From an uncultured Spirochaetaceae bacterium (GTDB lineage Bacteria > Spirochaetota > Spirochaetia > Sphaerochaetales > Sphaerochaetaceae): a stretch of DNA of 35,262 nucleotides. Made by a program: the position numbers and the translations under genes. Below, one piece after another: positions 1 to 35,262 of this stretch. The stretch spans positions 1 through 35,262 of the forward strand of contig CALXXR010000015.1 in the NCBI GenBank assembly GCA_944392735.1, written 5' to 3'. The notes beneath the pieces were generated by a model. It was not told the DNA's origin, did no database searches, and saw nothing but the letters and a program-made list of their open reading frames with translations. The first letter of the stretch is position 1; every line of letters starts with the position of its first letter.

Positions 1-887
1 GGTGTGTGTGAGTACTCAACATCCTCTGGGCGGATACCGAAGGTCACTTCCTTGCCGATGTATGGCTGGAGGAACTTAGCCTGAGCTGGAGTTACCTCGA
101 GGCGGAATGTACCCTCGTTGGCGTATACCTTGTCTCCGTCCTTCTCGATCTTGACTACGAGGAAGTTCATCGGTGGTGAACCAATGAAGCCGGCGACAAA
201 CTTGTTGTCAGGCTCGTTGTAGAGTTCCATAGGTCCGCCGATCTGCTGGATAACGCCGAGCTTCATGACGACGATCTTGTCAGCCATCGTGAGAGCCTCA
301 ACCTGGTCATGCGTTACGTAGATCATTGTTGCCTTGAGCCTGTTGTGGAGACCTGAGATCTCTGCTCTCATCTGGACCCTGAGCTTTGCGTCGAGGTTCG
401 AGAGCGGCTCGTCGAAGAGGAATACCTTTGGCTTTCTGACGATAGCGCGTCCTACAGCAACACGCTGTCTCTGTCCGCCAGAGAGTGCCTTTGGCTTTCT
501 GTCAAGGAGGGACTCGATGTCGAGGATCTTAGCAGCTTCCTTAACGCGCTGGTCGATCTGGTCCTTCGGGAACTTCCTGATCTTGAGGCCGAATGCCATG
601 TTGTCATAGACGGTCATATGCGGGTAGAGAGCATAGTTCTGGAATACCATCGCGATGTCTCTGTCCTTGGGAGGAACGTCGTTCATAAGCTTTCCGTCGA
701 TGTAGAGCTCGCCTGAGGAGATATCCTCGAGACCAGCGATCATCCTGAGCGTTGTGGACTTACCACAGCCGGAAGGGCCTACGAGAACAACGAATTCCTG
801 ATCCTTGATCTCGATGTTGACGTTGTCGACTGCCTTGACGCCGCCATCGTAGATCTTGCAGATATTCTTGAGTAATACTTCTGCCAT
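1..887 (-). CDS. Sugar ABC transporter ATP-binding protein (MsmK/UgpC/MalK type), 3' end missing
   Basis: This is the nucleotide-binding subunit of a carbohydrate ABC importer; it hydrolyses ATP on the inner face of the membrane to drive two permeases not seen here. Visible in the translation are Walker [10 protein letters not shown] (residues 37-45), the signature [10 protein letters not shown], Walker [14 protein letters not shown] and the switch histidine in YVTHDQ, followed by the start of the C-terminal regulatory domain ([11 protein letters not shown]). The gene leaves the window at its 3' end after 295 codons; family members have about 360-370. The ATG at 887 follows GGAG by 6 nt; an ATG four bases upstream is out of frame. 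ATPases of this type are often shared by several sugar transporters, so the substrate cannot be named. Confidence 0.95.
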
Positions 888-916
888 TCATTGCTCCTTT
901 TTCTTTCGATAGCTCT

Positions 917-945
917 ATGGTACGAGCCGAAGATGCCGAAGTAAA
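917..945 (-). promoter_or_regulatory. Promoter of the ABC ATPase gene
   Basis: On the minus strand TTTACT (940-945) and TACCAT (917-922) are separated by exactly 17 bp. The predicted start leaves a leader of roughly 20-25 nt containing AAGGAG, so this gene is read in the usual leadered way. Confidence 0.6.
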
Positions 946-993
946 GGAAAAAACCATTGAAATATGGGCTTCCAGAGGCTAAAATCGCCATAA

Positions 994-1022
994 ATCACCT
1001 GTTTGGTGACTAAACAGATTAT
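994..1022 (+). promoter_or_regulatory. tetR promoter with palindromic operator in its spacer
   Basis: A 19-bp near-perfect palindrome, CTGTTTGGTGACTAAACAG, spans 999-1017; its arms differ only at one symmetric pair. It fills the 17-bp spacer between ATCACC (994-999) and GATTAT (1017-1022), 21 bases before the tetR start. TetR repressors usually bind such sites beside their own gene, so autoregulation is the natural inference. The divergent ATPase promoter lies about 55 bp away, so co-regulation is possible but not shown. Confidence 0.6.
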
Positions 1023-1042
1023 TTTGGTCAAAAAGAGGGGAT

Positions 1043-1627
1043 ATGCCGAAGATATACAGCGATGATGAAAGAAGGAGGATAAGGGAGGCATTGCGGTGCG
1101 AGGCCGGAAAGTGCCTTGCCCTCTATGGCGTGAAGCGCACGACGGTCGATGAGCTATGCAGGCGCGCAGCCATTCCGAAGGGGACGTTCTACCTCTTCTA
1201 CGAGTCGAAGGAGGCGCTCTTCTTCGATCTCCTCGAGTCTTACGCATCGGAGGTCGAGAACGAATACCTCTCCATGCTCCAGGAGATCGATGAGAACCAC
1301 ATCGTCACCAGCCTCACGGATATCTTCTATGCGCTTCTGATGAAGTTCTGCGATCAGGGGCTGTACAGGTTCCTCGATGGAGCGGAGATGGAGCTTGTGC
1401 TCCGCCGCATGCCGGATCGGTCGCTTCCAGACATAAGGGAGCGGCTGAGCAATGTGGTCGTGAATCTCTTCTCCTATTTCTATATAGACGACAAGGAGGA
1501 CATAGAGGCATTCAGCGCCGGCTACGAGGCTCTTCTTTACCTTCTGCTGTCAGCGGATAGGATGAAGGAGAAGGAAAAAGCCCTCCGTCTTCTGATCAGA
1601 GGGCTTGTCCTTCAGATGGTGGAGTGA
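1043..1627 (+). CDS. TetR/AcrR family transcriptional regulator
   Basis: A 194-residue one-domain repressor-type protein. The N-terminal helix-turn-helix is clear: residues about 10-55 contain CLALYGVKRTTVDELCRR and then AIPKGTFYLFYESKEALF, the canonical TetR recognition-helix pattern (KGTFYxxFxSKExL). The C-terminal ligand-binding and dimerisation half is acidic and helical and gives no clue to the ligand. The start follows AGAGGGG closely. It diverges from the ABC ATPase and is convergent with the CNNM gene, the two stop codons lying one base apart inside a 15-bp palindrome (1621-1635). The target is unknown; the operator at 999-1017 suggests it controls at least itself. Confidence 0.9.
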   Translation: MPKIYSDDERRRIREALRCEAGKCLALYGVKRTTVDELCRRAAIPKGTFYLFYESKEALFFDLLESYASEVENEYLSMLQEIDENHIVTSLTDIFYALLMKFCDQGLYRFLDGAEMELVLRRMPDRSLPDIRERLSNVVVNLFSYFYIDDKEDIEAFSAGYEALLYLLLSADRMKEKEKALRLLIRGLVLQMVE

Positions 1628-1628
1628 A

Positions 1629-2972
1629 TCACTCCTCGCTCTTCTCCTCAGAAGCCTCATCGGCGGGATCCTTGGGCTCCGCCTTCCTGACGATCGCCTC
1701 CTCGATCCTCCTGTCCTCGATCTTTGTGACATGGATGTCGAGTCCGTTGATCGTCACGTCAAGCGTGGTTCCGTCCTCAGGTATCTGGGAGAGCGTCGAG
1801 AGCACCATTCCTCCGATTGTGTCGTAGTCCTCGTTCTCCTCGAGCTCTATGCCGGTTTCATCGGTGAAGTCGCTGAGGCTGAGCGATCCGCTGACCTTCC
1901 ACTCGCTGTCGCTGATCTTCTGGATCTCGGCCTCTTCCTGGGGGTCGAACTCATCGTAGATGTTGCCGACGATCTCCTCCAGCAGGTCCTCGAGCGTGAC
2001 GATTCCGACCGTCTGGCCATATTCGTCGACGACGATCGCGATGTGCGTCTTCTTCTCCTGCATGTCGGAGAAGAGCTTGTCCGCATGGATCGAATCCGGA
2101 ACCATGTACGCGGGCCTCAGCAGGTCCTTGATCCCGGTATGCTCGCCGGAGTTGATGCTGATGAGGAAGTCGCGTGCGTTGAGTATTCCGAGTATGTCGT
2201 TGATGTCATCGCCATAGACGGGGAACCTCGAGAGTCCGGAATCCTTGATCGTGTCGAGTATCTCGCTCTCAGGCGTATCAACCTGGAACGATACGACATC
2301 CGGCTCCCTCGTCATGATCTCGCTGACGTTCATGTCATTGAATTCAAAGACGTTCTGGATCCATTCCTTCTCGTCCTCCTCGATCGATCCGGACTCGCCG
2401 CCTGCATCGACCATCAGCTTGATATCGTCCTCGGTGACGGCATCGGATTCGCCATCCTCCCTGAGGCGGCAGATCTTCAGTATCAGGTTCGTCGTCGCTG
2501 AGAGGAGCCAGACGAAGGGCTTCATGACCTTCGCCGTTCCTGAGATGACTCCGCTCGAGAACTTCGCGACCGCATATGCCTTCTGCTGGGCGATCCTCTT
2601 TGGCACGAGCTCTCCGAAGATGAGCGTGAAGAACGATATGATGAGCGTGATGATGATGACCGCTATCGTTCCAGATACCCCTTCGGGGAGGCCTAGGCGC
2701 ATGAGCAGCGGGGTGAAGTAGACCGCGAGGTTGTCGGCGGCGAATGCCGATCCGAGGAATCCCGCGAGCGTGATGCCGATCTGTATTGTGGAGAGGAATC
2801 CCGATGGATTCTCAGCCATCTTCAGAAGACGCGGTGCATACCTGTCCCCATCATCGGCAAGCTTCTTCAGCTTGGTCGTGTTGAGCGAAATTACGGCAAT
2901 CTCCGTTGCTGCGAAGAATGCGTTTATCATTATGAGAATTATCTGCAGCAGTATCTGCTGTGCTAGCGACAT
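1629..2972 (-). CDS. CNNM/CorC-HlyC family membrane protein (DUF21 + CBS pair + CorC_HlyC)
   Basis: A 447-residue integral membrane protein of the family often labelled hemolysin, now linked to magnesium and cobalt efflux. Domain order is complete: an N-terminal DUF21 transmembrane domain (about 1-190, with the NTTKLKKLADDGDRYAPR cytoplasmic loop), two CBS motifs (about 205-330, including VSEIMTREPDVV and AIVVDEYGQTVGIVTLEDLLEEIVGNI read as separate elements), and a C-terminal CorC_HlyC domain (about 345-430). The C-terminal tail is acidic (EEASEEKSEE). AAGGAAGGAG precedes the ATG by a proper distance. It has a long structured leader rather than a short one. Ion specificity cannot be read from sequence. 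Confidence 0.92.
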   Translation of the reverse strand: MSLAQQILLQIILIMINAFFAATEIAVISLNTTKLKKLADDGDRYAPRLLKMAENPSGFLSTIQIGITLAGFLGSAFAADNLAVYFTPLLMRLGLPEGVSGTIAVIIITLIISFFTLIFGELVPKRIAQQKAYAVAKFSSGVISGTAKVMKPFVWLLSATTNLILKICRLREDGESDAVTEDDIKLMVDAGGESGSIEEDEKEWIQNVFEFNDMNVSEIMTREPDVVSFQVDTPESEILDTIKDSGLSRFPVYGDDINDILGILNARDFLISINSGEHTGIKDLLRPAYMVPDSIHADKLFSDMQEKKTHIAIVVDEYGQTVGIVTLEDLLEEIVGNIYDEFDPQEEAEIQKISDSEWKVSGSLSLSDFTDETGIELEENEDYDTIGGMVLSTLSQIPEDGTTLDVTINGLDIHVTKIEDRRIEEAIVRKAEPKDPADEASEEKSEE

Positions 2973-3190
2973 ATGAAACTCCTTCCTTGTATTTTCCTTT
3001 CCTGCATTCAGATGCTGATCATCAGAGGAGGAGCTTCATCGGGCATCCGGATAAATGCGGAGGCACTTCCGGATCGTCTTTCTTCAGATTACTGCCAGGG
3101 CCATCGTCCACTTGCTGTCTTTTTCCTTTGCACAGATCATGTGCGTGTGAATTAGCTCCAATGATATCCAACCATGGCGGATGTCGTCAA
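2973..3190 (-). promoter_or_regulatory. Promoter and about 180-nt structured leader of the CNNM gene
   Basis: On the minus strand TTGACG (3185-3190) and TATCAT (3161-3166) are 18 bp apart, placing transcription near 3153 and leaving about 180 nt before the ATG. The leader contains a small GCACA/TGTGC hairpin and a longer one in which ATCCGG-AAGTGC pairs with GCATTT-(AT)-CCGGAT around a CTCC loop, then CTCCTCC ahead of the GGAAGGAG ribosome site. I do not recognise it as a known riboswitch. No gene is seen in this stretch. Confidence 0.4.
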
Positions 3191-3200
3191 TATTCGTTCA

Positions 3201-4538
3201 TCAGAGCCTCTTGGACCTGCGGCCCTCGATGATCACATAGGCGAGCGTGTAGGCTGCCATGAATCCCGATACCGCTGGCGCTATCGTTCCCAGAAGACCG
3301 AGATCGCTGCCGAAGATGCGGCCGAATACCGCAACCATCGGAATCCTCAGCAGCAGCGCTCCTGCGGTGCAGCTGACCATCGTCCAAACCGTCTTCTGCC
3401 TGCCGTTGAGGTAGCCGTTGAGCGTGAAGACGAGCGCCGTCATGATGTAGTCGTAGCTTGCTGACCTGAAATAGGGGATGCCTGCAGCGATGATGCCCGC
3501 ATCCTTCGTGAAGACCCCGATCATCGAGGCTGGCGAAATCTGGGCCCACAGCCAGAAGACGGAGGATACGCCAAGCGCGAAGGAGATGGCGATCCATAGC
3601 GATTTTCGGGCCCTTGCCGGCTTACCCCTCCCGTAGTTCTGGGCGGTGATCGCAGCCAGCGCATTGGCCATCGATGTGGCGCTGAGCATGGCGAAGACAT
3701 CGTACTTCGCGCCGACCCCGACCACGGCCGCGCCATACACGCCCGCGCTGTTCATCATCATCGTGAGATAGAGGAACGATATCCTCACGGCGAGCTCCTG
3801 GAAGGAGATCGGGAAGCCGACTGCTGCAAGCTGCACCGCGATCTCCCTGTCGGGAATGAAGGATCGTGGACGGAAGTCGAATATGAAATGCCTGCTCCTG
3901 AGGTAGGCGATGGAGATGACCATGCTTGCAGCCTGGGAGATGACAGTGGCGAGCGCCACGCCTGCAACGCCCATGCCCATCGCACCGGTGAAGAGGTAGT
4001 CTAGGATGATGTTCAGCACGCATGCGATGGCGACGAAGACCATCGGACTGGTGGAGTCTCCGTAGCCCCTGAGGATTGCGGAGATCGCGTTGTACAGGCA
4101 GATGAATATATTCCCCAGCGTGCATATCGTGACGTATGTCATCGTCTCATCGAACGACTGTGAGGGTGTGTGCAGGAGCGAGAGGATCGTGCGGTTGAAG
4201 AAGAGCATGAGGATCGTGATCGCTGCAGCGGCTATGGTGAATACTGTCAGCGTCGTGCCGATCGTCCTCTTCGCCTTCTTCAGGTCCTTCTTCCCCATGC
4301 AGCTGCCGATGAGGATCGTAGAGCCGAGCGTGAGCCCCGTCATCAGGCTTGTGACTATCTGCGTGACCTGCGTTCCCGTCGAGACGGCGGCAACGCTCTC
4401 AGCCCCGCAGAAGCGGCCGACGACGAAGAGGTCCACGGCTCCATACAACGACTGCAGTATATTCGCAAGGAGGAACGGCACGGCGAAGCGGAACAGCGTC
4501 TTCGCTATCGGTCCTTCCGAAAGATCGAGCGTCTTCAT
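3201..4538 (-). CDS. MATE family efflux transporter (first copy)
   Basis: A 12-helix multidrug and toxin extrusion protein, exchanging cations for drugs or metabolites across the inner membrane. The N-terminus reads LSEGPIAKTLFRFAVPFLLANILQS, and the second half repeats the MatE fold; MatE landmarks include the alternating Gly/Ala helices and the ILRGYGDSTSPM loop, typical of the NorM/DinF-like branch. The reading frame extends 17 codons upstream to an ATG at 4589, but a TTGACC-17-CATCCT promoter lies within that extension and ends 6 bases before the ATG at 4538, and the homologous core begins there, so I chose 4538 (445 residues). Substrate unknown. It diverges from a second MATE gene across a tRNA. 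Confidence 0.9.
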   Translation of the reverse strand: MKTLDLSEGPIAKTLFRFAVPFLLANILQSLYGAVDLFVVGRFCGAESVAAVSTGTQVTQIVTSLMTGLTLGSTILIGSCMGKKDLKKAKRTIGTTLTVFTIAAAAITILMLFFNRTILSLLHTPSQSFDETMTYVTICTLGNIFICLYNAISAILRGYGDSTSPMVFVAIACVLNIILDYLFTGAMGMGVAGVALATVISQAASMVISIAYLRSRHFIFDFRPRSFIPDREIAVQLAAVGFPISFQELAVRISFLYLTMMMNSAGVYGAAVVGVGAKYDVFAMLSATSMANALAAITAQNYGRGKPARARKSLWIAISFALGVSSVFWLWAQISPASMIGVFTKDAGIIAAGIPYFRSASYDYIMTALVFTLNGYLNGRQKTVWTMVSCTAGALLLRIPMVAVFGRIFGSDLGLLGTIAPAVSGFMAAYTLAYVIIEGRRSKRL

Positions 4539-4544
4539 AGCTGC

Positions 4545-4573
4545 AGGATGCCCAGCTGCCTTTCCATGGTCAA
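4545..4573 (-). promoter_or_regulatory. Leaderless-type promoter of the first MATE gene
   Basis: TTGACC (4568-4573), 17 bp, CATCCT (4545-4550), then 6 bases to the ATG. The -35 is strong (5 of 6) and the -10 weak (3 of 6). No Shine-Dalgarno precedes either candidate start. Confidence 0.45.
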
Positions 4574-4700
4574 TGGCTGATTCAGGCATTTGGAATCAAT
4601 CCAATCAATAAGCTCCGAAGATGGATGCAAAAAACCGTATGCTTAATTCAGGATTCACAGCAGTCTCATTTGGCTGTAGAATCAATTGGATATACTTGAA

Positions 4701-4726
4701 AAGGAAAAGGCTCCAGTCGGAGCCTT
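4701..4726 (-). terminator. Intrinsic terminator of tRNA-Gly
   Basis: On the minus strand AAGGCTCC and GGAGCCTT form an 8-bp stem around GACT (4707-4726), immediately followed by TTCC and further T-rich sequence. It sits just downstream of the tRNA 3' end. Confidence 0.75.
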
Positions 4727-4731
4727 CGGGA

Positions 4732-4803
4732 AGCGACTGAGGGGAATCGGACCCCCTTCTTATGCTTGGGAAGCATAGGTAATAACCATTATACGACAGT
4801 CGC
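4732..4803 (-). tRNA. tRNA-Gly (anticodon CCC)
   Basis: The minus strand folds as a complete cloverleaf: acceptor GCGACTG/CAGTCGC (7 perfect pairs), a D arm with ATGGTTAT, anticodon stem TATGC/GCATA enclosing loop TTCCCAA (anticodon CCC at 4768-4770), and a T arm GGGGG/CCCCT. The discriminator base is T and CCA is not encoded. The T loop reads TCCGATT, with C where nearly all elongator tRNAs have U55. Flanked by its own promoter and terminator, it is an independent transcription unit between two divergent MATE genes. Confidence 0.93.
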
Positions 4804-4814
4804 ATCTGGTGGGT

Positions 4815-4843
4815 AGCATACCCGCTTTTCCCGGTAAGCGCAA
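4815..4843 (-). promoter_or_regulatory. Promoter of tRNA-Gly
   Basis: Minus-strand TTGCGC (4838-4843) and TATGCT (4815-4820) are separated by exactly 17 bp; the -10 ends 11 bases before the mature tRNA 5' end. Confidence 0.7.
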
Positions 4844-4866
4844 GCTTTTCCTGCAGGATGTGTGCT

Positions 4867-6234
4867 ATGGAAGAGAAGGATCGACTTATCCATTACAGGA
4901 AGATGACGGAGACACCCGTGCCCCGCCTGATCTGGAAGCTCGCCGTGCCGACGATCATCAGCATGCTCGTATCGGCCATCTACAACACAGCCGATACGTT
5001 CTTCGTCTCGCAGCTCGGGACGAGCGCGGCAGGAGCGGTCGGGATCGTCTTCTCCATCATGGCGATCATTCAGGCCATAGGCTTCACGATCGGCATGGGA
5101 GCGGGCAACATCCTCTCCAGGCAGCTTGGCGCAAAGCAGGATGAGGAGGCGACCGTGACCGCAAGCTCCGGATTCTTCCTCGCTGTCGTCTTCTCGATCA
5201 TCCTCGCGCTCGTCGGCATCGCGTTCAGGCCGCATCTGATGCGCCTTCTCGGCGCCACCGAGACGATCCTCCCATACGCTGAGGCATACGCGCAGTACAT
5301 CTTCTTAGGCTGTCCCGTCATGTGCTGCTCCTTCGTCATGAACAACTACCTGAGGGCCGAGGGCAAGGCGATGTTCGGCATGGTCGGCATAACCGTCGGC
5401 GGCGTGCTCAACATCTTCCTCGATCCGCTTTTCATATTCACATTCGGATTCGGAACCGCGGGAGCCGCGATGGCGACGGCGCTCAGCCAGCTCGTGTCGT
5501 TCTGCATACTCCTCTCATTCTTCCTTCGTGGAAAGAGCAGCGTGAGGATCTCCATCAGCAAGGTATCCTTCAGGCCAAGGCTCTACTGCCGCATCATCGC
5601 CACTGGGCTTCCAACGCTGATGAGGCAGGGGCTGGCAAGCGTTGCCTCGGTCGCCCTGAACGTCTCGGCATCCGCATTCGGCGATGCGGCCGTAGCGGCC
5701 ATGAGCATCTCGGGCAGGGTGATGATGTTCGCATTCTCCACCATGCTTGGATTCGGGCAGGGCTTCCAGCCCGTGGCCTCCTTCAACTACGGGGCGAAGC
5801 GCTATGGCAGGGTCAGGGAGGCGACGAAGTACACGGCCATCATGGGCACGCTCATAATGATCGCAGCCTCCGCCCTCTGCTTCATCCTCGCCCCGCGGAT
5901 CATCGCCGCATTCCGCGGAGACGATCCGCAGGTGATGGAGATCGGAGTGAACGCGCTGCGGATGCAGATGCTGCTGATGCCGCTAACGGGAGTCGTGACA
6001 TCCACGAACATGGGGCTCCAGTCCACAGGCCGCTCCGCCCCCGCGACGCTCCTTGCCATGGCGCGCCAGGGAATCTTCTTCCTTCCTCTCATCCTCATCC
6101 TCCCCAGGGTGATGGGGATAGCCGGCGTGATCATGGCGCAGCCGCTGAGCGATCTCCTTACGTTCATCGTCGCCGTATTCTTCTTCGCATCATTTCTGAA
6201 GGACCTGGCGAAGCTGGATAGGAAGCAGGACTGA
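4867..6234 (+). CDS. MATE family efflux transporter (second copy)
   Basis: A second 12-helix MATE exporter of 455 residues, only distantly like its divergent neighbour. Diagnostic stretches are LAVPTIISMLVSAIYNTADTFF near the start, the GAGNILSRQLGAKQ loop, NNYLRAEGKAMFGM, and GFGQGFQPVASFNYGAKRYGRV at the beginning of the second MatE repeat. This last pattern is typical of the MepA/DinF-like branch. Three ATGs are possible; 4867 is preferred because CAGGA lies 8 bases upstream, whereas the ATG at 4858 overlaps that site. The substrate is unknown. There is no obvious terminator downstream. Confidence 0.92.
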   Translation: MEEKDRLIHYRKMTETPVPRLIWKLAVPTIISMLVSAIYNTADTFFVSQLGTSAAGAVGIVFSIMAIIQAIGFTIGMGAGNILSRQLGAKQDEEATVTASSGFFLAVVFSIILALVGIAFRPHLMRLLGATETILPYAEAYAQYIFLGCPVMCCSFVMNNYLRAEGKAMFGMVGITVGGVLNIFLDPLFIFTFGFGTAGAAMATALSQLVSFCILLSFFLRGKSSVRISISKVSFRPRLYCRIIATGLPTLMRQGLASVASVALNVSASAFGDAAVAAMSISGRVMMFAFSTMLGFGQGFQPVASFNYGAKRYGRVREATKYTAIMGTLIMIAASALCFILAPRIIAAFRGDDPQVMEIGVNALRMQMLLMPLTGVVTSTNMGLQSTGRSAPATLLAMARQGIFFLPLILILPRVMGIAGVIMAQPLSDLLTFIVAVFFFASFLKDLAKLDRKQD

Positions 6235-6342
6235 CAAAAGCGTTGGAGGAGGAATCGACGCGAGTCTGCCTTCTTTCTGCAATTTATTTGGTTGCAAGCA
6301 ATAGTCTATATAGTAAGCGATGCTTGCCATCATGCATGGACT

Positions 6343-6406
6343 CTCTTTGCGGGTCCCGTTGCTGCCCCCGGCGCTGCAAATCGCCTCCGTCGGTCCTCTT
6401 TGCGGG
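6343..6406 (+). repeat. 11-bp direct repeat upstream of manA
   Basis: CTCTTTGCGGG occurs at 6343-6353 and 6396-6406, a 53-bp period (about five helical turns), just ahead of the manA promoter. A further inverted pair GCAAGCA/TGCTTGC flanks about 20 bases near 6294-6327. These could be regulator sites; the rest of 6235-6427 shows no gene. Confidence 0.4.
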
Positions 6407-6424
6407 GAAAATGATTCGTTGCCA

Positions 6425-6433
6425 TGCTATAAT
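6425..6433 (+). promoter_or_regulatory. Extended -10 promoter of manA, abutting the ATG
   Basis: TGCTATAAT is a perfect extended -10 element (TGn plus consensus TATAAT at 6428-6433). Exactly 6 bases separate it from the ATG at 6440, so transcription should begin on the start codon. No good -35 is visible, which extended -10 promoters tolerate. Confidence 0.75.
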
Positions 6434-6439
6434 GCGGGT

Positions 6440-7606
6440 ATGGAAATCAGGAAGATCAAAGGCGTGGTCAAGGACTACGCATGGGGAAACAGCGATTTCA
6501 TACCATCGCTCATCGGCGGCGCCACTGGAGGCCCGCAGGCCGAGCTCTGGCTCGGTACGCATCCATCCGGAGATGCCACGGTCGTTGGAGACGGCGCCCT
6601 TTCGGAGCTGATCCGCGACGATCGATCATATCTTGGGGAGAAGGACTGGAGGAGATTCAGCGGCTCGCTTCCGCTTCTGATGAAGGTCCTTGCCATCGCG
6701 AAGCCGCTCTCGCTTCAGTGCCATCCGAACAAGGCCCAGGCGGAGGCTGGATGGAAGAGGGAGGAGGAGAGCCGCAGGAAGGGAGAGCCCGTCTCCTACC
6801 AGGATGCGAACGAGAAGTGCGAGATGATCCTCGCGCTCTCCCCGATAACAGCCATGTGCGGCTTCAGGGAGCTCGAGGTGATCAAGGCAGATCTCGCAGC
6901 CATGGTCCCGAGCGCATATGGACGCACGCTCAGGACGCTCTCCACTGACATCGAGAATCTCTTCATGTCCCTCTTCGGGCTTCCCAAGGAGGAGAAGGAG
7001 AGCATCCTTGCAGAGCTGAAGGGTTCGCTCGAGGCTTCCGACGAACCGTCCTGGAACAGCCTGTTCCTGACGCGGGCCGGCATCTCCCGGGAGTGCCTTG
7101 AGGAGTATCCCGATGACATCGGGTGCATCTTCCCATACCTGCTGAATGTCGTGCATCTGCAGATCGGCGAGGCGATGCCGATCAGGCCTGGCACGCTCCA
7201 CGCATATGTGTTCGGAAACGGCATCGAGCTGATGAACGCCTCCGACAACGTCCTCCGCGGAGGACTGACGAAGAAGAGGATGGATCTTCCGGAGCTGAGG
7301 CGCATCATGGGCTTCGAGCCCCTGGCGGTCGAGAAGAGCACTGCCATGAAGGATGGATTCGGCAGGACCCGCTTCTCCTCTCCATCCCCGGACTATGCGC
7401 TTCTCTCGGTCTCATCCGGCACGTATGAGATCAAGCATGATCCGCTCGCCATACTCCTCGTTACCGAAGGCGTCGTCCGCTTCTCATCGAAGGGAGAGGG
7501 CCTTGTCCTCGAGAAGGGGGAGGCTGCCGTGATCCCAGCTGGAATGGAATACGCGATGACGGTGCGCGGCACCGCCTACATCTCAGAGGTGGCGGATGCT
7601 CAATAG
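6440..7606 (+). CDS. manA: Mannose-6-phosphate isomerase, class I
   Basis: Interconverts mannose 6-phosphate and fructose 6-phosphate in the cytoplasm. The 388-residue product begins MEIRKIKGVVKDYAWGNSD, the usual type I N-terminus. Probable zinc ligands are visible: Gln and His in SLQCHPNK, Glu in NEKCEM and His in GTLHAYV. The normally conserved NHKPE loop reads NEKCE, an uncommon variant that keeps the metal Glu. The frame is open 40 codons further upstream, but that extension covers the promoter and has no family resemblance, so the ATG at 6440 was chosen. It overlaps the next gene by 11 bases, so the two are probably cotranscribed. Confidence 0.93.
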   Translation: MEIRKIKGVVKDYAWGNSDFIPSLIGGATGGPQAELWLGTHPSGDATVVGDGALSELIRDDRSYLGEKDWRRFSGSLPLLMKVLAIAKPLSLQCHPNKAQAEAGWKREEESRRKGEPVSYQDANEKCEMILALSPITAMCGFRELEVIKADLAAMVPSAYGRTLRTLSTDIENLFMSLFGLPKEEKESILAELKGSLEASDEPSWNSLFLTRAGISRECLEEYPDDIGCIFPYLLNVVHLQIGEAMPIRPGTLHAYVFGNGIELMNASDNVLRGGLTKKRMDLPELRRIMGFEPLAVEKSTAMKDGFGRTRFSSPSPDYALLSVSSGTYEIKHDPLAILLVTEGVVRFSSKGEGLVLEKGEAAVIPAGMEYAMTVRGTAYISEVADAQ

Positions 7607-8888
7607 AAGAAGAATAGACCTCATCCTCGAGCGCGAGATCATAGAGGCTATGGGCTGCACCGAACCGGCTGCAGCGGCGCTTGCAGGGGCGAAGGCCGCC
7701 GAGCTCTTCGGAATGAAGCCGGAATCTGGCATAGCCGTCGTGTCTCCGAATATGATGAAGAATGCTATGGGCGTTTCGATTCCGAATTCGGAACTTCATG
7801 GTATAAGAGCTGCGGTCTCGCTTGGCATCGCCATCCATGATTCCTCCTCTGGGCTCTCCGTGCTCTCGACTGTGACGGACAAGGAGCGGAAGGAGGCCAT
7901 GGAGTTCCCGCTGGATGTGCGCATCGACGAAAGCGCGCCATCGCTGTACGTGAAGGTCTCCGTCTTCGGGTCGGGCCATTCCGCATCGGCTGTGATCTCC
8001 GGCGAGCATGACAGGTTCACATCCCTTGAGATGGATGGTCGTGCGCTCCCAGAGGCTCCCATGTTCTTCCCCGAGTGCAAGGCATTCTCGGAAGATGACT
8101 TCCTCTCAACGCTCACGGTCGCTGATGTCGTTGAGTATGCCTCCGAGCTCTCTCCCACGATTTCGGCTCTGCTGCGAAAGGCGGTCGAGGAGAACATGAC
8201 GATAAGCAATGCCGGTCTGACGGAGGACTGGGGGCTTTCGGTCGGGAAGGTGATGGCTTCATCCGTCCCCAGCGTTCCGACGACGCTCGATGAAGCGATG
8301 CGAAGGGCCGCCGCTGCCGCCGCTGCCGGTTCGGATGCAAGGATGGCGGGATCGGTGCTTCCCGTCATGATCAACTCGGGATCCGGCAACCAGGGGATCA
8401 CGGTCACCGTTCCGGTTGCTGTCGTGTCGTCGTATCTTGGAAAGTCCGAGGATGAGATGCTCTCCGCAATCGCCATAAGCGAGCTTGTCGGCATCATACT
8501 GACGAGCCACAAGGACAGGCTGTCGGCGCTCTGCGGCGCATTCACTGCCGCCATAGGCACGTCGTGCGCATACGCCTATCTCCTTGGCGGCGATGCTTCG
8601 ATGCTCGATGCGACGATCAACAACATGGTCGGCAACCTCTCCGGCATCATCTGCGATGGCGCGAAGGACACCTGTGCGCTGAAGATCTACTCATCCCTGA
8701 TCGCTGCATCCGTTGCCGTTGAGCTGGCGATGGCCGGCAAGGGTGCCGGCGTTGAGGCTGGCATCGTGGGAGAGGATTCGCTCTCATCGATCGATCACCT
8801 CACGAGGATCTCGCATGAGGGCATGGAGCAGACGAACCGCACGATACTCCAGATCATGCTGGAGAAGGGCCAGCAGCCAAGATCCTGA
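7596..8888 (+). CDS. cyuA: L-cysteine desulfidase family protein (CyuA / UPF0597, serine dehydratase alpha-like)
   Basis: Probably an iron-sulfur enzyme that breaks L-cysteine into pyruvate, ammonia and sulfide. The 430-residue protein has the family landmarks: MGCTEPAA with Cys21 near the N-terminus, INSGSGNQGITVTVPV in the middle, and LCGAFTAAIGTSCAYAY plus GIICDGAKDTCALKI near the C-terminus, supplying the cysteines expected for a [4Fe-4S] cluster. The start overlaps the manA stop and is preceded by AGAGGTGG inside manA; its own stop overlaps the next start as TGATG. The pairing with manA has no obvious metabolic logic. Activity on cysteine rather than another amino acid is inferred from the family. 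Confidence 0.85.
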   Translation: MLNRRRIDLILEREIIEAMGCTEPAAAALAGAKAAELFGMKPESGIAVVSPNMMKNAMGVSIPNSELHGIRAAVSLGIAIHDSSSGLSVLSTVTDKERKEAMEFPLDVRIDESAPSLYVKVSVFGSGHSASAVISGEHDRFTSLEMDGRALPEAPMFFPECKAFSEDDFLSTLTVADVVEYASELSPTISALLRKAVEENMTISNAGLTEDWGLSVGKVMASSVPSVPTTLDEAMRRAAAAAAAGSDARMAGSVLPVMINSGSGNQGITVTVPVAVVSSYLGKSEDEMLSAIAISELVGIILTSHKDRLSALCGAFTAAIGTSCAYAYLLGGDASMLDATINNMVGNLSGIICDGAKDTCALKIYSSLIAASVAVELAMAGKGAGVEAGIVGEDSLSSIDHLTRISHEGMEQTNRTILQIMLEKGQQPRS

Positions 8889-9457
8889 TGCGGTACGCTG
8901 CCATTGATTTCGAGACAGCCTCCTCATCCCCGCAGAGCGCATGCTCGGTCGGTATCGTCAGGATGGATGAGGAGGGCGCTGTCCTCGATCGCTTCTACTC
9001 CTTGATATCGCCAAGGTCCCATGAGTTCGATCCCCGGTGCTTTGCAGTGCATCATCTCGACCCCGTGGACATCCTCTCCGCACCGACGATCGCCGACATC
9101 TGGCCGGAGATGAGAGCATTCATCGGCGATCTGCCGCTTGTCGCGCATAACGCACGCTTCGATGCCGAAGTGCTGAAGGCATCGCTTGATTCGTGGGGCA
9201 TCGAGGGCCCGCACAATGAATACTACTGCACGCTCTCATTGGCCAGGAGGCTGTGGAAGGGCAGGCGCTCATACAGGCTCAGCGCGCTTGCCGAAGACCT
9301 TGGATGGGAGTATCAGGCGCACAATGCGCTTGCAGACAGCGAGATATGCGGAAGGCTCTTCTCGCGGCTATGCGGCACTGCCCTCTATGATGATGAGACC
9401 GCCTCGCGCTTCTTCAGGCGTGTATACAGGAACGGCTGCTACCCCAAGCGGCTCTGA
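8888..9457 (+). CDS. DEDDh 3'-5' exonuclease (DnaQ/PolIII epsilon-like)
   Basis: A stand-alone 189-residue exonuclease domain. All five catalytic residues of the DEDDh class can be assigned: Asp7 and Glu9 in AIDFETA, Asp92 in HNARFDAEVL, and His145 with Asp150 in HNALADSE. The sequence FAVHHLDPVDILSAPTI is the usual linker between motifs I and II in proofreading-type exonucleases. There is no polymerase or BRCT segment, so it is either a repair or RNA-trimming nuclease or a free epsilon-like proofreader; the sequence cannot decide. It begins on the stop codon of the desulfidase gene and its 3' end overlaps the convergent PAP2 gene by 19 bases. Confidence 0.9.
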   Translation: MRYAAIDFETASSSPQSACSVGIVRMDEEGAVLDRFYSLISPRSHEFDPRCFAVHHLDPVDILSAPTIADIWPEMRAFIGDLPLVAHNARFDAEVLKASLDSWGIEGPHNEYYCTLSLARRLWKGRRSYRLSALAEDLGWEYQAHNALADSEICGRLFSRLCGTALYDDETASRFFRRVYRNGCYPKRL

Positions 9458-10353
9458 TTGCGGGCCATAAGCCCGGTCCTGACCGCGATGAGCGGATAGA
9501 TGTAGACGCACCAGAGGCCGGTTCCGAAATAGAGCGCGAAAGACGTGAACTCCTCAGGAGCGGGAATCGAGTATACGATGAAGGCGAAGGCCGCGGTGAG
9601 CACAAGCCCGATGATGAAGCGGAATATCTTCCTTAGGGCGCTCCCGCTCTCCGGTGCGGAGTCTACGGTCTTCCTCTCGAGATAGAATCCAAGCATGGCT
9701 CCGCCAGAGATGGCTGCGCTGCCCATGAGGTCGTCGAAGGCAACGGGATCGGCACCATCCGCGATGAGGAATGCAAGCACGATGGCAAGAACGGTCGAGG
9801 CCATTCCGAACGCGAATGTGAAGATCAGGAAAGGACGCCTTCTGTCGTAGAGCCTCAGCATCAGGGGCGTGAGGGCGCATCCGAAGAGGACGCCGATCGC
9901 TGTTCCTGCGGCGACATCTGCCGGCCAATGCACGCCGAGCACGAGCCTGGAGATCGGTACGAGGATGATCGGGACGAGGCAGAGCGCAGTCGCCCAGCGC
10001 TTCCATGCGATCATGGCGATCGATGAATAGCATGCTCCTGATGTGGTGCTGTGCCCGGATGGGAAGGAATAGCCCGTTGCAGTGCTGAGGCGTCCGCCTT
10101 CGATGAGGTCCGGATGCACCTGGAAGGGCCGGGGAACGCGGAAGATCGCCTTCAGCGTCTGGGAGGCAAGGAGCGCCGAGAGGAGCGAGGAGGCTAGGGC
10201 GAAGGCCTTCTTGCGGCTGAAGCACCATAGCAGGATGATCTCAACCAGAAGCGGTATCGCGATCTCGCCGAACATGGAGGCCACTTCCGCCGCCTTCTCG
10301 ACGAACGGAGTCCTGATGCTCTGGAAGAACAGCATGATCGAAAGCTGCATCAC
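9439..10353 (-). CDS. PAP2 superfamily membrane phosphatase
   Basis: An integral membrane lipid or polyprenol-pyrophosphate phosphatase. All three PAP2 signatures are present: KX6RP at residues 68-76 (Lys68, Arg75, Pro76), PSGH at 98-101, and SRX5HX3D at 135-146 (Arg136, His142, Asp146). About eight hydrophobic helices continue beyond the domain, giving 304 residues, longer than minimal PgpB/BacA-like proteins. The ATG overlaps the stop of the EamA gene upstream (ATGA), so the two form a translationally coupled pair. Substrates might be undecaprenyl pyrophosphate or phosphatidylglycerol phosphate; nothing here separates them. Confidence 0.9.
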   Translation of the reverse strand: MMQLSIMLFFQSIRTPFVEKAAEVASMFGEIAIPLLVEIILLWCFSRKKAFALASSLLSALLASQTLKAIFRVPRPFQVHPDLIEGGRLSTATGYSFPSGHSTTSGACYSSIAMIAWKRWATALCLVPIILVPISRLVLGVHWPADVAAGTAIGVLFGCALTPLMLRLYDRRRPFLIFTFAFGMASTVLAIVLAFLIADGADPVAFDDLMGSAAISGGAMLGFYLERKTVDSAPESGSALRKIFRFIIGLVLTAAFAFIVYSIPAPEEFTSFALYFGTGLWCVYIYPLIAVRTGLMARNQSRLG

Positions 10354-11207
10354 CCCTCCTTTCTGCCTGACAGGAACATCAGGACAGCCATCGCTATGAT
10401 TATAGCGTATCCGAGGAAGCTGAGCGCATCAGGTATCTGCGAGAAGATGATCCAGCCGATTACGGCAGTGAAGATCACCTGCGAGTAGTCGTACACGGAG
10501 ATCTCCTTCGCCGGTGCATACGAGTATGCGGCGGTGATGGAGAACTGCCCGCCCGCCGCAGCGGCTCCAGCTAGCAGGAGCAGGCAGAGCTGGCCGATCG
10601 TTATGGGCTGGAAATCGAAGATGATGAAGGGTATAGACGCAAGGCATGAGAAGATGGAGAAGAAGAGCACGATCACAGGACCATGCACGCCCTTCTTTCC
10701 CAATGCGCGTACGCATGTGTAGGCCGCTCCGGCGCCGAATCCTCCTAGGAATCCAATCAGCGATGAAACAAGATCGGCATTCTGGAACGTGGGTTTTATG
10801 ACGAAAAGCGAGCCGATGAAGGCTCCAGCGACCATCAATGCGGTTCTGAACGATATCCTCTCCTTGAGGAAGATGAGCGAAAGGACGAGGGTGAAGAACG
10901 GCGACATCTTGTTGAGCATCGTCGCGTCGGAGAGGATCAGATGGTCGACGGCGTAGAAGTTGCAGAAGATCCCGATGGTGCCTGTCGCAGAGCGCAGCAG
11001 CAGCAATGGGATGTCGCTGCGTGTGATATGCATATCCTTCCTCTCCTTGAGGACGATCGCGAGCGCCATGAGAGCCGCCACGAAGTTGCGGAAGAAGCTC
11101 TTCTCGATCGACGGAATGTCCCCCGAGAGCCTGACGAACATGTTCATCAGCGCCAAGGAGAACGATGACGATAGTATGCAGAGAATGCCTTTTGCCCTTC
11201 TGTCCAT
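10350..11207 (-). CDS. EamA/DMT family transporter
   Basis: A 285-residue drug/metabolite transporter with ten predicted helices arranged as two EamA repeats (roughly 5-138 and 148-280). Typical stretches are MNMFVRLSGDIPSIEKSFFRNFVAAL in the first repeat and VIFTAVIGWIIFSQIPDALSFLGYAIII at the end of the second. DMT proteins of this branch export amino acids, nucleotides or drugs; the substrate is not predictable. It is first in a two-gene unit with the PAP2 gene. A -10-like TAGAAT ends 7 bases before the ATG and there is no Shine-Dalgarno, so it may be translated from a leaderless transcript. Confidence 0.9.
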   Translation of the reverse strand: MDRRAKGILCILSSSFSLALMNMFVRLSGDIPSIEKSFFRNFVAALMALAIVLKERKDMHITRSDIPLLLLRSATGTIGIFCNFYAVDHLILSDATMLNKMSPFFTLVLSLIFLKERISFRTALMVAGAFIGSLFVIKPTFQNADLVSSLIGFLGGFGAGAAYTCVRALGKKGVHGPVIVLFFSIFSCLASIPFIIFDFQPITIGQLCLLLLAGAAAAGGQFSITAAYSYAPAKEISVYDYSQVIFTAVIGWIIFSQIPDALSFLGYAIIIAMAVLMFLSGRKEG

Positions 11208-11214
11208 GGCGCGG

Positions 11215-11242
11215 ATTCTATCAGAACAGGGATGTTTGGGAA
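11215..11242 (-). promoter_or_regulatory. Leaderless-type promoter of the EamA gene
   Basis: Minus-strand TTCCCA (11237-11242), 16 bp, TAGAAT (11215-11220), then 7 bases to the ATG at 11207. Confidence 0.5.
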
Positions 11243-11341
11243 ATATCGATCAAAAAATATCATTTCGGATTATCTTCTTCTGCTGAAAGGACATCTGTAT
11301 TCAAAAAACGCAATCGGAAGGCTGTTTTTCCCCATCAGCCC

Positions 11342-11369
11342 TTGCATCAATGGAATTTCTCTATAGAAT
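11342..11369 (+). promoter_or_regulatory. Promoter of the TRAP transporter genes
   Basis: TTGCAT (11342-11347), 16 bp, TAGAAT (11364-11369). The leader of about 70 nt contains a compact ATCCCC/GGGGAT hairpin at 11390-11403 and a strong AAAGGAGG before the dctP start. The rest of the gap from 11243 holds no gene. Confidence 0.5.
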
Positions 11370-11445
11370 CTATGTAGTATTGGCGGAAAATCCCCTCGGG
11401 GATGACGCCGAAACGTTTCGTTTTCCAATTTCAAAGGAGGAAACC

Positions 11446-12453
11446 ATGAAGAAGTTTGCTGTACTGCTTCTTGTTGCAGTGGCTATGATGATTCCTCTCT
11501 TCGCCAGCGGCAGCGGCGAGAGCGGAAGTGGCACGAGGGTCCTCACCCTTTCAGAGGTCCACGCTGAAGGATATCCGACAACGCTTGCTGATCAGGAATT
11601 CGCTCGCCTCGTGAACGAGAGGACAGAGGGAAGGATCCAGATCCAGGTCTATTCCGGCGGAACGCTCTATGGTGAGGAGACGGGATCCATCGAAGCTCTC
11701 CAGATCGGCGACCTTGCATTCGCACGCGTCTCCGCATCCCCTGTCGCTTCCTATGTTCCTGCACTCAACATCATCCAGCTCCCCTATCTCTACAGGGATG
11801 GAGATCACATGTGGGAAGTCCTCAACGGACCTATCGGACAGGACATGCTTGCTGAGATCCAGGCTTCCGGATCCGGACTCGTCGGACTCTGCTACTATGA
11901 CGCCGGCGCTAGGAACTTCTACACGACGAAGCCAGTCAACTCCGTTGCAGACATGAAGGGCCTCAAGATCAGGCTCCAGAACAACCCGATGATGGTCGAG
12001 ATGGTCAACCTCCTCGGCGGCAACGGCGTTACCGGAATCGGACCGAACGATGTCTACTCCGCTATCCAGCAGGGAACGATCGACGGCGCAGAGAACAACT
12101 GGCCTACATAGGAGTCGATGGGCGACTACCAGGAAGCTCCACACTTCGTCATCGATGGACACACAAGGGTTCCTGAGATCCTCCTCGCTTCCGAGGCTGT
12201 CCTCAATACCCTCGATCCGGCTGATGCCGAGATCATCAAGGAGTGCGCAACGGAGACCCAGGCATACGAGATCGAGCAGTGGGCTCTCCGCGAGCAGTCC
12301 TCTGAGGAGAAGGTCACGGCAGCCGGCGTAGTCGTCGCTGAGCTCACAGCCGAGCAGCTTGCAGAGTTCCAGGAGAAGATGTCTCCGCTCTATGCAAAGT
12401 ATGGTGCTGGCTACGAGGATCTCATCGTCGAGATCCAGAACACAGGACTCTGA
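11446..12453 (+). pseudogene. dctP: TRAP transporter substrate-binding protein DctP, interrupted by an in-frame TAG
   Basis: The periplasmic solute receptor of a TRAP importer for organic acids or related solutes. The signal peptide ends in MIPLFASGSGES; the body matches DctP, with EIQASGSGLVGLCYYDAGARNFY and GIGPNDVYSAIQQGTIDGAENNWPT. Codon 222 (12109-12111) is TAG where the family motif NNWPTYESMG has Tyr. Beyond it the same frame continues cleanly for 113 codons with family sequence and unchanged codon use up to the TGA at 12453 (335 residues in all). A one-base change from TAC or TAT explains it. It could be a recent null mutation, an assembly or base-calling error, or a read-through codon. 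TAG ends other genes here, so it is not reassigned. AAAGGAGG supports the start. Confidence 0.85.
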
Positions 12454-12473
12454 TTCCTGAAACCCATCTGATG

Positions 12474-12499
12474 ACGGGGAGTGCGATGCTCCCCGTTTT
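12474..12499 (+). terminator. Intercistronic hairpin/terminator between dctP and dctQ
   Basis: ACGGGGAG (12474-12481) pairs with CTCCCCGT (12489-12496) around a 7-base loop and is followed by a short T run. It probably acts as a partial terminator or 3' stabiliser, letting the binding protein be made in excess over the permease. Confidence 0.7.
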
Positions 12500-12523
12500 C
12501 AGGTTCATTATGGAGGGCGGACT

Positions 12524-13186
12524 ATGTCCCAATCGAAGGTAAGGGAGTATCTCCAGGAGAATAAGCTCCTTCTCAACAAATCAAAGAACGGCAAGGCTGG
12601 TGTGAAGGATGTAATCATCCTCATCAACCACTGGGTGCACAAGGTGATCCTCACCATCGCTCAGATTGCCGTCATCATCATGCTCTGCATCGTGTTCTTC
12701 AACGTCATCCTGCGCTACTGCTTCAACTCAGGAATCGGAGCCGTCGACGAAGTCGCAAAGCTTCTCGTCACGCTCTTCACGTTCCTCGCATGCGCGATCG
12801 GCGTAAGGGATCACATGCATATTTCTGTTACTATGATCTATTCGAGGTTCCCCAAGGATGGAAAGATGAGAAAGTTCATGGATGTGCTTTCAGATGTTGC
12901 CACCCTTGTCTGCGGAATCATCCTCGTATACTACGGAATGAAGTATCTGCTTCAGATCTATGGAAGGCCAGGCAACCTTCCTATGACAGGTCTTCCGACA
13001 TGGGTCCAGTACATCCCGGCTCCGCTCGGAGGAATCGTCGTCACATTCGACTCCATCCTCTTCCTGCTCGGCATCCTCAAGCCGACGGATCTGCTTTACA
13101 GCGAGCAGGAGGTCGACTACGGAGAGCTTCTCAAGCAGCAGGCTGCAGAGGCTGCGGCTGAAGCGGCAAAGGGAGGTAAGAACTGA
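12524..13186 (+). CDS. dctQ: TRAP transporter small permease subunit DctQ
   Basis: The 220-residue four-helix subunit that pairs with DctM. The core segments are typical: IIMLCIVFFNVILRYCFNSG with the AVDEVAKLLVTLFTFLACAIG helix and VRDHMHISVTMIYSRFP loop, then a helix pair ending in FDSILFLLGILKP. There are unusual polar extensions at both ends: about 30 residues before the first helix and an alanine/glutamate-rich tail (QQAAEAAAEAAKGGKN). The ATG follows GGAGGG. Its stop shares one base with the dctM start (TGATG), so the two permease subunits are coupled in translation. Confidence 0.93.
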   Translation: MSQSKVREYLQENKLLLNKSKNGKAGVKDVIILINHWVHKVILTIAQIAVIIMLCIVFFNVILRYCFNSGIGAVDEVAKLLVTLFTFLACAIGVRDHMHISVTMIYSRFPKDGKMRKFMDVLSDVATLVCGIILVYYGMKYLLQIYGRPGNLPMTGLPTWVQYIPAPLGGIVVTFDSILFLLGILKPTDLLYSEQEVDYGELLKQQAAEAAAEAAKGGKN

Positions 13187-14604
13187 TGGACGGCTCTATC
13201 ATCATGAATGCACCCGCTGCTGTGGTGCTAATCGGCGGATTCTTCGTTCTGATGGCATTCAAGGTGCCCGTCACCTTCTCGATGCTCATCTCGTCGGTTC
13301 TCTCCATCCTGATGGTCCCCGGCGCAAACCCGACCACGATGATCAGGCAGATGTTCGATGGAGTCGGCAACTTCACCATGCTTGCCATCCCATTCTTCAT
13401 CGTCATGGGCGAGATCATGGCTGCGGGCCAGATATCGGATAAGATAGTCGATCTTGCGAACCTCGTCGTCGGACGCTTCCGCGGCGGTCTTGCATACGTG
13501 AACTGCATCGACAGCATGTTCTTCGGAGGCATCTCCGGTTCTGCGGTCGCTGACGTCTCCTCCCTCGGATCGGTTGTCATCCCGATGATGGTCAAGCAGG
13601 GATACGACAGGGAGTTCACGGTCGGCCTCACGGTCACGACGGCCTGCCAGGGCGTTCTCATCCCGCCATCGCACAACATGGTCATCTATGCTCTTGCTGC
13701 GGGAACGGGCGTATCGATCGGAAATCTCTTCTATGCAGGCTTCGCGCCTGGAATCTGCCTCGGACTCGGCTTCATGCTCATGTGCCTCCTCCTTGGAAAG
13801 AAGCACAACTTCCCCAAGGGAGAGAAGATGTTCAAGAACGACCGCGTCAGGTGGATCAGGATCGAGAAGAACGGCGCCAAGTCTGGCAAGATGGCGGAAG
13901 GCGAGGGTTGGCTCAGCCTCTCTCTCGGTTCATCCAGCCTCGAGTTCGGCAACTGCATGAAGGTCGTGCTCAGTGCGATCCTGCCGATGTTCACGCTCAT
14001 CATCATCCTCGTAGGAACGGGTATGGGTATCTTCACGGCCACGGAAAGCTCCGCTGTCGCGTGCTTCTATACCTTCATCCTCACATACTTCATCTTCCGT
14101 GCCGATAAGCTGAAGAACTTCTTCAAGGTCATCAAGAACTCGCTCAAGGCCCTTGCAGTCGTCCTCACGCTCATCGCTACGGCAAAGGCATTCGCCTACA
14201 TGATGACGCTTCTCAGGATCCCGGCAGCCTTCACCGGCGCCCTCATCGGATTCTCGGATAACCCGTATGTGATCTTCCTCGTCATCAACATCATCCTGCT
14301 CATCCTCGGATGCTTCATGGATATGGCGCCGCTGATCATGATCATGACGCCGATCCTGCTCCCGGTTGTCCAGAGCCTTGGCATGACGGATATCCACTTC
14401 GGAATCGTCATCATCTTCAACCTGGCCATCGGACTCTGCACTCCTCCTGTAGGATCTGCTCTCTTCGTTGGCTGCGCTGTAGGAAAGACGACGATCGAGG
14501 CTACGTCGAAGAAGATGCTTCCGCTCTTCTTCGTCATGGTCGTCATGCTGTTGATCTTCACCTACCTCCCATTCATCGCGAAGATGCCGCTCTTCGGCTA
14601 TTGA
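13186..14604 (+). CDS. dctM: TRAP transporter large permease subunit DctM
   Basis: The transport subunit of the sodium-coupled TRAP system. Family hallmarks include LAIPFFIVMGEIMAAGQIS, DSMFFGGISGSAVADVSSLG, LIPPSHNMVIYALAAG, GCFMDMAPLIMIMTPILLP and FNLAIGLCTPPVGSALFVG. At 472 residues it is longer than the usual roughly 425. The excess sits in the cytoplasmic loop about residues 204-250, a charged stretch (KGEKMFKNDRVRWIRIEKNG, then GWLSLSLGSSSLEFG). Both permease genes are intact, which makes the amber codon in dctP the only lesion in the operon. The substrate class is not evident. Confidence 0.95.
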   Translation: MDGSIIMNAPAAVVLIGGFFVLMAFKVPVTFSMLISSVLSILMVPGANPTTMIRQMFDGVGNFTMLAIPFFIVMGEIMAAGQISDKIVDLANLVVGRFRGGLAYVNCIDSMFFGGISGSAVADVSSLGSVVIPMMVKQGYDREFTVGLTVTTACQGVLIPPSHNMVIYALAAGTGVSIGNLFYAGFAPGICLGLGFMLMCLLLGKKHNFPKGEKMFKNDRVRWIRIEKNGAKSGKMAEGEGWLSLSLGSSSLEFGNCMKVVLSAILPMFTLIIILVGTGMGIFTATESSAVACFYTFILTYFIFRADKLKNFFKVIKNSLKALAVVLTLIATAKAFAYMMTLLRIPAAFTGALIGFSDNPYVIFLVINIILLILGCFMDMAPLIMIMTPILLPVVQSLGMTDIHFGIVIIFNLAIGLCTPPVGSALFVGCAVGKTTIEATSKKMLPLFFVMVVMLLIFTYLPFIAKMPLFGY

Positions 14605-14620
14605 TGGATGCGATTCTACT

Positions 14621-14650
14621 GCCCGCTTCCGCTGGGAGCGGGCTTCTTTT
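14621..14650 (+). terminator. Intrinsic terminator after dctM
   Basis: GCCCGCT (14621-14627) pairs with AGCGGGC (14637-14643) and is followed by TTCTTTT. It ends only 6 bases before the trkA start codon. Confidence 0.8.
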
Positions 14651-14656
14651 GGCTAT

Positions 14657-16015
14657 ATGAAGGTACTTATCATCGGAGCAGGCAGAAGGGGCGTCAGAAT
14701 CGGTCGCCATCTCGCTGCTGAAGGCTCCTCAATAACATTCCTCGACCGTTCGATCTCGCGCTGCCGCGCAGTGGAGGCCAAGGTCGACTGCCTCGCTGTA
14801 TGCGGCTCCGGAACGGATCTGGAGAAGCTGAAGGAGGCTGGCGCCGACTCGGCTGACATCGTCATCGCGGTGACCGAGTCCGATGAGGTGAACATCGTCT
14901 CCTGCGGCATCGTGGCGTCGGAGTTTCCCGAGGTCGGGAACACGATTGCGGCGATCAGGTCATCCGGGTATCTCGGAGCGGCAGGGCTTCCTCCGCGCAT
15001 CCTCGGCATCACGCACATCATCAACCCGGACCAGGAAGGCGCGTTGAGGATACTCGATACGATCCACTATGGACTGTACAGGGATACGCTCATATTCCCC
15101 GGCACCGACTTCATGATCTTCACCGTGCAGGAAGGCCAGGGCAGCATACGCCAAGGCGAGAGCGTCGCCAGCATCAGACGCCGCATCAGCGAGAGCTTCG
15201 TCATCGCCGCCATCTACAGGCGCGGCGCCGTCATCATCCCATCCGGCGACACGGAGATCAGGCAGGGAGATATCGTCGTTTTCATCACCGACAGCGATGC
15301 CGCCTATGCGGAGCTCAGCGGAGCGTCGGCGCGTACCGTATACAGGGAGCCCGATGATATCGTCATACTCGGAGCCACCCGCGTCACTCGCTTCCTCCTC
15401 TACGCCTTCACGCCGAAGGAACGCAAGAGGGTGCGCCTGATAGAGAAGGATACGGGGGCTGCGGAGGAGTTTGCGGCACTGTTCCCGGAGATCACCGTGC
15501 TCAATGCCTCCATCACGGATGAGAGCATCTGGGAGGATGAGGAGCTGGGAACGACGGATCTCTTCATCAGCCTCACCGACAACGATGAGCTGAACATCGT
15601 CACCGCAGGCTATGCCGAGAGGATAGGGGCAGGGAAGACGATCGCGCAGGTGAAGTCGAATACGAACTACACCCAGTTCGCCCTCTCGCTCGGCGTCGAC
15701 GTTGCACTCTCCATCACCGATGTCACCGTCGATTCCCTCATACGCTACCTCAGGGGCGATGGCATCTCCGCGATGCACACGCTCTTCGATGGAGAGCTCG
15801 AGGTTTATGAGTACATCGTGCAGGATACGTTCCCGTTCCTTGGAAAGGCCCTGAAGGAGGTCCATTTCAAGAGCAGGATCGTCATTGCAGGAGTCAAGAG
15901 GAAGGATGGCAGCTCGCTTGTCCCCGATGGCGAATATGTCTTCGAGGAGGGCGATAGCCTCATCCTCTCCATACGTCATGATGAGAGCGGCTATCTCAAG
16001 GAGCTCTTCCGCTGA
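14657..16015 (+). CDS. trkA: Trk potassium uptake regulator TrkA (two RCK modules)
   Basis: Cytoplasmic nucleotide-binding gating ring of the Trk K+ channel. The 452-residue protein contains two RCK_N/RCK_C units. The first starts MKVLIIGAGRRGVRIG, with an intact GxGxxG and the acidic residue of LDRS after the second strand; the second starts IVILGATRVTRFLLYA, where GxGxxG is lost, so only the first half is likely to bind NAD(H) normally. Each unit ends in a TrkA_C fold (IRQGDIVVFITDSD; FEEGDSLILSIRH). The start has no Shine-Dalgarno and lies directly after the dctM terminator, so its promoter is not obvious. It overlaps trkH by one base. Confidence 0.93.
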   Translation: MKVLIIGAGRRGVRIGRHLAAEGSSITFLDRSISRCRAVEAKVDCLAVCGSGTDLEKLKEAGADSADIVIAVTESDEVNIVSCGIVASEFPEVGNTIAAIRSSGYLGAAGLPPRILGITHIINPDQEGALRILDTIHYGLYRDTLIFPGTDFMIFTVQEGQGSIRQGESVASIRRRISESFVIAAIYRRGAVIIPSGDTEIRQGDIVVFITDSDAAYAELSGASARTVYREPDDIVILGATRVTRFLLYAFTPKERKRVRLIEKDTGAAEEFAALFPEITVLNASITDESIWEDEELGTTDLFISLTDNDELNIVTAGYAERIGAGKTIAQVKSNTNYTQFALSLGVDVALSITDVTVDSLIRYLRGDGISAMHTLFDGELEVYEYIVQDTFPFLGKALKEVHFKSRIVIAGVKRKDGSSLVPDGEYVFEEGDSLILSIRHDESGYLKELFR

Positions 16016-17457
16016 TGCATATCAAGTCCGTTCTCAGATTCCTCGCACTTATCCAGATCCTCGTGGGGTTCTGCATGCTCGTTCCGTTCGCGCTTGCCTT
16101 CTACTACGAGGAGGATGCCGCGATCGAGGCATTCGGCATCACCGAGTGCTGCATAGCGGTCTTTGCATTGATCACGCTCCTGGCAACGCGCAGGGAGACG
16201 ATCACGATCAAGGCGCGCGACAGCTATCTGCTGGTCACGCTCGTGTGGATCGTCGCCACGGCATTCGGTGCGCTTCCGCTATACCTCACCGAGACGTTCG
16301 AGACGTATCCAAGCTGCTACTTCGAGATCATGTCCGGATTCACGACGACCGGAGCCACTGCGCTTTCATCCATTGAGGATAAGCTCAGGTCGATCCTCTT
16401 CTGGCGAGGCATGACGAACTGGCTGGGCGGCATGGGCATCGTCGTCCTCTTCGTCGCACTGATTCCGTTCATGGGAATCAAGGGCACGAGCCTCGTGAAC
16501 GCCGAATCCGTCGGCCCCACGAAGGACAAGCTCACGCCTAAGACCCAGCACACGGCATTCGCGCTCTGGGCAATCTACACGGTCTTCTCCGTGATCCAGG
16601 TGCTGCTGCTGTGGATAAGGATCCCCCTCTATGATGCCGTGACCGTCATGTTCGGCACGATGGGCGCTGCAGGCTTCTCGGCCAAGAACTCATCGATTGG
16701 GGGGTATCATTCGGCATATGTCGATGTCGTGGTAACGATCTTCATGATCATCGCTGGATCCAACTTCTCCCTGTATTTCAAGGCCATCAAGGGGCACCTG
16801 AGGGAGAGCGCGAAGGATAAGGAGCTCAGGCTATACCTTTCGATCATCGCCATATTCTCCGTTGCCATCGCCATCGATGTCTCGGATACCTATGGCAGCT
16901 TCCTTACAGCTCTTCGCTATGCCGCGTTCCACGTGGCATCCATCATAACGACCACGGGCTTCGCGACCTATGACTACAACTTCTGGCCGCAGTTCTCGAA
17001 GACGCTTCTCGTCATCCTCTTCTTCGTAGGCGGCTGCGCGGGATCGGCTGGCGGCGGCATCAAGGTCTCGAGGGTGGGGGCCATGATCTCCCTTGCGAGG
17101 AACACGATCAAGAAGAGGCTCCATCCGAATGCTGTCGTGCCGCTCAAGCTCGGCGATACCACGGTCGATCAGAGCGTCATGCTCTCCATCGCCGGTTTCG
17201 TGGGAGCCTACATCATCACCGGGCTTGCGGGTACGCTCATCTACTCGCTCTCCGGCTATGATTTCGAGACATGCTTCACCGCAAGCTTCCTCCTTCTTGG
17301 CAACATCGGAATAGGAATGGGAGCCGTCGGGCCATCGGGCAACTTCTCGATCTTCTCCGATGCGATCCTAACCGCAGGATCGTTCCTGATGCTTGTCGGA
17401 AGGCTTGAGCTCTTTACCGTATTCGCCCTCTTCACCAGGGGCTTCTGGAAGAAATGA
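16015..17457 (+). CDS. trkH: Trk potassium transporter membrane subunit TrkH
   Basis: K+-conducting membrane subunit, partner of TrkA. The 480-residue protein shows the four pore-loop repeats of the SKT family: SGFTTTGATAL, GTMGAAGFSAKNSS, ITTTGFATYDYNFWP and GNIGIGMGAVGPSGN, each supplying a filter glycine. Between the third and fourth is GGCAGSAGGGIKVSR, the glycine-rich intramembrane loop that gates the pore in TrkH. The ATG overlaps the trkA stop (TGATG), so the pair is translationally coupled, which is common for Trk systems. Confidence 0.95.
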   Translation: MHIKSVLRFLALIQILVGFCMLVPFALAFYYEEDAAIEAFGITECCIAVFALITLLATRRETITIKARDSYLLVTLVWIVATAFGALPLYLTETFETYPSCYFEIMSGFTTTGATALSSIEDKLRSILFWRGMTNWLGGMGIVVLFVALIPFMGIKGTSLVNAESVGPTKDKLTPKTQHTAFALWAIYTVFSVIQVLLLWIRIPLYDAVTVMFGTMGAAGFSAKNSSIGGYHSAYVDVVVTIFMIIAGSNFSLYFKAIKGHLRESAKDKELRLYLSIIAIFSVAIAIDVSDTYGSFLTALRYAAFHVASIITTTGFATYDYNFWPQFSKTLLVILFFVGGCAGSAGGGIKVSRVGAMISLARNTIKKRLHPNAVVPLKLGDTTVDQSVMLSIAGFVGAYIITGLAGTLIYSLSGYDFETCFTASFLLLGNIGIGMGAVGPSGNFSIFSDAILTAGSFLMLVGRLELFTVFALFTRGFWKK

Positions 17458-17462
17458 ACACG

Positions 17463-17500
17463 ATCCTCCTTTTTGGTATTACACTATTGGAAAGGAGGAT
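17463..17500 (+). promoter_or_regulatory. Hairpin that would hide the Shine-Dalgarno of the Ntn-hydrolase gene
   Basis: ATCCTCCTTT (17463-17472) is the exact complement of AAAGGAGGAT (17491-17500), giving 10 perfect pairs plus flanking G-U pairs around a loop of about 14 nt. The 3' arm is the ribosome-binding site of the gene at 17508. No T run follows, so it is not a terminator. Confidence 0.55.
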
Positions 17501-17507
17501 TTCCTTC

Positions 17508-18575
17508 ATGAAGAAAATCATAACAGTGGCAGCCGTCTCGATCATGGCCGCAGCATCCGTTCTTGGATGCTCGGGATTCGCGTGGCATACGGAGGATGGA
17601 TGCCATCTTCTTGGCCGTACATACGATATGTTCGGCGATCTCAGCGGGAACAGGATAACCGTCATAGCGCCCGGCTATGAACTGCATACATCGCCTTCGG
17701 GCGAGGGGAAGACCGTTACGATGAAGTACGGCTTCATCGGCAACGGAATCCAGGGCGCGCCATCTCCCATCTTCACCGATGGAATCAACGAGAAGGGGCT
17801 GATGGGAACGCTGCAGAACTTCCCGGGCTATGGCCATTACAATACGCAGAAGAGCGATGATAACCTCGATATCCATCCGGCGTTCTTCGTGCCCTACATG
17901 CTCGGCACGTGCTCGACGGTGGAGGAGGTGGCGGAAGCGGTCAAGCACATCAACATGACCGACGAGCTCATCTTCGGTGCGCATATGTCCGTGCACTACA
18001 TCTTCTCAGATGAGAGCGGCGAGGCAATCATCATCGAACCGGATGAGGACGGAATCACTGTCCACCGCAACACCATCGGCGTCATGACGAATGCGCCCGG
18101 ATACGATTGGCAGCATACCAACCTCAAGAACTACGTGGCGGTATCGAATGTCCACACCCCACCCCGCGAGCTTCTCGGTGAGACCGTCTCCACATTCGGC
18201 AACGGCACCGGCGGCAGCTTCGGGCTTCCCGGCAGCTATTCTTCTCCAGACAGGTTCGTCCGTCTTGCATTCGCAAAGGAATTCGCACCGCTTGGAAAGG
18301 ATGAGATCGATGGAATCACGAGGATGTTCGACACCTTCTCCGTCGTCTATGTCCCGGATGGCATGCTGAAGGAGAGCGCCGATCACGATGAGTATGAGAG
18401 GACGCTCTGCACGACCGCTATGTGCTCAGAGAGCAGGACATACTACTTCTCCCCTGCAGAGAACAGGCGCATAAGCGCATACAGCGTCGCCAACGCGCTC
18501 TCGGCGATGGGAGATGGCGAGACGATCGCTTATTATCCGATACCGATCGAAGAGGATATCAGCTACGTGATCTGA
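17508..18575 (+). CDS. Exported choloylglycine hydrolase / penicillin V acylase family protein
   Basis: An Ntn-type amidase of the linear amide C-N hydrolase family (bile salt hydrolases, penicillin V acylases, AHL acylases). After a 20-residue signal peptide the mature protein would begin at Cys21, the expected N-terminal nucleophile, followed by family residues Arg37 and Asp40 in HLLGRTYDM and the Asn in GVMTNAPGYDW. Length is 355 residues, normal for secreted members. The start at 17508 follows AAAGGAGG by 9 bases; the frame opens 18 codons earlier, but that part overlaps trkH. Residues before the Cys (SVLG) also resemble a lipobox. Whether it acts on bile salts, penicillins or N-acyl signals cannot be told. 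Confidence 0.88.
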   Translation: MKKIITVAAVSIMAAASVLGCSGFAWHTEDGCHLLGRTYDMFGDLSGNRITVIAPGYELHTSPSGEGKTVTMKYGFIGNGIQGAPSPIFTDGINEKGLMGTLQNFPGYGHYNTQKSDDNLDIHPAFFVPYMLGTCSTVEEVAEAVKHINMTDELIFGAHMSVHYIFSDESGEAIIIEPDEDGITVHRNTIGVMTNAPGYDWQHTNLKNYVAVSNVHTPPRELLGETVSTFGNGTGGSFGLPGSYSSPDRFVRLAFAKEFAPLGKDEIDGITRMFDTFSVVYVPDGMLKESADHDEYERTLCTTAMCSESRTYYFSPAENRRISAYSVANALSAMGDGETIAYYPIPIEEDISYVI

Positions 18576-18649
18576 TATCCGACGGAGCGCTGCCCGTCCC
18601 TCCCGGATGCGGCAGCCTCCTCATCTTCTGTGAAAACCGTGGAGGGATC

Positions 18650-19147
18650 ATGAAGAAGTCAGGGCTTCTCATTCTGCTGCTTTCATCGCTGCTTGCACTT
18701 GCATCCTGCGATTTCCTTGGTGGGCTCTTGGGGCCGACTGCCCCGGATGCAGATACCGTCGAGGCCATAGAGGGCTGTGTCCAGGATCTTCATCAGGCCC
18801 TGTTCGATCAGAGCAGGGTGGACGTCGCCGTTGAGGAATCGGTGTCGGATGATGGAACCCATTTTGCGGAGTATACGCTCTCCGATGACTGCGGCCTGGC
18901 AATGTACACGCGCATACGGAAGGGGGCTCGCCTCACGCTGACGGACAATGCTCATGATGGCACCGAAGCGCAGAGCTTCGGCTTCAGCTATGAGGATGTG
19001 ATAACGGATGATGTCTATCTATCGCTTTCAGGGGAGATCGTGAAGAGCGATGGGGCATTCGAATCATGCATCGTCAAGTATGATGGCAGGCTCTACGACA
19101 TGCTCCCATACGCTGCCGACCTCTGGTACGCGGAAGCGGCGGAGTAG
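18650..19147 (+). CDS. Small lipoprotein of unknown function
   Basis: A 165-residue predicted lipoprotein. The N-terminus MKKSGLLILLLSSLLALASC is a clear type II signal peptide with lipobox LASC (Cys20). The mature part is acidic with alternating hydrophobic and polar residues, and a possible beta-rich C-terminal half (LYDMLPYAADLWYAEAAE at the end). I do not recognise a family. It starts after TGGAGGG, 74 bases behind the Ntn-hydrolase, in the same direction and without a terminator between, so the two may form one unit. Confidence 0.8.
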   Translation: MKKSGLLILLLSSLLALASCDFLGGLLGPTAPDADTVEAIEGCVQDLHQALFDQSRVDVAVEESVSDDGTHFAEYTLSDDCGLAMYTRIRKGARLTLTDNAHDGTEAQSFGFSYEDVITDDVYLSLSGEIVKSDGAFESCIVKYDGRLYDMLPYAADLWYAEAAE

Positions 19148-19149
19148 GG

Positions 19150-19169
19150 GCAGGGCTTTCGCCCTGCTT
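19150..19169 (+). terminator. Hairpin between convergent genes
   Basis: GCAGGGC (19150-19156) pairs with GCCCTGC (19161-19167) around TTTC. Only two T residues follow, so termination would be weak; it lies just after the lipoprotein stop and before the end of the convergent aminopeptidase gene. Confidence 0.45.
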
Positions 19170-19172
19170 CCG

Positions 19173-20450
19173 TCAGCGTGAAAGGAATGCCATGAAGAGC
19201 CTTGAGAGCGCTTCGGTGTCCCTCGCTCCAGCCGTTTCGTAAGGCGAGTGCATGGCAAGCTGCGCCGCCCCGATATCCACCGTGGGGATGCTGAGCTTCT
19301 GGGCTGAGAGGTTTCCGAGCGTCGATCCGCCTGGTATGTCGGAGTGGTTGGCGAAATGCTGGTATGGTATGCCGTTTCGGTCCATCAGATCCCGCAGATA
19401 GCTTGCGCTCTCCGCATCCGTCGCATACCGCTGCGAGGCGCTGAACTTGATCGCAACGCCTCCATTCATCCTTGGCCTGTTCGTTGGGTCGCATTTCTCC
19501 GGATAGTTGGGATGCAGGGCATGGCAGTTGTCGGCGCTGATCATGAACGATGAGGCTTTCATGATGGCTTTCCTCTCCTCATCGTATCCCATTGCTGTCC
19601 CTATCCTGGAGACGATCGTGCACATGAGGTCCGAAAGCGCTCCCTGCTTCGTTCCGCTTCCCGTCTCCTCGTTGTCGAAGAGCACGGCCATCGATATGAA
19701 CCGCGAAGGAATGGTATCGGAGGCGGCCCTGAATGCCGTATATGCGCACATGAGGTCATCGATCTTCGGCGCGGAGAAGAACTCCTTCCCCAGCCCCCAG
19801 AACGAGTGCGGCGTGCGCGGGTAGAGATAGAGCTCGTATTCAAGAAGCGAATCGACGCTGCATGAAGCCTGCGAGGCGAGAGCCTCGATGAACCTTCCCT
19901 TCTCGGTGCCTTCCGCGAAAAGCGGCAGAAGCTCCTTCTGCGCGCTGTAGCAGACGCCTTCGTTCGCCTTCCTGTTCATGTGTATCGCGAGGCTGGGGAT
20001 CAGCACCATGTCGCGATCGAAGTCCACAAGGCGCTCCTCGATGCCATTCTCGGTGCGTACGAATACCCTGCCGGCTATCGACAGCGGCCTGTCGAACCAA
20101 GGAGCCATCAGAAGCCCGCCATAGATTTCCGTGTTGAGCGTTGCATACAGCCCCGATGAGACGATTTCAGGGTCGGTCTTCACCTTGAAAGCAGGACTGT
20201 CGGTATGGGCCGAGACGATCGAATAGCCTTCGGCCTCGGAGGAGGGGATCCTGAATGCTGCAAGCGCCGAGCCGTTGCGGGTGACGAAGTATGGCATGCC
20301 GGCCTCGAGCTTCCATGCCTCCCTCTCGTCGAGACGGATGAATCCTTTTCCTTCAAGCTCCACCGCCATGTTCCGTACCGCATGGAACGGGGTGGGGCTC
20401 TTCGCTATGAATGCAGAGAGTTCCTCTGTCGTTGCGTATCTGCCTTCCAT
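19173..20450 (-). CDS. M18 family aminopeptidase
   Basis: A dinuclear-zinc cytoplasmic aminopeptidase removing N-terminal, often acidic, residues. The 425-residue sequence carries the M18 metal and catalytic motifs in order: SAHTDSPAF (His82), PKIDDLMCAY (Asp), FDNEETGSGT (the Glu pair), SADNCHALHPNYPEK (Asp) and MHSPYETAG (His). Length is normal for M18. The ATG is preceded, at 7 bases, by a TACACT -10 and there is no Shine-Dalgarno. It lies 32 bases after the P-II-like gene on the same strand, but appears to have its own promoter overlapping that gene's end. Confidence 0.93.
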   Translation of the reverse strand: MEGRYATTEELSAFIAKSPTPFHAVRNMAVELEGKGFIRLDEREAWKLEAGMPYFVTRNGSALAAFRIPSSEAEGYSIVSAHTDSPAFKVKTDPEIVSSGLYATLNTEIYGGLLMAPWFDRPLSIAGRVFVRTENGIEERLVDFDRDMVLIPSLAIHMNRKANEGVCYSAQKELLPLFAEGTEKGRFIEALASQASCSVDSLLEYELYLYPRTPHSFWGLGKEFFSAPKIDDLMCAYTAFRAASDTIPSRFISMAVLFDNEETGSGTKQGALSDLMCTIVSRIGTAMGYDEERKAIMKASSFMISADNCHALHPNYPEKCDPTNRPRMNGGVAIKFSASQRYATDAESASYLRDLMDRNGIPYQHFANHSDIPGGSTLGNLSAQKLSIPTVDIGAAQLAMHSPYETAGARDTEALSRLFMAFLSR

Positions 20451-20457
20451 GGCACCG

Positions 20458-20486
20458 AGTGTAGCTCAGAGCGGGCGATCCGTCAT
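20458..20486 (-). promoter_or_regulatory. Leaderless-type promoter of the M18 aminopeptidase
   Basis: Minus-strand ATGACG (20481-20486), exactly 17 bp, TACACT (20458-20463), then 7 bases to the ATG. The -35 includes the stop codon of the upstream gene. Confidence 0.55.
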
Positions 20487-21085
20487 CTGCCGAGATTCAT
20501 GAAGCTCCTGACGGGGATGCTGAATACGATGCCCATTCCCTTCTTCTTCAGCGCCTCCATCGAGCTGATGGCCTCCATCACGGCCTCGGCCTTGTCGCGG
20601 GAGATGACGATCATCAGTATCTCCTTCTCCGGCACGAGGGGGGCTCCGAAGAACTTCACATCATCCTCGGTGCTCGTTCCATGGGCATCGATGACGGTGC
20701 CGCCTTCAGCGCCTGCCTTCCTCGCCGCTGCCATGATGTCCTCGCTGTATCCTTCCTCGCATATCACTTCGATGAGAACCCATCCGGAATCCATATCCCT
20801 GACCTCCATGCTTCCATCCCTTGCCGCATCGATGATGATGGAAACGCCCTTCGCCTTGACGGAGTGGACCGCCTCGAGGATCCTTTCAGAATCCTTGGAC
20901 TCGATCACACTCGTCAGAACCTCCTGCTTCGTATCCCCGATGCCGAGCGCGGAGAGTATCGTGCTTGTCGCAGTTCCCTTCGCCAGGCATACCGTGCCGC
21001 CCGGTGCACCAGCTCTCCTTGCGGCTGCCATCACATCCTTGGCCTGTCCCTTGCGGACTATCGTGATCATAGTGCACCAGCTCAT
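20483..21085 (-). CDS. Tandem P-II-like (GlnB-fold) regulatory protein
   Basis: A 200-residue protein made of two P-II-like domains. Residues 17-32 DVMAAARRAGAPGGTV and 116-131 DIMAAARKAGAEGGTV are nearly the same, 99 residues apart, and each repeat then continues with a GTA/GTS turn, an ExxxLxxVI/EILMIVI strand and an I-x-S-V/S-M helix. Canonical P-II proteins are about 112 residues and trimeric; a fused pair would need a different assembly or three polypeptides for six domains. The ATG overlaps the stop of the DUF1538 gene, so the two are translated together. By analogy with GlnK-AmtB it probably regulates that membrane protein; the ligand is unknown. Confidence 0.85.
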   Translation of the reverse strand: MSWCTMITIVRKGQAKDVMAAARRAGAPGGTVCLAKGTATSTILSALGIGDTKQEVLTSVIESKDSERILEAVHSVKAKGVSIIIDAARDGSMEVRDMDSGWVLIEVICEEGYSEDIMAAARKAGAEGGTVIDAHGTSTEDDVKFFGAPLVPEKEILMIVISRDKAEAVMEAISSMEALKKKGMGIVFSIPVRSFMNLGR

Positions 21086-22527
21086 CCATTCCCCCTTTCG
21101 GATCTCCGGACCCTTCTCTGATAGATGATTCCGAGCAGCTCTATCAGCAGTATCGGCATCATCGCGATCATCGCTATTATCCCGAACGAGGAGGCAAGCG
21201 ACGCGCCGCCCGATCCCGAAGCCGCTCCGATTGCAAGCGGCAGCAGGAATGCCGAGCTCATCGGTCCCGTGGCTACTCCTCCAGAATCGAATCCGATGGC
21301 TGAGAAGAGCCCCGGCGTCCTTATCATCAGAAGCATTATGATCGCATAGCCAGGCAGGATGAATGCCCAGATCGAGAGCGAATGGACGGTCCTGATGAGC
21401 GCCATCACGACGGCAAGCCCTACGCCCAGCGCCAGCGTTGCGAGCATGACCTTCCTCGAGATCCTGCCGCTCGTTGCATCCTCGACCTGCTCCGTCAGGA
21501 CCATGACCGCGGGCTCTGCAAGCACGACGGAGAGGCCGAATACGAATCCCGCCGCATACAGCAGCAGCGGACTGATCGATATAAGCGCGCTGCCAAGCTC
21601 CCTTGCGACATCGGAGAATGAGTATTCGACGCCGGTGAAGAAGATCACGATGCCTATGTAGGAGTAGAGGATGCCCACTCCTTCCCTCATAGCCTCCGTC
21701 CTAGGCATCCTGAGCACGAACAGCTGCATGAGGATGCAGACGAGTATGAGTGGGAGCAGCGCTCTGCCGACCTCACCGAACTTGCTTCCAAGGAGCGTGA
21801 AGAACGGGAGCACGCCTTCTTCGGCTGCGATCCCTGCTTCGGTGCCGCCGCCGGCGAAGAGCCCGAGGAGCATGACGGAGAGTATCGGGCCGACGGATGA
21901 GAGCGCGACGTATCCGAATTCGGCTTCCTCATCGTGCTTCCTCATCGACGCCACTCCCGCGCCCAGGGCCATGATGAATGGGACGGAGAGGGGACCTGTC
22001 GTCGCTCCGCCTGAATCGAATGCTATCGAGACGAAGAACTCATCCACGAAAGCGGCTGCTGCGAAGATCGCTATGTAGCTCAGCGCCAGTATGATCTTCA
22101 TCGGCCATCCCAGGATCGTGCGCGTGATCGATACGGCGAAGAAGATGCCGACGCCGACGGCTATGGCGTATGTCAGGACCGATGGATGGATCGATGGATT
22201 GACCTGGTTCACCTGCGACGCAAGCACCTGCACATCGGGCTCCGGGAGCGTGATGATGAATCCAAGCACGATCGAGCCTATGATCATGATCCAGAGCGAT
22301 CTGCTCTTCATGAGTGCCGATCCGATCCTGCTTCCCATCGGGGTGATTCCGACTTCGACGCCTGTGAGGAAGAGCGTGAGCCCGACGATCACGAGAAGGC
22401 ATGAGAGGAGGAAGCGCATCAGCTCCCCTCCATCCATGACGCCCGTCGCCATCGAGAGGATCGTAGCGAACAATCCGATGGGCAATACCGATACGATGAC
22501 TTCCCTGAGCTGCTTGAGAATGTCCAA
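21082..22527 (-). CDS. DUF1538 family membrane protein with duplicated halves
   Basis: A 481-residue, roughly 12-helix protein of uncharacterised family DUF1538. The two halves repeat three motifs at an offset near 243 residues: FLTGVEVG (53) and FFTGVEYS (296); PEPDVQVLASQV (95) and AEPAVMVLTEQV (337); FDSGGATTGP (170) and FDSGGVATGP (413). The duplicated, glycine-rich FDSGG-TGP segments look like substrate- or ion-binding elements at a pseudo-twofold axis, suggesting a transporter. Translation probably starts at the TTG at 22527 because AAGGAGG lies 6 bases upstream and no ATG is available. It is first in a two-gene unit with the P-II-like gene. Confidence 0.85.
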   Translation of the reverse strand: MDILKQLREVIVSVLPIGLFATILSMATGVMDGGELMRFLLSCLLVIVGLTLFLTGVEVGITPMGSRIGSALMKSRSLWIMIIGSIVLGFIITLPEPDVQVLASQVNQVNPSIHPSVLTYAIAVGVGIFFAVSITRTILGWPMKIILALSYIAIFAAAAFVDEFFVSIAFDSGGATTGPLSVPFIMALGAGVASMRKHDEEAEFGYVALSSVGPILSVMLLGLFAGGGTEAGIAAEEGVLPFFTLLGSKFGEVGRALLPLILVCILMQLFVLRMPRTEAMREGVGILYSYIGIVIFFTGVEYSFSDVARELGSALISISPLLLYAAGFVFGLSVVLAEPAVMVLTEQVEDATSGRISRKVMLATLALGVGLAVVMALIRTVHSLSIWAFILPGYAIIMLLMIRTPGLFSAIGFDSGGVATGPMSSAFLLPLAIGAASGSGGASLASSFGIIAMIAMMPILLIELLGIIYQRRVRRSERGNG

Positions 22528-22547
22528 TGCGATCCTCCTTGCCGCAG

Positions 22548-22576
22548 ATTATAGCAGACGGTCAGGGACTGGTCAC
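22548..22576 (-). promoter_or_regulatory. Promoter of the DUF1538/P-II unit
   Basis: Minus-strand GTGACC (22571-22576), 17 bp, consensus TATAAT (22548-22553) preceded by TGC (extended -10). It is the strongest-looking promoter in the window and gives a leader of about 14 nt with AAGGAGG. Confidence 0.75.
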
Positions 22577-22604
22577 ATGAACAGAGTGGAGTTCGTGTGG
22601 ATGT

Positions 22605-23264
22605 TCACCATACGATCGGAGTCTGCCCGGAGCCGCGAAGGAAATCATTGCATTTCCTGAAGTGCCCATTGCCGAAGAAGCCCCTTGAGGCGCTTAGCGG
22701 GCTTGGATGCGCCGATTCGAGGATGAGATGCGCGGGGTTTGCTATCAAAGGCCTCTTGCTTCTGGCATAGCTTCCCCAGAGCATGAACACCTTCGGCCTC
22801 GGATCCTCGCCGAGCGCCCTTATGGCATTGTCGGTGAATATCTCCCAGCCCTTGCCCGCATGCGAGGCGGCAGAGTGAGCGACGACCGTGAGCGTGCTGT
22901 TCAGGAGCAGCACCCCCTGCTTCGCCCATCGCGTGAGATCCCTGGACCAAGGCCCCTGCTCGACGCCTTCCCTGACGATCTCCTCGTGTATGTTCCTCAG
23001 CGATGGCGGCTCATCGACATCGGCATGGACGGAGAAGGAGAGGCCCATGGCCTGTCCCGCCTCGTGGTACGGATCCTGGCCGACGATCACGACCTTCGTC
23101 GCTTCGAACGGAGTGAGCCTGAATGCAGCGAATATATCGTTCATGGGAGGATAGATGGTCTTGGTGGCGTATTCGCCCTTGAGGAATCTCCTGAGCTCAA
23201 GGTAGTAGGGCTTGACCTGCTCCTCATCGAAGAGCGGCTGCCAATCGTTTCCGACATCGATCAT
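22605..23264 (-). CDS. ung: Uracil-DNA glycosylase, family 1
   Basis: Removes uracil from DNA in base-excision repair. The 219-residue protein has the family 1 motifs: GQDPYH at 62-67 with catalytic Asp64, GVLLLNSTLTV, the Asn-bearing uracil pocket, and HPSPLS near the C-terminus with the catalytic His. The uracil-excluding Tyr is in GQDPYH. The frame opens at a TTG 14 codons upstream, but the extension is not family-like; the ATG at 23264 was preferred. AGGAGC directly touches this ATG, too close for ordinary use, while TATCAT ends 6 bases upstream. Confidence 0.94.
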   Translation of the reverse strand: MIDVGNDWQPLFDEEQVKPYYLELRRFLKGEYATKTIYPPMNDIFAAFRLTPFEATKVVIVGQDPYHEAGQAMGLSFSVHADVDEPPSLRNIHEEIVREGVEQGPWSRDLTRWAKQGVLLLNSTLTVVAHSAASHAGKGWEIFTDNAIRALGEDPRPKVFMLWGSYARSKRPLIANPAHLILESAHPSPLSASRGFFGNGHFRKCNDFLRGSGQTPIVW

Positions 23265-23270
23265 GCTCCT

Positions 23271-23299
23271 ATGATACCCAGCCGAATGTTGAACGAGAA
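23271..23299 (-). promoter_or_regulatory. Leaderless-type promoter of ung
   Basis: Minus-strand TATCAT (23271-23276) ends 6 bases before the ATG; a weak TTCTCG (23294-23299) lies 17 bp upstream. It is back to back with the permease promoter. Confidence 0.5.
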
Positions 23300-23317
23300 G
23301 CCCCAAATCGATATCAT
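23289..23317 (+). promoter_or_regulatory. Promoter of the anion permease gene
   Basis: TTGAAC (23289-23294), 17 bp, TATCAT (23312-23317). The predicted leader is about 12 nt and includes GGAAG. Its -35 shares one base with the divergent ung -35. Confidence 0.6.
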
Positions 23318-23335
23318 TCGCTCGGAAGATCGGTT

Positions 23336-24442
23336 ATGCTCGGGTTCATCAAGAGGGAGATCATATTCGTCATCGCGCTTGCCGCTGCCGTGGCGACGGC
23401 ATTCTTCAATCCGCCATCGATTGGATGGCTCGAGGCCATTGATTTCAGGACGCTTGCTCTGCTCTTCTCCCTGATGGGCGTCTCCGAAGGCCTCAAGGCC
23501 TCAGGGCTGTTCGACTGTGCTGCGGGCATGATGATGAAGCGGTCCGGCAATACGCGCATGCTCTCGCTCCTGCTTGTCGCCATCGTATTCGTCTCATCGA
23601 TGCTCTTCACCAATGATGTGTCGCTCCTGATGTTCGTGCCCTTCACGATGATGATCATGGACAGGGAAGGAGCTGATGAGGGGTATATCATCACGCTGGT
23701 CGTGATCGAGACGATCGCGGCGAACCTAGGGTCGATGACGACGCCGGTAGGCAATCCCCAGAACCTGTACATCTGCTCCTACTTCGATGTGGGGGCTTGG
23801 CCGTTCTTCAGGACGATCCTTCCATACTCGCTGGCCTCGGCTCTGCTGATCGCCATCCTTTTCCGCCTCTTCCTCTTCCGAAAGGACAGCGTGCAGGCTG
23901 AGAAGAGGGAGATAAGGCCGCTGGACAGGCAGAGGACGATCCTCTACCTCGCGTTCCTTGCTGCAGCGATGCTGTCCGTATTCCACGTCATCAGCTGGCA
24001 GCTTCTGCTTGCGGTGGAATTCATCGTGCTGCTGGTCTTCGACCGCAGCATCCTCAAGCGCATAGACTACGTGCTGCTCCTGACGTTCGTCTGCTTCTTC
24101 ATCTTCAGCGAGAACATCAGGAACATCGATGGCGTTAGCGCTCTTCTTTCCCATCCGATGGAGGAGCATCCGATCCTTGCATCCGCGCTTGTATCGCAGG
24201 TGATCAGCAATGTCCCTGCAGCCATCCTCCTCTCATCGTTCGCCGATGGCTTCGAGGGCGTGCTGATCGGCACCGATATCGGAGGGCTCGGGACACCGAT
24301 CGCATCGCTTGCATCGCTGATCTCCATGAAGCTCTACTTCAGGCGGTCCGAAGGAAGGAATGGAAGGTACATGCTGGTCTTCCTTGCAATGAATGCTGCG
24401 CTCCTGGCTGTGCTGGGTCTGCTTGCCTGGCTTATTTCCTGA
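23336..24442 (+). CDS. SLC13/ArsB-type anion permease (IT superfamily)
   Basis: A 368-residue membrane transporter of the ion-transporter superfamily containing ArsB, CitM and NhaD. Two related half-motifs mark it: MLFTNDVSLLMFVPF with ANLGSMTTPVGNPQNLYI in the first half, and SQVISNVPAAILLSSF with GTDIGGLGTPIASLASLI in the second; these are the reentrant hairpins binding substrate or cation. At 368 residues it is shorter than most members (about 410-430), with only a brief segment between halves. Substrate could be arsenite, a dicarboxylate, citrate or sodium; no arsenic genes are nearby. It is divergent from ung, 71 bases away. Confidence 0.85.
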   Translation: MLGFIKREIIFVIALAAAVATAFFNPPSIGWLEAIDFRTLALLFSLMGVSEGLKASGLFDCAAGMMMKRSGNTRMLSLLLVAIVFVSSMLFTNDVSLLMFVPFTMMIMDREGADEGYIITLVVIETIAANLGSMTTPVGNPQNLYICSYFDVGAWPFFRTILPYSLASALLIAILFRLFLFRKDSVQAEKREIRPLDRQRTILYLAFLAAAMLSVFHVISWQLLLAVEFIVLLVFDRSILKRIDYVLLLTFVCFFIFSENIRNIDGVSALLSHPMEEHPILASALVSQVISNVPAAILLSSFADGFEGVLIGTDIGGLGTPIASLASLISMKLYFRRSEGRNGRYMLVFLAMNAALLAVLGLLAWLIS

Positions 24443-24481
24443 CGCTTTCCATCAATTTCGTCAAAAACGTGCTGTATGCCC

Positions 24482-24510
24482 TTAACTTCTCGAGGGACAG
24501 GCACTATATT
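24482..24510 (+). promoter_or_regulatory. Promoter ahead of the small exported protein gene
   Basis: TTAACT (24482-24487), 17 bp, TATATT (24505-24510). A leader of about 120 nt follows, starting with GCAC/GTGC arms around GAAGGAGAAA; an open stretch of 23 codons from a GTG at 24531 ends at 24602 but has no other support. Confidence 0.5.
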
Positions 24511-24638
24511 GAAATTGCACGAAGGAGAAAGTGCGACAACCACGGGTGAATCTGATGCTCTGTGTTTTTCCCGCTGGCTATAGGTGTATGGAGGATTCCT
24601 GACGTCTATGGGTGGCAGATCGATGGGAAGCATAGGGT

Positions 24639-24854
24639 ATGAGGAAGTGGTTGATGAGGATGCTGCTTTCCATAGCAGCTCTGGCAGCGTTTGCATCCCC
24701 TCTGATGGGGAGGGAGCTCATTGCTTCTGCAACGCTCACCATCACTATGACTGTTCCGCCGCGTCCGGTCACTCCTGATATGGAGGATGGAGTCTACGGC
24801 TCATATGAGCTGGAGAAGTCCGGCAATACGATGCATATCACATCTATTGAATAG
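24639..24854 (+). CDS. Small exported protein of unknown function
   Basis: A 71-residue secreted or periplasmic protein. MRKWLMRMLLSIAALAAFASPLMG is a good signal peptide; the mature part of about 47 residues has an alternating beta pattern (ASATLTITMTVPPRPV) and then an acidic, glycine-containing tail. There is an in-frame stop just upstream, so it cannot start earlier. The ATG at 24654 is also possible and has the better ribosome site (GAGGAAG, 6 bases). No family recognised; its own promoter and signal peptide support it being real. Confidence 0.6.
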   Translation: MRKWLMRMLLSIAALAAFASPLMGRELIASATLTITMTVPPRPVTPDMEDGVYGSYELEKSGNTMHITSIE

Positions 24855-24882
24855 GAGCCCCTGCTGCGCAGAGGCCCCTCGA

Positions 24883-25785
24883 TCATCCAAGAAGCTCATC
24901 CAGGAAGGCCTGGATCTCCTTGGCACGCTCCGTCTCCGACGGCAGCGGCTCCGCTTTGATGGCGTATACGGCGAGCGCGTACTGGCAGAGCATCGCGGCC
25001 TCCTGCCTGTCCGAGAACTCTCCGAGCGGAAGGGTGGAGTAGAATGGCTGGGTGTCCCGCCCATCGCGGCCCTCGTAGTGCTTCATCTTCTCCGTTGGCA
25101 CGCTCTCTTCAGCGTACTTTCCTTCCATCCTGTCCAGCTCCTTGGCGCGCTTGGAGGCGCTCCAGCCGCGCTTCTCCAGCTGCTGGGCGAGCTCCAGGTA
25201 GTTGGAGAGGTTGAGCCTGTTCACGTTGTCCTGTGTATCGATGCAGCGTCTGATGTAGCTGATGGCGGCATTGGCATTGCCGAAGCTGAGAGGCGCTCCC
25301 GGGAGCTGGTCATAAAGCAGCGACAGCACATACCAGGCATCTGACATATCCGCGTTGAAGTCGTTCTGCACCTTCTCGATGAGTGCTCGCATGGGCTTCG
25401 CCTTGGAAAGGCTGTTGAGCGGCCCGTTTACCTGTCCGATCCTGCCGATGGCGGAGGCCTTCCAGTGGTATGCGTCGGCACTCTCCTCTATGGCAAGGGA
25501 CTCATCGGCGTATGCCTCGCTCTCGCCATAGCCAGCAAGCCTCGCGTCCTTGTCGTCCTCGGGTATTGCATCGGTGAGGTAGAGCCTGGTCCTAGACATC
25601 CTCCAGAGGATGGCGGCCCTCTCGCTGTCGCTTTCCGCATCGCCAAGGGATGAGGTGAGATGATCCATATCCTCCTGATATGCTTCCCGATGGTAGAACA
25701 GATCGTCGCTGGCAGCGGCATCGAATGCAGCTGGAAGCGAGAGCGCCATTGCAAGCAGCAGTGCCGTGAATGCGATTCTCTTCAT
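24883..25785 (-). CDS. Exported TPR-type protein resembling RMDN proteins
   Basis: A 300-residue protein with a signal peptide (MKRIAFTALLLAMALSLPAAFDA) and a helical-repeat body. The order WRMSRTRLYLTDAI, then AYHWKASAIGRIGQVNGPLNSLSKAKPM, then DAWYVLSLLYDQLPGAPLSFGNANAAISYI follows the pattern of 'regulator of microtubule dynamics'-like TPR proteins found widely in bacteria. In bacteria their function is unknown; they are probably periplasmic scaffold proteins. The frame continues 124 codons upstream over a GNAT gene on the other strand, but AAGGAGC before 25785, a signal peptide and a promoter fix the start. Divergent from the GNAT gene by 84 bases. Confidence 0.82.
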   Translation of the reverse strand: MKRIAFTALLLAMALSLPAAFDAAASDDLFYHREAYQEDMDHLTSSLGDAESDSERAAILWRMSRTRLYLTDAIPEDDKDARLAGYGESEAYADESLAIEESADAYHWKASAIGRIGQVNGPLNSLSKAKPMRALIEKVQNDFNADMSDAWYVLSLLYDQLPGAPLSFGNANAAISYIRRCIDTQDNVNRLNLSNYLELAQQLEKRGWSASKRAKELDRMEGKYAEESVPTEKMKHYEGRDGRDTQPFYSTLPLGEFSDRQEAAMLCQYALAVYAIKAEPLPSETERAKEIQAFLDELLG

Positions 25786-25803
25786 ATTCGCTCCTTGATG
25801 AGG

Positions 25804-25832
25804 AGTACACAGGAAGTTCAAAGGCTCGTCAA
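25804..25832 (-). promoter_or_regulatory. Promoter of the TPR protein gene
   Basis: Minus-strand TTGACG (25827-25832), 17 bp, TGTACT (25804-25809), giving a leader of about 12 nt with AAGGAGC. Confidence 0.6.
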
Positions 25833-25845
25833 GCGTCCGTGGGGA

Positions 25846-25854
25846 TGCTATCCT
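25846..25854 (+). promoter_or_regulatory. Extended -10 promoter of the GNAT gene
   Basis: TGC immediately precedes TATCCT (25849-25854). The leader would be only about 9 nt and includes GGGAG before the ATG at 25870. Confidence 0.45.
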
Positions 25855-25869
25855 GATCCGGGAGCGATC

Positions 25870-26394
25870 ATGGTTACGATAAGGAAGGCGCATGCCGATG
25901 ACATCGATGGTGTAGAACGCCTCTATGAGGCGGTGCATGATGCAGAGGAGAGGGGCGATCTCACGATCGGTTGGGTGAGGGGCGTCTATCCGACTCGCAT
26001 GACGGCTCTCTCCGCGATGGAGGCGGGGGAGCTCTATGTGGAGGAGGTTTGCGGCCGCATCGTCGGCGCTGCGATCATCAACCGGCGTCAGGTGGATGCA
26101 TATGCTGAAGGCAGCTGGAGCCGCAGGATAGGAGAGGATGAAGCGCTTGTCCTCCATACCCTCGTCATCGATCCATCCGCATCGGGGAATGGATATGGGG
26201 CCCGATTCGTGCGCTTCTACGAGGAGCTTGCTGCGTCATATGGCATCCATGACCTGAGGATGGATACCAATGAGCGCAACCAGAGGGCGAGGAGGCTGTA
26301 TGCCCGTCTCGGCTACCGGGAAGCCGGCATCATCCCTACGGTCTTCAATGGAATCGAGGGAGTGGGGCTTGTCCTCCTCGAGAAGCTGATCTGA
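25870..26394 (+). CDS. GNAT family N-acetyltransferase
   Basis: A 174-residue acetyl-CoA-dependent acyltransferase. The N-terminal MVTIRKAHADDIDGVERLY opening and motif A, LVIDPSASGNGYGARFVRFYEELA (in which SGNGYGA forms the pyrophosphate-binding loop), are clear; motif B is NERNQRARRLYARLGY. Length is typical. GGAG lies 5 bases before the ATG. It stands alone between divergent and convergent neighbours, so the substrate (small amine, peptide or protein) cannot be guessed. Confidence 0.9.
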   Translation: MVTIRKAHADDIDGVERLYEAVHDAEERGDLTIGWVRGVYPTRMTALSAMEAGELYVEEVCGRIVGAAIINRRQVDAYAEGSWSRRIGEDEALVLHTLVIDPSASGNGYGARFVRFYEELAASYGIHDLRMDTNERNQRARRLYARLGYREAGIIPTVFNGIEGVGLVLLEKLI

Positions 26395-26400
26395 TCGCCA

Positions 26401-26853
26401 TCATCTGCTGACGTAGGGGATCTTCGCGACGATCTTCCTCACGTTCTCCTCGCCTTCGAGCTGGAGTCCGGGGGTATGGGGCTCGAATGGAAGCACGATG
26501 ACGAACGTTCCCTCCCTCAGGGGGATATCCACCTCATCATCGGAGTCGAGGAATCCGATGTCGCCTTCAGCGCTGAATCCATCCGGCAATTCCTCTATCG
26601 CCCTGAAGGCGCCGAAGCGCTCGCTTCCGGAGAGCAGTATCTGCACATCCGCATATTCCCCATGCACCTCGCTCTTCTTCTCGGGCACCGTCGCATACTC
26701 CTGCACCATGTACTTGATGCCGCTCTGATTGGTATAGTACGTGCCCACGGGAATCGAATCCAGATCGATCGAGCCCAATTCATAGATGAGCTCTCCAAGG
26801 AAGGGAATTGCATCGGCATAGAGGCCGAGGCGCGGAAGTCTGTCGTAGATCAT
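26401..26853 (-). CDS. YhcH/YjgK/YiaL family protein
   Basis: A 150-residue protein of the DUF386 beta-barrel family, related to NanQ-type sugar anomerases and biofilm regulators. Typical features are the TYYTNQSGIKYMVQEYAT strand region, EVHGEYADVQILLSGSERFG with a His and Glu that are metal ligands in solved members, and LPFEPHTPGLQL with a third His. In sialic-acid or sugar operons such proteins open ring-form sugars. Here it has no sugar genes adjacent. Start at 26853 was preferred to the longer frame because the extension (28 residues, with no family similarity) covers the promoter. Confidence 0.85.
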   Translation of the reverse strand: MIYDRLPRLGLYADAIPFLGELIYELGSIDLDSIPVGTYYTNQSGIKYMVQEYATVPEKKSEVHGEYADVQILLSGSERFGAFRAIEELPDGFSAEGDIGFLDSDDEVDIPLREGTFVIVLPFEPHTPGLQLEGEENVRKIVAKIPYVSR

Positions 26854-26859
26854 GCCGAA

Positions 26860-26888
26860 ATGATAACCTGCCGCAATCTGCCGTGCAA
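26860..26888 (-). promoter_or_regulatory. Leaderless-type promoter of the YhcH gene
   Basis: Minus-strand TTGCAC (26883-26888), 17 bp, TATCAT (26860-26865), then 6 bases to the ATG. No Shine-Dalgarno is present. Confidence 0.6.
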
Positions 26889-26896
26889 TGGCGATG

Positions 26897-26905
26897 TGGT
26901 ACCAT
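26897..26905 (+). promoter_or_regulatory. Leaderless-type extended -10 of the HExxH protein gene
   Basis: TGG then TACCAT (26900-26905), followed by exactly 6 bases and the ATG at 26912. No Shine-Dalgarno. The divergent YhcH promoter occupies the other half of a 58-bp gap. Confidence 0.5.
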
Positions 26906-26911
26906 TGTCGC

Positions 26912-27289
26912 ATGGACCTCCTCATCGCATTCATCATGCTTTCATGGCAGCTGCCTCAGATCCTGCTGGGCTTCCTCGTCCGCCTCATCTGCCGCGCCAG
27001 CCTCATCAGGCGCAGCGGATACGTACGCTTCTATTCATGGGGGCTGCGTTCAGGCCTTTCCCTCGGCTGGTTCTGCTTCGTTCCCAAGGATGCGCCGGAG
27101 AGGATGATCCGCCATGAGTTCGGCCATACCGTGCAGAGCAGATTGCTGGGACCGCTCTACATGCCGATCATCGGCATCCCGTCGTTCATATGGGCATCCC
27201 TGCTGTCGCTTGGCGTCCTGGAAGGATGCGATCCACTGTCGTTCTATACTGAGAAATGGGCGGAAAAATGCGGTTCTAGACTCCTATAA
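26912..27289 (+). CDS. Small membrane protein with HExxH zinc-protease-like motif
   Basis: A 125-residue protein with hydrophobic segments at about 3-27, 45-57 and 83-104. Between them lies RHEFGHTVQSRLLGPLY (His68, Glu69, His72), the HExxH signature of zinc metallopeptidases, and downstream FYTEKWAEKCG gives a Glu114 that could be a third ligand as in gluzincins. Short proteins of this plan, HE(F/Y)GHT-Q and YTEKWA(D/E), recur in bacteria as uncharacterised sequences. Catalytic activity is inference only. The frame extends to 26888, but the ATG at 26912 fits the promoter. A T run at 27294-27300 with a weak GCG...CGC hairpin may terminate it. Confidence 0.72.
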   Translation: MDLLIAFIMLSWQLPQILLGFLVRLICRASLIRRSGYVRFYSWGLRSGLSLGWFCFVPKDAPERMIRHEFGHTVQSRLLGPLYMPIIGIPSFIWASLLSLGVLEGCDPLSFYTEKWAEKCGSRLL

Positions 27290-27304
27290 CGCGTTTTTTT
27301 CATC

Positions 27305-27333
27305 TTTACTGACGAAAATCTTTCAGCTATCTT
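27305..27333 (+). promoter_or_regulatory. Promoter of the FKBP lipoprotein gene
   Basis: TTTACT (27305-27310), 17 bp, TATCTT (27328-27333). The leader is about 25 nt with purine-rich GGGAGGGAAGGGG before the ATG. Confidence 0.6.
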
Positions 27334-27364
27334 TTCTATTGGTGGGAGGGAAGGGGCGACTGGA

Positions 27365-28102
27365 ATGCTGAAGAAAGTCGGGTTGTTGCTCGTTTCTGCT
27401 GTTCTTATCGTTTCATGCAGCAGGGGGAATGCCGTAACTGCTGAGGAGGAAGCTCTCCCGGAGGTGCCGGGAAGCATCTACAGCCTAGAGAAGCCTCAGG
27501 CTCTGGATGACTCCTTCAGCTATGTGTTCGGATACATGCTTGCATCTTCTGCGGGCGTGTATGGGGAAGGTATCGATTACCAGTATATCGCGCGGGGCGT
27601 GCTGGATTTCGGATCCGGAGCATCGTTCTTCTCTTCGGAGGAGATGTCCAGGATCGCTTCGGAGTATCAGCGGACCGCGATGGCGGAGGCCCAGGCCAGG
27701 CTCGGCGAGATAAGCAGCCAGAACAAGGCCGATGCACAGAGCTTCCTGTCAGTGAATGGACAGCGCGCTGGCGTCATGACCACCGAAAGCGGTCTCCAGT
27801 ATGAGATCCTGGAATCTGGTTCCGGGGAGGAGGCCAACCCCGATTCCGTTGTCTCTGCGCACTACAGCCTCACTCTGCTCGATGGCCGCCTTGCCGATTC
27901 CTCCTATGAGAGGGGAGAGCCTACCGAGCTCGATCTTCAGAGCGTCATACCAGGATTCCGCGAGGGCGTATCGCTCATGCGCGTCGGCGACAGGTACCGC
28001 TTCTGGGTCCCGCCGGAGCTTGGATACGGGGAGACCGCGCATCCAGGCATAGAACCCAATTCGCTGCTGATCTTCGACGTCAGCCTTCTGGGCATAGACT
28101 GA
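27365..28102 (+). CDS. FKBP-type peptidyl-prolyl isomerase lipoprotein (Mip-like)
   Basis: A 245-residue envelope chaperone that isomerises proline peptide bonds. The signal peptide MLKKVGLLLVSAVLIVSC ends in a lipobox Cys18. Residues about 45-130 form the helical FKBP_N dimerisation domain (FSYVFGYMLASS, then an Ala/Glu/Arg-rich long helix), and 140-245 the FKBP domain, with TTESGLQYEILESGSGEEA, VSAHYSLTLLDGRLADSS, the VIPGFREGVSLMRVGDR motif and PELGYGETA. This is the Mip/FkpA layout of periplasm-facing isomerases. Convergent with the HAD gene, stop codons 5 bases apart, with no clear terminator. Confidence 0.93.
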   Translation: MLKKVGLLLVSAVLIVSCSRGNAVTAEEEALPEVPGSIYSLEKPQALDDSFSYVFGYMLASSAGVYGEGIDYQYIARGVLDFGSGASFFSSEEMSRIASEYQRTAMAEAQARLGEISSQNKADAQSFLSVNGQRAGVMTTESGLQYEILESGSGEEANPDSVVSAHYSLTLLDGRLADSSYERGEPTELDLQSVIPGFREGVSLMRVGDRYRFWVPPELGYGETAHPGIEPNSLLIFDVSLLGID

Positions 28103-28106
28103 TTGC

Positions 28107-28775
28107 CTAGCCAAGCAGCTTCATGAGGCCATCATACGAGGAGACGCAGTAGGTGGCCTCATCCGTTGAATCGCCGCTGAATGAGATATAGACGGAGTCG
28201 ATTCCGGAATCCCTTGCGCCTTTTATATCGCTGGTGAGGCTGTCTCCTATGACGAGGCAGCTTTCCTTTTCGGCTCCAAGGGCGTCCAGTACGAATGAGA
28301 AGAAGCGCGGATCGGGCTTGGAGAAGCCGATCTCCTGGCTGATGAAGACATTGTCGAAGAACCTGCCGGTATCGCTGCGCCTGATGCGTTCGCGCTGGAC
28401 GTCCGCGATCCCATTAGTGACGATCGATAGGCTGTAGCGTCCGTAGAGCTTCTCCAGCAGCTCGATGGCGCCGGGAAGCATGATCCCCTCCTCGCCAAGG
28501 TGCTTCGAATAGAGCCTGCCGGCTTCGACGGGATCCTCTGCGATGCCGATTGCCTCGAAGAACATGCGAAAGCGCGCCGCTTCCAGCTCCTCTATGGTCA
28601 TCGTGCCCTCCTCGAACATCCTCCAGCAGCGCCTGTTGCCTTCATGGTAGATGTCCACGAGGGACCAAGGTATGCCGTATTCGCCGAAGAGGCGGCCGAG
28701 CGCGGCCTTCTCCGTAGCCTGGAAGTCATAGAGGGTGTTGTCCGCATCGAAGAGGAGGTATTTCTTGCCTTTCAT
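28107..28775 (-). CDS. YjjG-like HAD family nucleotidase
   Basis: A 222-residue HAD phosphatase of the YjjG branch (house-cleaning 5'-nucleotidases for non-canonical pyrimidines). The four motifs are visible: FDADNTLYDF (nucleophile Asp10 and acid Asp12), SIVTNGIADVQ (Thr), a Lys in GFSKPDPRFF, and VIGDSLTSDIKGARDSGI (acidic pair). The YjjG-style opening 'DADNTLYDF' and a helical cap follow. No Shine-Dalgarno precedes the ATG; TACCAT ends 6 bases upstream. It is divergent from the DUF308 gene. Confidence 0.9.
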   Translation of the reverse strand: MKGKKYLLFDADNTLYDFQATEKAALGRLFGEYGIPWSLVDIYHEGNRRCWRMFEEGTMTIEELEAARFRMFFEAIGIAEDPVEAGRLYSKHLGEEGIMLPGAIELLEKLYGRYSLSIVTNGIADVQRERIRRSDTGRFFDNVFISQEIGFSKPDPRFFSFVLDALGAEKESCLVIGDSLTSDIKGARDSGIDSVYISFSGDSTDEATYCVSSYDGLMKLLG

Positions 28776-28781
28776 GGGGGT

Positions 28782-28810
28782 ATGGTACCCGAAAGATGGG
28801 AAAGGGTGAA
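28782..28810 (-). promoter_or_regulatory. Leaderless-type promoter of the HAD gene
   Basis: Minus-strand TTCACC (28805-28810), 17 bp, TACCAT (28782-28787), then ACCCCC and the ATG. Confidence 0.6.
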
Positions 28811-28815
28811 CAATC

Positions 28816-28844
28816 CTTCCATTTGCTGGAAAGAGTTGGATAAT
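28816..28844 (+). promoter_or_regulatory. Leaderless-type promoter of the DUF308 gene
   Basis: CTTCCA (28816-28821), 17 bp, GATAAT (28839-28844), then 6 bases to the ATG at 28851. The -35 is weak; no Shine-Dalgarno is seen. Confidence 0.45.
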
Positions 28845-28850
28845 ATACCT

Positions 28851-29417
28851 ATGAAGAAATATCTGCCGCTTATGGTATCAGGGGCCCTGATGATCTTCAT
28901 CGGGCTGTATATGCTGCTCCACCCGGATGGATTCCTGACCGTCGTCATCTCCGCCTTCGGCGTCTATCTGGCGCTGGATGGAGTGCGCACGCTCTATGCC
29001 GCCATCAAGCTTGGGGACGTCATCGGAAGGAGCTTCCGAAAGGTGGCGATGGGGAAGGCCTTCCTGAATATGCTCGTGGGCCTCTTCGTCATCATCATAG
29101 CCATCGCGGCTCCAACGCTCATACCGAATCTTCTCGTATACATCATAGCAGCGGCATTCCTCATCACGGGCGCGGTCGACCTTGCGGATATGCTGCTGCT
29201 GTCGAAGGCTGGCGTCGTCGGCACGGGACTGGGGCTCGAGACGGTGCTCTCGTTCGTCTTCGCCATACTGCTCTTCCTCTTCCCCAGCTTCCTCACCGGC
29301 ATCGTCATGACGCTCTTCGCGGCTATCCTCCTTGCGTCAGGAGCACTCATGGTATATGGCTCGATAAGCTCGATGGTCTTCAGCCGGCGGCTGCGCAAGG
29401 ACGGCGAATCGCTTTGA
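28851..29417 (+). CDS. DUF308 / HdeD-like membrane protein
   Basis: A 188-residue protein with six predicted transmembrane helices arranged as repeated pairs, as in the HdeD/DUF308 family: LMIFIGLYMLLHPDGFLTVVISAFGVYLALDGVRTL, later LLVYIIAAAFLITGAVDLADM and LLASGALMVYGSISS (named here as separate segments). The family is linked to acid resistance in enterics but its activity is unknown. The frame opens far upstream, over the HAD gene on the other strand; MKKYLPLMVSGALM at 28851 is the evident start. The last residues (SRRLRKDGESL) form a short basic cytoplasmic tail. Confidence 0.82.
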   Translation: MKKYLPLMVSGALMIFIGLYMLLHPDGFLTVVISAFGVYLALDGVRTLYAAIKLGDVIGRSFRKVAMGKAFLNMLVGLFVIIIAIAAPTLIPNLLVYIIAAAFLITGAVDLADMLLLSKAGVVGTGLGLETVLSFVFAILLFLFPSFLTGIVMTLFAAILLASGALMVYGSISSMVFSRRLRKDGESL

Positions 29418-29433
29418 ACGGGGCTCCGTGCTG

Positions 29434-29462
29434 TTGACTCCGGCCGCTGTCTGGGTTACGGT
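29434..29462 (+). promoter_or_regulatory. Promoter of the histidine operon
   Basis: TTGACT (29434-29439), 17 bp, TACGGT (29457-29462), then exactly 6 bases to the ATG of the leader peptide. The -35 is strong and the -10 weak. From 29418 to the promoter nothing else is seen. Confidence 0.55.
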
Positions 29463-29468
29463 TTCCAC

Positions 29469-29513
29469 ATGGAAAGAATGAAGGGACATCATCATTGCCT
29501 GATTCAGTCATGA
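29469..29513 (+). CDS. hisL: his operon leader peptide (His-His-His)
   Basis: A 14-residue reading frame, MERMKGHHHCLIQS, with three consecutive His codons (29487-29495) and a TGA at 29511-29513. Its position between a promoter and an intrinsic terminator in front of hisG is the classical layout for ribosome-mediated attenuation: when charged histidyl-tRNA is scarce the ribosome stalls on the CAT codons and the terminator fails to form. No Shine-Dalgarno is present, and the start codon coincides with the predicted transcription start, so the peptide may be made from a leaderless RNA. Confidence 0.8.
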   Translation: MERMKGHHHCLIQS

Positions 29514-29568
29514 CAGCGCCATGATGGGTTCGTTGCATATCGGCCTCCCAATGGCGGGAGGCTTTTTT
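29487..29568 (+). promoter_or_regulatory. Attenuator with competing RNA structures ahead of hisG
   Basis: Three overlapping pairings are visible. The pause-type pairing joins the CATCAT of the His codons with ATGATG (29521-29526). The antiterminator joins CGCCAT (29517-29522) and TGGG (29525-29528) with ATGGCG (29551-29556) and CCCA (29547-29550), ten pairs with a 2-base bulge. It excludes the terminator stem at 29543-29562. A ribosome at the stop codon (29511-29513) would cover the antiterminator's 5' arm; one stalled at the His codons would not. Confidence 0.75.
29543..29568 (+). terminator. Attenuator terminator
   Basis: GCCTCCC (29543-29549) pairs with GGGAGGC (29556-29562), loop AATGGC, followed by six T residues. 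A textbook intrinsic terminator, 23 bases before hisG. Confidence 0.92.
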
Positions 29569-29591
29569 CATCCCTTTCCGAAGGAGGCACC

Positions 29592-30452
29592 ATGGATACC
29601 AGGCTTTCGATCGCCGTGCAGAAGAGCGGCAGGCTCTCGGAGAAGAGCCTCGATCTGATACGTTCCTGCGGAATCGAATTCAATGCCGACAGCCGCGCGC
29701 TCAAGGCATCTGCAGCGGATTTCCCGCTCGATTTCCTCTTCGTTCGCGATGACGACATCCCCCAGTATGTAGCAGATGGGGTCGCCGATATCGGCATCGT
29801 AGGGCGCAACGAGCTGGATGAATCCGGCATCGAGCTTGATATCGTGAGGGATCTGCGCTTCGCGGCCTGCAGGCTTTCGATCGCTGTCCCGAACGGGTAT
29901 CCATACAGCGGGATCGGGTCGCTGGAGGGCAAGCGCATCGCCACATCCTATCCGAGGATACTCTCCACGATCCTCAAGGAGAACGGTGTCTCAGCGCAGG
30001 TCGTCGTCGTATCCGGATCGGTGGAGATCACTGTGGAGGTCGGCATCGCCGATGCGATAGCGGATCTCGTATCCACGGGGACGACGCTGAAGATGAATGG
30101 GCTGGAGGAGGCGGAGTGCATCTACCGCTCCTCAGCCGTGATGATCGCCCGCAGCGATATGGATGACGGCAAGAGGGCTGTGCTTTCTCGTCTTCTCGAG
30201 CGCATCGATGCCGTGATGAACGCAAGGCACAAGAAGTACATACTCTTCAACCTTCCGGAGGAGAAGCTTCCGCTGGCTGCCGCCGCCATCGGCGGAATGA
30301 AGAGCCCTACGGTGACTCCTCTGATGGACAAGGGCTGGCTTTCCGTACAGTCCGCCGTCGATGAGGATCGCTTCTGGTCGGTATTCGAGGAGCTCAAGAA
30401 GCTTGGAGCGGAAGGAATCCTCGTCATGAACATCGAGAAGATGACGGAGTAG
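29592..30452 (+). CDS. hisG: ATP phosphoribosyltransferase, long form
   Basis: First step of histidine synthesis: ATP plus PRPP gives phosphoribosyl-ATP. The 286-residue sequence begins LSIAVQKSGRLSEKSLDLI and contains GVADIGIVGRNEL and the PRPP-binding DLVSTGTTLKMNGL. About 70 further residues (from roughly 212, AVMNARHKKYILFNLP onward) form the regulatory C-terminal domain found in the hexameric long form, which is feedback-inhibited by histidine and does not need HisZ. AAGGAGG lies 4 bases before the ATG. It is thus controlled twice: by attenuation and by allostery. Confidence 0.96.
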   Translation: MDTRLSIAVQKSGRLSEKSLDLIRSCGIEFNADSRALKASAADFPLDFLFVRDDDIPQYVADGVADIGIVGRNELDESGIELDIVRDLRFAACRLSIAVPNGYPYSGIGSLEGKRIATSYPRILSTILKENGVSAQVVVVSGSVEITVEVGIADAIADLVSTGTTLKMNGLEEAECIYRSSAVMIARSDMDDGKRAVLSRLLERIDAVMNARHKKYILFNLPEEKLPLAAAAIGGMKSPTVTPLMDKGWLSVQSAVDEDRFWSVFEELKKLGAEGILVMNIEKMTE

Positions 30453-30455
30453 GCC

Positions 30456-31736
30456 ATGTATATTTCATTCCGCGATTACGATGCGGCGCTGCTGAAGCGC
30501 CCGGATGAGGATGATCGTTCCATCGAGATGGCGGTGGAGGGGATCATCTCCGATGTGAGGAGCCGCGGCGATGCCGCCCTCTTCGATTATGCTGAGCGCT
30601 TCGATGGCTGGAGACCCGACTCCCTCTTCGTTCCGGAGGGGGACTTCGATGAGGCGGAGAAGGCGGTTCCGGATGATCTGAAGGCCGCGATCGCGAGGGC
30701 GATGAGGAACATCAGGACCTTCCATGAAGCGCAGATGCCCAAGGGCGAGGATGTCGAGACCGAATCCGGCGTGAGGTGCTGGCGCAGGATCGTTCCGATC
30801 CGCAGCGTAGGGCTCTATGTGCCTGGAGGTACGGCACCGCTTTTCTCGACGGTGCTGATGCTCGCCGTTCCCGCTTCGGTCGCAGGATGCCAGAGCATCA
30901 CCCTCGCCACTCCAGCAAGGAACGGAAGGATCGCTCCAGCCATCCTCTATGCATCGAGGCTGGCTGGTGTCGACAAGATCCTCAGGGTTGGCGGCGCGCA
31001 GGCGATAGCCGCATTCGCATATGGCACCGAGAGCGTTCCCAGGTGCGACAGGATCTTCGGACCCGGCAGCAGATACGTCACGGAAGCGAAGAGGCAGGTG
31101 TCGTCCGTCACCTCTATCGATATGCTTGCAGGACCGTCGGAGGTGATGGTCGCTATAGACGGCACCTCCGATCCGCGGTTCGCCGCTGCCGATCTTCTGT
31201 CGCAGGCGGAGCATGGCAGGGACAGCCAGGCGATGCTCCTTGTCAGGGCGGAGAGCCGGAAGGAGGCGGAGAGCATCGCTTCAGCCGTGGAGGCCGCGAT
31301 CGGCGAGGAGCTTTCAAGGATAGGGCGCCATGAGTTCATGCTGCCATCGCTATCCCATTCATACGCATTCCCGATGTACTCGGATGAGGATCTGGTGGAT
31401 GCGATCAACGCATATGCGCCGGAGCATCTCATCATCTCCACGGAAGATCCTGAGAGGATCCTCGCAGGCGTCGAGAATGCCGGATCGGTCTTCCTGGGCC
31501 AGTATACGCCTGAATCCGCAGGAGACTATGCCTCTGGAACCAACCATACGCTTCCGACATCGGGGTGGGCACGCTCCTCCTCAGGCGTATCTCTCGATTC
31601 CTTCCTGAAGAAGATCACCGTGCAGCGGATCACGCGTGAAGGCCTCGAGTCGCTGGGACCGACGATCGAGGCGCTTGCGGAGGCTGAGGGGCTCGAGGCG
31701 CATAGCTATGCGGTGAAGATGAGGAGGATGCCATGA
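30456..31736 (+). CDS. hisD: Histidinol dehydrogenase
   Basis: Catalyses the last two oxidations, histidinol to histidine, with NAD and zinc. The 426 residues contain GLYVPGGTAPLFSTVLML, VGGAQAIAAFAYGTESV, the GPGSRYVTEAKR nucleotide region, LLSQAEHG with a zinc His, AYAPEHLII with the catalytic Glu-His pair, GDYASGTNHTLPT with zinc Asp and LEAHSYAV with another zinc His. All expected ligands are present and the length is normal. It starts 3 bases after the hisG stop and overlaps hisC by 4 bases. Confidence 0.97.
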   Translation: MYISFRDYDAALLKRPDEDDRSIEMAVEGIISDVRSRGDAALFDYAERFDGWRPDSLFVPEGDFDEAEKAVPDDLKAAIARAMRNIRTFHEAQMPKGEDVETESGVRCWRRIVPIRSVGLYVPGGTAPLFSTVLMLAVPASVAGCQSITLATPARNGRIAPAILYASRLAGVDKILRVGGAQAIAAFAYGTESVPRCDRIFGPGSRYVTEAKRQVSSVTSIDMLAGPSEVMVAIDGTSDPRFAAADLLSQAEHGRDSQAMLLVRAESRKEAESIASAVEAAIGEELSRIGRHEFMLPSLSHSYAFPMYSDEDLVDAINAYAPEHLIISTEDPERILAGVENAGSVFLGQYTPESAGDYASGTNHTLPTSGWARSSSGVSLDSFLKKITVQRITREGLESLGPTIEALAEAEGLEAHSYAVKMRRMP

Positions 31737-32776
31737 TCGAAGAGCTTCTCAATCCATGGATCCGCGATCTCGTTCCATACAGCTCTGCGCGCAGCGAGTT
31801 CTCGGGCAGAGCCGACATACTCCTCGATGCCAATGAGAGCTGGGAGGGCGGCAACGACGGCGTCAACAGATACCCGGATCCAACCGCCTCAGCGCTCCGC
31901 TTGGCGATCGAGCGGGAGATGGGGCTTCCGTATGGGATGACCGCCATAGGGAATGGATCGGATGAGGTCATCGATCTGCTTATACGCATGTTCTGCGCTC
32001 CGGGGCGCGATTCGATCATGATCGAGCGTCCGACCTATGGCACGTACTCCGTCTTCGCGCGCACCTCGGACATCTCTGTGATCGATGTGCCGCTGACGCC
32101 ATCGCTGGAGCTGGACACAGGGGCCATGCTGGATGCAATCGCCGTCCACAGACCCAAGATCGTATTCATCTGCTCTCCGAACAACCCTACAGGGCGCGTC
32201 TATCCGCTGGAGGATATCCTCCGCATAGCCAAGTCCAATGAAGGTATCACGGTCGTAGATGAAGCCTATGCCGATTTCTCGCCGGATTTCAGGTCTACGG
32301 TTCCTTCGATCGCGGATAACCCGAGGATCGTGGTCCTCAGAACGTTCTCCAAGGCATATGGGATCGCTGGGGCGAGGCTCGGCATACTCGTTGCTTCGCC
32401 TGATGTGCAGAGGACGTTCATGAAGGTCAAGCCGCCATACAATGTCTCCTCGCTGGCGGAGAAGGCTGGGCTGGAGGCACTTTCCGATATGGCGAGGGTG
32501 CGGTCGAGGATCGCCGAAACGATCTCCCGCAGGGAGGAATTCTCCTCATACCTTGGCAAGCTGCCATTCGTGAGGGAGGTGCTGCCATCCGAGGCGAACT
32601 TCGTGCTTGCCAGGGTCGATGATGCCTCAGCCCTCTATGATCATCTCATATCGAATGGCATCGTCATCCGCAACCGCTCCTCAGAGCCGATGCTTGCTAA
32701 GGCGCTCCGCATAACGATAGGATCGGAGGAGGAGATGGATCGTCTGAAGGAGGTGTTTGATGGCTGGAGAGGATAG
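31733..32776 (+). CDS. hisC: Histidinol-phosphate aminotransferase
   Basis: PLP-dependent transamination of imidazole-acetol phosphate to histidinol phosphate. The 347-residue fold-type I enzyme shows LDANESWEGG at the N-terminus, IERPTYGTYSVFA, SPNNPTGRVYP (149-158), VVDEAYADF with the PLP-binding Asp176, and RTFSKAYGIAGARLG, in which Lys207 forms the internal aldimine. The start overlaps the hisD stop (ATGA), and its 3' end overlaps hisB by 17 bases. Confidence 0.96.
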   Translation: MIEELLNPWIRDLVPYSSARSEFSGRADILLDANESWEGGNDGVNRYPDPTASALRLAIEREMGLPYGMTAIGNGSDEVIDLLIRMFCAPGRDSIMIERPTYGTYSVFARTSDISVIDVPLTPSLELDTGAMLDAIAVHRPKIVFICSPNNPTGRVYPLEDILRIAKSNEGITVVDEAYADFSPDFRSTVPSIADNPRIVVLRTFSKAYGIAGARLGILVASPDVQRTFMKVKPPYNVSSLAEKAGLEALSDMARVRSRIAETISRREEFSSYLGKLPFVREVLPSEANFVLARVDDASALYDHLISNGIVIRNRSSEPMLAKALRITIGSEEEMDRLKEVFDGWRG

Positions 32777-33896
32777 GAGGAAGGTCCTTTTCATAGATCG
32801 CGATGGCGTGATAGTGAAGGAGAGGCAGGTGGATAGCTATGAGGCCATCGAGTACATCCCCCATGTCTTCGAGGCGCTGAGGGAGATATCGAGGCGCACG
32901 GACTACCTTCTGGTGATGGTGTCCAACCAGGATGGCGTGGGGAGCACGGCATTCACGTACGAAGGCTTTGCAGGTCCTGCCGAGCGCATATTCTCGACGC
33001 TCAGGGGAGAGGGGATCGTCTTCGATGAGATCAACATAGACCTCTCCCTTCCGGAGGATGGGCTCCCGACCAGGAAGCCTGGGACTGGGATGATAGACCG
33101 CTACCGCAGCGATCGCTATGACATGGCCGCCTCGTTCGTCATCGGCGACCGTGTTACGGATATGATGCTCGCCTCCTCGATGGGTTGCCGGGGATTCCTG
33201 CTGAACGATGATGGCATCGAGGTGCCTCCCGAGCTTGAGGGCATCATAGCGCTTCGGACCGGAAGCTGGCTTGATGTGGCTGCATACCTTGTCGATGACG
33301 GCACGCTGCGGCATAGGACGGCCTCCGTCAGGAGGACAACGAAGGAGACGGATATATCGCTGTCGATCGATCTCGATGGCACCGGCGAGGGGAGGATAGC
33401 CACAGGCATCGGCTTCTTCGACCATATGCTGGATCAGGTGGTCAGGCACTCCCGCATGGACGCGCAGGGCTCGGTCTCCGGCGATCTGCAGGTCGATGAG
33501 CACCACAGCGTGGAGGATGCCGCGCTGGTCCTTGGAGAGGCTGTGAGGAAGGCGCTGGGCGACAAGAGGGGGATCGAGCGCTATGGATACGAGATCGTGA
33601 TGATGGATGATGCGGTGGCGACCGCGGCGATCGACTTCTCGGGCAGGCCTGATCTGATCTGGGATGCTGAGTTCTCCTATGCCTACATAGGGGGATTCCC
33701 GACCGAGCTCATCGTCCATTTCTTCCGCTCGTTCTCGGCATCTGCGGGATGCAACCTCTATATCTCGGCGACGAAGGGCGGCAACAGCCATCATACAGCG
33801 GAGGCCATCTTCAAGGCATTCGCCCGTGCCATGCGCAAGGCCGTAAGGCGCATCCCCGGAGATGCGCGCGTGTCCAGCACGAAGGGAGTGCTATGA
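32760..33896 (+). CDS. hisB: Bifunctional histidinol-phosphatase / imidazoleglycerol-phosphate dehydratase
   Basis: A fusion of two pathway steps. Residues 1-165 are a HAD histidinol-phosphatase (FIDRDGV with Asp13 and Asp15; VMVSNQDGVGS; VIGDRVTDMMLA), and 185-378 the dehydratase (FFDHMLDQ 219-226, DEHHSVEDAAL, GGNSHHTAEAIFKAFARA). In the E. coli enzyme the phosphatase has a zinc loop (ICPHLPADECDCRKP); here it reads INIDLSLPEDGLPTRKP, with all four ligands replaced, as I recall for Bacteroidota HisB. A TTG one codon earlier is possible, but AAGGAGG with 6-base spacing points to the ATG at 32760. Confidence 0.96.
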   Translation: MAGEDRRKVLFIDRDGVIVKERQVDSYEAIEYIPHVFEALREISRRTDYLLVMVSNQDGVGSTAFTYEGFAGPAERIFSTLRGEGIVFDEINIDLSLPEDGLPTRKPGTGMIDRYRSDRYDMAASFVIGDRVTDMMLASSMGCRGFLLNDDGIEVPPELEGIIALRTGSWLDVAAYLVDDGTLRHRTASVRRTTKETDISLSIDLDGTGEGRIATGIGFFDHMLDQVVRHSRMDAQGSVSGDLQVDEHHSVEDAALVLGEAVRKALGDKRGIERYGYEIVMMDDAVATAAIDFSGRPDLIWDAEFSYAYIGGFPTELIVHFFRSFSASAGCNLYISATKGGNSHHTAEAIFKAFARAMRKAVRRIPGDARVSSTKGVL

Positions 33897-34483
33897 TCGC
33901 GGTGATAAAGTACAGCGCAGGCAATGTCCTGTCGGTGATGAATGCCCTTTCCCGGCTCGGGGCGGAGGCGATCCTGACCGATGATGTCGATGCGATAAGG
34001 AGCGCAGACAAGGTCATCTTCCCCGGCGTCGGCGAGGCCTCCTCAGCTATGCGCTATCTCGATGAGCATGGGCTTTCGGATGCCATCAGATCGCTGAAGC
34101 AGCCGTTCCTTGGCATCTGCCTGGGCATGCAGCTTATGTGCACCTCCTCCGAGGAGGGGGATGTCGAATGCCTTGGTCTCTTCCCCGATCGCATTCAGCA
34201 GTTCCCCAGGGGACGTGGATACAAGGTTCCCCATGTGGGCTGGAATACGATACGGGATCTCTCGGGGCCTCTCTACAGGAGGACGGAGGAGGGGGAGTAC
34301 GTCTATTTCGTCCATTCGTACTACGCGCCGCTGTCGCAGTACTCGTCAGCCGTCTGCGAGTATGGCGGGATAGCCTTCTCGGCCTCGCTGTCCAAGGATA
34401 ACTTCCATGGAATGCAGTTCCATCCCGAGAAGAGCGGCGAGGCCGGCGAGCGCATGCTGCGCTGCTTTCTGGAGGAAGCATGA
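33893..34483 (+). CDS. hisH: Imidazole glycerol phosphate synthase, glutaminase subunit
   Basis: Supplies ammonia to HisF. The 196-residue class I amidotransferase begins MIAVIKYSAGNVLSVMNAL; catalytic Cys76 is in LGICLGMQ, and the His-Glu pair in MQFHPEKSGEAG. VIFPGVGEASSAM is the oxyanion-side loop, and RGRGYKVPHVGWN the interface with HisF. The frame opens 48 codons further upstream inside hisB, but the ATGA overlap with the hisB stop and the family start fix 33893. Confidence 0.95.
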   Translation: MIAVIKYSAGNVLSVMNALSRLGAEAILTDDVDAIRSADKVIFPGVGEASSAMRYLDEHGLSDAIRSLKQPFLGICLGMQLMCTSSEEGDVECLGLFPDRIQQFPRGRGYKVPHVGWNTIRDLSGPLYRRTEEGEYVYFVHSYYAPLSQYSSAVCEYGGIAFSASLSKDNFHGMQFHPEKSGEAGERMLRCFLEEA

Positions 34484-35205
34484 GGGTGATACCTGCCATC
34501 GATCTGGTCGATGGGCGGCCTGTGAGGCTTGCCGAAGGCGACAGCTCGAGAATGACGTCATATGGCCTCTCTGCCCTCGATGCCGCGAAGCGCTTCGAGG
34601 ATGGCGGCCTCGGATATCTCCATCTGGTGGATCTCGATGCCGCATTCGGAAGGGGCAGCAACCTCGATGTCCTGGAGGAGATTGCATCGAAGACCAGCCT
34701 CCATATCGATTTCGGGGGCGGTGTGAGGACGCCAGCCTCATTCCTTTCCGCCCTCGATGCAGGAGCTGCCGAGGTGAACATAGGATCGATGGCTGCCAAG
34801 GATCCTGACGCGGTCAAGGCTCTGGCGGCAAAATTCCCCTCAAGGGTGATCCTCTCCGCCGATGCACGCGATGGCAGGATCGCGGTCTCGGGCTGGACGG
34901 AGGATACCGGAGCCGATGCCGTATCGTTCATCGGGGATTTCCTTGCATCCGGCATAGGGAAGGCTGTCGTCACGGACATCTCACGCGATGGCATGCTCTC
35001 AGGACCTTCGCTTGAGCTGTATCGCACGATCCTCGAAAAGCTACCAGGACTGTCCCTGATAGCATCCGGCGGGGTGTCGTCGCTCGATGATCTCAAGGCG
35101 TTGGCTGGAATCGGATGCAGCGGCGCGATAGTGGGTAAGGCGTACTATGAAGGCCGCGTCTCCATAGAGGAGATGAAGGAGGCGGAATGCTGGCGAAGAG
35201 GATAA
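34480..35205 (+). CDS. hisA: ProFAR isomerase (phosphoribosylformimino-AICAR ribotide isomerase)
   Basis: Amadori rearrangement of ProFAR to PRFAR in a TIM barrel of 241 residues. It shows [17 protein letters not shown] with catalytic Asp8, [58 protein letters not shown] with the second catalytic Asp, and [15 protein letters not shown] as the phosphate-binding strand. The start overlaps the hisH stop (ATGA), and its end overlaps hisF by 19 bases. Confidence 0.96.
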
Positions 35206-35262
35206 TCCCCTGCCTCGATGTGAAGGATGGCAGGACAGTGAAGGGTGTGAACTTCATAGGCC
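35187..35262 (+). CDS. hisF: Imidazole glycerol phosphate synthase, cyclase subunit (5' part only)
   Basis: Only 25 codons are in the window. They read [20 protein letters not shown], a characteristic HisF N-terminus including the catalytic Asp11 of CLDV. GAAGGAGG lies just upstream, inside hisA. A hisI or hisIE gene would be expected beyond the edge. Confidence 0.95.

Follow-up and report, generated by a model that had tools for sequence, protein, structure and literature searches.

A predicted leaderless histidine attenuator upstream of hisG in the Sphaerochaetaceae and other Spirochaetia

The his operon of an uncultured Spirochaetaceae bacterium is very probably controlled by a ribosome-mediated transcription attenuator, with an RNA that would start at the AUG of its own leader peptide. 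The element lies in the window (the whole stretch of DNA analysed, 35,262 nt of contig CALXXR010000015.1) between a DUF308 gene, which ends at 29417, and hisG, which starts at 29592. It combines a leader ORF with tandem His codons, a terminator before the first structural gene, a maintained antiterminator that excludes this terminator, and a pause hairpin that includes the control codons. Attenuation by a tandem-His leader peptide is the textbook mechanism of E. coli and is classical in Gammaproteobacteria. How is the spirochaete version built? Where does its RNA begin? How widely, and for how long, has it been present in the class? The features on which the answers rest are these:

-35 element: 29434-29439, + strand, TTGACT (sequence, and TTGAC spacing conserved in relatives)
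-10 element: 29457-29462, + strand, TACGGT (consensus of relatives TAnnGT, or TAnnnT, at -12 to -7 from the leader ATG)
Leader ORF: 29469-29513, + strand, MERMKGHHHCLIQS, 14 codons, stop TGA at 29511-29513; predicted leaderless
Tandem His control codons: 29487-29495, + strand, CAT CAT CAT (sequence; relatives have 2-5 His codons in the same place)
1:2 pause/protector hairpin: 29484-29487 and 29489-29495 with 29521-29531, + strand (fold; partner-swap test)
2:3 antiterminator, 10 pairs: 29517-29522 and 29525-29528 with 29547-29556, + strand (duplex and partner-swap tests)
3:4 intrinsic terminator: 29542-29568, + strand, stem 29542-29549/29556-29563, loop AATGGC, T6 tail 29563-29568 (terminator scan; partner-swap test)
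Shine-Dalgarno (SD) sequence of hisG: 29581-29587, + strand, AAGGAGG (sequence)
hisG, long form (HisG + HisG_C), first controlled gene: 29592-30452, + strand (Pfam PF01634, PF08029)
hisD: 30456-31736, + strand (PF00815)
hisC: 31733-32776, + strand (PF00155; tblastn order)
hisB, fused phosphatase-dehydratase (HAD + IGPD): 32757-33896, + strand (PF00475 and HAD-type matches)
hisH: 33893-34483, + strand (tblastn to E. coli HisH, 42%)
hisA: 34480-35205, + strand (PF00977; tblastn)
hisF: begins at ~35187, + strand, cut by the window end (tblastn)

Promoter, leader peptide and predicted start of the RNA

A preliminary description of this DNA had claimed a promoter and a 14-codon frame with three consecutive CAT codons, and both are there. 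On both strands of the 35 kb window, the only ATG ORFs of 8-35 codons that encode HHH are the leader itself and the shorter frame from an in-frame start inside it. The ORF makes up nearly half of a leader RNA of ~100 nt, and an alignment of relatives has the His codons as the conserved core of the leader. The promoter, with 17 nt between TTGACT and TACGGT, is weak as a single sequence: the -10 element matches the consensus at 3/6 positions and a consensus promoter scan of the window returns 0 sites. It is convincing only by its conservation, as 85 of 95 spirochaete leaders have a TTGAC that starts 35-38 nt 5' of their ATG. In the -10 columns of 86 leaders, T occurs 72 times at -12, A 74 times at -11 and T 74 times at -7, and a C or T stands immediately 5' of the ATG in 79/86. 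These coordinates, counted from the ATG, are those that a promoter has relative to +1, and so the A of the ATG is the predicted +1. The leader ORF thus appears to be leaderless, with a pyrimidine at -1, a coincidence of transcription and translation starts that the preliminary description did not include. Anti-SD energy before the leader ATGs averages -2.1 kcal/mol vs -10.8 for hisG; by this measure no SD precedes the TTGAC-spaced leader ATGs, the window's included, and all 44 hisG genes tested (44/44) have a strong one, below -5 kcal/mol.

Is this arrangement peculiar to the leader? Across 11 genomes of the genus (the window's and ten congeners) the leaderless promoter-ATG spacing gives 192 matches, vs 57 for a spacer 7 nt longer and 34 for the reversed pattern; the window's own genome has 20, vs 3 with the longer spacer and 0 reversed. 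Similar sites recur between species of the genus. Leaderless genes may, judging from these patterns, be common in it, and in another spirochaete, Leptospira, leaderless mRNAs number in the hundreds (PMC5243855).

Exclusive pairings and the proposed mechanism

Strand 2 is common to 1:2 and 2:3, strand 3 to 2:3 and 3:4, and the three pairings are mutually exclusive. The 1:2 hairpin, which was absent from the preliminary description, takes in the His control codons in silico. The terminator with six T residues reported there is recovered by the scan; its stem has 8 pairs, 6 of them GC, in the layout GGCCTCCC-AATGGC-GGGAGGCT-TTTTT. The antiterminator has ten pairs as stated, and its partner had been given as the loop and 3' arm of the terminator; the partner is in fact 29547-29556, which takes in the loop, the 3' half of the terminator's 5' arm and no more than one base, the first, of its 3' arm.

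Comparison of sequences leads us to infer where transcription starts, that translation is leaderless, that the ribosome stalls and that histidine is the signal; these would work together as follows. RNA polymerase would start at 29469, making the leader AUG the 5' end of the RNA, and a ribosome would load on this AUG and translate toward the three His codons. When histidyl-tRNA is short, the ribosome would stall on the His codons and cover strand 1, so that 2:3 would pair ahead of the synthesis of strand 4; with the terminator blocked, hisGDCBHAF.. would be transcribed. When His-tRNA is plentiful, the ribosome would reach the stop codon and cover the 5' half of strand 2, so that the terminator would form and the transcript end near 29568. 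With no translation, 1:2 would form and again the terminator. If this is true, induction of a leader reporter by histidine limitation would vanish on changing CATCATCAT to CTGCTGCTG.

For the window's leader RNA, made up to the terminator loop, the fold energy is -15.8 kcal/mol (2:3) when a ribosome sits on the first His codon and -7.1 when it sits on the stop codon. Across species, the 2:3 region gives -12 to -20 kcal/mol under the same stall and, in most species, about -1 to -10 once the ribosome is at the stop. At equilibrium, however, the terminator wins despite the stalled ribosome (P = 0.97 in the window), its probability with a stalled ribosome falling below 0.5 in only 8/46 species. 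Antitermination must therefore be kinetic, that is co-transcriptional. Co-transcriptional switching is usual for attenuators.

The strong evidence for the structures is comparative and not single-sequence. Folding of the window's leader as a single sequence is only modestly better than chance (z = -2.23), and its antiterminator duplex reaches p = 0.07 against dinucleotide shuffles; the duplex goes beyond such shuffles (p < 0.05) in 25/46 species. An energy-difference shuffle test of the antiterminator gave a weak result and is confounded, as it subtracts the fold of the very segment that is shuffled; the duplex and partner-swap tests replaced it. Formal covariation counting on alignment A2 was set aside since the terminator register shifts between subclades, and such register problems are why we chose the partner-swap test, in which strands are exchanged between species with leaders <70% similar to each other. 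For the antiterminator of 10 divergent leaders, own partners give -13.75 kcal/mol vs -10.67 when swapped, with 8/20000 permutations as good. For the terminator of divergent leaders the values are -13.26 vs -8.04 (0/20000), and for the 1:2 stem of 9 divergent leaders -13.6 vs -11.1 (10/20000). The antiterminator, terminator and 1:2 pairings co-evolve, same-species partners pairing better. The strands themselves differ in sequence among clades while the pairing logic is kept, as in GCCATGATGGG/CCCAATGGC, CCAGACGAGG/CCTTTCTGG and GAAGTGCGAA/CCGCATTTC.

Are there other ways to read the locus? The attenuator could work as proposed while its leader ORF is translated from a conventional transcript that carries an SD and begins at some site 5' of the proposed one, or that reads through from the DUF308 gene. 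SD-driven versions do exist. TTGAC is absent from 9 of the 95 leaders, and 6 of these 9, one in each of six species of the sister genus g35 (L199, L204, L205, L207, L211, L213), have an AGGAG-type SD (-6.4 to -9.8 kcal/mol) and lack the -35 TTGAC; here the leader peptide seems to have switched in evolution from a leaderless to an SD-initiated start. The failure of the consensus scan to find a strong promoter in the window also fits an upstream start. Yet the fixed distance from TTGAC to the ATG, the TAnnGT at -12 to -7, the pyrimidine that fills -1 and the poor anti-SD energies before TTGAC-spaced ATGs are at odds with it, and we regard this version as unlikely.

Much less probable still is a plain intrinsic terminator, whether constitutive or belonging to the upstream gene, standing by chance behind a His-rich ORF and regulating nothing. 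That the strong terminator forms in every state at equilibrium would suit this reading, which is nevertheless very hard to reconcile with a His-rich ORF, antiterminator and 1:2 pairing that relatives keep and that have changed in step with the terminator loop, with a promoter placed between the upstream gene and the leader ORF, and with one such attenuator site per genome. Nor is a T-box, riboswitch or protein-binding leader in place of the leader peptide at all probable; his operons of other bacteria are under T-boxes or HisR (PMC9413887), but no Rfam family reaches its gathering score in the leader region, and a leader this short, nearly half of it ORF and with His codons at its conserved core, argues against one.

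Conservation within the genus and across the class

Reading the locus as a his attenuator had come with the suggestion to look in related genomes for the His codons and the antiterminator pairing; both are kept in relatives, and the reading is borne out by the co-evolution of the pairings across divergent species and by the congeners. HisG was sought in 80 relatives, mostly metagenome-assembled genomes, the window's own assembly being fragmented (1.83 Mb). Among 48 congeners, the window's genome included, 41 have a long HisG, 5 a short one and 2 none, and in 39 of the 41 with long HisG a terminator follows a His-rich leader ORF. When a covariance model was trained on these 39 leaders, it matched each of the 39 genomes exactly once, always before hisG, and none of the other 9 congeners. 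The two exceptions with long HisG (G017 and G024) keep the his operon, lack the leader ORF and form one clade in the HisG tree, which is consistent with a single loss of the attenuator. Upstream of hisG both have a conserved stretch in the attenuator's place, TGCTAGAGATTAGAATCCT (loci L028 and L024, respectively), possibly a new promoter. The five congeners with short HisG (an open frame of ~213-255 aa; G005, G013, G021, G031 and G040, loci L055, L052, L050, L063 and L049) have no leader, and their hisG start adjoins upstream coding sequence; in them the start of the his operon is replaced within the genus. A second His-leader-like site in the window's genome, a single pattern match that recurs in congeners, is apparently coding, and the covariance model has no match in that genome apart from the one at hisG. 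A Trp analogue (TGGTGG) has no match in the window's genome, and matches elsewhere in the genus look coding.

Outside the genus the leaders are equivalent, with motifs such as HHHH, HIHHH and HHHHHH, and within Sphaerochaetaceae they precede hisG in 41/41 sampled genomes of other genera. Sphaerochaeta sp. S2 shares its exact leader peptide with several members of genus g39 in the family, one of which also has a nearly identical HisG. Two leaders, L090 and L091, have a His-rich ORF with no clear terminator by scan, which may mean a different read-out or a failure of the scan. HisG_C is present in 179/395 Spirochaetia genomes, and His leaders occur in at least six families beyond Sphaerochaetaceae: f17 (2/2 sampled), f42 (4/5), f24 (4/20), and also f3, f4 and f5. 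The sampled upstream regions of f9, f28, f29, f30, f32, f35 and f37 contain no leaders. Counts for f24 and f42, like those for Bacteroidota below, come from a His-rich ORF search with terminators checked in part: of the eight f24/f42 leaders six have terminators by scan, a seventh has a hairpin-like stretch and T-run by eye, and the eighth has no resolved terminator. L254-L257 (f24) and L263-L266 (f42) look like complete His attenuators, with leaderless spacing too. The HisG that follows the f24 and f42 leaders is only distantly related to the window's in the HisG tree, and hence the regulator and the first gene have separate histories.

Taken over these families, the attenuator system is class-wide in Spirochaetia and old. 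We lean towards the broader reading that histidine biosynthesis throughout the class is under a leaderless attenuator whose sensing ribosome has to load on a 5'-terminal AUG, a regulator with a history of its own that would stand before two very different HisG types and would have moved, within a single genus, between a leaderless and an SD start.

Known his leaders and the Bacteroidota

The attenuator of E. coli and Salmonella (hisL, Rfam RF00514) likewise has a tandem-His ORF, alternative hairpins and a terminator directly before hisGDCBHAFI, and the window's operon, hisGDC(NB)HA(F..), has the gene order and fused hisB of E. coli. The spirochaete leader differs in its length (~100 nt), in having 2-5 His codons and in the lack of an SD before the leader ORF, and RF00514 (His_leader) has no match in the window, its genome or any spirochaete leader tested (E. 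coli control, 131.6 bits). Firmicutes His-leader attenuators (Bacillus hisS*/hisZ, PMC2965389; Peptostreptococcaceae and Erysipelotrichales, PMC9413887) follow the same logic and were also found by comparative genomics outside Proteobacteria, in another phylum and with other sequences; both papers leave spirochaetes and Bacteroidota unmentioned. A leaderless leader peptide has a precedent in the trpL attenuator of Sinorhizobium meliloti (rnTrpL), where the RNA 5' end is the ATG of trpL (PMC7298713), although the amino acid is tryptophan and the host an alphaproteobacterium.

What is new here? In the literature that we found, amino-acid attenuation is described in Proteobacteria, Actinobacteria and Firmicutes. 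The preliminary description had proposed a system new in spirochaetes or one that moved in with the operon. On the first count, no report of an attenuator in spirochaetes or Sphaerochaeta was found in a searched literature that lacks many subscription papers. On the second, the system is no novelty of one genome, and a recent import is unsupported, as the attenuator is class-wide in Spirochaetia and the family's HisG is one clade. By sequence comparison it is a probable new phylum-level addition to known ribosome-mediated his attenuation, outside RF00514. It extends classical attenuation to a further phylum in a few hundred testable bases. The predicted leaderless start, placed with near-base-pair precision across families that span the class, would offer a clean system for coupling between 70S ribosomes on leaderless mRNA and RNA polymerase, with the lineage that swapped in an SD start as a natural control.

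The his operons of Bacteroidota are a lead in their own right. The nearest non-spirochaete HisG proteins are from this phylum, and the HisG tree (a quick one of uncertain root, rooted on the distant HisG type) has the window's family as one clade and the Spirochaetia families f1, f3, f4 and f17 apart from Bacteroidota and E. coli; recent horizontal transfer from Bacteroidota is unsupported by it. Deep exchange of a compact his operon with its leader among Spirochaetota, Bacteroidota and Gammaproteobacteria is possible. A His-rich short ORF precedes hisG in 62/69 Bacteroidota loci (L094-L162), which have the same operon type, their first his genes being in the window's order; their promoters are of Bacteroidota type and their leader peptides unlike the spirochaete ones. 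No Rfam family covers the four Bacteroidota leaders tested, and Flavobacteriaceae are reported to have a structured element 5' of hisG that likewise matches no Rfam family (PMC9723704). Leaders of Bacteroidota hisGDCB operons run up to HHHHHHH, with TAnnTTTG lying 14-17 nt (near-leaderless, in one group) or ~26 nt before the ATG.
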